Shown piece after piece: positions 1 through 50,793 of a stretch of 50,793 nt of DNA (the first letter of the stretch is position 1; the number at the start of each line of letters is the position of its first letter). A program made the position numbers and the translations under genes. The notes under the pieces were generated by a model, which worked only from the letters and a program-made list of their open reading frames with translations, was not told the origin of the DNA and searched no databases. Source of the DNA: a virus; IMG/VR virus record IMGVR_UViG_3300029267_004595, positions 1 to 50,793 of that record; one strand, given 5' to 3'.

Positions 1-66
1 AACGTAGCGAAAAAGACGAAGTTGAAAATTACAGCGGTTCAGCGACTGCGCAAACAGATGTCATAG
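1..66 (+). CDS. C-terminal end of an unidentified protein (partial)
   Basis: Frame 1 is open from the window edge to a TAG at 64-66, giving 21 residues ending in RKQMS. The fragment is lysine/arginine rich. A good ribosome binding site for the next gene (AAAAGGAGAAC) begins about 10 bases after this stop, as expected for an upstream gene in the same operon. Nothing about function can be read from so short a tail; it could also be a chance open stretch. Confidence 0.4.
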   Translation, partial: NVAKKTKLKITAVQRLRKQMS

Positions 67-84
67 TTGTAAAAGGAGAACATT

Positions 85-1314
85 ATGAAAAAGAAAGATT
101 CTGTAGGTATCCCTGGGATTTGTATCAGGAAGATTTTGGACATTTATCTTACTCCAGACAATATGGCACAGCATGCTGAGTTGCCTAAGTTTGTAGGAGA
201 TAGGAATCTGGACAAAAAACATGTTGCCTATTTGCGTCGTTCAATGGAGGAGGGCAGTTTTTTGTGGGAACATGTTACCCTTGCTGTTTGTTGGCTTGGA
301 AGAAAAATGTACAGGCTCAACGGCAATCATGTATCGCACGCAGTATGTGATATGCCTGTGAAATTCAAATCACCTCGCAAAGTTCATTATGTCGTCTACG
401 AAGCCAAAGCAGAAGACGCAATGAGGCAACTGTATAATTTGGTTGATGAGATGAAGCGGCGCACAAAGTCAGACAAAATCAAAGGCAGGTTGTATAAAAC
501 TAAGCAGTTGAAAAAGATTGACGATCCGAAGTCTTTGGAAAAAATCATGAATGGGTTTAATCAGTTTCTCATGAAAGATATTTGGAATTCCAAAAGACGG
601 ATTCGTGCGAGCGAATTCAAACCGCAGTCAGAGTCTGAGTCTGTCAATGAGTTGGCCAAAGAAGCTCTTGGCAAGAAAAACAAGTACGTGCTTGCGATTG
701 CGAAGCTGTTGGGTCAATGCGAATCCAACAAAAAGCATGCTTGGTGGAAAGAGTCCATTGCAATGATGTTCTTGACCTACGAATATTTTCCAAAAGATTT
801 GAGGTCTTTCTGGAATATGGTTATAACGGGTGCAGGAATGAAAACTGAGACAGACCCACGTTGGCGTCTTCGCGAACTATTGCAAAATCCAAAATTACAA
901 ATATCAGGTGGGAGTGTTGAGAAGATTACCGGGATAAGATTGTACCAATGCATAGCCTATGCTTTTGTAGTGTGGAAGAACGGTCAACCAATTCGAAAGC
1001 TTGCACACTTTACGAAATCATTTGTAATTCCAGATGTTGTGCAATGTTTTTCCGAACCAAAAGGACCTATTGCCAGAAGGCTTCTTTGTGCAAAACAGGT
1101 TCAGCAAAGTCCAATTACCGATACTGTGATAGAAATCGTCCGTAATAGCAATGGAGTAGGCATAGCACCAAGAAAAATTGTTAAGGTGGCTGAAGGGTAC
1201 GGTTTCAATCCACACAGTGTTTCAACCGTTTTGAGTCGTCAAGTCAAGAATGGCGTTCTCAAAAAAGACAAAGGCTTGTATTTTATTGGTGGAACAAATT
1301 GGAAAAGACTTTGA
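85..1314 (+). CDS. ParB-like N-terminal domain protein with C-terminal winged helix
   Basis: 409 residues. The start ATG follows AAAAGGAGAAC at good spacing. Residues 39-90 look like the ParB/sulfiredoxin nuclease-like fold: NLDKKHVAYLRRSMEEG, then a strand, then LNGNHVSHA (78-86), where ParB families carry the DGxHR-type motif. The middle is helical and basic. Residues about 345-400 read as a winged helix: an IVKVAEGYGFNPHSVSTVL helix pair followed by a VLKKDKGLYFIG wing. The combination suggests a DNA-binding regulator or an accessory DNA-processing protein, but the ParB assignment rests on a weak motif and no catalytic activity is claimed. A promoter-like sequence for the next gene overlaps its 3' end. 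Confidence 0.5.
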   Translation: MKKKDSVGIPGICIRKILDIYLTPDNMAQHAELPKFVGDRNLDKKHVAYLRRSMEEGSFLWEHVTLAVCWLGRKMYRLNGNHVSHAVCDMPVKFKSPRKVHYVVYEAKAEDAMRQLYNLVDEMKRRTKSDKIKGRLYKTKQLKKIDDPKSLEKIMNGFNQFLMKDIWNSKRRIRASEFKPQSESESVNELAKEALGKKNKYVLAIAKLLGQCESNKKHAWWKESIAMMFLTYEYFPKDLRSFWNMVITGAGMKTETDPRWRLRELLQNPKLQISGGSVEKITGIRLYQCIAYAFVVWKNGQPIRKLAHFTKSFVIPDVVQCFSEPKGPIARRLLCAKQVQQSPITDTVIEIVRNSNGVGIAPRKIVKVAEGYGFNPHSVSTVLSRQVKNGVLKKDKGLYFIGGTNWKRL

Positions 1315-1339
1315 AAACGAAAGGCGAATCTGATATAAC
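1311..1339 (+). promoter_or_regulatory. Sigma-70-like promoter for the SMC-like gene
   Basis: TTGAAA at 1311-1316 and TATAAC at 1334-1339 are separated by 17 bases, the ideal sigma-70 spacing. The site straddles the stop codon of the preceding gene and lies 22 bases ahead of the next ATG, so the leader would be short. A related TATAAC occurs at 5089-5094 ahead of the AAA+ ATPase gene. Confidence 0.45.
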
Positions 1340-1360
1340 TGTTTGAAAAGGAGATTCGTC

Positions 1361-2005
1361 ATGTCCAAATTGGCAATTGTTGAAGAAGCGCTAAAATCGC
1401 GCAAAGAGGACTTGTTTCGTCTCAAGGTAGAAAATGAGGCTTTGGACAAACAGATTGAGAAAAATGCCAAGCGTATTCTTGAGTGTACTACTCAATTGGA
1501 GATTGGACAGGAAGCACTTCAGTTTCTTGAAGACGTTGCAAATACACGCCGTGGAGTAATGAAATCTCAGATCGAAAAAATCGTTTCTGAAGCATTGGCA
1601 TTGATTTACGGTCCCAGCTATAGAGTCGAATTGGTTTATGATGTGAAGAACAATCGCAGTTCGATGGAGATAGAGTTGGTCAGAAAGACGGCTGACGGAG
1701 AAGTTCGTACTGGTATGAATCTGCATGGTGGTGGAGTTTCAGATACGATTAGTGTCCCTTTGAGGTTGTTAGTGCTTTTGGCATCACGGCAGACGGATAG
1801 AGTTTGTTTGTTAGATGAACCTTGGAAATATATGGATTTGACAGAGCGGATTGAGCGCGTAGCTGAATTTGTTGGCGAGGTTTCTCGCCGTCTTGGTTTA
1901 CAAATGGTTATGTGTTCCCACCATGAGATAATGCATTCCACAGCAAATAGTGCATGGCATGTAGCAGATGATAATGGAAAAGCAATCGTCAAAAAAATCA
2001 AATAA
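1361..2005 (+). CDS. SMC/SbcC-like ATPase half, no visible Walker A
   Basis: 214 residues; ATG 1361 is chosen because AAAAGGAG lies 7 bases upstream. Residues 1-65 form a coiled coil. The rest matches the C-terminal lobe of SMC/Rad50/SbcC ATPases: a signature-like GGGVSD at about 123-128, a hydrophobic Walker B VCLLDEPWKYMD at 148-159 and an H-loop QMVMCSHHE at 181-189. No P-loop GxxGxGKS exists anywhere in the protein, so it can only form a complete ATP site with another subunit carrying Walker A, or it is a degenerate regulator. No Walker A partner is adjacent inside the window; one may lie upstream of it. Confidence 0.65.
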   Translation: MSKLAIVEEALKSRKEDLFRLKVENEALDKQIEKNAKRILECTTQLEIGQEALQFLEDVANTRRGVMKSQIEKIVSEALALIYGPSYRVELVYDVKNNRSSMEIELVRKTADGEVRTGMNLHGGGVSDTISVPLRLLVLLASRQTDRVCLLDEPWKYMDLTERIERVAEFVGEVSRRLGLQMVMCSHHEIMHSTANSAWHVADDNGKAIVKKIK

Positions 2006-2075
2006 ACTGTTGGCATTCCTATCTTGCTCCAGTTAAATAATTGAAGAACAATTTCTATTTGCTGGAGGGCAAGAA

Positions 2076-2660
2076 ATGGCTGCACGCTACGTTGCAATTG
2101 AACTCAATGAAGTGAAGGAACTGTTGAAGGAAGAGAAGGGTTGGAAGGAAGTGGATGTTGCCAATGTGCACGAGCACGTTTTCGATTGGGCTGTGCCAGA
2201 ACGAGACGGAGTTGTGGTTCGGGTATATAGCTCGATCAGCAAAGATTTTGGTTGCCGTAAGGTAGGTGCGGATGCGATTCGCATTTGCGCAGTGGATGTC
2301 AAGCGCAACCGAGGTCTGGTGAAGTCACTGCGGGTCTATCGAGTTCCAAATTGGCAGGAGAGAGTCAAATCACGGGTGTGGAAGGTGATCAAAATTGCAC
2401 GTGAACGGTCGATGAGAAATACTGCACCGAACGTGCGTCAAAAACCTGCACCGGAGCTCTATGAAGGGAAGAAGGAAGAGAAAGTCAAATGTCAGGACTG
2501 CGGTGGTACGGGTCGTTATGTTTGGGGTACAATCATCAATGGAGTGCCGCAACATTCGGGTAAGTGCTATCGCTGTAATGGCAAAGGTTTTCAGACTGCG
2601 GAAGATCGAAAGCGGAACGAATACTACGACAACCGAGTACGCAGAGTCGAAATTGCGTAG
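2076..2660 (+). CDS. Hypothetical protein with DnaJ-type zinc ribbon at C-terminus
   Basis: 194 residues; ATG preceded by GGAGGGCAAGAA. Residues 1-110 are a basic alpha/beta region with no recognised family. Residues 139-172 contain two CxxCxGxG repeats (CQDCGGTG and CYRCNGKG), the zinc-binding pattern of the DnaJ cysteine-rich domain, here as a single pair of repeats rather than four. Such minimal repeats are common in phage accessory proteins and bind zinc, probably for protein or nucleic-acid contacts. There is no J domain, so chaperone activity should not be assumed. Confidence 0.6.
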   Translation: MAARYVAIELNEVKELLKEEKGWKEVDVANVHEHVFDWAVPERDGVVVRVYSSISKDFGCRKVGADAIRICAVDVKRNRGLVKSLRVYRVPNWQERVKSRVWKVIKIARERSMRNTAPNVRQKPAPELYEGKKEEKVKCQDCGGTGRYVWGTIINGVPQHSGKCYRCNGKGFQTAEDRKRNEYYDNRVRRVEIA

Positions 2661-2670
2661 GAGGTGTGTT

Positions 2671-2913
2671 GTGATTTATTTAGCGAAATACCAAGAGGAA
2701 GCAGGCTATGTCGATGGCTTTGTCAAACTTGGTTTAGTCAAAGCAAAGTCCGAAAAGGAAGCAATCGAAAAAGCAGCAAAAATCATTACGGGTGATAGTT
2801 TTTTTGATTGGGACGCTGAACATTTTGAGTTTGTGAAACGTCATCTTTCTGTTGTAGCGGTTGATGGCGGGTTTTTGGAGATCAGCAGAGAACACACGGA
2901 TTACGAAGGGTGA
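2671..2913 (+). CDS. Small hypothetical protein, GTG start
   Basis: 80 residues. The open frame extends further upstream, but the GTG at 2671 is preferred because AGGAGGTG lies directly in front of it and the upstream extension overlaps the previous gene out of frame. The product begins MIYLAKYQEE and is a small acidic/basic protein with alternating strands and one helix (KSEKEAIEKAAKIITG). No domain recognised. The next gene starts four bases after its stop, so they are probably co-translated. Confidence 0.65.
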   Translation: MIYLAKYQEEAGYVDGFVKLGLVKAKSEKEAIEKAAKIITGDSFFDWDAEHFEFVKRHLSVVAVDGGFLEISREHTDYEG

Positions 2914-2916
2914 CCG

Positions 2917-3207
2917 ATGAAAACAGCTGCTGAACTCAAGGATGTTCCTTTTCCTGATTGCTATGAAGAGTGTGAAATTGTCAGGATACTCGGAGTTGGT
3001 GAGTGTGATTCCATTTGTCCACACAAAAAGAATCAGTGTCCTTGTGGTTCAGGAAAAGAGTCATGGTGGGAAAACGATGCACAAGGCATTCCTCTTGAGC
3101 GTGTGTGTCCTGATTGCAAAGAACAGAAACTGAGCAAATATCGATCTATTATTCTTACGGGTTACACGCAAGCTGATGTGGATGAGCCTATTGAACCGGA
3201 GGAGTAA
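2917..3207 (+). CDS. Small cysteine-rich protein, putative zinc binder
   Basis: 96 residues with eight cysteines, including CPCGSG (about 43-48) and CPDC (about 67-70), plus CYEEC and CDSIC near the N-terminus. The CxC and CxxC spacing suggests one or two zinc knuckles. The C-terminus is acidic (DEPIEPEE). Not recognised; likely a small regulator or adaptor of the early region, where several such proteins are clustered. Confidence 0.6.
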   Translation: MKTAAELKDVPFPDCYEECEIVRILGVGECDSICPHKKNQCPCGSGKESWWENDAQGIPLERVCPDCKEQKLSKYRSIILTGYTQADVDEPIEPEE

Positions 3208-3208
3208 G

Positions 3209-3364
3209 ATGGAAATTTTTTGTTCTGAGTGCAACATTTGGCTTAAGGAAGAGAAGCTTGTTTCTTATGTTGAGGGAAGCAAGCATTTGCACTGCCCACA
3301 TTGCGGAACCCTTTTGGCAAGACATGATGTTGGCTTAGAGGAAAAAGAAAAAGGAGGTAACTGA
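3209..3364 (+). CDS. Mini zinc-ribbon protein
   Basis: 51 residues; ATG 3209 is placed one base after the previous stop, with GGAGGAG upstream inside that gene. CSEC at residues 5-8 and CPHC at about 28-31 form a compact four-cysteine zinc ribbon, followed by a charged tail. The stop TGA overlaps the next ATG (TGATG). Function unknown; the fold is typical of small phage nucleic-acid or polymerase-binding peptides. Confidence 0.6.
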   Translation: MEIFCSECNIWLKEEKLVSYVEGSKHLHCPHCGTLLARHDVGLEEKEKGGN

Positions 3365-3774
3365 TGTATTACGATGGTTGGTATTTGGAGTATCTGGTTG
3401 GGCAGGTAATACGAGCCAACCCAAGGATGTCGGCGAAGCAAGTGGTTCACAAGGCGGCTGCCATACAAAAGGAGTTGCAGAGCCACTCCAAACGAGAATC
3501 TCTTTTGCGGGAAAAAAAGAGAGCCAAGATGGATGCCGATGAGAAGAAATTGCTGGAACAGGACAAGCAGTTAGTTTGTCTGAGAAAGAAAATGGATGCG
3601 GCCAGCAAAAAACTGACAGAGCTAAACCACACCCGACCTACCAAGAAAAACCAAGAGATGCTGGGGAAGAAACGTGAAGCCGCACGTGGTGTGCTTTTAG
3701 ATTTGAAATCACAGCTTTCAAAAAGGGAGCACGAAATTCGGCGTGTGGTTCAAAAGAAATACAACGAATCGTAA
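3364..3774 (+). CDS. Basic coiled-coil hypothetical protein
   Basis: 136 residues, translationally coupled to the preceding gene by TGATG with AGGAGGTAAC upstream. After an aromatic N-terminus (MYYDGWYLEY), residues 35-130 are almost entirely Lys/Glu/Arg/Gln helix with heptad-like leucines, i.e. a long coiled coil. No enzymatic motifs. Possibly a structural or DNA-compacting small protein; not recognised. Confidence 0.6.
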   Translation: MYYDGWYLEYLVGQVIRANPRMSAKQVVHKAAAIQKELQSHSKRESLLREKKRAKMDADEKKLLEQDKQLVCLRKKMDAASKKLTELNHTRPTKKNQEMLGKKREAARGVLLDLKSQLSKREHEIRRVVQKKYNES

Positions 3775-3797
3775 TCAAAGATTGTTCAGAGGAAGAA

Positions 3798-4091
3798 ATG
3801 AATCGTTGCCTTAGTTGCATGAAATTCAACAGCTGTTCTAACAGAGTATCGGACAAGGATGTCGATGTTCAGTGCTCTGCTTTCAAAGAGTGGTCGAAAA
3901 CACGTTTGGTGATGCGTTGTGTTAACAACATGGGCTTGGAAGAACATTTCGATATTGGACTCGGGTATGATTTCGATGAGAAATCTTTGCTGCCAAATCT
4001 TGGTGAGCCTGAGTTGGTTGTTGTGTACGACAAGTTTGGTCAGCCGAAGGAGTGCTTTTCTGATCGTTTCGAATTGGATGAGGAGGAGTAA
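3798..4091 (+). CDS. Small cysteine-containing hypothetical protein
   Basis: 97 residues; ATG preceded by AGAGGAAGAA. The N-terminus CLSCMKFNSC followed by a cysteine at about 28 (DVQCSAF) could form a zinc site. The remainder is acidic and ends DEEE. No family recognised. The next gene begins immediately after its stop. Confidence 0.6.
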   Translation: MNRCLSCMKFNSCSNRVSDKDVDVQCSAFKEWSKTRLVMRCVNNMGLEEHFDIGLGYDFDEKSLLPNLGEPELVVVYDKFGQPKECFSDRFELDEEE

Positions 4092-4092
4092 A

Positions 4093-4539
4093 ATGTCTGA
4101 TGATTGCGAATGTGACATTTGTTCGGGTAAGGAATCGTTGGGTGATGCAAAAGCATGGGAAATGGAATGTTTGAAAAAACATGGTTGGTATTCTCACATC
4201 ATACAAAGCGGTGACTCGACTACGCCAACAAGGTATAATTATCACACTCATGGTTTGCCGGAAGGAAAAGATTTGCAGATTGTCATGCCTTTGCCTCCCG
4301 ACGATGCTCATACGATTGCTGCGACAATTGCTAACAGAATCAAGGCAGGTGAGGATATTCAACATGGCTCTGTGTTGGATGAAGTGATTTGTAATTTTCA
4401 AGTAAGGTTGGTCGAAGCGGAAGACAATGGCAGAAGAGTTTTACGTATCATTTTCCCTGACCAACAAGGCAAAATTATGCCATGGGATATGGCAGAACCA
4501 TACTTGCAGCAATATGTCGGAACAAAAAAGGAGGGTTAA
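4093..4539 (+). CDS. DUF4262-like hypothetical protein
   Basis: 148 residues; ATG 4093 follows GGAGGAGTAAA, while the longer open frame would overlap the previous gene. A CECDIC motif opens the protein. The pattern HGWYSHII, then YNYHTHGLPEG, then LQIVMPLPPDDAHTIAATIA and a conserved glycine-rich turn resembles the DUF4262 layout (GW, YTxGL, PELxV, followed by a helix). Biochemical role of that family is unknown. The resemblance is by eye only. Confidence 0.5.
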   Translation: MSDDCECDICSGKESLGDAKAWEMECLKKHGWYSHIIQSGDSTTPTRYNYHTHGLPEGKDLQIVMPLPPDDAHTIAATIANRIKAGEDIQHGSVLDEVICNFQVRLVEAEDNGRRVLRIIFPDQQGKIMPWDMAEPYLQQYVGTKKEG

Positions 4540-4542
4540 CTC

Positions 4543-5052
4543 GTGCGTCAAGTGAAATGGCAAGATGATTCAGGCAATTGGCATTTCGGTATTGTCACAG
4601 GCGAAAAGCATGACGGAATCAAAGCAGCTAAAGGCAACGTCTTTGTTGAGCATGCGATCCTGCCAGAGCTCTACGAAATCGAAGCGAACAAACTCACAGA
4701 GATTCCTTATGGAGATTATCCTGTCAAGGATTTTCGCACAGGAGAGATTACCGAAGGTGGAACTGAATTTGATCATTATGTAAATCGTTGCTGGCTCGAA
4801 GCTCGCAAACTTTCCAAAACTGTTGGAAGTGGGTTGAAGAAAAACAAATTGTTCTACCTTCCAGTTGCTGACGGTAGGGCTTGGTATATTGTAACGAAAG
4901 TCAATCCGAAGACTTGCGATGTAGAATGGAGGGGGTTTGGTCCTGATCGTTGGCTTGATCGAGTGCTGGGGTGGGGTGGACGTTTTGAAAGATCACGAAT
5001 TGAACCCATTGTAGAGGGGGTGGATACATTAGAGAAAATATTTTCAAAGTAA
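4543..5052 (+). CDS. Hypothetical protein, GTG start
   Basis: 169 residues. The start is GTG at 4543, with AAGGAGGG overlapping the end of the upstream gene. The first 25 residues (VKWQDDSGNWHFGIVTG) look like an SH3-like or PUR-type small beta barrel; a second WYIVTKVNPKTCDVEWRGF segment repeats the same strand-turn-strand pattern, so two beta barrels linked by a helix are likely. No enzymatic motif. Last gene before the AAA+ ATPase gene. Confidence 0.55.
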   Translation: MRQVKWQDDSGNWHFGIVTGEKHDGIKAAKGNVFVEHAILPELYEIEANKLTEIPYGDYPVKDFRTGEITEGGTEFDHYVNRCWLEARKLSKTVGSGLKKNKLFYLPVADGRAWYIVTKVNPKTCDVEWRGFGPDRWLDRVLGWGGRFERSRIEPIVEGVDTLEKIFSK

Positions 5053-5130
5053 AATTGAAAAACACGTTAATTACGTCGAGCAGAACGATATAACAACTCG
5101 TGAAGACAAACTGTTGTTGAGGAGATAGCG

Positions 5131-6438
5131 ATGTCAAAGAAAAAAGACAAGAAGTTGAATGAGTACGAAAGAGGATATGCAGGATGTTATGGTGACCAAG
5201 TCAAAATTGATCAGGTCACGCAGTTTTTGCTTACAAATTTCAGCCTGAATGATCTCAACGAACAAGCAAACAAGCCTCGATTTGCTCAGTGCATTTGGGG
5301 ACATCCAGGAATTGGCAAGACTGCTTGCGTCAAGGATTTGAGAGGACAGCCAGTTACATGGCGAGGCAAGCAGTTTGATGGTTGGGATGTGAGGGATGTT
5401 CCAATTGCTCAGTGCGAGGAGATGGGAGATTTGCACGGCATTCCAATGGATTGCCTCCTGATGTACAAAGTGGAGGGCAAAGGGCCAAATTCAAAGCGTA
5501 CTGATCGGTGGGTGCCTCAGAAAGAACAGACGATTATCGCGTTCAGAGAAGATGGATGGGTGATCGATTCTGATGTTACTCCACGCACAGTAATGGCTCC
5601 ACCAGATTGGGTGCCTCTTGAACCAGGTCCGGCTATTCTTTTGCTGGATGACTGGAACAGATCGTCATTGCGTATCATCAAAGGCATTATGCAGCTTTTG
5701 CAGAACTACGGAATGATTAGCTGGAGATTGCCTCCGGGATGCAATATCGTTCTGACTGGAAATCCTGATGAACAAAGCTATCTCGTTACGACAATCGATC
5801 CTGCTATTCTGACTCGTATCAAGCACATTACTCTCAAAGAAGATTCAAAACTGTGGGCGGAATGGGCAACAAGTCAGAAGCTTGATGCAAGAGGAATTTC
5901 ATTCTTGCTGTACGATCCAGAAATGATGTGTGGTAAAGAGCTTACTAACCCTCGAACGTTGTCAGAGTTCTTTCAATATCTGACACTGGTGGACGATTTG
6001 CAAGATGTGGATGGAAACATTCGTAAGGACGTTGCGACGCACGCACGTAGTCTGTTGGATGAAGAGACAATCAATGCGTTTTTCATTTTCTGCACTCGTG
6101 AAATGGAGGACGTAATTGAGCCGCTGGATATCCTTGATGGAAAGAAAGGATACAAAAAGCGTATTGAGAAGCTGATGAATCGCAAGGAACCACGAACGGA
6201 TATTCTTGGTGTTACCTGTGAACGGCTGTTTGCAACAATGGTAATGGAGGAGACAGATCAAACTCAGCAAAGGATCAGAAATTTCCAAGAGTTCATTGTC
6301 AGCAAAGAAATTCCGGAAGACATTCGACATGCAATTTGCCGCAGGTTGGCACGCAGGCCAGAACATGATGGTAGGAACCAAAAGTGGTTGCTTGGAAGTG
6401 ACCAACTGCGTGATTTGATTTTGGATACGCTGAGATGA
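5131..6438 (+). CDS. MoxR-type AAA+ ATPase
   Basis: 435 residues, ATG preceded by GAGGAG. Walker A is GHPGIGKT (57-64), Walker B is LLLDDW (170-175), sensor 1 is LTGNPDE (208-214) and a candidate arginine finger is R229 in AILTRI. The sequence between Walker A and B, with an insertion before Walker B, and the NP motif after sensor 1 fit the MoxR/AAA_5 branch. MoxR proteins remodel partner proteins together with a von Willebrand factor A protein; the expected partner is encoded at 25038-26264. The C-terminal 180 residues are helical. A role in virion maturation or in loading metal or subunits is possible but inferred. Confidence 0.85.
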   Translation: MSKKKDKKLNEYERGYAGCYGDQVKIDQVTQFLLTNFSLNDLNEQANKPRFAQCIWGHPGIGKTACVKDLRGQPVTWRGKQFDGWDVRDVPIAQCEEMGDLHGIPMDCLLMYKVEGKGPNSKRTDRWVPQKEQTIIAFREDGWVIDSDVTPRTVMAPPDWVPLEPGPAILLLDDWNRSSLRIIKGIMQLLQNYGMISWRLPPGCNIVLTGNPDEQSYLVTTIDPAILTRIKHITLKEDSKLWAEWATSQKLDARGISFLLYDPEMMCGKELTNPRTLSEFFQYLTLVDDLQDVDGNIRKDVATHARSLLDEETINAFFIFCTREMEDVIEPLDILDGKKGYKKRIEKLMNRKEPRTDILGVTCERLFATMVMEETDQTQQRIRNFQEFIVSKEIPEDIRHAICRRLARRPEHDGRNQKWLLGSDQLRDLILDTLR

Positions 6439-6638
6439 GTGAACCAAAGCGTTATCGATGGGTCATTGAGTTTTTGCATTGTACGCAAGTCGAATCTGAT
6501 TCAAATGACGCTGCTGAAGTCTCTGAGGAAGCCTACCAAGATTTTCTTGACCAATTAAAGAGCGGATCATTTCCGGAGTTTGGAATTCATCCGATTGAAT
6601 GTGAAGATCAAGAAACCAAAGAAACTCATTGCTATTAA
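6435..6638 (+). CDS. Small acidic hypothetical protein
   Basis: 67 residues, coupled to the AAA+ gene by a four-base ATGA overlap. Acidic throughout (EVSEEAYQDFLDQL) with an N-terminal strand containing YRWVIEFLHC. No domain recognised. The tight coupling suggests it could be a small cofactor of the ATPase. Confidence 0.55.
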   Translation: MSEPKRYRWVIEFLHCTQVESDSNDAAEVSEEAYQDFLDQLKSGSFPEFGIHPIECEDQETKETHCY

Positions 6639-6692
6639 AGCGAGTGAAAGCGTTCTTATACGTGGTAAAACGAGGGTTATTAGGAGGATAAA

Positions 6693-7196
6693 ATGGCTAA
6701 GAAAGTTCGGACTGCGTCAGTAGATGCTTCTGTTGCGAAGTTAATTGATGATGGAGCAAAGAAAGATCAAGAACTCAAGAATATTGAGGTAGAGTTAGCT
6801 GGTATCAGAGCGACAGTAACTCGGACTGCAAATGAGAAGTTTGAAGAGGGAGAAACCAGTTTGCGTTTGGAAGGAAATGTTGCTAATGCCCTTGCAACTC
6901 GCAAAACAAGTTTCAGTTTGGAGTTTGATGGCGATGCAGATGAGAAGGCTTTTGAAGAGGCTTTTGCTGAAGGCACTTTTGATAGTGCAGTAAGGGCTTC
7001 TATTGCTGTCAATGTAACTCCTGAGCGTTTATCTGAGTTAAAGGATTTGTTGGATAAAGCAAGGTTTTCTTTTAGTCAGTCGTGGAAACTGGATAGTAAA
7101 GGATACAAAAGTTTCAAAGAACCGGGAGGAAATAAAAGAGCATTGGGAGATAATGTGAAGATGAAAGACTCGGTTACAGTAAAGTTTGAGGTTTGA
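6693..7196 (+). CDS. Hypothetical alpha/beta protein
   Basis: 167 residues with TTAGGAGGATAAA upstream of the ATG. An N-terminal helix (about 10-40) is followed by alternating hydrophobic strands and acidic helices. Phrases such as TRKTSFSLEFDGDADEKAFEEAF and SFSQSWKLDSKG suggest a small beta sandwich. No cysteines and no catalytic motif. Not recognised. Confidence 0.6.
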   Translation: MAKKVRTASVDASVAKLIDDGAKKDQELKNIEVELAGIRATVTRTANEKFEEGETSLRLEGNVANALATRKTSFSLEFDGDADEKAFEEAFAEGTFDSAVRASIAVNVTPERLSELKDLLDKARFSFSQSWKLDSKGYKSFKEPGGNKRALGDNVKMKDSVTVKFEV

Positions 7197-7197
7197 A

Positions 7198-7509
7198 ATG
7201 GCAAAAAAGAAACACATTTGGGGAGCTTACCAAATTGATATATGGGTTGAAGAGGCCACACTTCGCATGACAAAACTTTGTGAGTGCTGTGGAAAACTTC
7301 CTCAGAAAAAACGTGTAATCATTCAACAAATGAGTCGCCACTTTCCTAAACGATATACTTATTGCTCAGTGTGTATGTCAAAAACGATAAAGGAAATTTT
7401 GTTGGACTTATTGGAAAAAGCGGTAAAGGAGAATTGGGATGTGGTGCGACGAGAAAGAAGAGATCAAAAAAAGACTCACAAGCCTCGAAGACTTGCACAA
7501 ACTTGTTAA
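7198..7509 (+). CDS. Small basic zinc-ribbon protein
   Basis: 103 residues; ATG 7198 lies one base after the previous stop, with GAGG upstream. CECCGKLP (about 29-36) and CSVC (about 57-60) form a four-cysteine ribbon. The C-terminal third is strongly basic (RRERRDQKKTHKPRR), consistent with nucleic-acid binding. Its last 71 bases overlap the next gene in another frame. Confidence 0.55.
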   Translation: MAKKKHIWGAYQIDIWVEEATLRMTKLCECCGKLPQKKRVIIQQMSRHFPKRYTYCSVCMSKTIKEILLDLLEKAVKENWDVVRRERRDQKKTHKPRRLAQTC

Positions 7510-8413
7510 GGCACGCCGAGAGAATCCTTCCTCAAGTGAATTTGTTGTGTTAGGTTTATGGAGGTTGGACAAGCATGGTCAAGTGTCGCAAGTGAAGAAG
7601 CGTATTCTTGTCCCACCAGTATGTACAGTAGAAGAGTATAGCATGCTTGCGGAAGCATCTGGCGAATCGGATGCTCACTGGTGGAGCATGAGTCCTCATA
7701 TTCCGCACCCTGATATTCCCTGTGCATTTTGTGGTAGAAAATGGACACTTGATGACTGCTGGGATTTTTTGGTAATGGATGAACCCGAAAAAATCTCACT
7801 TGCTGCTTTTTGGGGTGAGAGTTTTAAGGCAGCCAAACAGCATTATGCTGCCAAGCGAGATGCAATTTATCAAGTTATGCAGGAAATTCGAAATGACAAG
7901 CATATTGATTTGACATTGAAAAACCCGCACTCTGAAAAAGAGTGGGAAAGAAAAGAGGTTAGAAACAAACTCGGTTGGATTGAAAAAGTAGATGATAGCC
8001 GGGTTATTGAAGAAGGAGATGAAGCAGGAGCTTTTGTGATTCGATTCTATCATAGGAAGTGTTACAAACTTATGCATGAGCATGATGTACGTGCAGATTT
8101 CACCAGGGTGTTCAAGAAGGCTGGTTTTGAATATTTCTTGATTCAAGCCATTCCAAGCGGGTATTGCGATTGCGATTATTGTGCTCCGTGGTTTGAATTT
8201 CAGACGGAACTTGGCAAATTTACGATTGGCTGGAGAAAGCGTGTTGTTAGTATTAACTTGGATGTTGGTTTGAATTTGGCTGAGTTGTTTGCTGATGAGA
8301 ATGTTACCAAAGATGAGACATGCATTCATGCTTGGGGATACGAGAAGGTTTTGGAGTATCTGACAAAGATTCGTCAAGCATTGCTCTGTGTAGGGGTGCA
8401 AAATGCTGGATAG
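7439..8413 (+). CDS. Hypothetical protein with split zinc-finger cysteines
   Basis: 324 residues. The ATG at 7439 has AAAGGAGA at correct spacing, which supports this start despite a 71-base overlap with the upstream gene. Cysteine/histidine pairs are CAFCGRKW (about 99-106), HRKC (about 204-207) and CDCDYC near 243-248, so one or two zinc sites are likely. The C-terminal 90 residues form alternating strands. The first of the small CP-LEH genes starts 11 bases before its stop. Not recognised. Confidence 0.55.
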   Translation: MWCDEKEEIKKRLTSLEDLHKLVKARRENPSSSEFVVLGLWRLDKHGQVSQVKKRILVPPVCTVEEYSMLAEASGESDAHWWSMSPHIPHPDIPCAFCGRKWTLDDCWDFLVMDEPEKISLAAFWGESFKAAKQHYAAKRDAIYQVMQEIRNDKHIDLTLKNPHSEKEWERKEVRNKLGWIEKVDDSRVIEEGDEAGAFVIRFYHRKCYKLMHEHDVRADFTRVFKKAGFEYFLIQAIPSGYCDCDYCAPWFEFQTELGKFTIGWRKRVVSINLDVGLNLAELFADENVTKDETCIHAWGYEKVLEYLTKIRQALLCVGVQNAG

Positions 8414-8642
8414 GAGCATTTGTAAAAAATGCAAGCTTAGAAAGCTAAGAGACAAAGGGCGGTACGGCGATGGAAGAATGACCAACTTTGGGCATGAATG
8501 GAAATATGGGAATTTTGTCGATTGTCCAGTAGGTGTTAAAAACTGGACATCGGATATGACATTGTGGGAGGGAAGTGGTTATTTAGATTGGCGGTTTGAT
8601 GACCCACCCATAACTTTAGAGCATTTGATGGAATATGCTTAG
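8403..8642 (+). CDS. CP-LEH family small cysteine protein, copy 1 (divergent)
   Basis: 79 residues. N-terminal SICKKC is shared with the next five genes, as are a mid-protein VDCP and a terminal PPITLEHLMEY. Compared with its paralogues the CP before LEH has become PPIT, so one conserved cysteine is missing. The stop overlaps the start of copy 2. Four conserved cysteines per protein in the paralogues point to a mononuclear zinc site; the function is unknown. Confidence 0.6.
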   Translation: MLDRSICKKCKLRKLRDKGRYGDGRMTNFGHEWKYGNFVDCPVGVKNWTSDMTLWEGSGYLDWRFDDPPITLEHLMEYA

Positions 8643-8907
8643 CAAACGAATCTGCAAAAAATGTAGCTATTACAAGGTTTTGAGAGACGCGGATAGGCAG
8701 CGGTACATTGCCTTGACACGAGTAGTTTTGCCTTTTGCACCAAGGAGTATCAATTTGGAAGCTGAAGTCAAAAGAATGTGGTGGTGCGGTTTGAACCCTC
8801 TAACTGGACCGAGAGATTTCATTCTTTCGTGTGTTGTAAGAGGCAGTGAAGTTCCGGAAAACTGTCCATTCGTTACTGAGCACGTGTTAGAAACACAAGA
8901 GTGTTGA
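8635..8907 (+). CDS. CP-LEH family small cysteine protein, copy 2
   Basis: 90 residues, overlapping copy 1 by eight bases. RICKKC at the N-terminus, WWCGLNP in the middle and PENCPFVTEHVLETQ at the C-terminus give the four conserved cysteines in the family order. The variable centre is hydrophobic and arginine rich (RVVLPFAPRS). Copy 3 begins inside its last three codons. Confidence 0.65.
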   Translation: MLSKRICKKCSYYKVLRDADRQRYIALTRVVLPFAPRSINLEAEVKRMWWCGLNPLTGPRDFILSCVVRGSEVPENCPFVTEHVLETQEC

Positions 8908-9113
8908 GTAAAAAAATTTGTCAACAATGCTGGGGTCATCGAGGGTGGGAATGGTTCCATCTTTGGACGGATGAATGGAATTGCATCAAAGATGGTCGGA
9001 AACCTTATGCCTATTACAGTAAACTTTTGTTACGAAAAGACGCTCCAATTCCTGCTCATTGCCCATACTACCTCGAACACCTGTTGGAAACCCAAGGAAG
9101 TGTTGATGCTTGA
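8901..9113 (+). CDS. CP-LEH family small cysteine protein, copy 3 (GTG start)
   Basis: 70 residues. GTG 8901 gives MLSKKIC, matching the first residues of copy 2; no other start restores the family N-terminus. The order KICQQC, an aromatic stretch (GWEWFHLWTDEWNC), then PAHCPYYLEHLLETQ is the clearest minimal form of the family, with conserved tryptophans between the second and third cysteine. Confidence 0.65.
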   Translation: MLSKKICQQCWGHRGWEWFHLWTDEWNCIKDGRKPYAYYSKLLLRKDAPIPAHCPYYLEHLLETQGSVDA

Positions 9114-9312
9114 CAAGCGTATTTGCAAAGCTTGCTGCCAGAAATCTGTGGCAAATTGGAATCGGTGTGACGAGATAGATTGGGAAAAAGGAGCAATATG
9201 TTGTTCGGCAGGGACTATTGCTTTTACTGACAAAAGACCTCCTCGTGGTTGTCCTTATGAGCTTGAACATTTGATCGCGCTTCAAAATGGAATTGAGCAA
9301 GGCAGTTTGTAA
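9106..9312 (+). CDS. CP-LEH family small cysteine protein, copy 4
   Basis: 68 residues; ATG 9106 gives MLDKRICKAC, matching copy 1. Then GAICCSAG and PPRGCPYELEHLIALQ. Seven cysteines in total, more than the other copies. It overlaps copy 3 by eight bases and copy 5 by 26 bases. Confidence 0.65.
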   Translation: MLDKRICKACCQKSVANWNRCDEIDWEKGAICCSAGTIAFTDKRPPRGCPYELEHLIALQNGIEQGSL

Positions 9313-9661
9313 ACGTTGCAGACTATACCATAATGAATGGTGGGATGATCATGCATGGCGTGATGCTGAACGAATTGTTTGTCCTCCCCGATTATCTCCT
9401 GAACAACGACATTGTAACAACATTCACAAACCTCCGCCAGATTTTTGCCCTTATTTCTTGGAACATTTGCTTGTTAATGGTTTTTCGAAATTCAAGTTCA
9501 AAAACTATTTGCTTGTGAGGATTCATAGAGGTGATGAACATGGGCATCGTCATTGCTTGATGGGTGGCACTATGGAAGGAAGGTGGTGTGGAAATCAGTT
9601 TCTTTTTAGGGATGGGTTTTTTACTGGTGATATACACAATTTCGATGTGATGGAAATTTGA
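9287..9661 (+). CDS. CP-LEH family protein, copy 5, with C-terminal extension
   Basis: 124 residues. Residues 1-65 are a full family unit (AVCKRC, an acidic/aromatic WWDDHAWRDAE stretch, IVCPP, then PPPDFCPYFLEHLL). It alone carries an added C-terminal domain of about 60 residues with HRGDEHGHRHC and WCGNQFLF, rich in His, Gly and aromatic residues. The extension has no recognised match. A likely gene fusion within the array. Confidence 0.65.
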   Translation: MELSKAVCKRCRLYHNEWWDDHAWRDAERIVCPPRLSPEQRHCNNIHKPPPDFCPYFLEHLLVNGFSKFKFKNYLLVRIHRGDEHGHRHCLMGGTMEGRWCGNQFLFRDGFFTGDIHNFDVMEI

Positions 9662-9662
9662 T

Positions 9663-10037
9663 ATGTTAATTGGCCTATTGAAGAAAGGCCATGTAGGACG
9701 AAGAGTGATTTATGCTCCCCGATTTGGAATTGTGGAGTTTGGTCGAATTTCTTCATGGAATAAGCATTTAATTTTTGTGCAATATGATGGCGAAATCCAT
9801 ACGAAAGCAACAAGTCCGGAAGATTTGACTATGCTTAGTAAGCACGTTTGCAGAAAGTGTTTTGACAGCAGGAAAAACAAAGAAGTCAGTCCCCCACTTT
9901 TGGATTTTGATAAGCTCTGGGATATGAATGCACAGTGCTGGTGTGTGATGTCGAATGTTCGAATAGATTCAAATCCTCCACAAAGCTGTCCATTCGTTTT
10001 AGAGCATTTGATGGAGACACAGAATGCCACATTCTAA
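9663..10037 (+). CDS. KOW-like domain fused to CP-LEH unit, copy 6
   Basis: 124 residues. Residues 1-55 look like a small SH3/KOW-type barrel (GHVGRRVIYAPRFGIVEFG, then HLIFVQYDGEIHTKAT), followed by MLSKHVCRKC, which restarts the family unit: CWCVMS and PPQSCPFVLEHLMETQ. An internal ATG at 9831-9833 would make the stand-alone unit, so both a fusion and a shorter product are possible. It overlaps the HAD phosphatase gene by 14 bases. Confidence 0.6.
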   Translation: MLIGLLKKGHVGRRVIYAPRFGIVEFGRISSWNKHLIFVQYDGEIHTKATSPEDLTMLSKHVCRKCFDSRKNKEVSPPLLDFDKLWDMNAQCWCVMSNVRIDSNPPQSCPFVLEHLMETQNATF

Positions 10038-10629
10038 AGCTGTTGCGTTTGATGTTGATGGAACGTTGGTGGATTCATTTGGTCCTCATGTGCAATTTTG
10101 TCACGATAGAGCTGAGCATTATGGAATTGTTTTGCCTGAAAGAAGTCGGGAAGAAATCTTGGGAGCACCTATGGAGAAATTTCTTGAGAATGCAGGATTT
10201 CCTCTTGACATGATACCTCAGCTTATTGCCGATTATCGAGCTTTGTTTGTTAATTACGAGTGTCCTTTTTTCGAAGGGATGAAAGCTTTGCTGATGAAGC
10301 TTTATCGCAGAGCTGATCTGTGTATTGCTTCATCAAACCGGTTGGTTAACATAGTCAATGTACTTGGTGATGCTGTTGGGATGTTTAGCATAATACGAAG
10401 CAAAGATCATTTTGACAGCAAAAACAAACAATTACGTGATATTACGAGATTTTATGAAGATTGCATCATGGTTGGTGATGACATTTCTGATTATGAAGCT
10501 GCAAACAATGCGTATGTAGATTTTATTGGAGTGAGCTATGGGTGGGTAATCAAACCAGACGACAAAAGATTTCCCGTAGCTGATTCTGTTGAGGAATTGG
10601 AAGAGCTGATTTTTCAAATGATTGAGTAG
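10024..10629 (+). CDS. HAD-superfamily phosphatase
   Basis: 201 residues. Motif I is DVDGT (10-14) with the nucleophilic first Asp and the acid/base second Asp. Motif II is the threonine/serine position in CIASSNR, and motif IV is VGDDISDYEAA. An all-helical cap lies between motif I and II, as in the phosphoglycolate phosphatase/beta-phosphoglucomutase branch (subfamily I). Substrate unknown; in phages such enzymes often act on nucleotides or 3'-phosphate ends. The start overlaps the previous gene's end. Confidence 0.8.
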   Translation: MPHSKAVAFDVDGTLVDSFGPHVQFCHDRAEHYGIVLPERSREEILGAPMEKFLENAGFPLDMIPQLIADYRALFVNYECPFFEGMKALLMKLYRRADLCIASSNRLVNIVNVLGDAVGMFSIIRSKDHFDSKNKQLRDITRFYEDCIMVGDDISDYEAANNAYVDFIGVSYGWVIKPDDKRFPVADSVEELEELIFQMIE

Positions 10630-10688
10630 CTGAAATACACTCCTTCGCTGTTATATAAACAACAAACAACTTTCGCAAGGAGATCAGC

Positions 10689-11009
10689 ATGACACATTTG
10701 ACACACTTTAGAATGTCACACTTAAAGCAGCACAGGCAAGAGATGTACATTCGTTCAACGAAGATGACCCAGGAGCAATTTGAGGTGGTCAGGAATATTT
10801 CTCAAGAGCCCACTTTCGACTTTACTTGTATGGGTCCTATATTCTTCAAGGACGATAAGCGTAAAAAGGGATACAAAGGACCTTTCGTCTTTATTTACTA
10901 CACGAAAGATGACACGTTGCATCGAGTTCGGATTGGCAAGACAGGAAAGATTTTGCGACACATCTCTGTTGGAAAAAAAGGTGTTGTTGAAGTGCAAAGG
11001 ACACGTTAA
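10689..11009 (+). CDS. Hypothetical protein
   Basis: 106 residues; GCAAGGAGATCAGC precedes the ATG. The gap before it contains TTATATAAAC, a possible -10-like region. The first 25 residues are His/Met rich; residues 50-100 form strands (GPFVFIYYTKDD, HRVRIGKTGKI) resembling a small beta sheet with basic surface. Not recognised. Confidence 0.55.
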   Translation: MTHLTHFRMSHLKQHRQEMYIRSTKMTQEQFEVVRNISQEPTFDFTCMGPIFFKDDKRKKGYKGPFVFIYYTKDDTLHRVRIGKTGKILRHISVGKKGVVEVQRTR

Positions 11010-11023
11010 GAAAGGAAAGAACA

Positions 11024-11302
11024 ATGAAGGTATCAGAATCCGAGAAGCTGTTGAGACGTTTTGTGAGAAAGGCATTCACACTGAAGTACAGTCATGTCAG
11101 AGACCCAATTTCTGGAGCATTTGTGGGTTATCATACATGCCTGTTTTGTGGCAAGAAGAAAGCTTTGCGTCAGAAAAACAAGCCAGCCAAACATCAGCAT
11201 TACAAAGACTGCCCATATGTTGCTGTTTGTAATTTGCTTGGTAGGAAAACGATTGGAACGGTTAGTCCTCGATGTATGCCTAAGAGAAAGAAGAAGAAAT
11301 GA
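11024..11302 (+). CDS. Small basic zinc-finger-like protein
   Basis: 92 residues with AAGAAAGGAAAGAACA upstream of the ATG. CLFCGKKKALRQK (about 39-51), then HQHYKDCPYVAVC form a CxxC...H...C arrangement. The C-terminus is a run of Arg/Lys (PKRKKKK). Probably nucleic-acid binding. Coupled by a four-base overlap to the metallophosphoesterase. Confidence 0.6.
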   Translation: MKVSESEKLLRRFVRKAFTLKYSHVRDPISGAFVGYHTCLFCGKKKALRQKNKPAKHQHYKDCPYVAVCNLLGRKTIGTVSPRCMPKRKKKK

Positions 11303-11838
11303 GTGAGATTTGGTTCACCGCAGATACCCATTTTGGCCACGAGAACATTATACGCTATTGTAAACGCCCGTTTACAACTGTGCGTGAGATGGATGAGACA
11401 ATCATCGAAAACTGGAACAAGAAAGTTTGTCCAGGTGATTCAGTCTATCATTTGGGTGATTTTGCCTGGGCGCGTGAGTCCAGAACGGTTGAAAAACTGC
11501 TCCAGAGACTGAATGGACAGGTTCACCTCATTTTGGGAACTCATGATAAAGCAGCAGTTCGTAAAGCCAATGGATTTGTTGAAAAACGTGATCTAAAGCG
11601 AATTAAGGTGGGTGAACAGGATATTGTCCTATGTCATTATGCTATGCGGGTTTGGGATAAATCTCACTTCGGTTCATATCAGCTTTACGGGCATTCTCAT
11701 GGGACGCTTCCTGACGATGAAAATTTGTTTTCTACGGATGTAGGGGTTGATCGTTGGAGTTTCATGCCTGTTTCGTTTGAGGAAATTAGAGCACTCCTAT
11801 CGCAAAGAAAATTCATACCTGTTGATTGTCACCGTTGA
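11299..11838 (+). CDS. Calcineurin-like metallophosphoesterase
   Basis: 179 residues. Metal ligands appear in order: DTHFGH (9-14), GDxxxHLGDF (about 49-57), LGTHD (about 78-82), CHYAMRVW (about 111-118) and YGHSHG (about 129-134). This is the short single-domain class found in many phages and bacteria, which hydrolyses phosphodiesters or phosphomonoesters. The usual GNHD motif reads GTHD; the Asn normally contacts metal/phosphate, so activity may be altered. It closes the early block; a regulatory gap follows. Confidence 0.85.
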   Translation: MSEIWFTADTHFGHENIIRYCKRPFTTVREMDETIIENWNKKVCPGDSVYHLGDFAWARESRTVEKLLQRLNGQVHLILGTHDKAAVRKANGFVEKRDLKRIKVGEQDIVLCHYAMRVWDKSHFGSYQLYGHSHGTLPDDENLFSTDVGVDRWSFMPVSFEEIRALLSQRKFIPVDCHR

Positions 11839-11847
11839 AATAATTTT

Positions 11848-11865
11848 TTTATATTCTGCTATAGG
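11848..11865 (+). promoter_or_regulatory. T-rich TTTATATT element, copy 1
   Basis: TTTATATT at 11848-11855, preceded by a run of T, and TATAGG at 11860-11865. Four other intergenic gaps in the window contain the same T-rich TTTATATT core followed by a TATA-type hexamer. This copy is 34 bases upstream of the sigma-70-like promoter of the ParB-like array and directly after the metallophosphoesterase stop. Confidence 0.4.
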
Positions 11866-11888
11866 TTAAAAAGCCTGAAGTTTTTTTG

Positions 11889-11916
11889 TTGACATAGGCA
11901 CCTAATTCTGTACAAT
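11889..11916 (+). promoter_or_regulatory. Consensus sigma-70 promoter of the ParB-like/modification block
   Basis: TTGACA (11889-11894) is a perfect -35, and TACAAT (11911-11916) is a one-mismatch -10 with a 16-base spacer. Transcription would start near 11923, about 44 bases before the first ParB-like ATG. It is the best consensus promoter found in the window and the arms of a perfect inverted repeat flank its -10 box. Confidence 0.75.
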
Positions 11917-11928
11917 TGCTTAGGTGCC
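11897..11928. promoter_or_regulatory. Operator-like inverted repeat over the promoter
   Basis: GGCACCTAA (11897-11905) and TTAGGTGCC (11920-11928) are perfect 9-base inverted repeats separated by 14 bases. The left arm lies in the -35/-10 spacer and the right arm covers the expected start site, so a dimeric repressor bound here would block the promoter. Centre-to-centre distance is 23 bases, roughly two helical turns. A transcript beginning at about 11923 would contain only part of the right arm, so an RNA hairpin is not the explanation. Confidence 0.65.
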
Positions 11929-11966
11929 ATGGCATTATGTTATTACATGACTATGAGAGCCAAATC

Positions 11967-12794
11967 ATGAAGAAAATCAAACTTTCCTCGCTGGTTTCTT
12001 TGCCTTACAATCCACGCACGATTTCTGATACTGAGTTGGAGTATCTCAAACTCAGTATCAAAGAGCACACCGTAGCTATTCCGCAAAAAGAGCGTGGCAA
12101 AGGTTTTCGACTTGTTACGACAGTAACTGTCAATAAGAATGGTAATCGTGTTGTCGGTGGCAGTCAACGCATCAAAGCATTGGAAGCTCTTGGTCAAGAT
12201 TGGATTCATTCTGATGATATTACATGGGTTGATTTGGAGCCAGATAGCATCCGAGAAAAAGCGTTGAACATTGCTCTGAATAGTGAGAAAGCACAAGGGT
12301 CATGGGATGCTACAAAACTAAACGAAATACTGGGCGATATTAAGCTTGATGATGAAGCATTGTACGAGACACTTGGGTTGTTGCATATTGAACCTCCGAA
12401 GCTTGATATTTCGAAAGGTTTAGAGCACGAGCAAACAACTGAAACAAAATCGGCGGAAAGTTTGGTTGTGAGCTCTGATGTAAAAACAGAAACCACAACA
12501 GGTGTGGTAGGTAGCGAACCAGAGCCCGAGCTTGAGCCAGAGTTTGAACCAGAGCATCAGACTTCTGATATGTTCAAGGGAGATTTGAAGGAAGACGCCG
12601 ATCAACCACCTCCAGATGGCACAACTCCCCTGCCAGAATTGTTTCCTCTTTCGTACGCAGTAACAAAGGATCAACGAAATACTGTTTTGGAAGCTATTCG
12701 GAAAGCGAAACTGGATTTTGAGCTTGATACCAGTGCAAAGGCGTTAGTGAAGATATGTGAACTCTTTTTGTCGGTGGATGACAATGAAAATTAG
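11967..12794 (+). CDS. ParB-like nuclease-fold protein, paralogue 1
   Basis: 275 residues. ATG 11967 is chosen because MKKIKLSSLV aligns with the N-termini of the next two genes; an upstream ATG would begin before the expected transcript start. The ParB/sulfiredoxin core is at 1-110: YNPRTIS, a helix SIKEH, VNKNGNRVVGGSQRIKALEALG, and DDITWVDLEP followed by EKALNIALNSE. The GGSQR replaces the GGHQR seen in paralogues 2 and 3 and the DGHR of classical ParB. Residues 145-225 are a low-complexity acidic linker (EPEPELEPEFEPEH) not present in the other copies. It probably binds DNA or nucleotide rather than partitioning plasmids. Confidence 0.75.
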   Translation: MKKIKLSSLVSLPYNPRTISDTELEYLKLSIKEHTVAIPQKERGKGFRLVTTVTVNKNGNRVVGGSQRIKALEALGQDWIHSDDITWVDLEPDSIREKALNIALNSEKAQGSWDATKLNEILGDIKLDDEALYETLGLLHIEPPKLDISKGLEHEQTTETKSAESLVVSSDVKTETTTGVVGSEPEPELEPEFEPEHQTSDMFKGDLKEDADQPPPDGTTPLPELFPLSYAVTKDQRNTVLEAIRKAKLDFELDTSAKALVKICELFLSVDDNEN

Positions 12795-13431
12795 TGATTT
12801 GCACCCTGTTGATTACAACCCACGCATCATTACAAATGAGCAATTAAAGCGCTTGATGCTATCTATCAAAGAGCACTCTGAAAGTGTGGACAATAAGGCA
12901 CAAGGAATTCGTTTAGCTACGACTATCACAATCAATAAACAAGGAAATCGCATTGTCGGAGGTCACCAAAGAGTTGTTGCCTTACAAGCATTGGGGCAGG
13001 ACTATGTTCATGATGATGACATAACTTGGGTTGATTTGGAACCGGGAAGTCTTCAAGAAAAGACTTTGAATATTGCGCTAAACAGTGAAGATGCAGCTGG
13101 TAGTTACGATTACAAAAAACTTTCTGAGCTGTTGCATGAAATTCATGACGCTGGTTTGAATGTCGATTTGACAGCGTTGGCAGATTATGTAATCGAGCCA
13201 TTAATGGCAGGTACATGGCCAGAAAAGAAGCCGGGTAAAGGTGGTGGAGAAACAGGTCTTGAAGAAGGTCAAGTGTTGATTGAGTTGACGAAAGAGCAGC
13301 GAGAAATGGTAGACAATACAGTTCAGCGTATTCGTATTGTGAAGGATGACGAGGAGCTATCCGAGTCGACTTGTGTGCGAATAGCATGTGAACATTTTTT
13401 GGAGCAGCATAGTGAAGCAAATCAAAATTAG
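12784..13431 (+). CDS. ParB-like nuclease-fold protein, paralogue 2
   Basis: 215 residues; ATG 12784 has GGTGG six bases upstream and gives MKISDLHPVDYNPRIIT, aligned with paralogue 1. The core motif is VGGHQRVVALQALG (about 60-73), then DDITWVDLEP and EKTLNIALNSED. It overlaps paralogue 1 by 11 bases and paralogue 3 by 20. A Gly-rich linker (GKGGGETGLEEGQ) precedes a C-terminal helical domain (ELTKEQREMVDNTVQRIR) that is shared with the other two copies. Confidence 0.75.
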   Translation: MKISDLHPVDYNPRIITNEQLKRLMLSIKEHSESVDNKAQGIRLATTITINKQGNRIVGGHQRVVALQALGQDYVHDDDITWVDLEPGSLQEKTLNIALNSEDAAGSYDYKKLSELLHEIHDAGLNVDLTALADYVIEPLMAGTWPEKKPGKGGGETGLEEGQVLIELTKEQREMVDNTVQRIRIVKDDEELSESTCVRIACEHFLEQHSEANQN

Positions 13432-14044
13432 CACATTGGTAGCGTTGGATTACAACCCGCGCATTATCACTGAAGATGAAATGGAGCGCTTGAAGACTTC
13501 CATCAGAGAGCATACCAATGCATTCCCTTTGGAGGAGCGTAATGGTTATAGACTTGCAACCAGCATTACAGTTAACAGGCAAGGAAATCGTATTGTTGGA
13601 GGCCACCAAAGAGTTAAAGCTTTGGAAGCACTTGGTCAAGACTGGGTACATGAAAATGACATTACGTGGATTAATGTCGAACCAAACAGTGCGAAAGAAA
13701 AAACGCTTAACATAGCACTCAACAGCAAGGATGCTTCAGGTAAGTATGATTTGGAGAAGCTGTCCAACTTGTTGTTTGAACTCAAAGAAGCCAACATAGA
13801 CATTAACGATACGGTTTTGGCACCTGACCTGATTGAAGATTTGACGCTTGAGGATTGGACGCCTCCCGATGCTGTTGATGGAATGTTGGACCAGTTTCAA
13901 ATTGAAAAGCCTAAGCCTTTGATTGTAGACAAGGAAGATTATCCAACAGTTCGCAATGCCATATCAAGAGTGCGAAAAGTCAAACAAGACGGTACACTTT
14001 CTGATGGGATTTGTGTTAGTGTGATTTGCGAGGAAGTGCCATGA
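13412..14044 (+). CDS. ParB-like nuclease-fold protein, paralogue 3 (GTG start)
   Basis: 210 residues. GTG 13412 has GGAG seven bases upstream and gives MKQIKISTLVALDYNPRIIT. The core is VGGHQRVKALEALG, ENDITWINVEP and EKTLNIALNSKD. The C-terminal helix (DKEDYPTVRNAISRVRKV) matches those of paralogues 1 and 2. Its stop overlaps the DpdA-like start (ATGA), so the three ParB-fold genes and the transglycosylase gene are translationally coupled, which argues for a joint role. Confidence 0.75.
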   Translation: MKQIKISTLVALDYNPRIITEDEMERLKTSIREHTNAFPLEERNGYRLATSITVNRQGNRIVGGHQRVKALEALGQDWVHENDITWINVEPNSAKEKTLNIALNSKDASGKYDLEKLSNLLFELKEANIDINDTVLAPDLIEDLTLEDWTPPDAVDGMLDQFQIEKPKPLIVDKEDYPTVRNAISRVRKVKQDGTLSDGICVSVICEEVP

Positions 14045-14886
14045 CAGAAATAGTGCTTGGTCAATCTTTGAAAAAAAGCGAAAGACGGCCTCCTTATCTG
14101 CGTTTGGCTACTGCTACATGGGACTCGACTTCGACTCCTGGTATTGAAAACGCATCAGAGAAACCATCTTTGCTTGTATCGTTTCCTGCGGTAAGAAAGT
14201 TTATGGAGACGAGGGATACGAATACTTATCGGGATTGGGCTATGGATTCTGGTGCATTCTCTGCTTTCAATTCTGGTATGGTAATTGATCTGCAAGAGTA
14301 TATTGAGTTTTGTTTGGAGATAATGGCTACTGATCCGACACTTACAGAAATTTTTGCGTTGGATGTAATTGGTGATTGGAAAGCAAGCATAGTGAATTGT
14401 GAAAAGATGTGGGAAGCAGGTGTGCCAGCAATCCCATGCTATCATACGCGTGAACCAGAACACGCGCTCACACATATCACAAAGACGTACCCTAAAATTG
14501 CATTAGGTGGTTTGGTTGGAATTCCAATGGGACCAAAAGAAGTTGTAGGATGGCTTGAACAGTGTTTTGCTCGTATTTGGCCCAAACGGGTCCATGTATT
14601 TGGAACGACGAGTAAAAGTTATGTGCTTAGATTTCCTGCCAGCTCATGGGATTCTACAAATTGGGTAACAGGACCTTGTGCTTTTGGAAGTTGGAGCCAG
14701 TTCGGAAATTTGAGCGTACGTGGCAGCAAACAAAATTTGCGTAGCGAGGTTGAGTTTTTTCTTGACCTTGAAAATCGTGCTCGTGTCAAGTGGCGTAAGC
14801 AGATGAAAGAGCTCGATGATTTGAACGAACCTCTCCCAGAGTTTTCCAAGAAGGAGAATGTGAATGAGGTCTCCGGCGACACATAA
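14041..14886 (+). CDS. dpdA: DpdA-like DNA tRNA-guanine-transglycosylase-family protein
   Basis: 281 residues. TGT/DpdA-type motifs in order: WAMDSGAFSAF (about 66-76), containing the conserved DSG(A/G)F; FALDVIGD (105-112); AIPCYH; ALGGLVG (154-160), the phosphate-binding glycine motif; VHVFGTTS (184-191); and SSWDSTNW (201-208), the second aspartate region. DpdA replaces guanine in DNA with a 7-deazaguanine base. The tRNA-specific zinc-binding CxCxxC domain of bacterial TGT is absent, as expected for DNA-acting members. The neighbouring queC, queD, queE and folE genes strongly support this call. It overlaps the radical-SAM gene by 23 bases. Confidence 0.8.
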   Translation: MTEIVLGQSLKKSERRPPYLRLATATWDSTSTPGIENASEKPSLLVSFPAVRKFMETRDTNTYRDWAMDSGAFSAFNSGMVIDLQEYIEFCLEIMATDPTLTEIFALDVIGDWKASIVNCEKMWEAGVPAIPCYHTREPEHALTHITKTYPKIALGGLVGIPMGPKEVVGWLEQCFARIWPKRVHVFGTTSKSYVLRFPASSWDSTNWVTGPCAFGSWSQFGNLSVRGSKQNLRSEVEFFLDLENRARVKWRKQMKELDDLNEPLPEFSKKENVNEVSGDT

Positions 14887-16318
14887 TACGATTGTGATTG
14901 ATGTGACTAATGCATGTCCTCTTCAGTGTTCAAACTGTACCCGATTTTGTGGTCACAAAAAACCTGTTTTTATGGACATGGACACGTTCAGAAAAGCAGT
15001 AGATTCGCTTGTTGATCACCCATCTCAAATGGGGCTTTGTGGTGGAGAGCCAACCATTGCTCCTCTCTTTCCTGAGTACATGGACTATCTTGAAAAGACT
15101 ATTGGGCGTGAAAGAAGCTGTCTGTTTACATCGCTAACGAAACAGTATTATGAGTTCTTTGAGCGTATCCAAGAAGTGTTTTGTTTCCAAGGTATCAATG
15201 ATCATAATCATCAAGGTCTTCACACTCCTTTGTTGATTGCGTCTGAAGAATTGCCTATCCCAGAAGAAACGAAGAAAAAGCTGATTGATAATTGCTGGGT
15301 GCAAAACAACTGGTCGGCTTGTGTTACTGTCAAAGGTGCATTCTTTTGTGAAGTCGCTGCTCAGCTTGATTTACTATTTGATGGACCAGGTGGGTGGCCT
15401 ATTGAACCTGGTTGGTGGAAGAGAACGCCAGATGAGTTTGGTGATCAATTAAAGTGGTGCAATATTTGTGGTGCAGCTATGCCTATGCCACGCCGTATAG
15501 CAGTTGAAGAAATTGACGATGTGTCACCAGGTAACTATGAACGGCTTAAGAAATTAGGTTCAGGCAAAATCAAGAAGGGCAAGGTTAAAGTCTTTGATGT
15601 GGGAAAATATAAGATAGAAGACTACAAAGACTGGCACCCTGATGTGGATTGGTTTTTGCCTCCGGATGACCGTTCACGTCGTATTGCTAATGAGTCCAAA
15701 ACAATCAGGCCAAAAAAGTTGGATTGCATATTGGCATGTGATGGGAATCTTCTTGATATTACTCGTTCCCTTGCTGTTAACAGACAGCATTTTGATGACT
15801 TTGTAGTGGTTGTGCCAAATGAAGTTGTGGGGATGGATAGACTTTGCAATGAGCATAACGCTTTGTACATAATATCAGAGTGTTGTATGGAAGAAGACTT
15901 TTTTGACAAAGGTAAAGCCATTAACGATGCTTTAGAGAAATTTACTCCAACTGATTGGATTGTGATAATTGGGTCAAAGATTCGGTTACATGATCGGTTT
16001 GGAAGTCTGATGCGTCAAGAGATTTTGAATCCAGGTTTTCTGTATTGGGAAATTGCTCCAAGCGAAGCTGAACCACTCCATTTCCAGATTGCCATTCCTT
16101 CTATTCAATCTGCTACATGGGATATGTACCATTCCAGTTTTCAGTTGTTCAATGTACGGGCTTCCTCGCTCAAAGGCCGGGGAAAGAAATGGTATCCAGA
16201 AGGTAAAGCAGAACGTGAGGCAGATGGGTTGTTCAGGATTGATTGGTTGCCTTCTAAGAAGTGTATCATTTCTTTGAGTGAAAGGAAGCCCTTATCTTTG
16301 TCTACAGCTTTTGAGTGA
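14864..16318 (+). CDS. Radical SAM enzyme fused to glycosyltransferase-like domain
   Basis: 484 residues. Residues 1-210 are a radical SAM domain: CPLQCSNC (Cys18, Cys22, Cys25) is the CX3CX2C cluster motif and CGGEPT (59-64) the SAM-binding GGE motif. Additional cysteines at about 144, 153, 162, 199 and 202 (ending CNICGAAMPMPRR) could hold an auxiliary cluster. Residues 285-480 resemble a GT-A glycosyltransferase fold (LDCILACDGNLLDITRSL, FDDFVVVVPNE, then FDKGKAINDALEKF and DWIVIIGSKIRL), but the metal-binding DxD position reads GSK. Placed between DpdA and Gat-QueC, it is likely to act on the modified base or its precursor; the reaction is unknown. Confidence 0.75.
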   Translation: MRSPATHNTIVIDVTNACPLQCSNCTRFCGHKKPVFMDMDTFRKAVDSLVDHPSQMGLCGGEPTIAPLFPEYMDYLEKTIGRERSCLFTSLTKQYYEFFERIQEVFCFQGINDHNHQGLHTPLLIASEELPIPEETKKKLIDNCWVQNNWSACVTVKGAFFCEVAAQLDLLFDGPGGWPIEPGWWKRTPDEFGDQLKWCNICGAAMPMPRRIAVEEIDDVSPGNYERLKKLGSGKIKKGKVKVFDVGKYKIEDYKDWHPDVDWFLPPDDRSRRIANESKTIRPKKLDCILACDGNLLDITRSLAVNRQHFDDFVVVVPNEVVGMDRLCNEHNALYIISECCMEEDFFDKGKAINDALEKFTPTDWIVIIGSKIRLHDRFGSLMRQEILNPGFLYWEIAPSEAEPLHFQIAIPSIQSATWDMYHSSFQLFNVRASSLKGRGKKWYPEGKAEREADGLFRIDWLPSKKCIISLSERKPLSLSTAFE

Positions 16319-16331
16319 GGGAGAAATTATG

Positions 16332-17558
16332 ATGTGTAGCATATTCGGAGCTTTTGGTCGTCTTGTAGACGAGAAAAAGTTTTTGAGGCCAATCCAAGAA
16401 CACGCTAAGGACAGAGGTCGTGATGGTGGTCGTATTGAGCGATTTGATTTAGGTGACGAATATTATGCGTTTTTAGGGAACTGGAGAGCAACTCCAACAC
16501 CCGAACTTGAAAAATCGAAATTGCAGCCCTATGATGGCTTAGTGCATAATGGTACTATTGCGAATGATAAAGAGTTGGGTGTAAAACCGGGCGAAATTGA
16601 TACCATGGTTTTGCCTCGCATTCTTGATCGGAATCATGGCGTTGATGCATTTGTTGAGTCGTTGAGAAGAATCAAAGGCTCTTATGCTATTGCATGTACT
16701 GGAAAGGGCACGGTTTTTCTTGCTAACAACTACAAACCGATTCATTATTGGTCGCCCTACGGTGAGGCAATCTACTTTAGTAGTATGGCACGTCATTTTG
16801 AAGAGATTCTTCCGTTTGGGCAAGCTCCTGTGCAACTACCACCCTATACAGTAATGGATTTACGGACTCGTATTGTGCGTGAGATTGAAAGGAAAGATGC
16901 AAAAAGGGCAGTCATTATTGCCAGCGCAGGTTTGGATAGTACGTGTGTAGCAACGAAATTTGTGCGTGATGGTTGGGATGTCTGTTTGTTACACTTCAAG
17001 TATGGTTGCACCGCTCAAACTCGTGAAGCTGCATTGATTCCAAAGATAGCAGAACGTTTGGGTTGTACTTACCATTTTTTGACTGTTGATTATTCCGAGA
17101 TGAAAGGCAACAGTCCGATTCTGTCTAAAGGTAGCAAAATTGCTGATGGGATTGCTGGAGCCGAATTTGCTCATGAATGGGTGCCTGCTCGAAACTTTTT
17201 AATGCTGGCTCATGCAACAGCTTTTGCTGAAGCGAATGGCTATCACTGTATTGCACTTGGAAACAATTTAGAGGAGAGCGGAGCCTATCCCGATAACGAA
17301 GAGCAAATGACAGTGCTGCTCGATAACGTTTTGAATTATGCGGTGTCTGATGGGTACAATTTACGGATAGTTGCTCCGGTTGGTAATTTGATGAAGCATG
17401 AGATTGTAAAGCTTGGTTTGGAACTTGATGCTCCATTTGATGTGACATGGAGTTGCTATCGAGATGAGGAAAAACATTGTGGTGAGTGTGGACCTTGTTT
17501 TATGCGGAAAACAGCTTTTGAACGTAACGGAACAGTTGATCCAGTATTTGCGCAATGA
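16332..17558 (+). CDS. queC: Gat-QueC fusion (class II amidotransferase + 7-cyano-7-deazaguanine synthase)
   Basis: 408 residues. The second of two adjacent ATGs is chosen: it leaves Cys2 as the N-terminal nucleophile of a class II glutamine amidotransferase (MCSIFGAFG) and gives an 8-base Shine-Dalgarno spacing. The amidotransferase domain continues with LVHNGTIAND (about 70-79). Residues 190-408 are QueC: the PP-loop SAGLDST (198-204), GNNLEESGAYPDN, and a C-terminal zinc site CGECGPC. QueC makes preQ0 from 7-carboxy-7-deazaguanine; the Gat-QueC form is known from phages such as 9g that carry amide- or archaeosine-type 7-deazaguanines, so this virus probably makes more than plain preQ0. Confidence 0.9.
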   Translation: MCSIFGAFGRLVDEKKFLRPIQEHAKDRGRDGGRIERFDLGDEYYAFLGNWRATPTPELEKSKLQPYDGLVHNGTIANDKELGVKPGEIDTMVLPRILDRNHGVDAFVESLRRIKGSYAIACTGKGTVFLANNYKPIHYWSPYGEAIYFSSMARHFEEILPFGQAPVQLPPYTVMDLRTRIVREIERKDAKRAVIIASAGLDSTCVATKFVRDGWDVCLLHFKYGCTAQTREAALIPKIAERLGCTYHFLTVDYSEMKGNSPILSKGSKIADGIAGAEFAHEWVPARNFLMLAHATAFAEANGYHCIALGNNLEESGAYPDNEEQMTVLLDNVLNYAVSDGYNLRIVAPVGNLMKHEIVKLGLELDAPFDVTWSCYRDEEKHCGECGPCFMRKTAFERNGTVDPVFAQ

Positions 17559-18388
17559 AAAAGCAAGTTTGTAAAAGGTGTTGGAATGATTGGAAGCAGG
17601 TTTGGCGTTGGCCTGATGATGCTCGCTGGGATGAAGAAGATACTGTTAAATGTCCCGCAGCTGTGATCCCACGTGAAGGCAGTGTACTGGACCATTTGTA
17701 TAATAGTGTTTTGAAGGACCCACCCGATTGGTGTCCCTATCGACTGGAGCATTTAGTGTTATCGGAGCCGAGAATGATTCTTAATGAACATGTTTTCAAA
17801 GATATTCATGTCCGTGAAGACTTCACAATTCTTCTGAACAAGTTCAACTTGCGGGGGGAAGCAGCTGAGGTAGGAGTTCGATGTGGTTATTATGCACAGT
17901 CATTATTGGGTTGTGGCATGATAGAAAAGCTGTATCTAATTGATTGTTGGGATATGTGTGAGGTAGGTGATCCCAGCATCAATTCGGATGAGCTGAGTTT
18001 AGAAGTGATTCGGCATACAGAATATCTGACACGTGAACGATTTGAAGGAAACCCCCGCGTGGAAGTCATCAAAGCATTTTCTGCTGATGCCGCAAGTCAA
18101 TTTCCCAATGGTCATTTTACATTCATTTTCGTTGATGGCGACCACACCTACAAAGGTGTCAAAAAGGATATTGAAACATGGTATCCAAAACTTGCTCCTC
18201 TTGGATTGATAGGTGGGCATGACTACGAGGAATACACGGAGCCTTCTGGTGTCCAAAGAGGAGTGGTTAAGGCAGTCGATGAATTTTGTGCAAGAGAAAA
18301 ACTCAAGATTTATGTTACTCCAGAAGACACGATAGAGCCTATTGTCAAAATTCCTTCATGGATTGTGCAAAAGCCTCAAGGAGGATAG
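17555..18388 (+). CDS. CP-LEH unit fused to SAM-dependent methyltransferase
   Basis: 277 residues. Residues 1-68 are a CP-LEH family unit identical in layout to the 8.4-10 kb array: QVCKRC, VKCPAA, then PPDWCPYRLEHLV. Residues 75-277 are a class I methyltransferase of the Methyltransf_24 type: motif I AAEVGVRCGYYA (103-114), acidic strand end LYLIDCW, and FIFVDGDHTYKGVKKDI near the end. The start overlaps the queC stop (ATGA). The fusion is the only clue to what CP-LEH units do: they may be binding modules for enzymes working on phage DNA or its base precursors. Confidence 0.8.
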   Translation: MKKQVCKRCWNDWKQVWRWPDDARWDEEDTVKCPAAVIPREGSVLDHLYNSVLKDPPDWCPYRLEHLVLSEPRMILNEHVFKDIHVREDFTILLNKFNLRGEAAEVGVRCGYYAQSLLGCGMIEKLYLIDCWDMCEVGDPSINSDELSLEVIRHTEYLTRERFEGNPRVEVIKAFSADAASQFPNGHFTFIFVDGDHTYKGVKKDIETWYPKLAPLGLIGGHDYEEYTEPSGVQRGVVKAVDEFCAREKLKIYVTPEDTIEPIVKIPSWIVQKPQGG

Positions 18389-18390
18389 TA

Positions 18391-19194
18391 ATGGATGCAG
18401 TAACTGCTGTGATGGCAACTTTTCGTGCAGACTATGTAACATTGGGTGCACTACATTGCATTACAAACCAAACCTATCCTCCAATTCGTATTGTTGTATT
18501 GGATGTTAGCAAAGACGGAAATCTTGGGAATAATACAGTGATTGCGGATTATGCTCGTTTTGCTCCAATCGAGATTTATCGTGGTCCAGATATGCTACAC
18601 GCTTATGAGGGCCGAAATTGGTTGGCAATGCAATCAAAGACAGTATGGACATGGTTTGTGGATGATGACTCTTTTGCGAACCATACCTGTCTCAAAAAAC
18701 TTGTGGATGGGGCAGCTCAATATGAGGTGGGAATGGTTGGTGGTGTGAAGCTTGATATCACTCGTCATAAACCATGGGGAGAAGGTGACTGGAATTTGAT
18801 GAATTGTTGTCGCGAGAGAGATGTCCAAATGCCATGGTGTGATACTGCTTGTTGTTTGGTAAAAACTAAAGAGTGGATAGCTAATTGCGATGGCTACGAA
18901 TCAATTTCTGGAGAGACTGGCGAGGATGTTTATGTTACTGCTCGTATAGCCGAAAAGGTTGGTTGTGTTGGGATACATGATGCAATTTGTTACCATGTGC
19001 CAATGGCTGGAAAAGAGTCAACATGGACTGAAAAAATCTCGTCAAGTGATAAGCGAGTAATCGAGCAACTCAAAGACAAAGTACCAGGTGAACATTTGAA
19101 ATGGCTTGAAAGTACTCTGTTACTGAGGCAACAACCAGGTTCAGTAATTATGGAGGATATGGAATGTCCCGCAGAAGGCTCAGGAGAAAGCTGA
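18391..19194 (+). CDS. GT2-family glycosyltransferase
   Basis: 267 residues; ATG 18391 follows AAGGAGGATAGTA. The N-terminus VTAVMATFRADYVTLGALHC is the nucleotide-sugar-binding strand-helix of a GT-A fold, FVDDDS (about 90-95) carries the DxD metal site, and GEDVYVTARIAEKVG near residue 180 is the acceptor/ED motif region. Unlike the upstream fusion protein, the DxD is intact. In this operon it may transfer a sugar to the modified DNA base; acting on a structural protein or host surface is an alternative. Confidence 0.75.
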   Translation: MDAVTAVMATFRADYVTLGALHCITNQTYPPIRIVVLDVSKDGNLGNNTVIADYARFAPIEIYRGPDMLHAYEGRNWLAMQSKTVWTWFVDDDSFANHTCLKKLVDGAAQYEVGMVGGVKLDITRHKPWGEGDWNLMNCCRERDVQMPWCDTACCLVKTKEWIANCDGYESISGETGEDVYVTARIAEKVGCVGIHDAICYHVPMAGKESTWTEKISSSDKRVIEQLKDKVPGEHLKWLESTLLLRQQPGSVIMEDMECPAEGSGES

Positions 19195-19487
19195 CTGCTG
19201 CTCAAAAGGAAAAGCAAAGAAAAGAGCTATTGAAGCGTGAGCGTGAAAGGGCACTTTGGTGGCCTACACAGAAACAAGTTGCTGATGGGTATGCTCAAGC
19301 GAAAGACGGAATGAAACGAATGATTGTAGACGGGTTTATTTCTCCAAATGAGGATATTGAACTTCAGTTATCGTTTAATAACATGCTAAGCAGTACCAGT
19401 TTTTGGAAACTTCATTCCACAGGAAAAAGTGCGGGGTTGACTTTGTATCTTACCCGTCGCGCTAAAGAGTGGAAAAACCATCTTTAG
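19164..19487 (+). CDS. Small basic hypothetical protein
   Basis: 107 residues, overlapping the glycosyltransferase gene by 31 bases with GGAGGATATGGA upstream of the ATG. The first 35 residues are a strongly basic helix (RRRLRRKL, KEKQRKELLKRERER), followed by a helical domain. Possibly a DNA-binding accessory protein of the modification block. Not recognised. Confidence 0.55.
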   Translation: MSRRRLRRKLTAAQKEKQRKELLKRERERALWWPTQKQVADGYAQAKDGMKRMIVDGFISPNEDIELQLSFNNMLSSTSFWKLHSTGKSAGLTLYLTRRAKEWKNHL

Positions 19488-19497
19488 GAGGAGCGAC

Positions 19498-19827
19498 ATG
19501 TATCGTGTTACTAAGCGTTGTGAAGTAGCGGGAGCACACAAGCTTGATTTGCCTTACGAATCCAAGTGCAACATATTGCACGGACATAATTGGATCATTT
19601 CGGTTACTTGTGAGGCAGAAGAACTTAACGATTGTGGCATGGTTGTCGATTTTACAGAAATCAAAAAAATTGTGAACCAGCTTGACCATGTCAACCTGAA
19701 CGGGGTTCTTATTGGGCTTCGTCCAACGGCAGAGAATATCGCTAAATGGATATGTGACCAAGTACCGAATTGTGTTAAAGTCGTGGTCCAAGAGTCGGAG
19801 GGGAATGTTGCATGCTATACAAAATAA
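19498..19827 (+). CDS. queD: 6-carboxy-5,6,7,8-tetrahydropterin synthase QueD
   Basis: 109 residues with TAGGAGGAGCGAC upstream of the ATG. Zinc histidines are in AGAHKL (about 11-16) and LHGHNW (about 28-33); the catalytic cysteine is in SKCNILHGH. GMVVDFTEIKK, LDHVNLN, PTAENIAKWI and VQESEGNVACY match QueD throughout, and the length fits the single-domain bacterial enzyme (about 110-120 residues). It converts 7,8-dihydroneopterin triphosphate, the FolE product, to carboxytetrahydropterin, the second step to preQ0. It overlaps queE by 16 bases. Confidence 0.95.
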   Translation: MYRVTKRCEVAGAHKLDLPYESKCNILHGHNWIISVTCEAEELNDCGMVVDFTEIKKIVNQLDHVNLNGVLIGLRPTAENIAKWICDQVPNCVKVVVQESEGNVACYTK

Positions 19828-20384
19828 CTGAGAAATTCTATTCAGTGCAAGGTGAGGGTTTTTGGGCAGGAACTCCAACCTATTTTTTGCGTTTGACTGG
19901 TTGTAATCTGAATTGTGATTTTTGTGACACAGTGCAACGCAATACAGTCAATGAAGAATTGACGGAGCAACAAATTTTTGAAGCTGCTTGCAAAGAATGC
20001 AAAAACAGGCGACTGACAATTACTGGTGGTGAACCAACATTGCAGGAATTGGGACCGCTGGTCACATTGTTCAAAAATAACGATTGGTATATTGCCATTG
20101 AAACCAATGGTACGAATATAAATGCAATTCCAGCAGGAATTGATTGGGTTACTGTGTCTCCAAAACCAAAGGTAGATTATTCGAAGCTCTCAATTATTCA
20201 TGGTAATGAATTGAAAGTGGTTATGGATGGCGTGATTGATCCCGCAAAATTTCGCAGTACGAATTTCGATCACTTTTTTATCCAACCTTGTTCAGAGAAC
20301 TTCAAACCAGCAGCTGAGTTTGTGTTAGCCAACCCTGGTTGGCGTTTGAGCGTTCAGATTCATAAAGTGATAGGAGTGCTCTGA
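19812..20384 (+). CDS. queE: 7-carboxy-7-deazaguanine synthase QueE
   Basis: 190 residues, a compact radical SAM enzyme. The cluster motif is CNLNCDFC (CX3CX2C, about residues 31-38), followed by ITGGEPTLQ, the IAIETNGT strand, VSPKPK and NELKVV, all diagnostic of QueE. The N-terminal SVQGEGFWAGTP loop is also typical. It ring-contracts carboxytetrahydropterin to 7-carboxy-7-deazaguanine for QueC. The ATG lies inside the queD end and its stop overlaps the next ATG, giving a coupled queD-queE-folE unit. Confidence 0.95.
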   Translation: MLYKITEKFYSVQGEGFWAGTPTYFLRLTGCNLNCDFCDTVQRNTVNEELTEQQIFEAACKECKNRRLTITGGEPTLQELGPLVTLFKNNDWYIAIETNGTNINAIPAGIDWVTVSPKPKVDYSKLSIIHGNELKVVMDGVIDPAKFRSTNFDHFFIQPCSENFKPAAEFVLANPGWRLSVQIHKVIGVL

Positions 20385-21253
20385 TGGTTAGCGAAAAGTA
20401 TAAGATGACGTGGGCAGAAGTTTATAGCAGAATAGAAAACAGTATCCCAAAAGGTAAAAAGTGTTTTGGGATTCCGAGAGGGGGATTTTTTGTTGCTGCT
20501 GCGACAGGTAATGCAGTTGGAACACCAGAGGAAGCTGAAATCCTTGTGGATGATTTGACCGACTCTGGTCGTACCCGTAAGTATTGGAAGGAAAAATATC
20601 CTAATAAGCCATTTCATGTCTTGTTGGACAAAGAAAAAGAAGGCTTAAAAGGACATTGGATTATCTTTCCGTGGGAGACAGATGAGGAGACTGGAGGGAC
20701 TGGGGGGCCAACAGATGCTGTAGTGCGTTTGTTGCAGTGGATTGGTGAGAATCCAACACGTGATGGTTTGATCGATACTCCAGCACGGGTAGTCAAAGCT
20801 TGGCAAGAAATGACAGCGGGATATCATGAAGACCCAGAAGAGATTCTTGGTAAGTCGTTTGAGGTTGATCATGATGAAATGATTGCTCTTAAAGGAATAC
20901 GGTTTACGTCGCTTTGTGAGCATCACGTATTGCCTTTTAGCGGGATTTGTGCTGTTGGCTATTTGCCCAAAAAGCGTGTTGTGGGAATTTCAAAGCTGGC
21001 TCGTGTTGTTCAGACATTTGCAAAACGCTTGCAAATTCAAGAACGTCTAACACAAGAAATTGCAGAGGCGATTCAAAAGCATGTAGATACAGAAGGTGTG
21101 GGAGTTGTGATTAAAGCGACCCATAGCTGTATGGCTTGTAGAGGAGCGTTACAACCTGATGCTGAGATGGTTACTTCGTGCTTGTTGGGTGAGATGAGAG
21201 ATTCACCTGTTGCTCGTCAAGAGCTACTTTACTTGCTTGACATTAACAGGTAA
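20384..21253 (+). CDS. folE: Phosphoribosyltransferase-GTP cyclohydrolase I fusion
   Basis: 289 residues. Residues 1-100 are a phosphoribosyltransferase-like domain: FGIPRGGFFVAA (28-39) and a PRPP-binding motif ILVDDLTDSGRT (53-64). After a Gly/Thr linker (about 103-109), residues 110-289 are GTP cyclohydrolase I: WIGENPTRDGLIDTPARV, the zinc/active-site SLCEHHVLPF (Cys178, His180, His181) and HSCMACRG (Cys249, Cys252). FolE supplies dihydroneopterin triphosphate for the QueD step. The extra domain may feed a purine base plus PRPP toward the nucleotide pool next to the cyclohydrolase. Last + strand gene of the modification block. Confidence 0.85.
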   Translation: MVSEKYKMTWAEVYSRIENSIPKGKKCFGIPRGGFFVAAATGNAVGTPEEAEILVDDLTDSGRTRKYWKEKYPNKPFHVLLDKEKEGLKGHWIIFPWETDEETGGTGGPTDAVVRLLQWIGENPTRDGLIDTPARVVKAWQEMTAGYHEDPEEILGKSFEVDHDEMIALKGIRFTSLCEHHVLPFSGICAVGYLPKKRVVGISKLARVVQTFAKRLQIQERLTQEIAEAIQKHVDTEGVGVVIKATHSCMACRGALQPDAEMVTSCLLGEMRDSPVARQELLYLLDINR

Positions 21254-21425
21254 GTTCGATCAGTTTTTCGATTTTGGATTTGGAAATGGGAAGTTTGCCT
21301 TTGATTATCACTAAAGTGTTTCCTTCGTAGGAGACTCGTGCAACCCATTTCTTATCTGAGAATATGTCCCAAAGGTTTCCTATTTTGATTCCAAGAGCCT
21401 CTGTTAGTTTGACTTTAATTTTCAT
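21243..21425 (-). CDS. Small minus-strand hypothetical protein
   Basis: 60 residues read from 21425 to 21243. It starts MKIKVKLTEALGIK and contains WDIFSDKKWVARVSYEGNTLVIIKGKLP, a plausible small beta-rich fold. It overlaps the upstream minus gene by 11 bases and the folE stop by 11 bases in opposite orientation. The tight coupling with its partner makes it more likely to be a real gene than a shadow frame. Confidence 0.55.
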   Translation of the reverse strand: MKIKVKLTEALGIKIGNLWDIFSDKKWVARVSYEGNTLVIIKGKLPISKSKIEKLIELTC

Positions 21426-21777
21426 TTGCTGGACAAAATTTTGTGTGTTTTATGCTTTTGGCTCTGTGTGCACTTCGACCACAAACACGGCAAACAAACC
21501 AATTGTTGTCGAGATTGCAAATCAGTTCATTTGGGTCTTCAAGAGTGAGTTCCGATTCATAATCTGGATAGAGTGCTTTGAGAGCTTTGATTCCATTTTG
21601 GAACAACTCATCAACGTTGTAGCCCATTGATTTGTAGAAGTCTGCATTGAGCAGAGCAGAGTGTGCTTTTTGGATGGCATCTTTGTGCTCTTTGAGTCGA
21701 CCAAAAGAAGCAGCAAGGCGAAGAGCTTTTTTCCATTCGCCTCGTTTCATGTGCTTTTTGACAGTCTCTGTTTTCAT
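21415..21777 (-). CDS. Minus-strand protein with C-terminal zinc finger-like motif
   Basis: 120 residues; the start is the ATG complementary to 21775-21777 because TTAAGGAGTTATTT precedes it on the minus strand. The N-terminal 85 residues are helical (EWKKALRLAASFGRLKEHKDAIQKAHS). The C-terminus has WFVCRVCGRSAHR and KHTKFCPANEN, a CxxC...H...C zinc site. Transcription runs opposite to nearly everything else, suggesting a separately controlled regulator or an immunity-type gene. Not recognised. Confidence 0.6.
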   Translation of the reverse strand: MKTETVKKHMKRGEWKKALRLAASFGRLKEHKDAIQKAHSALLNADFYKSMGYNVDELFQNGIKALKALYPDYESELTLEDPNELICNLDNNWFVCRVCGRSAHRAKSIKHTKFCPANEN

Positions 21778-21857
21778 AAATAACTCCTTAATTTTATAAC
21801 AGTTTGTTGAACCAGGATTTAGGACAAAAGAAAAAATTTTCAAAGTTGCATAATTTT

Positions 21858-21889
21858 TTGATAATTTGCAGTAGGGTGAATAGTATAAT
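21858..21889 (+). promoter_or_regulatory. Candidate promoter for the structured leader
   Basis: A perfect TATAAT at 21884-21889; the best upstream element is TTGATA at 21858-21863 but the spacer is 20 bases, longer than ideal, so an activator or a different -35 may be used. Transcription from it would start near 21896, just before the first base-paired segment of the leader at 21899. The region 21778-21857 is AT-rich, shared with the divergent minus-strand unit, and otherwise shows nothing clear. Confidence 0.4.
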
Positions 21890-21898
21890 ATACTTTAA

Positions 21899-22045
21899 GG
21901 CAAAAGCTGTTGCGAAAGGAGGTGCATATGTAAGAAAGGAGCAAGCTACCGGCTTACAGGTAGCAATGGTTGCTGTCAGTGAACTCTCTTGACAATAGGG
22001 TTAAGAAGAAAAAGCTGACAGAGTTGTGACCGATTACAAGGTCAC
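21899..22045 (+). ncRNA. Structured 5' leader RNA (riboswitch-like, unidentified)
   Basis: Between a TATAAT box and the ATG at 22066 lie several self-complementary segments: GGCAA (21899-21903) with TTGCT (21970-21974); GCTACC (21945-21950) with GGTAGC (21959-21964); CTGTCAG (21973-21979) with CTGACAG (22015-22021); GTGACC (22026-22031) with GGTCAC (22040-22045). The first and third pairings share two bases and are therefore alternative at their edge. The order GGCAAA, GAAA, GCAAGCTACCGG, GGTAGC, GGTTGC is reminiscent of a c-di-GMP-I (GEMM) aptamer, but the expected GAAA hairpin is not formed, so the identity is open. A start-stop ATG-TAA with a perfect Shine-Dalgarno lies inside at 21928-21933. 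Confidence 0.4.
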
Positions 22046-22065
22046 TTGCGTGAAAGGAGTAAAAC

Positions 22066-23067
22066 ATGTCTGGGTACACATCAGAAGCATTTCAGTCCAA
22101 AGTTGAATCAGCAGCCAAAGTCATCGAAACAATTCCTGGTTTTGTTGCAGCTATTCGTGACTCGGAAGCACAAAAAAGAGTTACGTCACCCCATGAAATC
22201 GCTTGTGAGTATATTTGGAAGCGATTGGGGATGCTTGGCATCTACAAAGATGCTGACTCTCATGCAATATTGATGAGCGATGACTGCACCGAAGGAGAGG
22301 CTCGTCGAGCTTTTTGTGAAAACGGTGACCCGAATCTTCCTCCGGTACGTTTCAAACGTGTTTGGTCTATTCTTCGCGAAAGCAAACAGGAAAAAGCTGA
22401 GTCGAAGGGAGACCAAGGTGTTGCTGAAGGACTGAACAAACTCAGCGAAAGCATTAAAGAGTCTCTGCGTCCTGTTGGCCAGTGGAAGGACAAAGAGCTG
22501 ATCGAAGTGTATGGTCCGGAATGTGATCCGGAAATTGTTCATGCGTTGCAAGAACGTAGCCATGGGCGACCATTCATAGCTTTCTCTGATGAGAAAGATT
22601 TGGTGGTTGATGTCGAGTTGTCACTCAGAATGTTGCGGGAAGCGCGTCGGAGGGAAACACCTGTAAACTATCAGGTTGCTGATTGTTTGAAAAGGCTATA
22701 TCCTGCTGGTGAATTTCCGCATATGTTCTATTACGAGTGTCCATTCCACAAAGGAACTTTGCTGGTTGAAGGATTTTGTGACCAAGCAAAAGTGATGTGG
22801 AGTGGTGTTGACTATGAATGCATGCAGTTTGCTCGTATTGCTCAGGAGTTGGATGAAATAGGCAGGGGTAAGCCAAGCATGCGTCAGTTTGTTAACACAG
22901 CTCGCCAGGAAGGAGTTGATGGGTTGCGAAAGGATTACCCTCATGTTGCTTTGGTTTTTGATGAGCGCAAAGAAGAGGGTGATTTGCCGAGTCTGAAGAT
23001 TCGGATGTCAGATACATCGAGTCGGCGAGTTGCTGATCCGATGAACCCTGGCAAGCAACGTTGGTAA
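22066..23067 (+). CDS. Conserved-looking hypothetical protein
   Basis: 333 residues; ATG preceded by GAAAGGAGTAAAAC. Residues 1-100 form a helical region (SPHEIACEYIWKRLGMLG) with a short charged linker at 105-130; residues 140-260 are mixed alpha/beta with CPFHKGTLLVEGFCDQ and MWSGVDYECMQFARIA, where three cysteines and a histidine could bind metal. The C-terminus is basic. The gene follows a structured leader and is separated from the next gene by a long hairpin, so its expression seems to be individually controlled. No family recognised. Confidence 0.65.
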   Translation: MSGYTSEAFQSKVESAAKVIETIPGFVAAIRDSEAQKRVTSPHEIACEYIWKRLGMLGIYKDADSHAILMSDDCTEGEARRAFCENGDPNLPPVRFKRVWSILRESKQEKAESKGDQGVAEGLNKLSESIKESLRPVGQWKDKELIEVYGPECDPEIVHALQERSHGRPFIAFSDEKDLVVDVELSLRMLREARRRETPVNYQVADCLKRLYPAGEFPHMFYYECPFHKGTLLVEGFCDQAKVMWSGVDYECMQFARIAQELDEIGRGKPSMRQFVNTARQEGVDGLRKDYPHVALVFDERKEEGDLPSLKIRMSDTSSRRVADPMNPGKQRW

Positions 23068-23074
23068 TTAGAAT

Positions 23075-23133
23075 TCTGGTGTCCTGTGGAGTCATTCCAG
23101 TCCTTCTCCTCTCTTGCTCCACAGGACACTGGA
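23075..23133 (+). other. Long RNA hairpin without a T-tract
   Basis: The arms 23075-23091 and 23117-23133 pair over 17 positions (15 Watson-Crick plus two G-T wobbles) around a 25-base pyrimidine-rich loop. There is no run of T after it, so it is not a classical intrinsic terminator; it could be an RNA-processing site, an mRNA stabiliser or a protein-binding site. It fills the gap between two uncharacterised genes. Confidence 0.6.
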
Positions 23134-23155
23134 TTTACTATGAAAGGAAGACATC

Positions 23156-24223
23156 ATGTATGCTACGAAGGTCGCAAAGAAAGGCTACGTCCATTCTATG
23201 ATGCATGCTGGTTTTCAAGCCAGGTTGATGAAAGCAAGGCGTTTGGAGGATACTGAACGCGTTCATGTTTTGCCTCCTGGACAACCTATTCCTATTTTTC
23301 CTATTGCTGCATTGCCAGGAGCGCCTAAAGAATGGGTACGTGAAGCGGGTACGTATGTATGTCCTGTAGATGTGGGTTGGGGATTGTGGTTTGATTGGAC
23401 AATGAATGACAGTTTGAATACAGCTGTTATCCCCAGCGTAAAAGGGATGAATCCAATCACTGGGAGAAAGTTGGAAGGACTCCAGCTTGAGCAATTTGCC
23501 GATAAGTGCCCCAAACACGGTAAGCCATTTGCTCATGGAAGGCATTGCGAAGAGTGTGGTTATGAATGGCCTCCTCAAAACTATGTCTGTGCTCCCAACA
23601 CATTATGGTGGGATGGGTTCAGACAGCCAGATGGAACTGTACGTCAGTTTTTCTTCACAGATGAGGACAAGCGAGACATTGCCAATTTGGTGATTGGCAA
23701 AGAAAATACGGTTCCTGCGTTTGGTTTTGCATTCTACAGACCAAAAACTCCTCGTACTCCTCCTCCAAAAATAACGCGCTACAGTGGTATTAGTGGACAA
23801 AGTGTAGGCGGGTGGGACTCAGACTATGAGACGTATGATTCTGGAAGTATTCAAGTCCAGTCTTTGTATGCAAGTAATACTTCTGCTGATGCGAGTAAAA
23901 GCTATAGTTCTACTGGTTTGTCTCAAAAGTTTGGCGGAATGATTAGAGGGCTTGACCCAAGCTATAAAGCAAAAGCAAGGAAGGCTCAAACAGCAAAGTC
24001 AGTAAAGCGTAGCAAAAGTGTAAGTGTTGGAGCTGGTGCTAAGATTCATCAAGACCTTGAAACAGATAGCCTTGGTTTGGAAGGTTGGCAAGACAAGCAT
24101 TCAGCTGTAATTCGGTTGTATTTCTGTTTTGAAGAGCAATTTGAAAGGATTGTGGAACAGGGTGGAGTTAAGGAGTTCAAATCCGATGACCAAGGTTATT
24201 TGAAGGATTTGCCTGTAGGATAA
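23156..24223 (+). CDS. Uncharacterised protein with treble-clef-like cysteines
   Basis: 355 residues with GAAAGGAAGACATC upstream. Residues 60-205 look like a well-conserved domain (GTYVCPVDVGWGLWFDWT, CPKHGKPF...HCEECGYEWPPQ, LWWDGFRQPDGTVRQFFFT, PAFGFAFYRPK), with the CxxH and CxxC pairs forming a zinc site. Residues 215-280 are Ser/Gly/Tyr-rich and probably disordered. The last 70 residues (SVGAGAKIHQDLETDSLGL, then AVIRLYFCFEEQF) form a second small domain. The pattern of aromatic conservation looks like an existing but unnamed family; no function is assigned. Confidence 0.6.
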   Translation: MYATKVAKKGYVHSMMHAGFQARLMKARRLEDTERVHVLPPGQPIPIFPIAALPGAPKEWVREAGTYVCPVDVGWGLWFDWTMNDSLNTAVIPSVKGMNPITGRKLEGLQLEQFADKCPKHGKPFAHGRHCEECGYEWPPQNYVCAPNTLWWDGFRQPDGTVRQFFFTDEDKRDIANLVIGKENTVPAFGFAFYRPKTPRTPPPKITRYSGISGQSVGGWDSDYETYDSGSIQVQSLYASNTSADASKSYSSTGLSQKFGGMIRGLDPSYKAKARKAQTAKSVKRSKSVSVGAGAKIHQDLETDSLGLEGWQDKHSAVIRLYFCFEEQFERIVEQGGVKEFKSDDQGYLKDLPVG

Positions 24224-24235
24224 GGAGAGCATGAA

Positions 24236-24379
24236 ATGAGAATGCTATGTCCAACATGTCGTGGAAAGGGTAGTATTCCTGATCCGAAGTACATTGGAGT
24301 CCCAATGTTTTATTGCGGTCCCAACGGTGAGAGATGCCCCACATTACTTGTCAAACGTGTGGAGGGACTGGTTGGGTAG
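24236..24379 (+). CDS. Short zinc-ribbon ORF, probable N-terminal half of a frameshifted protein
   Basis: 47 residues starting at the second ATG after TAAGGAGAGC (the first, at 24231, hits a stop after two codons). It contains one DnaJ-type repeat (CPTCRGKG) and then YCGPNGERCP just before frame is lost. A -1 slip on the TGC CCC A sequence near 24335 would continue into the next open frame as ERCPHITCQTCGGTG, giving two regularly spaced CxxCxGxG repeats. It may be made as a short protein, as the front part of a fused product, or be a broken gene. Confidence 0.45.
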   Translation: MRMLCPTCRGKGSIPDPKYIGVPMFYCGPNGERCPTLLVKRVEGLVG

Positions 24380-24600
24380 AACAAGCGGAACGTATGCCTA
24401 TTATCAAGGTTGACATTCCAGAAAAAACAAGAGAATGTCCTACTTGTGGACAGCCTTTGCCTTCTCCAAAATGTTTGAAATGCGGGGATACTGGGCAGAT
24501 TCCAAAGTCAAACGGAAAAAAGTGGTGGGTAGAACGTTGTGATTGTGGAGCTATTCCACCTCAACCTCAGTTTTCGTATTCTGTGACAAGTAGAGGTTGA
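24334..24600 (+). CDS. Zinc-ribbon protein with DnaJ-type CxxCxGxG repeats
   Basis: 88 residues if started at ATG 24334, which has GGTGAGAG upstream within the overlapping frame. CQTCGGTG (about 5-12), CPTCGQPL (about 35-42) and CLKCGDTG (about 47-54) plus CDCG give two zinc sites. The first CQTCGGTG would pair naturally with CPTCRGKG of the overlapping upstream ORF, so the two ORFs may be expressed as one protein. The 3' end is followed by a strong terminator. Confidence 0.55.
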   Translation: MPHITCQTCGGTGWVEQAERMPIIKVDIPEKTRECPTCGQPLPSPKCLKCGDTGQIPKSNGKKWWVERCDCGAIPPQPQFSYSVTSRG

Positions 24601-24627
24601 GAATAAGTTGTGAGTTAACATTGAATT

Positions 24628-24660
24628 ATGGCTGTACTTTTTGGGTACAGCCATTTTTTT
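24628..24660 (+). terminator. Intrinsic terminator
   Basis: ATGGCTGTAC (24628-24637) and GTACAGCCAT (24645-24654) form a perfect 10-bp stem with a 7-base loop, followed directly by a run of seven T. It separates the zinc-ribbon gene from the next transcription unit. Confidence 0.85.
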
Positions 24661-24684
24661 GATAAATGCTCTGTTAATAAAACA

Positions 24685-24690
24685 TATAAT
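24685..24690 (+). promoter_or_regulatory. TATAAT -10-like box after the terminator
   Basis: A perfect TATAAT lies 17 bases before the ATG at 24707, with TTGATA at 24659-24664 (20-base spacer, overlapping the terminator T-run). The short distance to the ribosome binding site (CAAGGAGA) implies a leader of about 10 bases. Only the -10 is convincing. Confidence 0.35.
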
Positions 24691-24706
24691 CACTCAAGGA
24701 GATGCT

Positions 24707-25036
24707 ATGCGTCGACCCCAAGACGAAGAAGAAGATTGGTCTGAACTTTTTGGTTGCAAATTTACGGGGGCAGAAATACGTGAAGCAGCCGATTTCGCAG
24801 ACATGCTGAGTTCGTATGGCACTTTGATGGAGGGCATGCTTATATCTTTCATTCGTGAGAATATGAAGTTGGGCCATCGGCTTTTTCTGATAATGAATCT
24901 TACTCCGAACGAGCTTGGTGTAATGGCTATGAGGGAAAGCGATGATCGACTTACTCATGTGATAAAAGAACGCTGTGGAGAGGAAAATAGAAAAGCAGAT
25001 GGACGCAGCAAGATAATTTTGCCTGGAGAAGCTTAA
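24707..25036 (+). CDS. Acidic helical hypothetical protein
   Basis: 109 residues; ATG 24707 is chosen because AAGGAG sits at the right distance, whereas the longer frame starts inside the terminator. It begins RRPQDEEEDWSELFG and is helical thereafter with a hydrophobic stretch (HRLFLIMNLTPNELG). Located directly upstream of the VWA-like peptidase gene with one base between them. It may be an adaptor for the MoxR/VWA pair. Not recognised. Confidence 0.55.
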   Translation: MRRPQDEEEDWSELFGCKFTGAEIREAADFADMLSSYGTLMEGMLISFIRENMKLGHRLFLIMNLTPNELGVMAMRESDDRLTHVIKERCGEENRKADGRSKIILPGEA

Positions 25037-25037
25037 A

Positions 25038-26264
25038 ATGACAAAAACCAGCTCGAAGAAAATCAATCCCAAAAAAGAAGTGATGATGGGTATTATCGAT
25101 TTGATTAGGCACAAAATCTTTTACGGCCATATCTTGCAGCAACTCACAAAAACGTATGGAGCAGAGAAACTTGGGATTCATACAATGGGTGTCGGGAAAC
25201 GATCAAACGAGCTATTGATAAAGCTCTATGTCTGTGAAGATTTCATTCGTCAGATGTGGGAAAAAGCTAAAGATGATGACCAGGCGGCAAAGTGGCTGCA
25301 AGGAGCTCTTGAACACGAAACACTTCATTTGGTATTTGATCATGTTCCTTTGATGCAAGAATTCACGGATAAAGTACGAGGAAATGTTGCTGTTGATTGT
25401 GTTGTGAATTCGTGTATCAATTCAGAGAACATAATGGACAACTGGGTCACTCCAGATCAGTATGGTTTTGAACCGCACAAGAGTGCATACTGGTATTACA
25501 ACCATCTCAAAGACAATTCAAAGTTTCAAGAACAGTGTAAGAAAGGTGCTTTTGGAGCTGAAGGGTTTATGGAACAAATGATGGGTTCGCATCAAATGTG
25601 GGAAGAAGCAATGAAAGACCCGCTGGTGCGTGAATTCGTCAAAGATATAGTTGCCAAAGCAAAAAATCTGTGTGGAAAGGATTATGGTGATATATCTGGT
25701 GAGGTATTGGCACAGATTGATGATTTGCTCGAAAAGAAAAGGCCAATTGTTCCATGGAATAGAGTTCTTAGACAGTTTGCTGCAAGCGCAACAGAAAGCA
25801 ACCTCAGCTATACTGTGAAGCGTTTGAGCAAGCGTTATGGAACAAGGCCAGGTACGCGTAAAGAAGACGTTTTGAATCTTGCGGTTGCTGTAGATACCAG
25901 TGGCAGCATTTCAGATCAACAGCTGGTGGTATTTTTCAATGAGATTCGGTGGATTTGGAAGAACGGAGCATCAATAACCATTTATGAGGCAGATGCAGCC
26001 ATTTGTGCAGAGTATAAATTCAAAGGAAAATTTACAGGTGAAGTGCATGGTCGTGGTGGAACTGACCTTGAGCCTGTTTTGAAGGAGGTCGAAAGAAGGT
26101 ACGATGCATTGATTTATTTTACTGATTTTTACGCGCCTCATATCAAAAAGAGGTACAACATTCCAATTCTTTGGGTTCTAACTACAGAGTTGTCGCGAGA
26201 AGAGTTTCCTTATCCTTGGGGGCAATTCATCAAAATCGATGATGGTGTTCCTGAAAAAGTTTGA
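25038..26264 (+). CDS. VWA-like metallopeptidase-type protein (COG3864/DUF2201-like)
   Basis: 408 residues. Residues 1-210 are a predicted zinc metallopeptidase-like domain with HETLH (93-97) in LEHETLHLVFDHV, an HExxH-type site. The C-terminal domain is von Willebrand factor A-like: the MIDAS motif DTSGSIS (286-292) and the threonine loop GRGGTD (338-343). This two-domain layout is that of the COG3864 family, which in bacteria is commonly encoded beside a MoxR ATPase. The MoxR partner is here about 19 kb upstream. The pair probably remodels or processes a target protein; the target is unknown. Confidence 0.85.
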   Translation: MTKTSSKKINPKKEVMMGIIDLIRHKIFYGHILQQLTKTYGAEKLGIHTMGVGKRSNELLIKLYVCEDFIRQMWEKAKDDDQAAKWLQGALEHETLHLVFDHVPLMQEFTDKVRGNVAVDCVVNSCINSENIMDNWVTPDQYGFEPHKSAYWYYNHLKDNSKFQEQCKKGAFGAEGFMEQMMGSHQMWEEAMKDPLVREFVKDIVAKAKNLCGKDYGDISGEVLAQIDDLLEKKRPIVPWNRVLRQFAASATESNLSYTVKRLSKRYGTRPGTRKEDVLNLAVAVDTSGSISDQQLVVFFNEIRWIWKNGASITIYEADAAICAEYKFKGKFTGEVHGRGGTDLEPVLKEVERRYDALIYFTDFYAPHIKKRYNIPILWVLTTELSREEFPYPWGQFIKIDDGVPEKV

Positions 26265-26279
26265 TGTTTGGAGGGTAAT

Positions 26280-26615
26280 ATGAAAACGCTGCTTATCGTA
26301 ACGAAACAAACCATCAACAAACATGCCGGTGAAGAGTACGACGATTATATGCTGGTTGAGCCAATGGTAGAGCCAGATGGTCTGCCTGCGGCTGCAAACC
26401 TCATACGCAACAAGGTTCGGGAACTCATTGTGGGGGCACAGAAAGAAGGCGATACTCAAGAAAATCATGTCAAAGTAGAGGTGGATGCTACGCCTCCGTA
26501 TGATGTGATGATAGTCAGTGTCGCCGATTTGATGCAACAAGAAGAAAAAATTCGGGTGGAGTTGCCCGAAAGGTTAACTCGTGGTCAAAACAAGGAACGT
26601 ATTGAGATTGAGTAA
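26280..26615 (+). CDS. Hypothetical protein
   Basis: 111 residues; ATG 26280 follows TTGGAGGGTAAT. The N-terminus MKTLLIVTKQTI is a buried strand but not a signal peptide. The remainder is acidic with alternating strands (NHVKVEVDATPPYDVMIVSVADL). No domain recognised. Located between the VWA-like gene and a degenerate metallopeptidase-like gene, possibly in the same operon. Confidence 0.6.
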   Translation: MKTLLIVTKQTINKHAGEEYDDYMLVEPMVEPDGLPAAANLIRNKVRELIVGAQKEGDTQENHVKVEVDATPPYDVMIVSVADLMQQEEKIRVELPERLTRGQNKERIEIE

Positions 26616-26626
26616 GGAGGTAGTTT

Positions 26627-27124
26627 ATGCCGAAGGTTATTGATTATCATGTTGGTCCCGAAGTGACAGACATCATGGAGAAAATGCTTCAGACGTTTCC
26701 GGAAGTGTTTTCCGGATTTGATGTGAACTTAATTAGCTGTGTTCACACCAAAAACAAAGAAAGTGCAAGAAAGCCTTTGATGTTGAAGGCAGTGAGGTAT
26801 CCGTATGATGTTTGGCTCAACAAGGTTTACATTGTTGAGGTTGCCGAAAAAACGTGGGCAGAAATGGATCAAAAGAGAAAGAACCTTGCAGTATTTCATA
26901 CTATGTGTGCTATTCCTGAAGGAGCTTTTGATCCAGAAAGTAAAGATTATGCTCGGATCAAGCGTCCTGATTATGAGCTGTATGCTGAGGAGTTTGCAGT
27001 TTCTGGAGGAGTCCCAAACTGGATGGAAAATGACGACGCACATGATCCAATGGAAAAATCGAAGAAGAAAAAGGTTGCACGTAATCCAGTGACTGTTGAG
27101 GACGTTGCCAACGTTGGCAGTTGA
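26627..27124 (+). CDS. Degenerate phage-metallopeptidase-like protein
   Basis: 165 residues with AAGGAGGTAGTTT upstream. The architecture of a strand YIVEVAEKTW, a helix EMDQKRKNLAVFHTMCAI, and a later DYELYAEEFAVSGGVPNW recalls the putative phage metallopeptidase family (PhageMetallopep), where the helix normally carries HELxH. Here only the first histidine remains (HTMC), so catalysis is unlikely if the assignment is right. The C-terminus is basic (KSKKKKVARNP). Confidence 0.45.
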   Translation: MPKVIDYHVGPEVTDIMEKMLQTFPEVFSGFDVNLISCVHTKNKESARKPLMLKAVRYPYDVWLNKVYIVEVAEKTWAEMDQKRKNLAVFHTMCAIPEGAFDPESKDYARIKRPDYELYAEEFAVSGGVPNWMENDDAHDPMEKSKKKKVARNPVTVEDVANVGS

Positions 27125-27126
27125 TA

Positions 27127-27789
27127 ATGTTCAACAAGCATCTTAAAGAGTTTCTTTCAACTCCAGTAGAAAAACGACGCCAAATGAAATTTGGCGTCAA
27201 GCGAGGATTGTATAACAAGCCCCGAGGAGAATTTACGTGTGACGAATTGGTTTTGTGGGCGAAGAGCAATAATGTAAGAACTGTTGCTCAGCTTAAGAAA
27301 AATCGTGGTTTTGGTGACCCAAATTTGAATAGTTTCGTAAAAGCGTTTGGGTCATGGTCTGAATTCAAAAAAGTTGCTTTTGGGAGTAAACCCGAAGAAG
27401 AAGTGGGTGGAAAAACGCCTGCTGATCCCTTGTATATCCTTAAGTTAATGGTAGCAAACAACATATGCACTGCTGAGCAGTATCGTAAATTACGTTGTCA
27501 TAGGCCCGATATTGTTCCCTCTATCAACCAAGTATATGGGCAATTTGGTCGTTGGACAACTGCAACATATTGGGCTGACCGGTTATCTGTAACAAAAACT
27601 GCGGAAAAGTATATACGTATGAGGGATAGATTAGGTAGGTGGCCAACTCCTACGGAGTGTAAACAGGCTCGGATAGATATTGCTAAATTGGTTAGTATTC
27701 ATGACGGTTCCAAGAAGGCTCTGGATGCTTTTCTTGAAAAGATGGAGAGATTAGATGAGGAGCGAAGAACAAGTCCGGGAACGGTTTAA
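27127..27789 (+). CDS. DNA-binding protein with homing-endonuclease-associated-like repeats
   Basis: 220 residues; ATG 27127 preferred over the TTG two codons earlier. Residues 61-86 (GFGDPNLNSFVKAFGSWSEF) and about 130-152 (PSINQVYGQFGRWTTATYWA) match the HNH_repeat pattern in which a helix is followed by FGSW and a second helix. A third partial unit is MRDRLGRWPTPTECKQA. Such repeats bind DNA in homing endonucleases and in transcription factors. No HNH or GIY-YIG nuclease motif is present, so this is more likely a regulator or a nuclease-less remnant. Confidence 0.55.
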   Translation: MFNKHLKEFLSTPVEKRRQMKFGVKRGLYNKPRGEFTCDELVLWAKSNNVRTVAQLKKNRGFGDPNLNSFVKAFGSWSEFKKVAFGSKPEEEVGGKTPADPLYILKLMVANNICTAEQYRKLRCHRPDIVPSINQVYGQFGRWTTATYWADRLSVTKTAEKYIRMRDRLGRWPTPTECKQARIDIAKLVSIHDGSKKALDAFLEKMERLDEERRTSPGTV

Positions 27790-28210
27790 CCAGCTCTATG
27801 AGCGGGAGCTGGACAAAAAAAAGAAAAAATTTTTATCTTGCAATTTTCGGAATTGTGTGTATAATGATATACACCGGGTAAAAGGGAATGGCTCGTTCGG
27901 GTTTTGTCACAATCCTATTGTGGTGTCTCGAACGAAACAATTTCTTTTTGTCTGCAATGATGAGCAAACTGCCAAAAAGTGCAGATACTATAAATGCAAA
28001 AACAACGAGCAAGCAGTAGTTGAATCATTTCACAGCGAACTTAAAAGCCCAGCTATCTGTGGGCAAAAATATCCGAAGCTTGCAGTGCTGTTGTGGTTTC
28101 TCCAGCGCATGCCTGATGCGGAAGAAGCTACACGCTTCAAAAGGCTCTGCGGTTGTGCTAAAGACCTCTTTAGGTCTTTAAGGTGTCTGCTAACTTTTCG
28201 ATGGTTTTGA
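27755..28210 (+). CDS. Cysteine-rich hypothetical protein
   Basis: 151 residues, overlapping the preceding gene by 35 bases (ATG 27755 with GGAGAG upstream). Cysteines cluster at CNFRNC (about 29-34), FGFC, VCND, KKCRYYKC, then CGQKY and LCGC, enough for two zinc sites. The last 20 residues coincide with an 8-bp perfect hairpin in the DNA (28160-28179). Function unknown. Confidence 0.5.
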   Translation: MRSEEQVRERFNQLYERELDKKKKKFLSCNFRNCVYNDIHRVKGNGSFGFCHNPIVVSRTKQFLFVCNDEQTAKKCRYYKCKNNEQAVVESFHSELKSPAICGQKYPKLAVLLWFLQRMPDAEEATRFKRLCGCAKDLFRSLRCLLTFRWF

Positions 28211-28222
28211 CGAGGGTTGCCT

Positions 28223-28918
28223 ATGACACCGCATTGGTATTGTTTTCTTCTCGACAATCAAAAAACTCGTGGCATTGGAGACTTGGAAAAGTTTCTGCAT
28301 CGAGAAATGGTTGACATATTTGGTGACGATTTTTGTGAGCTAAAACTTATAGGGCAACGTGTCACAGATAATAATTTTGAGATGCAATCAGAGAGTTATT
28401 TTTTTGTCCAATGTCACGACTACCAAAATCATGCTCACAAGGTCAAAAACAGCTCTGCAATATCCATAGTTTTGCCTTCGGTTGATGCACCCATTCCTGT
28501 TGCCATCAAAGACATTGAAAATTTTGCATCTACCACCGCTCAACTGAATAGTATTCCAGGTAGGGTTTCAGTAGGCGATATGGTCAAGGTAAAAGCTGGT
28601 CATCTCAAGAATCTTTATGGAATTGTTCTAAGTGGTTGTCAAAGAGATGGTTATATGGTGCTTTTTAGGTTGTATAGTTGTCAGCTTGTTGAAAAGTTAC
28701 GTCACAGCAATTTGGTTGTACAGGGGAGTATTTTTCGATACGTTCGGTTTCCGGTGATATCTGACGAGGATGGGGTAGTTGCGGAGGATATACTGTCGGA
28801 AATAGTGCCCTTAGAGGTGAGATGCCAAATCTGTGAAAATACGATACATAGGAAGTCACATAGAGCAAGCAGCTCGACAGAAGTACCGCAAAAGCACGCA
28901 TGTGCATTTCAATCCTGA
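28223..28918 (+). CDS. NusG/RfaH-like transcription elongation factor
   Basis: 231 residues; ATG 28223 has GAGGG six bases upstream. Residues 1-110 fit an NGN domain: HWYCFLLDN at the start, an amphipathic helix, and SYFFVQCHDY where NusG proteins have their GYVFV-type strand. Residues 115-185 are a KOW domain: SVGDMVKVKAGHLKNLYGIVLSG followed by YMVLFRLYSCQLVEKL, matching the VKVxxGPFxGxxG layout. A C-terminal tail contains CQIC. A NusG paralogue placed just before the virion genes suggests phage-specific antitermination or elongation control. Confidence 0.65.
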   Translation: MTPHWYCFLLDNQKTRGIGDLEKFLHREMVDIFGDDFCELKLIGQRVTDNNFEMQSESYFFVQCHDYQNHAHKVKNSSAISIVLPSVDAPIPVAIKDIENFASTTAQLNSIPGRVSVGDMVKVKAGHLKNLYGIVLSGCQRDGYMVLFRLYSCQLVEKLRHSNLVVQGSIFRYVRFPVISDEDGVVAEDILSEIVPLEVRCQICENTIHRKSHRASSSTEVPQKHACAFQS

Positions 28919-29384
28919 AGAGTTGAAGCATAATTTCTCCATTCTCAACCTTCTGAACGATAAAGATAGGGATATTTTGTACCTTATATTTGTATCTAAA
29001 AAGAAGCAAAAGGAGGTACAAAAGATACTGGGTCGAAGCCAACCATCGCTTTGCTACGATATTCGTCGAATTCGAGAACGAGTTCGATTCATTGTGTATT
29101 TGAAGCAAGTCTTTGATATCTATATGGATTTTTTGGAACGGAACAAGGAAGAGTATGAACCCCTTATGCTGCAAACTCTTACGCTAATGTACTATACAAC
29201 CTCTTTTACCTTGACCGCAAAAGTTCTTGGTTGTCATCAGATGTTGGTCAGAAGTCTATTTGAGAAGGCTTTGAGACGAATGAAGGCTTTACAGCATTGG
29301 GAAGTGTACGAGATTTTTTCGGCTATCAATCACAATAAGAACAAAATTCGGCGAATTTATCACCAACGGCGTAAGGAACGCTGA
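28833..29384 (+). CDS. Sigma-region-4-like HTH protein, candidate late regulator
   Basis: 183 residues starting at GTG 28833, overlapping the NusG-like gene by 86 bases. Residues 40-86 read as a sigma-70 region 4 helix-turn-helix: LLNDKDRDILYLIFVSKKKQ, then VQKILGRSQPSLCYDIRRI followed by a basic stretch. A second HTH-like unit is at about 115-155 (TLTAKVLGCHQMLVRSLF). No region 2 is seen, so it may bind promoter DNA with a host sigma or RNA polymerase rather than act as a full sigma factor. The TTTATATT element lies immediately downstream. Confidence 0.6.
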   Translation: MKIRYIGSHIEQAARQKYRKSTHVHFNPEELKHNFSILNLLNDKDRDILYLIFVSKKKQKEVQKILGRSQPSLCYDIRRIRERVRFIVYLKQVFDIYMDFLERNKEEYEPLMLQTLTLMYYTTSFTLTAKVLGCHQMLVRSLFEKALRRMKALQHWEVYEIFSAINHNKNKIRRIYHQRRKER

Positions 29385-29402
29385 TTTCCCCACAATAAAT
29401 TT

Positions 29403-29427
29403 TTTATATTTTCCATTATTATAGAAT
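29403..29427 (+). promoter_or_regulatory. T-rich TTTATATT element, copy 2 (start of virion genes)
   Basis: TTTATATT (29403-29410), a 9-base spacer and TATAGAAT (29420-29427), 23 bases before the ATG at 29450. The copy at 39492 has the same spacer length and the same TATAGAAT. It sits between the sigma-like gene and the first gene of the virion block, where a late promoter is expected. Confidence 0.5.
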
Positions 29428-29449
29428 CCCGCATCATGGAGGTCGTGTC

Positions 29450-29704
29450 ATGACGACTGATTATTTTAACGATTTTCGCTGGCATAGCTCGATAGGAATT
29501 GATAGCGCAATTGAGGGTCATAAAAGGTTTTACACCAGATTTCCAAATACAAGACAAGCACGGGAGAGTTTTATTGATGCTGGCGATGGTAAGCTGTTAA
29601 TCCACAGAGCAACACAAGCTCTTTGGCGTATAAGTGACGATGGTGACTCTATTGAGCCGGTTTTCGATACTGACATACTGTCAGAAGAGGACTTAGAAGG
29701 CTGA
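29450..29704 (+). CDS. Small hypothetical protein at the start of the virion block
   Basis: 84 residues; ATGGAGGTCGTGTC precedes the ATG. Acidic (DILSEEDLEG at the C-terminus) with WRISDDGDSIEPVF. First gene after the late-promoter candidate. Its leader resembles that of the gene at 50436. No domain recognised. Confidence 0.55.
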   Translation: MTTDYFNDFRWHSSIGIDSAIEGHKRFYTRFPNTRQARESFIDAGDGKLLIHRATQALWRISDDGDSIEPVFDTDILSEEDLEG

Positions 29705-29714
29705 GGAGAACAAA

Positions 29715-30944
29715 ATGGACTTGAGAGACATGATGAAAGAGGCTTCTCTGACCAACCTTGATTGGTTAGAAGACCCACAAACTTTTGAGCCAAAAGACCT
29801 TGACCAATCAAAAATAGATGATTTGGAACTTCAGTGGCAAGGTGGAGGAGACATTTCGATGAGTTCCCCTCCAACAACGATTCAAACTGAGATGAATGTT
29901 AGAAACCCTTGGCGAAGCGTAAAAGCATGTGTGGAGTCTGCACGTGTTTTTCTGAACCAAGGTATTATGGGAAAAGAGCTTGTTGCAGCGCTCAAAACAC
30001 ATTTTCCACCTGACGTTATTGAAAAAGCAGTTCCAAATTTGCGTGACTTGGTGAAGGGAGAAGGACTTATTGGGTGTGTTGCTATTGACTTACGTTGTGA
30101 CGATGATCACACAAGGATGATTAAAGCGGCACAACAATCACCTTTCAAACGATTCATCAAGTATGTTTTGATGACTCCGAAACAAGTATCTTCGCATCAT
30201 TTGGTTGAAAGACAAGCCACGACTAAGCCAAGTATGACCAGTGGTTCAATTGATGGTTTGCTTGAAAATAAAGATTCAGATTGCGAAATTCGGCTTGTGT
30301 ACAAGCCGTTGAACCTTCCAATTTTGATAGCAAGTCAACCTCACGAAGAGTACGTTGACGAAGAGTATGCTGAAAAGTCATTGATGGAACTTGCCAAACT
30401 TGGTCTTGTACCTGATGAAGAAATTAAGCGCATCAAAGAGGAAGAGGAAAAAGCATGTATTAAGTTGAGACGAGCGTTCCGTCTTGCATACAAAAAGAGA
30501 ATTGCAAAACAAAAGCATAGCGAGAGTGCTTCTGCTCCAAACGTAGCAAGAGACTACGTACTGGAAAATTCAGAAATGGATGTGCAATTTGAATCCTCCA
30601 TTCCAAGTTTGGAAGACGTAGAAGTCAACAGTCATAAATTGTCACTTGATGTGGATGATGCGAGTGCTGAGTCTTTGTCGCAGATCGAAATGAAGAGAAA
30701 CCCGACTATTGGCCTTTTTTCGATACAGGATTTGGAGCTTTCTCCAACAACAGCGAAAGTTGATGAAGTGGTTGCACAGCTGACTGATTTCGAATTGGAG
30801 GAAGCGGGTAAAGTTGACGTTGACATGACTCCCCAACACTTAGCCGAATTTAAGGGTGTGGATGAAGTCATTTTGGATGAGGAGAAGAAACAAGCGCAGG
30901 ATTTGAAGATCAGAATGGACGAAGGTTTTGAAATTGAGTTTTGA
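29715..30944 (+). CDS. Large acidic hypothetical protein near terminase
   Basis: 409 residues with TGAGGAGAACAAA upstream. Residues 60-215 form a folded domain (NPWRSVKACVESARVFLNQG, KALVPNL-type helices, AIDLRCDDDH), then a charged coiled region (EEEKACIKLRRAFRLAYKKRI) and a long acidic low-complexity C-terminus (residues 265-409). Position directly upstream of terminase fits a terminase-associated or virion protein. Not recognised. Confidence 0.55.
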   Translation: MDLRDMMKEASLTNLDWLEDPQTFEPKDLDQSKIDDLELQWQGGGDISMSSPPTTIQTEMNVRNPWRSVKACVESARVFLNQGIMGKELVAALKTHFPPDVIEKAVPNLRDLVKGEGLIGCVAIDLRCDDDHTRMIKAAQQSPFKRFIKYVLMTPKQVSSHHLVERQATTKPSMTSGSIDGLLENKDSDCEIRLVYKPLNLPILIASQPHEEYVDEEYAEKSLMELAKLGLVPDEEIKRIKEEEEKACIKLRRAFRLAYKKRIAKQKHSESASAPNVARDYVLENSEMDVQFESSIPSLEDVEVNSHKLSLDVDDASAESLSQIEMKRNPTIGLFSIQDLELSPTTAKVDEVVAQLTDFELEEAGKVDVDMTPQHLAEFKGVDEVILDEEKKQAQDLKIRMDEGFEIEF

Positions 30945-30946
30945 AC

Positions 30947-31525
30947 ATGGCTGACGAATTTGAACACGATGATTTCAAGCAGGCCGATCAAGAAGCGGCT
31001 CTGATTCATGTGGATGCTAAGCAAATGCAGCATTCTGCTACGAATATGATGGAGCATCGTGCCGAGCTGATTAAGCAGTACCACAATGGTGCGTCGTCGT
31101 TAGCAGAAAGACTTGCATGTCAGCATCAAAACAATATTGAACATCTTATCCTTGCGTTGGTAGATGAAATTGTCAAGGAGGGAGACCACCTACTTGGAAA
31201 CGAATTGCTTGCTGGTGAAAATGGAGATTTGAGAGATTCAACGATCATCTCTGCTAAGCGTGCAGAGGTATTGGAAAAGGCCATAAAAGCAGCGCAAACA
31301 AAAATGGCTTTTGATAAGGACCATGGGATTGATATTGAGAGTCCCGCAATGCGAGTTGTTTTCAAGTATTTCATGAAAAAGGTAAAAGAGGTATTTCGCT
31401 ATTTGCAATATAGTGATGAAGCTTCGGATACGTTTTTTAGAACGCTAAAACAATCCATGGAACTTTGGCAGAAAGAGCTGAAACAAGAGCTTGATGATAT
31501 GGATGTTTTGTCTTTACGGGGATAA
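30947..31525 (+). CDS. Helical protein upstream of terminase, possible small terminase-like
   Basis: 192 residues; ATG 30947 two bases after the previous stop. Predominantly helical (QADQEAALIHVDAKQMQHS, NNIEHLILALVDEIVKEG, AAQTKMAFDKDHG). A small terminase subunit normally precedes the large subunit, and the size would fit, but no HTH motif is evident, so this remains positional inference. Confidence 0.45.
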   Translation: MADEFEHDDFKQADQEAALIHVDAKQMQHSATNMMEHRAELIKQYHNGASSLAERLACQHQNNIEHLILALVDEIVKEGDHLLGNELLAGENGDLRDSTIISAKRAEVLEKAIKAAQTKMAFDKDHGIDIESPAMRVVFKYFMKKVKEVFRYLQYSDEASDTFFRTLKQSMELWQKELKQELDDMDVLSLRG

Positions 31526-31528
31526 TGA

Positions 31529-33337
31529 ATGCCACGTTCACACAATTTCATTGACGATTTGACTGATGAATTTTTGTCTGGTAATACTACGGATGTATCA
31601 GATGCTGTGACATTTATTGAATCTCCTTGGGGTTTGAACTTCCCTCTTTTTCCCGCCCAAAGATTTGTCCTGAAGTGTTTTTACGGACTGCCCTTGGATG
31701 ACCAAGAACGTTCCATCAGTGTTCCTGATATTGTTAATGACAAGATTTTGTACACGTTTACTGAGACGGAATTTTTGCAATTTCTCTATGATGAGGGGCT
31801 TTGTAATACAAACAAAACGGCAGGAAAGCATTTTTCTGAATTGGTACTTGTTGTTGGTCGTCGTGGTACAAAATCTTCTCTTGCCGCTTGTATATCGTGC
31901 TACGAGCTTTATAAGTTGGTTAAGCGTGGTGACCCGTCTAAGCATTATGGGTTCCCACCCGAGACGAATATTTGTATTACGAATGTTGCTCCCACAGATG
32001 ATCAAGCCAGTATCGTTTTTGATATGATTCAACAACGCGCATTGGCTTGCCCATTTTTGCACAATCGTTCTATCAACCAAACGTTGACCTATTTCAACAT
32101 TTCAACGGATGCTGATTTGGCAGTAAGGTCCAAACGTAAAAGAGCCAGTTTGACAGTTCTTGCAGCAGGATGTTCATCTAATAGTTTGCGTGGAAGAAAT
32201 AACATCGTAATCATCATGGATGAAATGGCATTCTTTATTGACAATCAAGGACGGTTTTCTGGTAGTGAAGTTTACAAGGCTTTGAAGCCGTCTACTGCTT
32301 CATTCAAAGGAGATGGAAAAGTAATCAATATCAGTTCGCCGTATGCGAAGTATGGACAATTTTGGGATTTGTATACACAGAGCTTCAACGATACGGAAAA
32401 CATGCTGATGTTTCAGATGTACAGTGCAATGTCGAATCCCACCGTTGATTCGAATCTTTTGAGGGCTGAACGTCGGCGTGATAAGATTGGGTTCCTCACA
32501 GAGTATGCGGCGGAATTTAGCGACAAGGTTACTTCTTGGGTAGATGATGAAGAGCGCTTTCGTGCATGTGTTGTATCGAGCAGACCAAAACCAAGCCGAG
32601 GAATGCCTGGGATTGACTACTTTATGGGTCTTGACCTTGGTTTGAAGAATGATGGGACAGCTATCGGTATCGTCCATGTCGATTACAAGACGAAAAAGAT
32701 TGTGGTAGATTGGTGTGACGTTTGGTTTGGTGGCCAGTCAGACGTGTGGGATGTTGAAAAAACAATCTATAAGGATTGCGATAAGTATGCCGGTTGTGAA
32801 ATCATTCCGGTTTCTGAGATTGTAAAAGAGGTTGTGGAATTGTGCCGTTGGTTTCCAATCAAGAAAGGCTGGTTTGATCAATACAATGGCTACGCATTGC
32901 TTGAGCAATTGCACAAAGCGGGTCTAACACAATTCCACATGGTGCAAGTAACTGATACATTGAACAGCTCGATGTACGAATTATGGAAAACCCTTTATAG
33001 CAGTCAGATGGTAGAGCTTTATAATGCTGAGCTTTTGATTAGCGAAGTTTTGGCATTGGAAGCTGAGCGTAAAGCAAAAAAGAAAGTTCAAGTGAGAGCG
33101 CAAAACAAACGCGGTGCTCACGATGATATTTCAGATGCGGTTTGTCGTGCCATTTGGGAAGCTTACAACCATTATAAAGACAAGGGTCAGGCAATTGCAT
33201 CTGGTATTAAAGGACATACTGGGAATTTGATTTCTGCTCCGATATCAATGAATCGATTTAAGCAGTTCCGCAATCAGCACCACGGGGTGGTTAGAGCGCG
33301 GACATTGCCAAAGTTTACTCGAACAAAGTTTAGGTAA
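31529..33337 (+). CDS. Terminase large subunit
   Basis: 602 residues. Walker A is VVGRRGTKSS (108-117), Walker B is VIIMDE (227-232), and the coupling motif region is NISSPYAKYG. The RNase H-like nuclease domain starts with FMGLDLGLKNDGTAIG (Asp369 as the first metal ligand) and ends with HDDISDAVCRA, the last conserved Asp. It packages DNA into procapsids using ATP and cuts the concatemer. It starts four bases after the previous stop. Confidence 0.93.
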   Translation: MPRSHNFIDDLTDEFLSGNTTDVSDAVTFIESPWGLNFPLFPAQRFVLKCFYGLPLDDQERSISVPDIVNDKILYTFTETEFLQFLYDEGLCNTNKTAGKHFSELVLVVGRRGTKSSLAACISCYELYKLVKRGDPSKHYGFPPETNICITNVAPTDDQASIVFDMIQQRALACPFLHNRSINQTLTYFNISTDADLAVRSKRKRASLTVLAAGCSSNSLRGRNNIVIIMDEMAFFIDNQGRFSGSEVYKALKPSTASFKGDGKVINISSPYAKYGQFWDLYTQSFNDTENMLMFQMYSAMSNPTVDSNLLRAERRRDKIGFLTEYAAEFSDKVTSWVDDEERFRACVVSSRPKPSRGMPGIDYFMGLDLGLKNDGTAIGIVHVDYKTKKIVVDWCDVWFGGQSDVWDVEKTIYKDCDKYAGCEIIPVSEIVKEVVELCRWFPIKKGWFDQYNGYALLEQLHKAGLTQFHMVQVTDTLNSSMYELWKTLYSSQMVELYNAELLISEVLALEAERKAKKKVQVRAQNKRGAHDDISDAVCRAIWEAYNHYKDKGQAIASGIKGHTGNLISAPISMNRFKQFRNQHHGVVRARTLPKFTRTKFR

Positions 33338-33361
33338 TACACTCTTGAAAGGAGTGAAAGT

Positions 33362-33877
33362 ATGAAAAAGAAACAGCATGCTGTGTTGGATTCAGAAAAT
33401 TTGGCTCGTGCAGTTAATGCAGCTACAGAGTTAGAGAACAAAGAAAAGGCTGAGCAAGAACAAGCTCGTTTAGAGGGACGACGTAGTGAGCTTGATGACT
33501 TGCCTCCTGGTCACCCGCTTCGTGTTGCCATGGAACTTGCCAAAGAGCAATACGATAGACGGATGCAGTTTGAGAAAGACCAAGAGGAAGGAAAGAAGAT
33601 ACGACAAGCAAGAAAGGCAAGAAAGGCAAAAAAAGCAGAGGCAAGACAGGCTGAAAGAGATGAGGAGGAGCAACGCCATAAAAGTGCTGCATCCGAGCTA
33701 AACAAAGGGATTGATAAATTGGTGGGAGATATCGCTTCTTTTGGTAAAGTGGTTGATGAAAATCAAAAAGTATTGGTTGGCGGAGCACGAATCAAAGTAG
33801 CACGTTTGAAAAGGCTATTGCTTGCTGCACATAGAGGTCTGATAACGTCGAAACTAAACGTTGGCAGAATTGAATAG
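33362..33877 (+). CDS. Basic/acidic coiled-coil protein between terminase and portal
   Basis: 171 residues; GAAAGGAGTGAAAGT precedes the ATG. Residues 20-120 are a continuous Lys/Arg/Glu/Ala helix (RKARKAKKAEARQAERDEEE), followed by a shorter helical domain to the C-terminus. No enzymatic motif. A role in head assembly is suggested only by position. The gap to the portal gene (33878-33913) holds nothing beyond a TTTTGGAGAC ribosome binding site. Confidence 0.55.
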   Translation: MKKKQHAVLDSENLARAVNAATELENKEKAEQEQARLEGRRSELDDLPPGHPLRVAMELAKEQYDRRMQFEKDQEEGKKIRQARKARKAKKAEARQAERDEEEQRHKSAASELNKGIDKLVGDIASFGKVVDENQKVLVGGARIKVARLKRLLLAAHRGLITSKLNVGRIE

Positions 33878-33913
33878 CTGACGGCAATATGAACCTATTT
33901 TGGAGACACAGTT

Positions 33914-35890
33914 ATGGCAAAGAAGCGAACAGCAAAGAAGCGTTCAGCTGGTAACCCAAAAAGACCCAGCTCAACAGCAGTCACACGTGTTCCGGTTACT
34001 GAAGAAACAGTAGCCAATTTTGGAATTCCATCTCCAGGAATTACTAAAGGCCCAGTTGATCAAACAAGAGTCAGAGTAGCTGCCAACATGGAGCGCAGAG
34101 CAAGAATAGCTCGGATTGCGTCTGGGATTCCTGGAGCAGGTACAAAATCTGCCGGAATGATGTTGGATAATATGTCGTTGATGGGAGCAGGCGGAATTTG
34201 GGGTGCTTCATCCCTTGATGCTTATTATACCAGCTATGCCAGTGGTAATACGATGTATGGTGGCGGAGTACGTGATATCCCAACGTATTTCGTTATGATG
34301 AATCAGCAGAATGGTGGAGTGTTGTATTGGCCGGTTAGCTTGCGTGAAAAATATGAGTGGTATCGTTACTTTGCCCGTACTGATGCTTATGTAGGTCGAG
34401 CACTTGAATTGTTGTCCGACCTGCCAATGAGTAAGATAACGCTTCATGTGCCCAAGTTAGAGGATAAAAAGCTACGTGAAGAAATTCATACGTTCTACAC
34501 GTATATGTGTGACCGCATTAAGTTGTTTGAACGGCTTCAGCAGATTCTTTGGGAATACAACATGATTGGAAACGTCTTTCCATTTCACGAATGGGATGAC
34601 GATAAGAACATGTGGTCTAAGATTGTTCTTTTACCACCCGAAGAGGTTGCTTGTTTCACATATCCGTTTAGCGATAATGCTCGTATTGAATATAGGCCAG
34701 AGAAGCTATTAGAGCTTATCAAAAAGGAGCAAAGTGATCCTGGCCACCATTCGATGAATCCATTTGAGCAGCAGATTGTGGACCATATTCCTAATGATAT
34801 CAAGGAAATGGTTCGTAAAGAAGGTTGTATCGTTATGGACAGTGACCCAATGGTTGGAGGCAGTCCTGGTTCATTTACTTTCCATTTTGCACGTCGGCGA
34901 AGTCCATACATGGACCTTGGAGCTTCTGTTCTTGAGCGTGTTTTGGTGCCAATGCTTCAGAAAGAGAATTACCGCTATACGCAACTGGCATTGGCAACAC
35001 GTAACATGACTCCGAAAAACAAAATTAGTGCAAGTGGGTTGAATGATCCTGAATTGGATGATTTACGTACTCAGGTTGATTTGTCGTATATGGACCCTGA
35101 CTACACTATCGTTACAAACTATGAATGGGAGTGGGAGCAGATTGGTGCTGATGCAAGGTTGCTTGATCTCACTTCAGAGTATGAGATGATCGAAAATCAG
35201 GTATTTGCTGGTTTGGGTGTGACTCGCGAATTGTTGACTGGTGAAGGAACATATTCAGGAAATCGTATTACGATTGAAATCCTCAATACGGTTTTCTTGT
35301 TGGTTCGTGAAATGCTCACGACGTATATTGAAAAACAATTGTTCGAACCTGTCGCGATTGCACATAAGTGGTATACGACAGATCGAAATGGGATTCGCAA
35401 GTATTTCTATCCAAGAATTGGATTTAATCGTCTTAGCATCCGTGATAACCAAGAGGTATTCGAGAATCTGTTTCAGCTTTATCAGAAAGGTTCGTTGCCG
35501 ATTGGTGTTATTCTTGAACTGTTTAACTTGGACAGCGATTCAGTGCATGACAGAATCAAAGAGGACTTGTTTACCGTTAGAGACCCAACTTTCAATCGTA
35601 CAATCGAAAACATTAACGATGAAGTGGGTCGTAACCTTGTGGAAAATACAGATATTGCTAAGCGAGTTGCAAAATATCTTGGCTTGGAATATAAGGCGGC
35701 TGAGGGGGGAGAAGGTGAAGAAGGCTTTGGGAGTTTTGGAGCTGGAGGTTTTGGTGAAAAAACAAAGGAGTCCCCAGAGGAAGAAATAGCGGAATCAGTT
35801 GCTGAAGAAATGCCAGCAGATTCATCAGAAGAAGAGGTTCGTGAAGTTGTCGATGAAGTAGTTGATGAAACGGTGGGAGCAAAAACATGA
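33914..35890 (+). CDS. Portal protein
   Basis: 658 residues. After a basic, probably disordered N-terminus (AKKRTAKKRSAG), the region 140-500 has a portal-like pattern: WYRYFARTDAYVGRALELLSDLPMSK, a clip/wing region, LERVLVPMLQKENYRYTQ, and NQVFAGLGVTRELLTGEGTYSGN with the conserved G-x-G-x-x-x-x-G of portals, then a long helix RITIEILNTVFLLVRE. The C-terminal 60 residues are Gly/Glu-rich. It forms the dodecameric DNA channel at one capsid vertex. Its stop overlaps the next ATG. Confidence 0.85.
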   Translation: MAKKRTAKKRSAGNPKRPSSTAVTRVPVTEETVANFGIPSPGITKGPVDQTRVRVAANMERRARIARIASGIPGAGTKSAGMMLDNMSLMGAGGIWGASSLDAYYTSYASGNTMYGGGVRDIPTYFVMMNQQNGGVLYWPVSLREKYEWYRYFARTDAYVGRALELLSDLPMSKITLHVPKLEDKKLREEIHTFYTYMCDRIKLFERLQQILWEYNMIGNVFPFHEWDDDKNMWSKIVLLPPEEVACFTYPFSDNARIEYRPEKLLELIKKEQSDPGHHSMNPFEQQIVDHIPNDIKEMVRKEGCIVMDSDPMVGGSPGSFTFHFARRRSPYMDLGASVLERVLVPMLQKENYRYTQLALATRNMTPKNKISASGLNDPELDDLRTQVDLSYMDPDYTIVTNYEWEWEQIGADARLLDLTSEYEMIENQVFAGLGVTRELLTGEGTYSGNRITIEILNTVFLLVREMLTTYIEKQLFEPVAIAHKWYTTDRNGIRKYFYPRIGFNRLSIRDNQEVFENLFQLYQKGSLPIGVILELFNLDSDSVHDRIKEDLFTVRDPTFNRTIENINDEVGRNLVENTDIAKRVAKYLGLEYKAAEGGEGEEGFGSFGAGGFGEKTKESPEEEIAESVAEEMPADSSEEEVREVVDEVVDETVGAKT

Positions 35891-38205
35891 TAAAGTCTGC
35901 GGTTAAATTGGCAATGGTAGAAGAGAAAACTGCTGATGTTAGCGCAGCAGCTATTGCAGATCGAGTGCTTGATAGGTTTGGAATGAGCAATTTGATTATT
36001 GCTGATGACATGGTTGATTGGGATACAGAGGTTACAAGTGAAAACTTTGACGATATAGTTGAGCAACTTAAAAAGATAAATGAACCAGAAGAAGAAATTG
36101 AGGAAGAAAAACCGAAAGAGGAAAAACTGGAAGAACCAACAGAAAAAGTTGAAGAGAAACCAATTGGAGAAAAAGAAGAAGCAGATTTAACAAGTAAGAT
36201 GAGAAAAGAGTTGGATGAACTACGCAAGACTATGGAGGATGTGCAAGCTAAAGAAGAGCGTCAGCTTGATTTAATGGAAAACGTAATCGATATGGTAATG
36301 ACTCTTTTGCGTACCAAGCCACCTCGTAAACCACGAACTACCAAGAAAAAAGCGTCAGCAAAGGATATTGATAAAGCAGCAGACAGGTACTTGGGTTTAG
36401 CATGGGATATCGTGGGGAGACGTAGGATTGCTATTGAGTTTGAAACTGAAGAGGAAATGAAGGAGTACTTGAAAAAGCATCCGAAAGCTGACCCCCATGA
36501 ACATACCGTGAAGGAGAAGAAAGAAAAACCAGAAAAAAAGCCTAAAGAACCAAAATCGTTAGGTAGGCCAGCTCCACATTGGTTTAATGCAGAAAAACCG
36601 CTTGATCCGAAAAACAAAGACCAGATGAGAGAGCATGGCTTTGAGGATATTCCTGCTACAGAAACGCCAGAAGATATTTTGAAGTCGGATACTGTAGTGG
36701 TAAGTCCTAAAACGGGTAGGTATTTTCGTTTTGGTGATTTGCCAAAGTCTGTGCAGGATAGGATGACCAGTCGGGCAAAAGAAGGCGATTTGATGCGTGC
36801 ACCGAAGAAAGAGAAAGAAGCACCTGAAGAAAAGCCAGAAGAGAAACCAGAAGAAAAAGTGCCAGAAGAGAAACCAGAAGGAGAGTTTGTAGATGCAGTC
36901 AAGAAAGAGATTGGCGAGATAACTAAGCGTGATGAGGTTGTTGACTATTTAGGCGAAAGAGAAGAAGAGGGTGGAGAAGAGTATGACAAAGTAATGGCAC
37001 AAATTACTGAGTATGCTGAAAGAAAGCAAAAAGGTGATGAGGCTGCTGCTGAGTCTTTGCCTTCTGAATTGCGTGAGATTTTAGAGCAAGGTCCGGAAGA
37101 AAAACTGGAAGAGGAAAAGCCAGAAGAACCAGCAGAAAAGGTTCCAGAAAAGAAGCCAAAAGAAAAAAAGAAGCCACTATCTCCAAAGCAGATTGATAAG
37201 GAAATCAAAGAAAGACCAGAAGTTCAATTTATCGAATCGATGCTGCCTGTACAAGGTTTGGCAAAAAAGTGGTCTAAGAAGAGAAAGAATCTTACTGAAG
37301 AGGATGTGGGTGCCATCGACAAGATGCTTGAAGATGCAACAAGTGAAGCAGGAGAGGTCAATTTTACTCAGTTTGCCGACTCTTTCAAAGAGCATTTTGG
37401 TTTGGTTAAAAATCCAGAGGCAAAAAAAGTCATTGAGGAGTCAAAGAAAGAGCGCAAGGAAGAAAAACCAAAGGTCCATCATTTCAAGAATATGAAAAAC
37501 CTTGCTGAGAAAACGAAGATGTCTGAGGCGGATATGCGTGAGGCTTTCAAAGAAAAATTGGATGAATTTTTGAAGCAAAGTGGCGAGGATAAAGAACAGA
37601 TATTGAAGGGCATCAAAACAATGGATGACCTTTACTCGTTTGTTCTATCTGTAATCGTTCCGGAAGAAGAGGAAGCATTGGCTGCCAGTGAGAAAATAGT
37701 TAACAAAGTAGCACATTACTTTCTTGGTCAAGACGAAGGAGAAGAATCAGAAGAAGAAAACAACAAATCTGAGATGGTAGATAGAATCACTTCAAAGGTG
37801 ATGGAAAAACTCAAAGCGAAAAAAGAGCAAGAGGGTATTCCCTCGGAAGAGGAAACGCCTGAAGAAGCTCCTGAAGAAAAAGAAGAGGAAACTCCGGAAA
37901 AGAAACCTTTAGAGACGGAAGAGACCGAAAAAGAAACTGAGGAGGAAGTTGAAGAGGGCGAAGGACCTTTGTCTCCTGATTACGAAGACCTTGTCATAGC
38001 AAGTATCCATTCTGCTATGCAAGGTGTGCAGATGAAGCGTAAGGATAAGGATTTGATGTCTGATACGGGTGGTCCTTCCTATCAGCGCAAAGAAACGAGG
38101 AAAAAGCCACCACGTCAGGATGTCAAAAAACCTTTTGGTACTCAGCGTAAGAAACCTGAAGAACGTGATAAGGATGTAGACGAAGATAAGGACTTGAAAG
38201 AGTGA
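35887..38205 (+). CDS. Large Glu/Lys/Pro-rich virion protein
   Basis: 772 residues with multiple EKPEEKPEE-type repeats, coupled to the portal gene (ATGA). Folded islands sit in the low-complexity sea: residues about 1-55 (IADRVLDRFGMSNLI); 175-205 (GRRRIAIEFETEEEMKEYL, then HPKADPHEHTV), a unit that recurs in the gene at 39537; 220-300; and helical islands (FIESMLPVQGLAKKWSKKR; ADMREAFKEKLDEFLKQSG; KIVNKVAHYFLGQDEGEE). Probably an internal head protein or scaffold-like component cleaved during maturation. Not recognised as a whole. Confidence 0.55.
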   Translation: MIKSAVKLAMVEEKTADVSAAAIADRVLDRFGMSNLIIADDMVDWDTEVTSENFDDIVEQLKKINEPEEEIEEEKPKEEKLEEPTEKVEEKPIGEKEEADLTSKMRKELDELRKTMEDVQAKEERQLDLMENVIDMVMTLLRTKPPRKPRTTKKKASAKDIDKAADRYLGLAWDIVGRRRIAIEFETEEEMKEYLKKHPKADPHEHTVKEKKEKPEKKPKEPKSLGRPAPHWFNAEKPLDPKNKDQMREHGFEDIPATETPEDILKSDTVVVSPKTGRYFRFGDLPKSVQDRMTSRAKEGDLMRAPKKEKEAPEEKPEEKPEEKVPEEKPEGEFVDAVKKEIGEITKRDEVVDYLGEREEEGGEEYDKVMAQITEYAERKQKGDEAAAESLPSELREILEQGPEEKLEEEKPEEPAEKVPEKKPKEKKKPLSPKQIDKEIKERPEVQFIESMLPVQGLAKKWSKKRKNLTEEDVGAIDKMLEDATSEAGEVNFTQFADSFKEHFGLVKNPEAKKVIEESKKERKEEKPKVHHFKNMKNLAEKTKMSEADMREAFKEKLDEFLKQSGEDKEQILKGIKTMDDLYSFVLSVIVPEEEEALAASEKIVNKVAHYFLGQDEGEESEEENNKSEMVDRITSKVMEKLKAKKEQEGIPSEEETPEEAPEEKEEETPEKKPLETEETEKETEEEVEEGEGPLSPDYEDLVIASIHSAMQGVQMKRKDKDLMSDTGGPSYQRKETRKKPPRQDVKKPFGTQRKKPEERDKDVDEDKDLKE

Positions 38206-38215
38206 GGTACTCTTT

Positions 38216-38500
38216 ATGGATGAGAAAAGGATGGCAGCCATGGCTGACAAAGTAGCTGACGATGTAACTTCTCCCTCTGTTGCTCCAAAAAGCGATAATC
38301 CAGCTCTGGATATGATAGACGATGAGTTGGATAAGATTCTCTTTTCTATCAAAGCGATAGAGGATGCTTTGCCTGGTGTAGAAACAGCAAATGCAGACCA
38401 AGAGAAAGCGAAAGCGAAAATTCAAGACCTTTTTGAGACAGCAATTAACCCGTATATTGCTGACGTGCTCGAAGCTTTTAACGTGTTTGAGGTAGAATGA
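38216..38500 (+). CDS. Small helical acidic protein
   Basis: 94 residues; GAGGTACTCTTT precedes the ATG, a modest ribosome binding site. Predominantly helical (DDELDKILFSIKAIEDALPG, KAKIQDLFETAINPYIADV). Likely a small virion assembly factor. It overlaps the next gene by four bases. Confidence 0.55.
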   Translation: MDEKRMAAMADKVADDVTSPSVAPKSDNPALDMIDDELDKILFSIKAIEDALPGVETANADQEKAKAKIQDLFETAINPYIADVLEAFNVFEVE

Positions 38501-38733
38501 TGAAAAGAGAAGGATATGTCTCTCCTGTTATCAGAGATATCCAAAAACGGATACTCGAAGGGTACAGAAAAGGTTGGAGTACTGAAAAGGTATTGAAATC
38601 GCTTCGTGATGAAGATGCGGATGCTGTAGGTGAAGCATGGATGGCCTTAAAAAGAAGAAGGAAATTGCCTAAAACTGCATCAGTACGAGCGTTTGTGGTT
38701 TTCAGGCTTAGAAATATTGCGAATGAATTATGA
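38497..38733 (+). CDS. Small basic hypothetical protein
   Basis: 78 residues (two adjacent ATGs at 38497 and 38500 are equally plausible). Basic helices (RDIQKRILEGYRKGWSTEKV, EAWMALKRRRKL). The GWSxEKVLxxL pattern hints at a small HTH, but no family is recognised. Coupled at both ends to its neighbours. Confidence 0.5.
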   Translation: MMKREGYVSPVIRDIQKRILEGYRKGWSTEKVLKSLRDEDADAVGEAWMALKRRRKLPKTASVRAFVVFRLRNIANEL

Positions 38734-39071
38734 CTGAACAGTTGAGCTTTCCATATCCAGAAATGGGTACTGTTCGAAGAGAACCCGGACAGGGTTGTGG
38801 TTCTTGTGTGCATCGAAAGTATTGCCAGGCATTTTACTGGCTTTATCGGTATGCTCAACATCCAAGCAAAAACAACAAAGCAGGCGAAGTGCTTGATGAG
38901 CATCTCGGAATTCAATGTGCTTCATGGTCGAACGACCCAGCACAGCAAATTAGAACGTGGACTCAAGGAGACCTTGATTACAATTATCGGTTAGGAGAGA
39001 CGGAAAAGATTTTGGTTGAGCCATTTGGCAGCGGAATTGATGACCCGGTAACAGGAAGCGATAGGGAATAA
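38730..39071 (+). CDS. Hypothetical protein with N-terminal cysteine cluster
   Basis: 113 residues. GCGSCVHRKYCQAFYW (about 22-37) plus QCASW near residue 62 provide four cysteines in a CxxCx5C...C pattern that could bind zinc or an iron-sulfur cluster. The rest is acidic with WTQGDLDYNYRLGETEKI. Start coupled to the preceding gene (ATGA). Confidence 0.55.
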   Translation: MTEQLSFPYPEMGTVRREPGQGCGSCVHRKYCQAFYWLYRYAQHPSKNNKAGEVLDEHLGIQCASWSNDPAQQIRTWTQGDLDYNYRLGETEKILVEPFGSGIDDPVTGSDRE

Positions 39072-39074
39072 GAT

Positions 39075-39485
39075 ATGCCAAGAGACTTAATGCCCAAACC
39101 CATTTTTCGTGACCGGGTTGAAGAGATCAGAAAGAAATTCATTGAAGCGCAGAAAACGAAGGCTCGTGTTTCAAGGCGTGCCAAAAAACGCTTTAGACAA
39201 TTGGTTGGGACCAGAAGTGTTCGGTTGGTAATTCGAGAAAGTGCTGCTGGCCGAAAATATATGCTAATGACCTACAGAAAAGTCACAAGTCGTGAAGTAA
39301 AAAGATATAAGGTAGCTCCATACTCGTTTAGGTACAAAAGAACAAGGCCAGGTTACAGAAAATTGCTATTTGCGTATGATTTCAAGGATCGGCATATTAA
39401 GTCCTTTTATGTCAAGAACATAAGAGCTGTTGAACGAACCGATAGCAATTTCAAACCGCTATGGCCTGTTGAAATTATGTTGTGA
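39075..39485 (+). CDS. Strongly basic hypothetical protein
   Basis: 136 residues, rich in Arg and Lys throughout (KARVSRRAKKRFRQLVGTRS, RYKRTRPGYRKLL). The C-terminal half has alternating strands (KLLFAYDFKDRHIKSFYVKN). Likely binds nucleic acid, for example at the head-tail junction or inside the head. It ends this operon; the T-rich element copy 3 follows. Confidence 0.5.
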   Translation: MPRDLMPKPIFRDRVEEIRKKFIEAQKTKARVSRRAKKRFRQLVGTRSVRLVIRESAAGRKYMLMTYRKVTSREVKRYKVAPYSFRYKRTRPGYRKLLFAYDFKDRHIKSFYVKNIRAVERTDSNFKPLWPVEIML

Positions 39486-39491
39486 TTTTAT

Positions 39492-39516
39492 TTTATATTT
39501 TGCAATGATATAGAAT
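39492..39516 (+). promoter_or_regulatory. T-rich TTTATATT element, copy 3
   Basis: TTTATATT (39492-39499), 9-base spacer, TATAGAAT (39509-39516), the same arrangement as at 29403-29427. The next ATG at 39537 has GGAGGAAGC upstream. Confidence 0.5.
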
Positions 39517-39536
39517 GATTCATGTTCGGAGGAAGC

Positions 39537-40769
39537 ATGATGAGAACTCGACGCGGTAGACTTTCGCGGCCTGAAATGTCGCGAATGATTGACCAATTTT
39601 ATGAGGGTGCACTTGTCGGACCACTCACTGTTGAAAGTCCAGGTGATTCGATAACAGGAGTAGTGCGTCGTGTAAGCCCTGTTGAAAACAAGGTTTACGT
39701 GGCTTGGAATAGTGGACCTATTAAGCAGCATGATCCGGATGAAATTCAATTGAAGGTTTTTCCAACTGAGCCTTCTTTGTCTGGTCGGGCTATGACAGAA
39801 ACTGTTGAAGACAATCCTGGAATAGAAGATACTGTCAAAACAGAAAAACTGGCTTCGCGTCGTATGGCAGGGGCTAAATTTGTAGGTGACCCGAGAACGC
39901 ATGGAATCGATACACCAGTTTCTGGTGGTACTGATGTGATGGAGAAGCTTACCAAAATATTGCATGATGAAGCATTGGAGTTTTCGAGAAAACGCAAAGA
40001 GGTTAATGCGTCAATTGGTCGTCGTAGGGTTTCGATTGAATTTGAAACTGAAGAAGCTCTAAATGAATATCTAAAAGAGCATCCTGGTTCTGACAAAAGC
40101 AAACACACAGTCAAAGAGACTGAAGAATCAAAAAAAAAAGAGGAGGCTCCTCCGAAGGAGGAAATGAAAGAAAAGGTCAAAGAGGTCGTCAAAGAGAAAG
40201 CTGAAACCAAATTTGATATTCCAAAAGAGAGAGAGTCAACAGCTAAATCTACAATGAAAGGTATGCTTGAAAAACATGGAGTAGCCGATGCTAAGTTCAA
40301 AGTAAACAAAACAGGAGTTTCAACAGTTATTCGTGGTGGAGGAAAAGCTGCGGATGGCTCGAATGTCGAAATTGAGCTGGAAATCAATGATGGAAAGAAA
40401 AAGAAAGGCGTTGTAGGATACGCCTACGTCAAGAGACCAGATGGCTCTGTTGCAGGTTCAGAGGAAGATATCTACAAAGCCGATTTGAGCAAAGAAGGCT
40501 TTGATGAGGTTGTGGGTAAGGTAACAGGAGATTTGAGCAAGCATTTAGGAAAGAAAGCTCATGTTGGACGACGCATGGCTGCGTACCATGCAGATAAGGG
40601 TCGTATTTATCGCAGGACACAACTCGAACGTCAAATGGATATGATGATTTGTCCTCGTTGTCGTCCTGATGTTGTTGAAATGGAGAAACAACCTTTTGTT
40701 CGCGGAGTAGGAATTTGGGTTTGTCCGGGGTGCGGTTGGAAGATCACAACTGATAAGGTAATGGATTAG
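39537..40769 (+). CDS. Virion-region protein with shared HP-HTV motif and C-terminal zinc ribbon
   Basis: 410 residues from ATG 39537 (GGAGGAAGC upstream; 39540 is equally possible). Residues 1-75 contain a small beta barrel (GALVGPLTVESPGDSITGVV). Around residues 155-190, GRRRVSIEFETEEALNEYL and HPGSDKSKHTV repeat the unit found in the 772-residue protein. Residues 235-340 form an alpha/beta domain (FKVNKTGVSTVIRGGGKAAD). The C-terminal 45 residues have CPRC and CPGCGW, a zinc ribbon. Role unknown; likely a virion or assembly protein. Confidence 0.55.
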   Translation: MMRTRRGRLSRPEMSRMIDQFYEGALVGPLTVESPGDSITGVVRRVSPVENKVYVAWNSGPIKQHDPDEIQLKVFPTEPSLSGRAMTETVEDNPGIEDTVKTEKLASRRMAGAKFVGDPRTHGIDTPVSGGTDVMEKLTKILHDEALEFSRKRKEVNASIGRRRVSIEFETEEALNEYLKEHPGSDKSKHTVKETEESKKKEEAPPKEEMKEKVKEVVKEKAETKFDIPKERESTAKSTMKGMLEKHGVADAKFKVNKTGVSTVIRGGGKAADGSNVEIELEINDGKKKKGVVGYAYVKRPDGSVAGSEEDIYKADLSKEGFDEVVGKVTGDLSKHLGKKAHVGRRMAAYHADKGRIYRRTQLERQMDMMICPRCRPDVVEMEKQPFVRGVGIWVCPGCGWKITTDKVMD

Positions 40770-40778
40770 GAGATAGAG

Positions 40779-41120
40779 ATGGACAATAAGCAAATTGCAA
40801 AAAGACTGCTCAAGCTTGCGAAGGCCCTTTCAGCAGGCCGGGCATTATACCGAGGGACGACAAAAGAGAGATATAGGACAAAACTAACCATTCCTGTTTC
40901 GGTTTTAGTTAAAGCGGATGAGTATCGTGATAGCGAAACAAGTGAAATTGCGTATGAGTATAAATTTGAATATGACAAACCTGCACTGGAACAAGCTATT
41001 GGAAAACAAATCCAAATTTGGGCTCGAAAAAATATTGATTCTGATATAAAGAAGGAAACTTTTGGTCAAGTTGTGGTTGGATTCCCATCAGGTTTTGTGA
41101 CGCAAGAACGGTTCATTTAG
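40779..41120 (+). CDS. Hypothetical protein with N-terminal amphipathic helix motif
   Basis: 113 residues with TTAGGAGATAGAG upstream. The N-terminus IAKRLLKLAKALSAG is one of several nearly interchangeable amphipathic helices that start proteins of this region. The body has RTKLTIPVSVLVKADEY and a helical centre. Not recognised. Confidence 0.55.
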   Translation: MDNKQIAKRLLKLAKALSAGRALYRGTTKERYRTKLTIPVSVLVKADEYRDSETSEIAYEYKFEYDKPALEQAIGKQIQIWARKNIDSDIKKETFGQVVVGFPSGFVTQERFI

Positions 41121-41131
41121 GAGGTATAGAA

Positions 41132-41437
41132 ATGGCAGCTACTGCACAACAGAGAAAAGCTTATCAGACAGTGATTGCGGGTCGTGTTCGCGAGGATGAA
41201 TTGCTTGCTTTCTATGGTGGCAATTTCAGTGCCTTTGCAACGGGGCGTTTCAGTGCACATCGTACCGGTGGTCATTTGAAACAGCCCGTGATTACCAAGA
41301 ACTACTCGAACGAGTACGTTGGTAAGCAGCGTCCAGTTGCCGCTGGCGCAACTGAGGCACAAATTGTTGCCGCAAATGGCGGTAATGCGATTGCTGAAGC
41401 TTACGACGCTGGCAGCAACAATAATGGCACTCGCTAA
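41132..41437 (+). CDS. Small Gly/Ala-rich virion-like protein
   Basis: 101 residues, AGGAGGTATAGAA upstream. Neutral composition (FYGGNFSAFATGRFSAHRTG, VAANGGNAIAEAYDAGSNNN), unlike the highly charged neighbours, and a visibly higher GC content than the genes before it. This composition is typical of abundant virion proteins such as head decoration or neck proteins. No family recognised. Confidence 0.5.
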   Translation: MAATAQQRKAYQTVIAGRVREDELLAFYGGNFSAFATGRFSAHRTGGHLKQPVITKNYSNEYVGKQRPVAAGATEAQIVAANGGNAIAEAYDAGSNNNGTR

Positions 41438-41483
41438 GTCGTCATAAGCTGTCCAGCTGGGCAACTGACGATAGGAGGGTGCT

Positions 41484-41702
41484 ATGGCGTATTCAAAAAA
41501 GTACCAGCAAGGTCATGGTAGTCTTGGCCGAGATGCTGAACTTGCATTCTTTAGGGAAAATACTGTTGCACTCCCTAAAGGAACAATGACGCCTCGGAAT
41601 GTGGTTGGTCCAAGAACGCCTGAGCTTTATAAAGAACAGCCAGGCAATTATGCAGCATTGAGAAATCCGGTTAATGTTCCAGACCCACACGATGGTGTAT
41701 AA
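41484..41702 (+). CDS. Small hypothetical protein
   Basis: 72 residues with TAGGAGGGTGCT upstream. Contains KYQQGHGSLGRDAELAFF and PRNVVGPRTPELYKEQPG; proline and glycine rich, mostly coil. The N-terminal part shares the ..R..ELAFF / ..EDELLAFYGG flavour of the gene at 41132, so they may be distant relatives. Stop abuts the next ATG. Confidence 0.5.
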   Translation: MAYSKKYQQGHGSLGRDAELAFFRENTVALPKGTMTPRNVVGPRTPELYKEQPGNYAALRNPVNVPDPHDGV

Positions 41703-41924
41703 ATGCTCGCAAAACTCCAAGGTTTGAAGACATACATTTGCGTTGCTTTGATTATTGCTTCTGCGATATTGAACCATCTTGGAGTGATAGATCAAGACAC
41801 ACACAAAACGCTTTTGGCGATTCTTGGTGGCCTTGCTTTAGCTGCGATCAAAGCAGGACATAATCGCATTGAAAAGGCTACCAAAGAAATACAAGAAAAA
41901 ACGCTTTCGAAATCGGAGACTTAA
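41703..41924 (+). CDS. Small membrane protein, possible holin
   Basis: 73 residues. Two hydrophobic segments, TYICVALIIASAILNHLGVI (about 10-29) and TLLAILGGLALAAIKAG (about 37-53), are separated by a short polar turn (DQDTHK), followed by a charged C-terminal tail. This is the profile of small class II holins and of phage inner-membrane proteins. No endolysin was found beside it, so the holin call is tentative. Confidence 0.5.
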   Translation: MLAKLQGLKTYICVALIIASAILNHLGVIDQDTHKTLLAILGGLALAAIKAGHNRIEKATKEIQEKTLSKSET

Positions 41925-41925
41925 G

Positions 41926-42321
41926 ATGAACCAGCAAGCAATTGCGAATAGAATTGCTAAGAAATTGTCTGCCTATGTAACCAACATTTTTCGGCGTGAG
42001 ATTGACGATGAAGGCATAAACAAGAGTAAAGATAGGTCTGAAATTTATCTTGCTTGGGTGGTTCAACAAGGAGATGAACTTGAACCTGATGAGCTTAAAA
42101 GTCGGTTAAGTTATTTTGCGAAGCAAACAGAAGCAGAAGCAAAAAATAGCATAGGCCGCTTAGGTTATGAGCAGGCAGGTTTTCACAGTGCATTTTCTGA
42201 AAGAGAATTTACTGGTTGGAGTGATGGAACTTGGTCGCTGACTAAGTTTTTTGTTGGTCCAACATTGATGCATGACGAGGCTCTCAGAACGCTTCGAAGG
42301 CTTGGTTTTAAGAAAGGGTAG
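41926..42321 (+). CDS. Hypothetical protein with N-terminal amphipathic helix motif
   Basis: 131 residues; ATG 41926 two bases after the previous stop with CGGAGACTTAAG upstream. The N-terminus IANRIAKKLSAYV belongs to the recurring amphipathic class of this region. The body has WVVQQGDELEPDELKSRLSY and a C-terminal GWSDGTWSLTKFFVGPT. Not recognised. Confidence 0.5.
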   Translation: MNQQAIANRIAKKLSAYVTNIFRREIDDEGINKSKDRSEIYLAWVVQQGDELEPDELKSRLSYFAKQTEAEAKNSIGRLGYEQAGFHSAFSEREFTGWSDGTWSLTKFFVGPTLMHDEALRTLRRLGFKKG

Positions 42322-42324
42322 GAG

Positions 42325-43092
42325 ATGAAAGACGTTGCCATTCGGTTACGACGACTTGCTTCTTTGCTTGTAGCGGAACAAGTTTCTCTTAGCAATTTCA
42401 AAGGAATTGAAAAGGAACTTGTTTACAAAGGCGTAGGAGAAAAGTCGGAATGGTCGCCTGTACCATTTAGTAATAAGGGCTTTCAAGCCAGTGGTGTGAT
42501 GGCAGGATTTTCTGCCGGAAAACCGCAGTGGATTGTTTTCCGTCCAAAGCCGACAGGCCATATTGCACTTTTTGTCAAAGAGGGTGGAAAATTTAAGAGG
42601 TCATACCCGCCGGGTTATGGTGAATTTACCTCTTTCAAGTCTATCAAAAAGCATTTGGAAGATTTGGGACTTCCGCTTGGAAAAACAATGGCTCCAGTCA
42701 AAGAAGCAATGAAGAGTCGAAAGTTCAGGAGACGACGAGAAGAAGGAAAGCCAGAAGCTCAATTTGACAAAGGAGCTGTGCTTGGGTATATGGGTAAGAA
42801 GATTGACAAGCTTGCTCAGGCTATTGCATTGATGGCAAAATCGGATGTTGAAAAGTTTTTTGTTGAATTGCAGAGAGCTTTGTCAAGAGGAGATGCAGAG
42901 GCTGCTTATAATATAGCTTATAAAGCGCGTGATACGTTAAATGAACGCGGTTATGCTATGAGAAGTATTGGCGAGGCGGTAAGCAACATTCTTGGTCGGT
43001 ATTCATGGGAGAAGGATAGAAAAATCCCAATGAGTACGGTCAAAAACATCCAGCAGCAATTTGAAAGGGCATTGACTGGGGTATATAGGTAA
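42325..43092 (+). CDS. Hypothetical protein with N-terminal amphipathic helix motif
   Basis: 255 residues, TAGGAG immediately before the ATG. It opens with DVAIRLRRLASLLVAEQ. Residues 20-110 form a beta-rich domain (GIEKELVYKGVGEKSEW, PQWIVFRPKPTGHIALFV); after a basic linker (RKFRRRREEGK) the C-terminal 120 residues are helical (VEKFFVELQRALSRGDAEAA). Not recognised. Confidence 0.5.
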   Translation: MKDVAIRLRRLASLLVAEQVSLSNFKGIEKELVYKGVGEKSEWSPVPFSNKGFQASGVMAGFSAGKPQWIVFRPKPTGHIALFVKEGGKFKRSYPPGYGEFTSFKSIKKHLEDLGLPLGKTMAPVKEAMKSRKFRRRREEGKPEAQFDKGAVLGYMGKKIDKLAQAIALMAKSDVEKFFVELQRALSRGDAEAAYNIAYKARDTLNERGYAMRSIGEAVSNILGRYSWEKDRKIPMSTVKNIQQQFERALTGVYR

Positions 43093-43118
43093 AACATTGT
43101 AGCAATAGGAGAAAAATC

Positions 43119-43493
43119 ATGGCGGTGACGACGGTTGACAATTGGGAATATGCACAGTGGGTGTATATTATTGGACGCTCAATGCGTTTCAATCCCCCGA
43201 CAGGAGCTGAAGCAACGGCAGCCCAAACGTTTGTAACTAATGTGCTTACTCAACGCACATGGTTGGTTCAAGATCAGCAGAAGAAACAAGCTGCTGCGGG
43301 TCAGCAGAACAACAATGAATATCTTGGCGAGATGATTGCTCTTATTGGTCAAGATATGAAGAGCAAAATTCAATTGCTTAATGGCTGTGAAAAAGGCTAT
43401 TGTGACACATTGTTTGCTGCTACTGGCAATCGGCGCTATGGTGACAAAGGAAATATTGGTGGTTCTGATGTAGACCATTCTGGAGGTTACTAA
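43119..43493 (+). CDS. Small neutral virion-like protein
   Basis: 124 residues, ATAGGAGAAAAATC upstream. Gln/Asn/Ala-rich helices (FVTNVLTQRTWLVQDQQKKQ), a CEKGYC pair at about 90-95 and a Gly-rich C-terminus. Composition resembles virion proteins. Its stop directly precedes the next ATG. Confidence 0.5.
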   Translation: MAVTTVDNWEYAQWVYIIGRSMRFNPPTGAEATAAQTFVTNVLTQRTWLVQDQQKKQAAAGQQNNNEYLGEMIALIGQDMKSKIQLLNGCEKGYCDTLFAATGNRRYGDKGNIGGSDVDHSGGY

Positions 43494-43979
43494 ATGCCCT
43501 TCAAAAGTGTTGAAGACGCAGTCAAAAAGCACCCTGGTTTAGGAAAGTATAGCCAAAAAGCTCAACGGGGTTGGTTGGGTGCTATCAATGACTGTTTTGC
43601 TGGTGGCGGAAATGATGCTAAATGCTTCCCCATTGCTTGGAGTGTAGCAAACAAGATCGACAAAAAGAAAGCGGGTATGCTTGAAAGAGTAGCATATGAC
43701 TATATTGCGAATAGAGTTTTGAGCCGGTACAATGCACCTCCTCGTGGCACAAATTGGGATGCTTTTGCTAAGTTTTTTGATATTGGTACAGTAGACCTCG
43801 ATGCGTTTGCAGATGACATGGGTTTTGACGACTTCAAAAATCTTGATTTATCCATTACTCCTCGGGAATTGTTTCGACGGAACAAGCGTAAGTTTTTGGT
43901 GGCGCTCAAAGAAATTTCAATGAAGGCAGAGGATATGGATGATTCAGAGTTGAGCAAGGCTATTCCAACATTGAGGTAA
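43494..43979 (+). CDS. ChaB-like N-terminal domain protein
   Basis: 161 residues. Residues 1-58 (VEDAVKKHPGLGKYSQKAQ, then RGWLGAINDCF, CFPIAWSVANKI) match the small helical domain found at the N-terminus of many phage proteins and related to ChaB. Residues 60-85 contain another VAYDYIANRVLSRYN-type helix, and the C-terminal 75 residues are helical. Function in the phage is unknown; position suggests a head protein. Confidence 0.55.
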   Translation: MPFKSVEDAVKKHPGLGKYSQKAQRGWLGAINDCFAGGGNDAKCFPIAWSVANKIDKKKAGMLERVAYDYIANRVLSRYNAPPRGTNWDAFAKFFDIGTVDLDAFADDMGFDDFKNLDLSITPRELFRRNKRKFLVALKEISMKAEDMDDSELSKAIPTLR

Positions 43980-43981
43980 AC

Positions 43982-44947
43982 ATGAGACGTCAGAGTAGAA
44001 AAGTTAGGTTTGATTTACCAATAATTACGATTTTGAAGAATCCCCGTCAGGATTGGCGTCGATTGACTCGGGGTTGTCTACGTACTGCGTCGGATAGAAA
44101 ATTGTCGGTAGATTGGAAAGAGTTTACACAGGACAAGTATTTGTTTGTCCATTCCACGATTGTGAGTAGTGTCCAAGTAGCTGACAATGGTTATTACATT
44201 GACCCGCCATGTGACGAACTGGTTAACAATAATGGAAATGCGTGGAATACTCCTATCTTGCTTGCCACGTTCAGAACGTTTGTAGGCAAAAATAACTATC
44301 TGGAACACATCCAAATTCCGGCATTATCTAAAGGAAGAATTTTGGATGCTATTGCGCGACCCATTACGTACAAAGGGCGTGACGGTTTGACTGCTGATGT
44401 CATCTATGTCGATATTCTTGTTGCTGTTGATCGCAAACATACGGATATCATTGATCGTATTGAACGTGGTGAGTTGAATGCGATGTCAATGGGTTGCTTG
44501 GCACACTGGGTTACTTGTTCGAAGTGTGGTAAGCAAATTGATGACGATATGCCAAATTGCTACCACCTTGACCATGAGATGCTAACGTACTTTACCGATG
44601 AAACGGGGGTCAAACGTATTGTTGCCGAGCTTTGTGGTCGTATGATCAAAGACTCGAAGACGGGTGAATTAGTTCCTGATTCGAAGTCGGTTGAATTTGT
44701 TGAAGCCAGCTGGGTTGAAAAGCCTGCATTCAAAGGTGCAGTTATCAATCACTACATTTCGGGTGCAGACAAGCGGATTGCAAAAATTTACCTCGATGAC
44801 CAACTTCAAGCTGTTGTGGATGACATTTTCAAGTTGCGCGTAGCAGACGTCTCTGGTATGATGGTGTTACGTGTTGCACGTGAGGAGCTGTTGCGGCGTC
44901 GACGCAAAGAAACGATTGAACGTGTTGCTCATGGTTTTTTGAACTGA
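43982..44947 (+). CDS. Putative prohead core protease-like protein
   Basis: 321 residues. YLFVHSTIVSSVQVADNGYY (about 51-70), a central GRILDAIARPITY and ADVIYVDILVAVDRKH, then GELNAMSMGCLAHWVTCSKC with a His/Ser-type arrangement, resemble the head maturation proteases that process scaffold and capsid in T4-like and related phages. CSKCGK...CYH could form a zinc site that classical proteases lack. The gene lies between portal and scaffold-like genes, as expected. The catalytic residues cannot be assigned securely from one sequence. Confidence 0.45.
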   Translation: MRRQSRKVRFDLPIITILKNPRQDWRRLTRGCLRTASDRKLSVDWKEFTQDKYLFVHSTIVSSVQVADNGYYIDPPCDELVNNNGNAWNTPILLATFRTFVGKNNYLEHIQIPALSKGRILDAIARPITYKGRDGLTADVIYVDILVAVDRKHTDIIDRIERGELNAMSMGCLAHWVTCSKCGKQIDDDMPNCYHLDHEMLTYFTDETGVKRIVAELCGRMIKDSKTGELVPDSKSVEFVEASWVEKPAFKGAVINHYISGADKRIAKIYLDDQLQAVVDDIFKLRVADVSGMMVLRVAREELLRRRRKETIERVAHGFLN

Positions 44948-44954
44948 GGAAAAA

Positions 44955-45272
44955 ATGGATAAAGAACGACTTGCGAAGAGATTAGTCCGGTTGGCGAAAG
45001 AACTTTCTTCGGCAGTTCCAATGCAGTCAGAAGCGGAGAGCGAAGCAACTTTTCGAAGTCAACAGTTGATAAATGATTTGCAAGATGAGTACGATGAGTT
45101 TTTGAAGCGTGCAAAAAGAACAGTGCTTGTGGCAAAGAGGAAAATGGAAGCTGATATCAAAAGAATGGGTCTTTCATCCAATGAAGCAATAAAAATGGCT
45201 GATGACTATACCGTAGGCGTGGTGCGAGACATGGCACAAGAAGGTAGTTTTTGGCCGGATATTGACGTATGA
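44955..45272 (+). CDS. Helical protein with N-terminal amphipathic motif
   Basis: 105 residues; TGAGGAAAAA upstream. The N-terminus ERLAKRLVRLAKELSSA closely matches that of the gene at 40779. The remainder is a continuous charged helix (DLQDEYDEFLKRAKRTVLVA). Possibly an internal head or scaffold component. Overlaps the next gene by four bases. Confidence 0.5.
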   Translation: MDKERLAKRLVRLAKELSSAVPMQSEAESEATFRSQQLINDLQDEYDEFLKRAKRTVLVAKRKMEADIKRMGLSSNEAIKMADDYTVGVVRDMAQEGSFWPDIDV

Positions 45273-45577
45273 GACGACGAGTCGCTGTACCTTGGTTAGT
45301 TGATCTTGATGTCTTATGTGAAAAAGAACATGAACCTTACGACTTCGATATGGAAGTCGAAAAGATAGATACTGGCAAACTCCCACCAAAGTATGAACGC
45401 GCCCTTAAACGATTTTTCCATACGACTGACAAAACAGAGATTTTGCGAAAGTCTTTGCGCAGTAGACGGGTGCCAGTATTTTGTCCTGCTTGTAATAGCG
45501 TTGAACTGGTTGATGTGCGTGACAAGAAGTCAGTTAAAAAAATAGGCCGTAGAATGCGTGGCAAAATATGCAGGTAG
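45269..45577 (+). CDS. Small basic protein with a CxxC pair
   Basis: 102 residues, coupled to the previous gene (ATGA). The first 40 residues contain VPWLVDLDVLCEKEHE; the C-terminus has VFCPACNSVELVDV and ends GKICR, with three cysteines that could form a partial zinc site. Strongly basic between (KSLRSRR, KKIGRRMRGK). Not recognised. Confidence 0.5.
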   Translation: MRRRVAVPWLVDLDVLCEKEHEPYDFDMEVEKIDTGKLPPKYERALKRFFHTTDKTEILRKSLRSRRVPVFCPACNSVELVDVRDKKSVKKIGRRMRGKICR

Positions 45578-46101
45578 TACCCGAAAAAGAAACTCAAAAA
45601 CACAAAAGGATGGTAGAGCTTCTTTGGAGGAATACTTCCATCCTTGAGCACGCCTTAAAATTGCAAACTGTTTTTGTGAGGGGAAAAGAGTTCGTTTTTG
45701 ACCAGGCTACACAAGAAAAAGCTGACCTCATTTTTCAAGATAAGATTGATCTCTCCTGTCCTGAACCTGATACAACCTGCTTTGTTCTCGAACTTAAAAG
45801 TGATATCGGAGACCATGAAGTTGTAGGACAACTCAAAAAAGCTGTGCAGGCAATGGAAAAACAAGGTAGCACAACAAGGCATTGGGATTACGTGGTAGGT
45901 GTTGCCATAGCAAAGGATTTCACAGATTCTGGGCTGAAACTATTGCAGCAAGAAAGTTATAAGGTGTTTCGATGGGGTGAATCAAAAAATGGGGTTGTGT
46001 TGCATGAAGTGGCTCAGCTGAAAAACTTGCCGTTGAACAATTCTCTCCTTGAAAAGATTAGAGCGTCAAGAAAAAAGTGCGAATCACTTTCGTCGGTTTA
46101 G
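45568..46101 (+). CDS. PD-(D/E)XK-type nuclease candidate
   Basis: 177 residues, overlapping the previous gene by 10 bases. EKADLIFQDK (Asp53), CFVLELKSD (Glu75, Lys77) and VGQLKKAVQ (Gln88) give the D...ExK...Q order of PD-(D/E)XK nucleases such as NucS/DUF91 types. N- and C-terminal helices flank the core. It could be a homing/defence nuclease or a packaging accessory. It is convergent with the minus-strand HTH gene, overlapping it by 18 bases. Confidence 0.55.
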   Translation: MQVVPEKETQKHKRMVELLWRNTSILEHALKLQTVFVRGKEFVFDQATQEKADLIFQDKIDLSCPEPDTTCFVLELKSDIGDHEVVGQLKKAVQAMEKQGSTTRHWDYVVGVAIAKDFTDSGLKLLQQESYKVFRWGESKNGVVLHEVAQLKNLPLNNSLLEKIRASRKKCESLSSV

Positions 46102-46464
46102 AATGTTTACGATGGCTTGATGAAGCAGATGAGGAACATAGATTTCGGTTTCATAGTAGATTTCAATAATCAGGCTCAGCTTTTTGATAAAGCATTTCCC
46201 TTTCTCCCAGTTTGCGATTGTGTTGGCAAGTTGCCTCCTTTTTTTTGCTCTTATTTTTCCTTGGTCAGAACTAATTTCTGAGTCAGGCTTCTTTTTTCGC
46301 AACAATGCTTCTGCAAGTGCTGTCCTGGTATAACCAAGTTTGACTCTTTTCTGTTTGAGTAATTTGCCGAACTCTTTGAGTATTGTGATAGTATTGATAT
46401 GGCCTTGTTGTAGCTTTTTGCTGTGAAATTGTCCCAGCTTACTGGGAATATTGTTTGATTGCAT
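46084..46464 (-). CDS. Minus-strand Cro/C1-type HTH regulator
   Basis: 126 residues; the start is the ATG complementary to 46462-46464, preceded on that strand by TTGGAGTTAAAAA. LLKQKRVKLGYTRTALAEALL (about 34-54) and IANWEKGKCF (about 83-92) are the first helix pair and the recognition/wrap segment of an Xre-type HTH, interrupted by a charged insertion (DSEISSDQGKIRAKKRR). It lies within the + strand virion block and is therefore likely a repressor or a moron-type gene controlling its own transcript. Confidence 0.65.
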   Translation of the reverse strand: MQSNNIPSKLGQFHSKKLQQGHINTITILKEFGKLLKQKRVKLGYTRTALAEALLRKKKPDSEISSDQGKIRAKKRRQLANTIANWEKGKCFIKKLSLIIEIYYETEIYVPHLLHQAIVNILNRRK

Positions 46465-46559
46465 TTTTTAACTCCAATTATGAGTAGGTAAAAAGTTTTT
46501 TTGATCTGAAATTGTTGTAGTGTTTTGCTTTACGAAATTTTAGATATTTAGGAAATTTT

Positions 46560-46584
46560 TTTATATTCTTTTTTAAGCGATAGG
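46560..46584 (+). promoter_or_regulatory. T-rich TTTATATT element, copy 4
   Basis: TTTATATT at 46560-46567 after a run of T, followed by T-rich sequence and GATAGG at 46579-46584. It lies in the 231-base gap between the minus-strand regulator and the acidic protein gene at 46696. The rest of this gap contains an ACGCT/AGCGT 5-bp repeat near 46630-46650 and nothing else convincing. Confidence 0.4.
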
Positions 46585-46695
46585 CCCTGCTTCATTTTTG
46601 GAGTCCTACCGGGTCACTGTGGACGACGGAAAACGCTATCAAAAGCGTATATAAGTCGTTCTATTGTAGCCATTTATCTTGAAAGGAGTGTGTAG

Positions 46696-47463
46696 ATGAG
46701 TAAGAGCCTTGAAGCAGAAATCCAAGCTCTTGAGCAGAGACTTGGTGTGGTGCCAATGTACAGAAGGCGTCGTCGTTCACAGCCAATTCTTGAAGAGGAG
46801 GTGCTTGAAGAGCCAATCGTTGAAGAAGAGGAAATGGGTCTTGAAGAGGAAATTGCTCAACTTGAAGATCAGCTATCACAAGATGAAGATATTATGGAAT
46901 ATGCTCAAGATGAGTCTCCTCTGGAAACACAAGAAGAGCTGGAAGACATTGCCGAAGACATTGTTGATGAAGACGCTGATGTGATTGAAGAAAGCGTCGG
47001 AGAGGGTGATATAGGGTTATTGGAATCAGGAGAAGATCAAAACACAAAAATTTCTCGGCAATTGATTCGTTTGGCTGAAATGCTCGAATCACAAACCGAA
47101 GAAGAAGAGGCGGAAATTGCACAAGATGAAGAACCAGTTGGAGAGTTAATGCATCAAGATTTGGATGTGGTGGAAAAGATTGTTGATTCCCCCTCAACAG
47201 ATTCTGGTGAAGGCGGAGATGTTCTTCCTGTAGTTAAAGAAGAAACGGAAGTTTCTGAGAAGGATGTCACTGCCAGCGATGAAATCAAGTATGCTTCGCG
47301 GTTGAAAGAGGCATCACACCGTTTGGATCGTGTTTCCAGCTATCTTGAAAAGAAGGGTGGCAAGTGGGTCAAGATTGCTTATCGTCTGGACAAGCTTGCT
47401 GATGCGATAGACGGTGAACGTAGAGTAGTTGCGAAGCGGGTCGCCTCCCGGCTTGTTTCGTAA
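46696..47463 (+). CDS. Acidic scaffold-like protein
   Basis: 255 residues; GAAAGGAGTGTGTAG precedes the ATG. A short basic patch (YRRRRRSQ) is followed by about 130 mostly acidic residues (EEEVLEEPIVEEEEMGLEEE). Amphipathic islands interrupt the acid runs: SRQLIRLAEMLES and, near the C-terminus, WVKIAYRLDKLADAI and VVAKRVASRLVS. Acidic, low-complexity proteins just before the capsid gene are typical internal scaffolds; that role is inferred. Confidence 0.55.
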   Translation: MSKSLEAEIQALEQRLGVVPMYRRRRRSQPILEEEVLEEPIVEEEEMGLEEEIAQLEDQLSQDEDIMEYAQDESPLETQEELEDIAEDIVDEDADVIEESVGEGDIGLLESGEDQNTKISRQLIRLAEMLESQTEEEEAEIAQDEEPVGELMHQDLDVVEKIVDSPSTDSGEGGDVLPVVKEETEVSEKDVTASDEIKYASRLKEASHRLDRVSSYLEKKGGKWVKIAYRLDKLADAIDGERRVVAKRVASRLVS

Positions 47464-47502
47464 ATTGAACTCAATTAGAAACCTAAAAAGGAGGTATTGC
47501 AA

Positions 47503-48648
47503 ATGGCAAGAGTTCGTTTAACAGACAGGCGGCACCCGAAGAATCGCAAGGGTGCGGAGGCGGTGCCATACCCAGGGATGGTCGGGCAACCAGACCGAAC
47601 GTTTGAACCGGATGATAAGTACGATAATTACGTCGAAGAGCCTGGTTGGGAGCTTCAAGAAAAACCGACCAAGTTCGACGACGCACGTGATGAGATTGGT
47701 TTTCCGGTTATGAAGAAAGCAACTATTGCAAAGGTTCGAAGTGCTGCTGCTAAAGCTGTGAAATTGGCTGTTTATTTCCTTGGTGACAAATCACCGGAAG
47801 AAACAGTTGAGGAGCAGGCTAAGGATTTTATGCGTCTGGGCACGAAAGGTCTTGACAATGCGTTAAAGCGCTATGCTGATACTGCTGAGCTTTACGCACA
47901 AGATGAAGAGGAAGAAAAGAAGGAAGAGGAAGAGACTGAAGCTAAGAAAAAGTCTCAAGACGAAGAAGAAAAGAAAGAGGAAGCTCAAGATGAAGAGGAA
48001 AAGAAGAAGAAGGCGACAGAGATCAAGGAGCTTTTGACCAGAGCACATGAACTTTTGTCTCAAGATGAAGAGGAAGAAAAGAAGGAAGAGGAAGCTCAGG
48101 ACGAAGAGGAAAAGACATCTAAAGAGACATGCAAGTCACAAGATGAAGAGGAAGAAAAGAAAGAAGAGGAAGAGACTGAGGCTAAGAAAAAGTCTCAAGA
48201 CGAAGAGGAAGCTCAAGACGAAGAAGAGACTGAAGCTAAGAAAAAGTCTCAAGACGAAGAAGAAAAGAAAGAGGAAGCTCAGGACGAAGAGGAAACCGAA
48301 AGTCGTAAGGCTGAGCTTGATATTGAATTGGCCGCTCCGGAAGGCGAGATAGTAATGAGTGAAAATGATGAAAAGCTACTCGCCAAACTGTATGAGGCTG
48401 AAGAAACTGAAGAGAAGTCTCAGGACGAAGAGGAAAAGAAGGAAGAAGAGACTGAAGCTAAGAAAAAGTCTCAAGATGAAGAGGAAAAGAAGGAAGAAGC
48501 TCAGGATGAAGAGGAAAAGAAGAAGAAAGCCAGCAAGAAGGGTGTTCAAAAGCTTGGTGGTCAACCAAAGGTTGCTTCTTCTGAAAAGAGCTTGAATCTC
48601 TCCGACCTGTGGAATTCTGCTCCAAGCATGGAAGAGATTTGGAAGTAA
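47503..48648 (+). CDS. Glu/Lys-repeat scaffold-like protein
   Basis: 381 residues. ATG 47503 is preferred over TTG 47497 because AAAGGAGG lies nine bases upstream of it. Residues 1-55 are neutral and folded (GAEAVPYPGMVGQPDRTFEP), 70-120 are helical (AAAKAVKLAVYFLGDKSPEE), and residues 130-345 are tandem units built from SQDEEEKKEE and ETEAKKK. The C-terminal 35 residues are folded again. Highly acidic repeats before the capsid gene suggest a scaffold or an internal protein that is cleaved and expelled. The repeats also make this gene prone to length change. Confidence 0.55.
   Translation: MARVRLTDRRHPKNRKGAEAVPYPGMVGQPDRTFEPDDKYDNYVEEPGWELQEKPTKFDDARDEIGFPVMKKATIAKVRSAAAKAVKLAVYFLGDKSPEETVEEQAKDFMRLGTKGLDNALKRYADTAELYAQDEEEEKKEEEETEAKKKSQDEEEKKEEAQDEEEKKKKATEIKELLTRAHELLSQDEEEEKKEEEAQDEEEKTSKETCKSQDEEEEKKEEEETEAKKKSQDEEEAQDEEETEAKKKSQDEEEKKEEAQDEEETESRKAELDIELAAPEGEIVMSENDEKLLAKLYEAEETEEKSQDEEEKKEEETEAKKKSQDEEEKKEEAQDEEEKKKKASKKGVQKLGGQPKVASSEKSLNLSDLWNSAPSMEEIWK
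47905..48535 (+). repeat. In-frame tandem repeats encoding acidic units
   Basis: Units around aagtctcaagacgaagaag and gaggaagctcaagatgaag recur many times with small changes of order and length, all preserving the SQDEEE / AQDEEE / TEAKKK reading. Third-position variation (gaa/gag, gac/gat) shows the repeats are selected at protein level rather than being recent copies. Confidence 0.7.
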
Positions 48649-48712
48649 CGGGTTAGCGTCCTTTTGTGGACGATTGGAATATCAGGGTTTTTAACGAAAA
48701 GGAGAATGAGCG

Positions 48713-49219
48713 ATGCTCACGATTTTGATTCGCACTCAGCTCAACTCTATTCCTGAGCTCGCCGATGTCTGCTTTACCAAGCAGAATTATGGCGTGAACA
48801 CGAATACGACCTTGAGCGTCAACACTCCGCGAGGTGTTTTGGGTGGCTCTATCGCGGCTGTGAGTGCGGGCAATGACTACACGGTCGTGCCAGGTCATAT
48901 CGATCTGGAACCAGTCGGCCTGTTTGTCAATGATGCTGCTGGGGCTGCGTTTGAAAATGCGCCTGCGGTGGCATCGGGCAAAGTCGCGGTCATCAAAGGT
49001 CAGCCGAGCGTGGAAGTGGACGTGTATGAGACACGTAATGCAGGCAATACCGCAGACATCACGTATGCTGTCGGTAACAGGCTGTATTCTTCGGCGCAAG
49101 GTTTCTTGACCAATGAACTGCCGTCGGGTGTTGGTGGCTCAATCGATACTATTATCGGTTTGTGCACCAAAGCTCCGACAACTGCCAGCCCGACACTTGG
49201 CCTCGATATGCGCATCTAA
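48713..49219 (+). CDS. Capsid decoration-like protein
   Basis: 168 residues with AAAGGAGAATGAGCG upstream. Neutral, Gly/Ala/Val/Thr-rich composition with beta-rich pattern (GVNTNTTLSVNTPRGVLGG, SVEVDVYETRNAGNTADI) and no catalytic motif, immediately upstream of the major capsid gene. This position and composition fit a decoration or head-stabilising protein. Base composition is much more GC-rich than the preceding genes. Confidence 0.6.
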   Translation: MLTILIRTQLNSIPELADVCFTKQNYGVNTNTTLSVNTPRGVLGGSIAAVSAGNDYTVVPGHIDLEPVGLFVNDAAGAAFENAPAVASGKVAVIKGQPSVEVDVYETRNAGNTADITYAVGNRLYSSAQGFLTNELPSGVGGSIDTIIGLCTKAPTTASPTLGLDMRI

Positions 49220-49250
49220 GCATGCGGGACACGCTTTGTCTCTCGGCGTG

Positions 49251-49256
49251 TATAAT
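49251..49256 (+). promoter_or_regulatory. TATAAT box upstream of the capsid gene
   Basis: A perfect TATAAT at 49251-49256 with no good -35 (GACACG at 17 bases). If used, the capsid transcript would have a leader of about 165 bases containing paired segments: TGAGTGGT with ACCACTCA near 49350-49375 and GGAAGT...GACC with GGTC...ACTTCC near 49379-49406. The 209-base gap otherwise holds no gene. Confidence 0.35.
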
Positions 49257-49428
49257 AAATGGAGAGTAAAGACAAAAGGGTATTTGGAGGTTGAAGGGGA
49301 ACGAGCTGAGTCAGCTGTTCATCCGTAGAGCCAAAAGAATATCCTTGAGTGGTAAACGTGAAACCACTCAGAAAAAAGGAAGTTTAGACCGAGTTGGTCA
49401 CTTCCGTTTAGCAAAAGGAGAATTGATC

Positions 49429-50292
49429 ATGGCAAAGTTGGATAACCAGACCAAGCAGGAAATCATCAGTCAATACATTAAGACTGCTGCGGGTCGCCAA
49501 CGTCTTGCTGCGTCCATGATCCAGCCTCTCCGCCGTAGGCGTGATTACTCATCTGTTGGCCGCAAGGCATTCTATGTCGAGCAGCTTCCAGATGGTGCTT
49601 TGCCGCTTTATGACAAAGACCCGAATATCACAGCTTATGTGGTCGGCGAAGAAGGTGAGAACATTGTGGCCGTGGCAAAGCCAAAGCGCGTGATGTTTCC
49701 GCTGTTCGAAATTGCTTCGAACCCGGAAATCCAGCTGACCGAGATCAAAGCTCGTCGGTTTGATCTGATTGAGCGTTCCCTTGATCTTTCGAAGGCTGAG
49801 ATTCAAGCGGAAGAAGACCGTAAGGCTTTCGCCGTTATGAATGCGCTGTCGGCTGACCCGACAAACCCGAACCCTGCGATTCCGGTCACCGGTAACCTGA
49901 CCGCCAATGCTCTGGCTGACGCTTTTGCGAATGTCGAGCGGACGGACATGCGGGTTGCTAATGTGTTCATGAACGCGAAGGATTATGCGGACCTTCGTAA
50001 GTGGGACCGGGACACCTTGGACATCGAAACTCAGGCTGTCTTGTTGAAGACTGGTCTGATGGCGACTGTTTGGGGTGCCAAATTGATCGTTTCGCGTATC
50101 GTGCCGGAAGGCACGGTGTACGTCTGTGGTGAGCCGGAATTTTTCGGGCGCATTCCCGTACGTACAGAGTTGACTGTGCTCAGCGCTGACGATCCAAAGA
50201 ATCGTCTCATTGGGTTCTCGGTGTTTGAGAACATTGGAATCGGTGCTTATAACCCTTACGCGCTCCAAGTCCTCAATATCACACGCACTTAA
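49429..50292 (+). CDS. Major capsid protein (HK97-fold-like)
   Basis: 287 residues; ATG 49429 follows AAAAGGAGAATTGATC, while the open frame extends further upstream without a ribosome binding site. Helical N-terminus (KQEIISQYIKTAAGRQRLAA), then an alpha/beta body (FPLFEIASNPEIQLTEIKAR), a mid-protein EEDRKAFAVMNAL helix as in the HK97 spine region, and FGRIPVRTELTVL / LIGFSVFENIGIGAYNPYA near the end, typical of capsid proteins. Position after terminase, portal and scaffold-like genes, high GC and preferred codons support a highly expressed virion protein. Followed by a strong terminator. Confidence 0.85.
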   Translation: MAKLDNQTKQEIISQYIKTAAGRQRLAASMIQPLRRRRDYSSVGRKAFYVEQLPDGALPLYDKDPNITAYVVGEEGENIVAVAKPKRVMFPLFEIASNPEIQLTEIKARRFDLIERSLDLSKAEIQAEEDRKAFAVMNALSADPTNPNPAIPVTGNLTANALADAFANVERTDMRVANVFMNAKDYADLRKWDRDTLDIETQAVLLKTGLMATVWGAKLIVSRIVPEGTVYVCGEPEFFGRIPVRTELTVLSADDPKNRLIGFSVFENIGIGAYNPYALQVLNITRT

Positions 50293-50325
50293 GCACCTGC
50301 GGTGTAAGGTCGCTAACCCGAATGC

Positions 50326-50360
50326 AAAGTTCCGGTCCTTTTGGGCCGGAACTTTTTTTT
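50326..50360 (+). terminator. Strong intrinsic terminator after the capsid gene
   Basis: AAAGTTCCGGTCC (50327-50339 region) pairs with GGGCCGGAACTTT (50343-50355 region) in a 13-bp stem with one G-T pair and a short TTTT loop, followed by a T-run to 50360. It ends the scaffold-capsid transcription unit. Confidence 0.9.
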
Positions 50361-50389
50361 GTGAAAAGATGAGAAGAGTGTAATTTTTC

Positions 50390-50407
50390 TTTATATTCGG
50401 CTATAAT
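50390..50407 (+). promoter_or_regulatory. T-rich TTTATATT element, copy 5
   Basis: TTTATATT (50390-50397), a 4-base spacer and TATAAT (50402-50407), matching the spacing of copy 1 rather than copies 2 and 3. It lies between the terminator and the next gene start. Confidence 0.5.
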
Positions 50408-50435
50408 ATGAACAGGTATTTTTGGAGGTCATGTC

Positions 50436-50793
50436 ATGGAGAAAATCGCCCGAGAATTAACCAAGATTGCTAAGCTATTGATAGGGGGACCTTACCAGAA
50501 GACATGGTGGGATATTCAGCGTGAGAATCAACGCAGCTATTGGCGTGATGCTGCGAGAGATGTTGTATTTGTCTTTCGCAACAAGGCTATGGAAGATTTA
50601 TGGAATGATGAGTTGGCAGGACAAATTTCTGATGGTGCATGGGAAAACACACCAGGAACGGGATGGGAGTTTTGGACAGCTATTAAGACACGAACAGGTA
50701 GTAAAACACAGCTGATGGGAAATTTACCGTCAGGGATTAAACGTGGGTTTGGATTTCATGGTCTTATCCCGATTATTGGGGATCGAATGCTGG
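50436..50793 (+). CDS. Partial gene running off the window end
   Basis: Open for 119 codons from ATG 50436 (TTTGGAGGTCATGTC upstream) to the window end with no stop. It starts with the regional amphipathic motif (EKIARELTKIAKLLIGG), then an aromatic helical segment (TWWDIQRENQRSYWRDAARD). Its 16-base leader (TGGAGGTCATGTCATG) is nearly identical to that of the gene at 29450. Probably another virion protein; unidentified. Confidence 0.6.
   Translation, partial: MEKIARELTKIAKLLIGGPYQKTWWDIQRENQRSYWRDAARDVVFVFRNKAMEDLWNDELAGQISDGAWENTPGTGWEFWTAIKTRTGSKTQLMGNLPSGIKRGFGFHGLIPIIGDRML

Follow-up and report, generated by a model that had tools for sequence, protein, structure and literature searches.

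Organisation of the locus

The window, as the whole stretch of DNA analysed here is called (positions 1 to 50,793 of viral record IMGVR_UViG_3300029267_004595; 50,793 nt), contains a gene in which a radical SAM domain is followed by a glycosyltransferase (GT)-A-like domain (Table 1). The initial annotation had proposed that both halves belong to a single polypeptide, and the open reading frame is intact over its entire length. The gene lies in an operon that contains all five genes of the phage 9g type dG+ operon (dpdA, gat-queC, queD, queE and folE).

Table 1 Features of the fusion gene and of the operon that surrounds it (window coordinates)
Feature	Position	Strand	Basis
DpdA-like DNA transglycosylase	14026..14886	+	phrog_887 E=1.6e-30; 3′ end overlaps fusion gene start by 23 nt
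Fusion gene, radical SAM/pseudo-GT-A, 484 aa	14864..16318	+	One uninterrupted ORF
Radical SAM domain and twitch-like region, residues 1 to about 265	14864..15658	+	Pfam; AF2/Foldseek
CX3CX2C, C18, C22, C25 (SAM-binding [4Fe-4S])	14915..14938	+	Invariant, alignment A1
GGEP motif, residues 60-63 (G60-G61-E62-P63)	15041..15052	+	Invariant, alignment A1
Putative auxiliary-cluster (twitch) cysteines C144, C162, C199, C202	15293..15469	+	Invariant, alignment A1; cluster predicted
GT-A-like domain, residues 278-468, predicted inactive	15695..16267	+	HMM; AF2; Foldseek
Former DxD site, now G370-S371-K372	15971..15979	+	Alignment A2; codons; motif survey
N389-P390-G391, kept in nearly all fused members, with or without DxD	16028..16036	+	Motif survey
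Gat-QueC, class II amidotransferase N-terminus MCSIFG and QueC	16329..17558	+	PF06508 E=5e-49; 10 nt 3′ of fusion gene
Methyltransf_24 protein (MT24), family accompanying radical SAM elsewhere	17555..18388	+	PF13578 E=3e-16; cluster
GT2 glycosyltransferase, intact acidic motif VDDDSF	18391..19194	+	PF00535 E=1e-7
queD, queE, folE, completing the deazaguanine pathway	19498..21253	+	Profile search

None of the known or related dG+ operons examined contains the radical SAM fusion, MT24 or GT2, whereas the window has all three. In the two related loci L108 and L109, whose gat-queC is 59% identical to that of the window, dpdA abuts gat-queC and gat-queC abuts queD without any of the three genes, and four isolate dG+ operons are likewise without extra radical SAM, GT or methyltransferase genes. 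Comparison with these operons therefore indicates that the fusion gene entered the window operon as one insertion and MT24 and GT2, with a small ORF at 19164, as a second. All three inserted genes belong to types found with the radical SAM gene at other loci, which argues for their acting together. The GT2 gene has the intact acidic motif that the initial annotation had noted in it. Close viral relatives were limited to one for the window MT24 (30%), and none were found for GT2.

A foreign-DNA signature was rejected for the fusion gene, as its GC content and codon-position GC are uniform with the rest of the operon, and a PADLOC scan gave no defence-system match. Three tandem ParB-like genes (11916-14044) are located directly 5′ of dpdA, the third, which was the one scanned, with PHROG ParB/DNA-methyltransferase matches and the other two of similar appearance by sequence; since one ParB-like gene is also present just 5′ of dpdA in L108 and L109, the link between ParB and dpdA may be functional. 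FolE (20384-21253) carries an extra N-terminal stretch of ~100 aa that is phosphoribosyltransferase-like (phrog_8995, E=1.6e-6) and common to the FolE of L108 and L109 (52% identity from residue 25). Elsewhere in the window, two very acidic proteins are encoded at 46696-48648, the second of which (47497-48648) is rich in QDEEEEKKEEE-type repeats and lies near structural genes.

The operon itself suggests DNA-glycan hypermodification, in which dG+ would be made by DpdA and Gat-QueC, a sugar would be added by GT2, and tailoring would be carried out by MT24 (methylation) and the radical SAM enzyme (oxidation or epimerisation), with the dead GT half helping to dock the modified base. The placement of the fusion gene between dpdA (23 nt overlap) and gat-queC (10 nt gap) and of MT24 and GT2 between gat-queC and queD is consistent with this, as are the absence of all three genes from L108, L109 and the four isolate operons, and the known production of dG+ in DNA by Gat-QueC plus DpdA (PMC6884629). 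However, the arrangement is confined to one genome, with no other phage of the radical SAM family having deazaguanine genes nearby, and no glycosylated 7-deazaguanine DNA base is reported in those portions of the literature that our search covered. We regard this explanation as unlikely, while still a candidate.

The radical SAM half has a predicted fold resembling twitch dehydrogenases

The radical SAM domain proposed in the initial annotation is well founded: C18, C22 and C25 of the CX3CX2C motif and the four residues of the GGEP motif do not vary across 24 relatives (alignment A1), and Pfam Radical_SAM matched the fusion protein with E=3e-5 (24.7 bits, under the curated cut-off of 29.5 bits). 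The protein has CX3CX2C and GGE within a predicted radical SAM fold, the combination by which the superfamily is recognised. Four further cysteines (C144, C162, C199 and C202) are also invariant in the 24 relatives, while N112/H114/H120, CWxQ and a WPIEPGWW segment show little or no variation. Such a set of four cysteines would be required for a twitch-type auxiliary cluster, and this part of the protein is thus described as twitch-like, with cluster binding a prediction from sequence.

An AlphaFold2 model of the whole fusion protein, built from a 25-sequence alignment, had a pLDDT of 83.9 and a pTM of 0.83. Searching the PDB with this model using Foldseek gave SpeY (7wzv, by its title a dehydrogenase of the twitch radical SAM class) as the top match with E=1.2e-6, followed by sugar-nucleotide enzymes. 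A profile of alignment A1 made weak contact with SpeY and BtrN (E 0.15-0.3), which is not significant, and the likeness is one of fold only. SpeY and BtrN, twitch dehydrogenases of aminoglycoside biosynthesis, resemble the fusion protein in having a radical SAM core and a four-cysteine auxiliary-cluster region; unlike it, they have no GT domain and belong to antibiotic pathways. None of the NCBIfam radical SAM profiles scored above its curated cut-off, the best being TIGR04317 (31 bits against a cut-off of 380), and the top-scoring profiles were those of peptide or cofactor maturases, all far under cut-off.

The GT-A half has lost its catalytic motifs

Although the C-terminal half alone had no match in Pfam, an HMM built from the GT halves of five other viral fused proteins matched it at residues 278-395 and 425-468 (sequence E=7.8e-29). 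Modelled in isolation with AlphaFold2, this half gave a pLDDT of 82.6 and a pTM of 0.80, and its Foldseek matches, at TM-scores of about 0.3-0.5, were to the GT-A/nucleotide-diphospho-sugar-transferase superfold, including CMP-NeuAc synthetase (E=5.5e-6), glucosyl-3-phosphoglycerate synthase (E=2.6e-4) and IspD. The model, the structural matches and the homology to DxD-bearing viral GT halves all assign the half to the GT-A fold; its failure to show such a fold, which the initial annotation had named as the result that would count against it, was therefore not observed.

The DxD column of alignment A2 reads D-A-D in the five other viral fused proteins (L002 and L030-L033) and in stand-alone phage GTs, and G370-S371-K372 in the window, a substitution that the codons confirm and that had been read correctly at the outset. 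At its C-terminal end, the window GT half is shortened as well, lacking both VH(I/L)xHG and NWxGR, motifs common to the viral relatives. No trace of either motif was found in other frames up to gat-queC, and there is no frameshift remnant downstream. A frameshift or assembly error as the cause of the missing C-terminus was rejected on this ground, and also because independent bacterial genomes show the same loss.

A motif survey was carried out on 28 fused members, comprising the window, the five other viral forms and 22 sampled bacterial forms. All five of the other viral forms retain both DxD and VH(I/L)xHG, whereas the histidine motif is absent from 22/22 bacterial forms and DxD from 21/22, with the window protein lacking both. 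NPG is kept in nearly all of the 28 members; with the catalytic motifs gone and NPG kept, the GT domain appears to have been retained as a fold. Pfam Glycos_transf_2 does match DxD-bearing relatives (L032, E=8e-7). Some GT-A enzymes are metal-independent and function without DxD, a point against inactivity of the domain. The window GT half has neither the DxD nor the C-terminal histidine motif seen in its intact relatives; because DxD reads GSK and VH(I/L)xHG is missing, it is not classed as an active GT and is very probably a dead glycosyltransferase domain. The GT-A fold is held in common with GT2/GT81-type enzymes such as glucosyl- and mannosyl-3-phosphoglycerate synthases, from which the window protein differs in having GSK at the DxD site, in missing the C-terminal motif and in being fused to a radical SAM enzyme. 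Binding of substrate by the degenerate domain, as first suggested in the initial annotation, is plausible.

The degenerate and shortened GT half, in the same state as that of the bacterial forms, is also what might be seen in a passenger, that is, a decaying gene that came from a polysaccharide cluster of bacteria and currently serves no function. We consider this highly unlikely, as all of the invariant radical SAM residues are kept in an intact frame, the gene matches the base composition of its operon (GC and codon-position GC) and is tightly coupled to dpdA and gat-queC, and structure prediction still returns a high-confidence fold for the dead GT half.

The fused proteins form a single clade

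The fused forms all grouped together when 92 radical SAM domains were placed in a tree, such that the fused/not-fused label requires one change. A focused tree supported the fusion clade, which contains the window, the five viral forms with both motifs and the 22 sampled bacterial forms, with bootstrap 100 and SH-aLRT 100. The initial annotation had allowed that the fusion might be accidental and its reading frame interrupted in relatives; the full-length architecture recurs in both viruses and bacteria, far beyond chance, and the fusion is not accidental. The fusion had also been thought undescribed, which holds for the literature searched, but it is widespread in sequence data, and loss of DxD is the rule among its bacterial members.

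The window branches near the base of the clade with weak support (92/54). In the best tree, the window lost its GT motifs separately from the bacteria; under an AU test, however, monophyly of the intact forms is not rejected (p=0.189), and for this reason repeated independent loss of the GT motifs is likely but unproven.

The wider radical SAM family is accompanied by sugar-modifying genes

Scans detected the radical SAM family at no fewer than 110 viral loci (>=110) and at 26 bacterial loci. Among 50,697 isolate phage records, tblastn with the window protein or a stand-alone radical SAM protein found no relative, nor did the intact GT half when used as the query. The family is large and undescribed, with no apparent presence in isolated phages; its viral members are mostly stand-alone radical SAM proteins, about 300 aa in length. 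Genes of the relatives were called mechanically as the longest non-overlapping ORFs, most viral records being fragments, and neighbours were labelled with in-house HMM clusters that were spot-checked with Pfam and PHROGs.

A GT gene was present within 2 kb of the radical SAM gene at 56/66 dereplicated viral loci, a Methyltransf_24 gene at 33/66 and a sugar epimerase gene at 13/66, and every one of these neighbours is on the same strand as the radical SAM gene (121/121). GT density fell about forty-fold with distance, from 0.356/kb at 0-1.5 kb to 0.008/kb at 5-8 kb; as the GT and methyltransferase models were built from clusters located anywhere in the loci, this decay serves as a control. By comparison, none of the 66 dereplicated viral loci has 7-deazaguanine genes near the radical SAM gene, so that the same fusion beside queC/dpdA, for which the initial annotation had proposed a search, was not found in other phages. 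In 50 whole records with a radical SAM gene, QueC and DpdA each exceeded the cut-off once (1/50), neither of them near the radical SAM gene. This scarcity indicates that the family is not a deazaguanine family and that one phage has combined the two.

These partners bear on the initial proposal of a carbon-centred change on the DNA base, for which the case is now weak: the consistent neighbours are GT, MT24 and nucleotide-sugar genes, and not queC/dpdA. Direct action of the radical SAM enzyme on the 7-deazaguanine base is kept as an option because of the position of the fusion gene in this one genome, and the pathway already uses radical SAM chemistry through QueE, which has its fold and operon in common with the fusion protein. 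QueE is encoded by a separate gene (19812-20384) with its own family match (phrog_2076), a family that the fusion protein does not match. Members of the radical SAM family, however, occur with sugar genes in phages and bacteria that have no deazaguanine pathway nearby, which makes base chemistry very improbable.

Many of the viral radical SAM/GT modules are located between the major head protein gene and head-tail adaptor or tail genes. In L042, L046, L051, L053, L055, L056, L059-L063, L075 and L104, all uncultured phages, the major head protein and head-tail adaptor genes flank a GT gene, in some cases an epimerase gene, and the radical SAM gene. The target of such modules could be a virion protein. 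A peptide or protein maturase (of the SPASM/twitch RiPP type, or modifying side chains) whose GT-like half bound the protein destined for glycosylation would fit this capsid-tail placement and the nearest NCBIfam profiles by score, distant as these are; against it, no precursor peptide was recognised, the neighbours are sugar enzymes and the best fold match is a twitch dehydrogenase of an aminoglycoside pathway, and we hold a maturase to be very unlikely.

Other members of the family are linked to the same partners in different ways. The radical SAM gene is followed directly by a separate gene for the same GT type in L077, L105 and L106, giving a split version; a second kind of fusion, of radical SAM and a Methyltransf_24-type methyltransferase, forms one 489 aa ORF in L047 (7989-9458); and a 976-aa protein in L033 (6490-9420) combines radical SAM, an intact GT-A half and an apparent further C-terminal GT-like region. 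The bacterial fused forms are found in surface-polysaccharide clusters, adjoining UDP-sugar dehydrogenase, nucleotidyltransferase, epimerase, GT2 and GT8 genes. In L011-L024 (Lachnospiraceae and relatives), many fused proteins have a third, C-terminal Rossmann-like domain, with a weak match to UDP-D-quinovosamine 4-dehydrogenase (3nkl, E=0.002) and, in L023, to PF22674 (E=1.5e-4).

Proposed function and implications

We infer the substrate class, the reaction type and the role of the dead GT domain from the fusion, fold, motif loss, partner genes and insertion that sequence and structure prediction reveal. The explanation that we favour, and judge on balance just probable, is that the fusion protein is a twitch-class radical SAM enzyme akin to BtrN and SpeY, which carries out an oxidation or epimerisation at a sugar carbon while the dead GT domain presents the substrate. 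The SpeY fold match and the sugar-gene partners make abstraction from a sugar C-H, leading to oxidation or epimerisation, the most likely chemistry. The SpeY reaction takes place at an alcohol of the spectinomycin skeleton, and the closest solved folds to the fusion protein act on sugar or aminocyclitol alcohols. BtrN catalyses the two-electron oxidation of an aminocyclitol alcohol and has a four-Cys auxiliary cluster that is the likely electron acceptor (PMC9012708, PMC6231123). Against the sugar substrate, the TM-scores behind the SpeY/BtrN fold link are modest (0.31-0.52), sequence relations and fold do not predict reaction or substrate in the twitch/SPASM group (PMC6231123), none of the window genes was recognised as a nucleotide-sugar gene, and the window operon is one for DNA modification, so that a DNA target would suit it better than a surface glycan.

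In the proposed sugar-editing mechanism, the substrate would be a sugar, presented as a glycan or a glycosylated acceptor, from whose C-H the 5′-deoxyadenosyl radical would abstract a hydrogen. A BtrN/SpeY-type auxiliary cluster would then accept a second electron to yield a keto sugar or, alternatively, the radical would be re-quenched to yield an epimer. The GT-A domain may have started as a catalytically active partner of the radical SAM enzyme in sugar transfer; after loss of DxD and of the C-terminal histidine motif, it would now be non-catalytic, holding a nucleotide-sugar or glycan and presenting it to the radical site. Active transfer would fall to the separate GT2, and methylation to MT24, within the same operon. 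In this phage the fusion/MT24/GT2 set was inserted into a dG+ operon, and its acceptor may be a virion or host glycan, or modified DNA.

If DNA is the acceptor, the operon would produce a glycan-bearing deazaguanine in DNA and encode a radical SAM enzyme that edits DNA sugars; with the module spliced into a DNA-modification operon, the presence of a sugar on 7-deazaguanine DNA is directly testable. For the family as a whole, the fused clade provides a natural series from an active to a dead GT domain, and there are three physical linkages, namely radical SAM-GT fusion, radical SAM-methyltransferase fusion and adjacent genes. The consistent packaging of the radical SAM gene with GT, methyltransferase and epimerase genes, seen both in uncultured phages and in the coat-polysaccharide clusters of bacteria, points to radical glycan editing by viruses.
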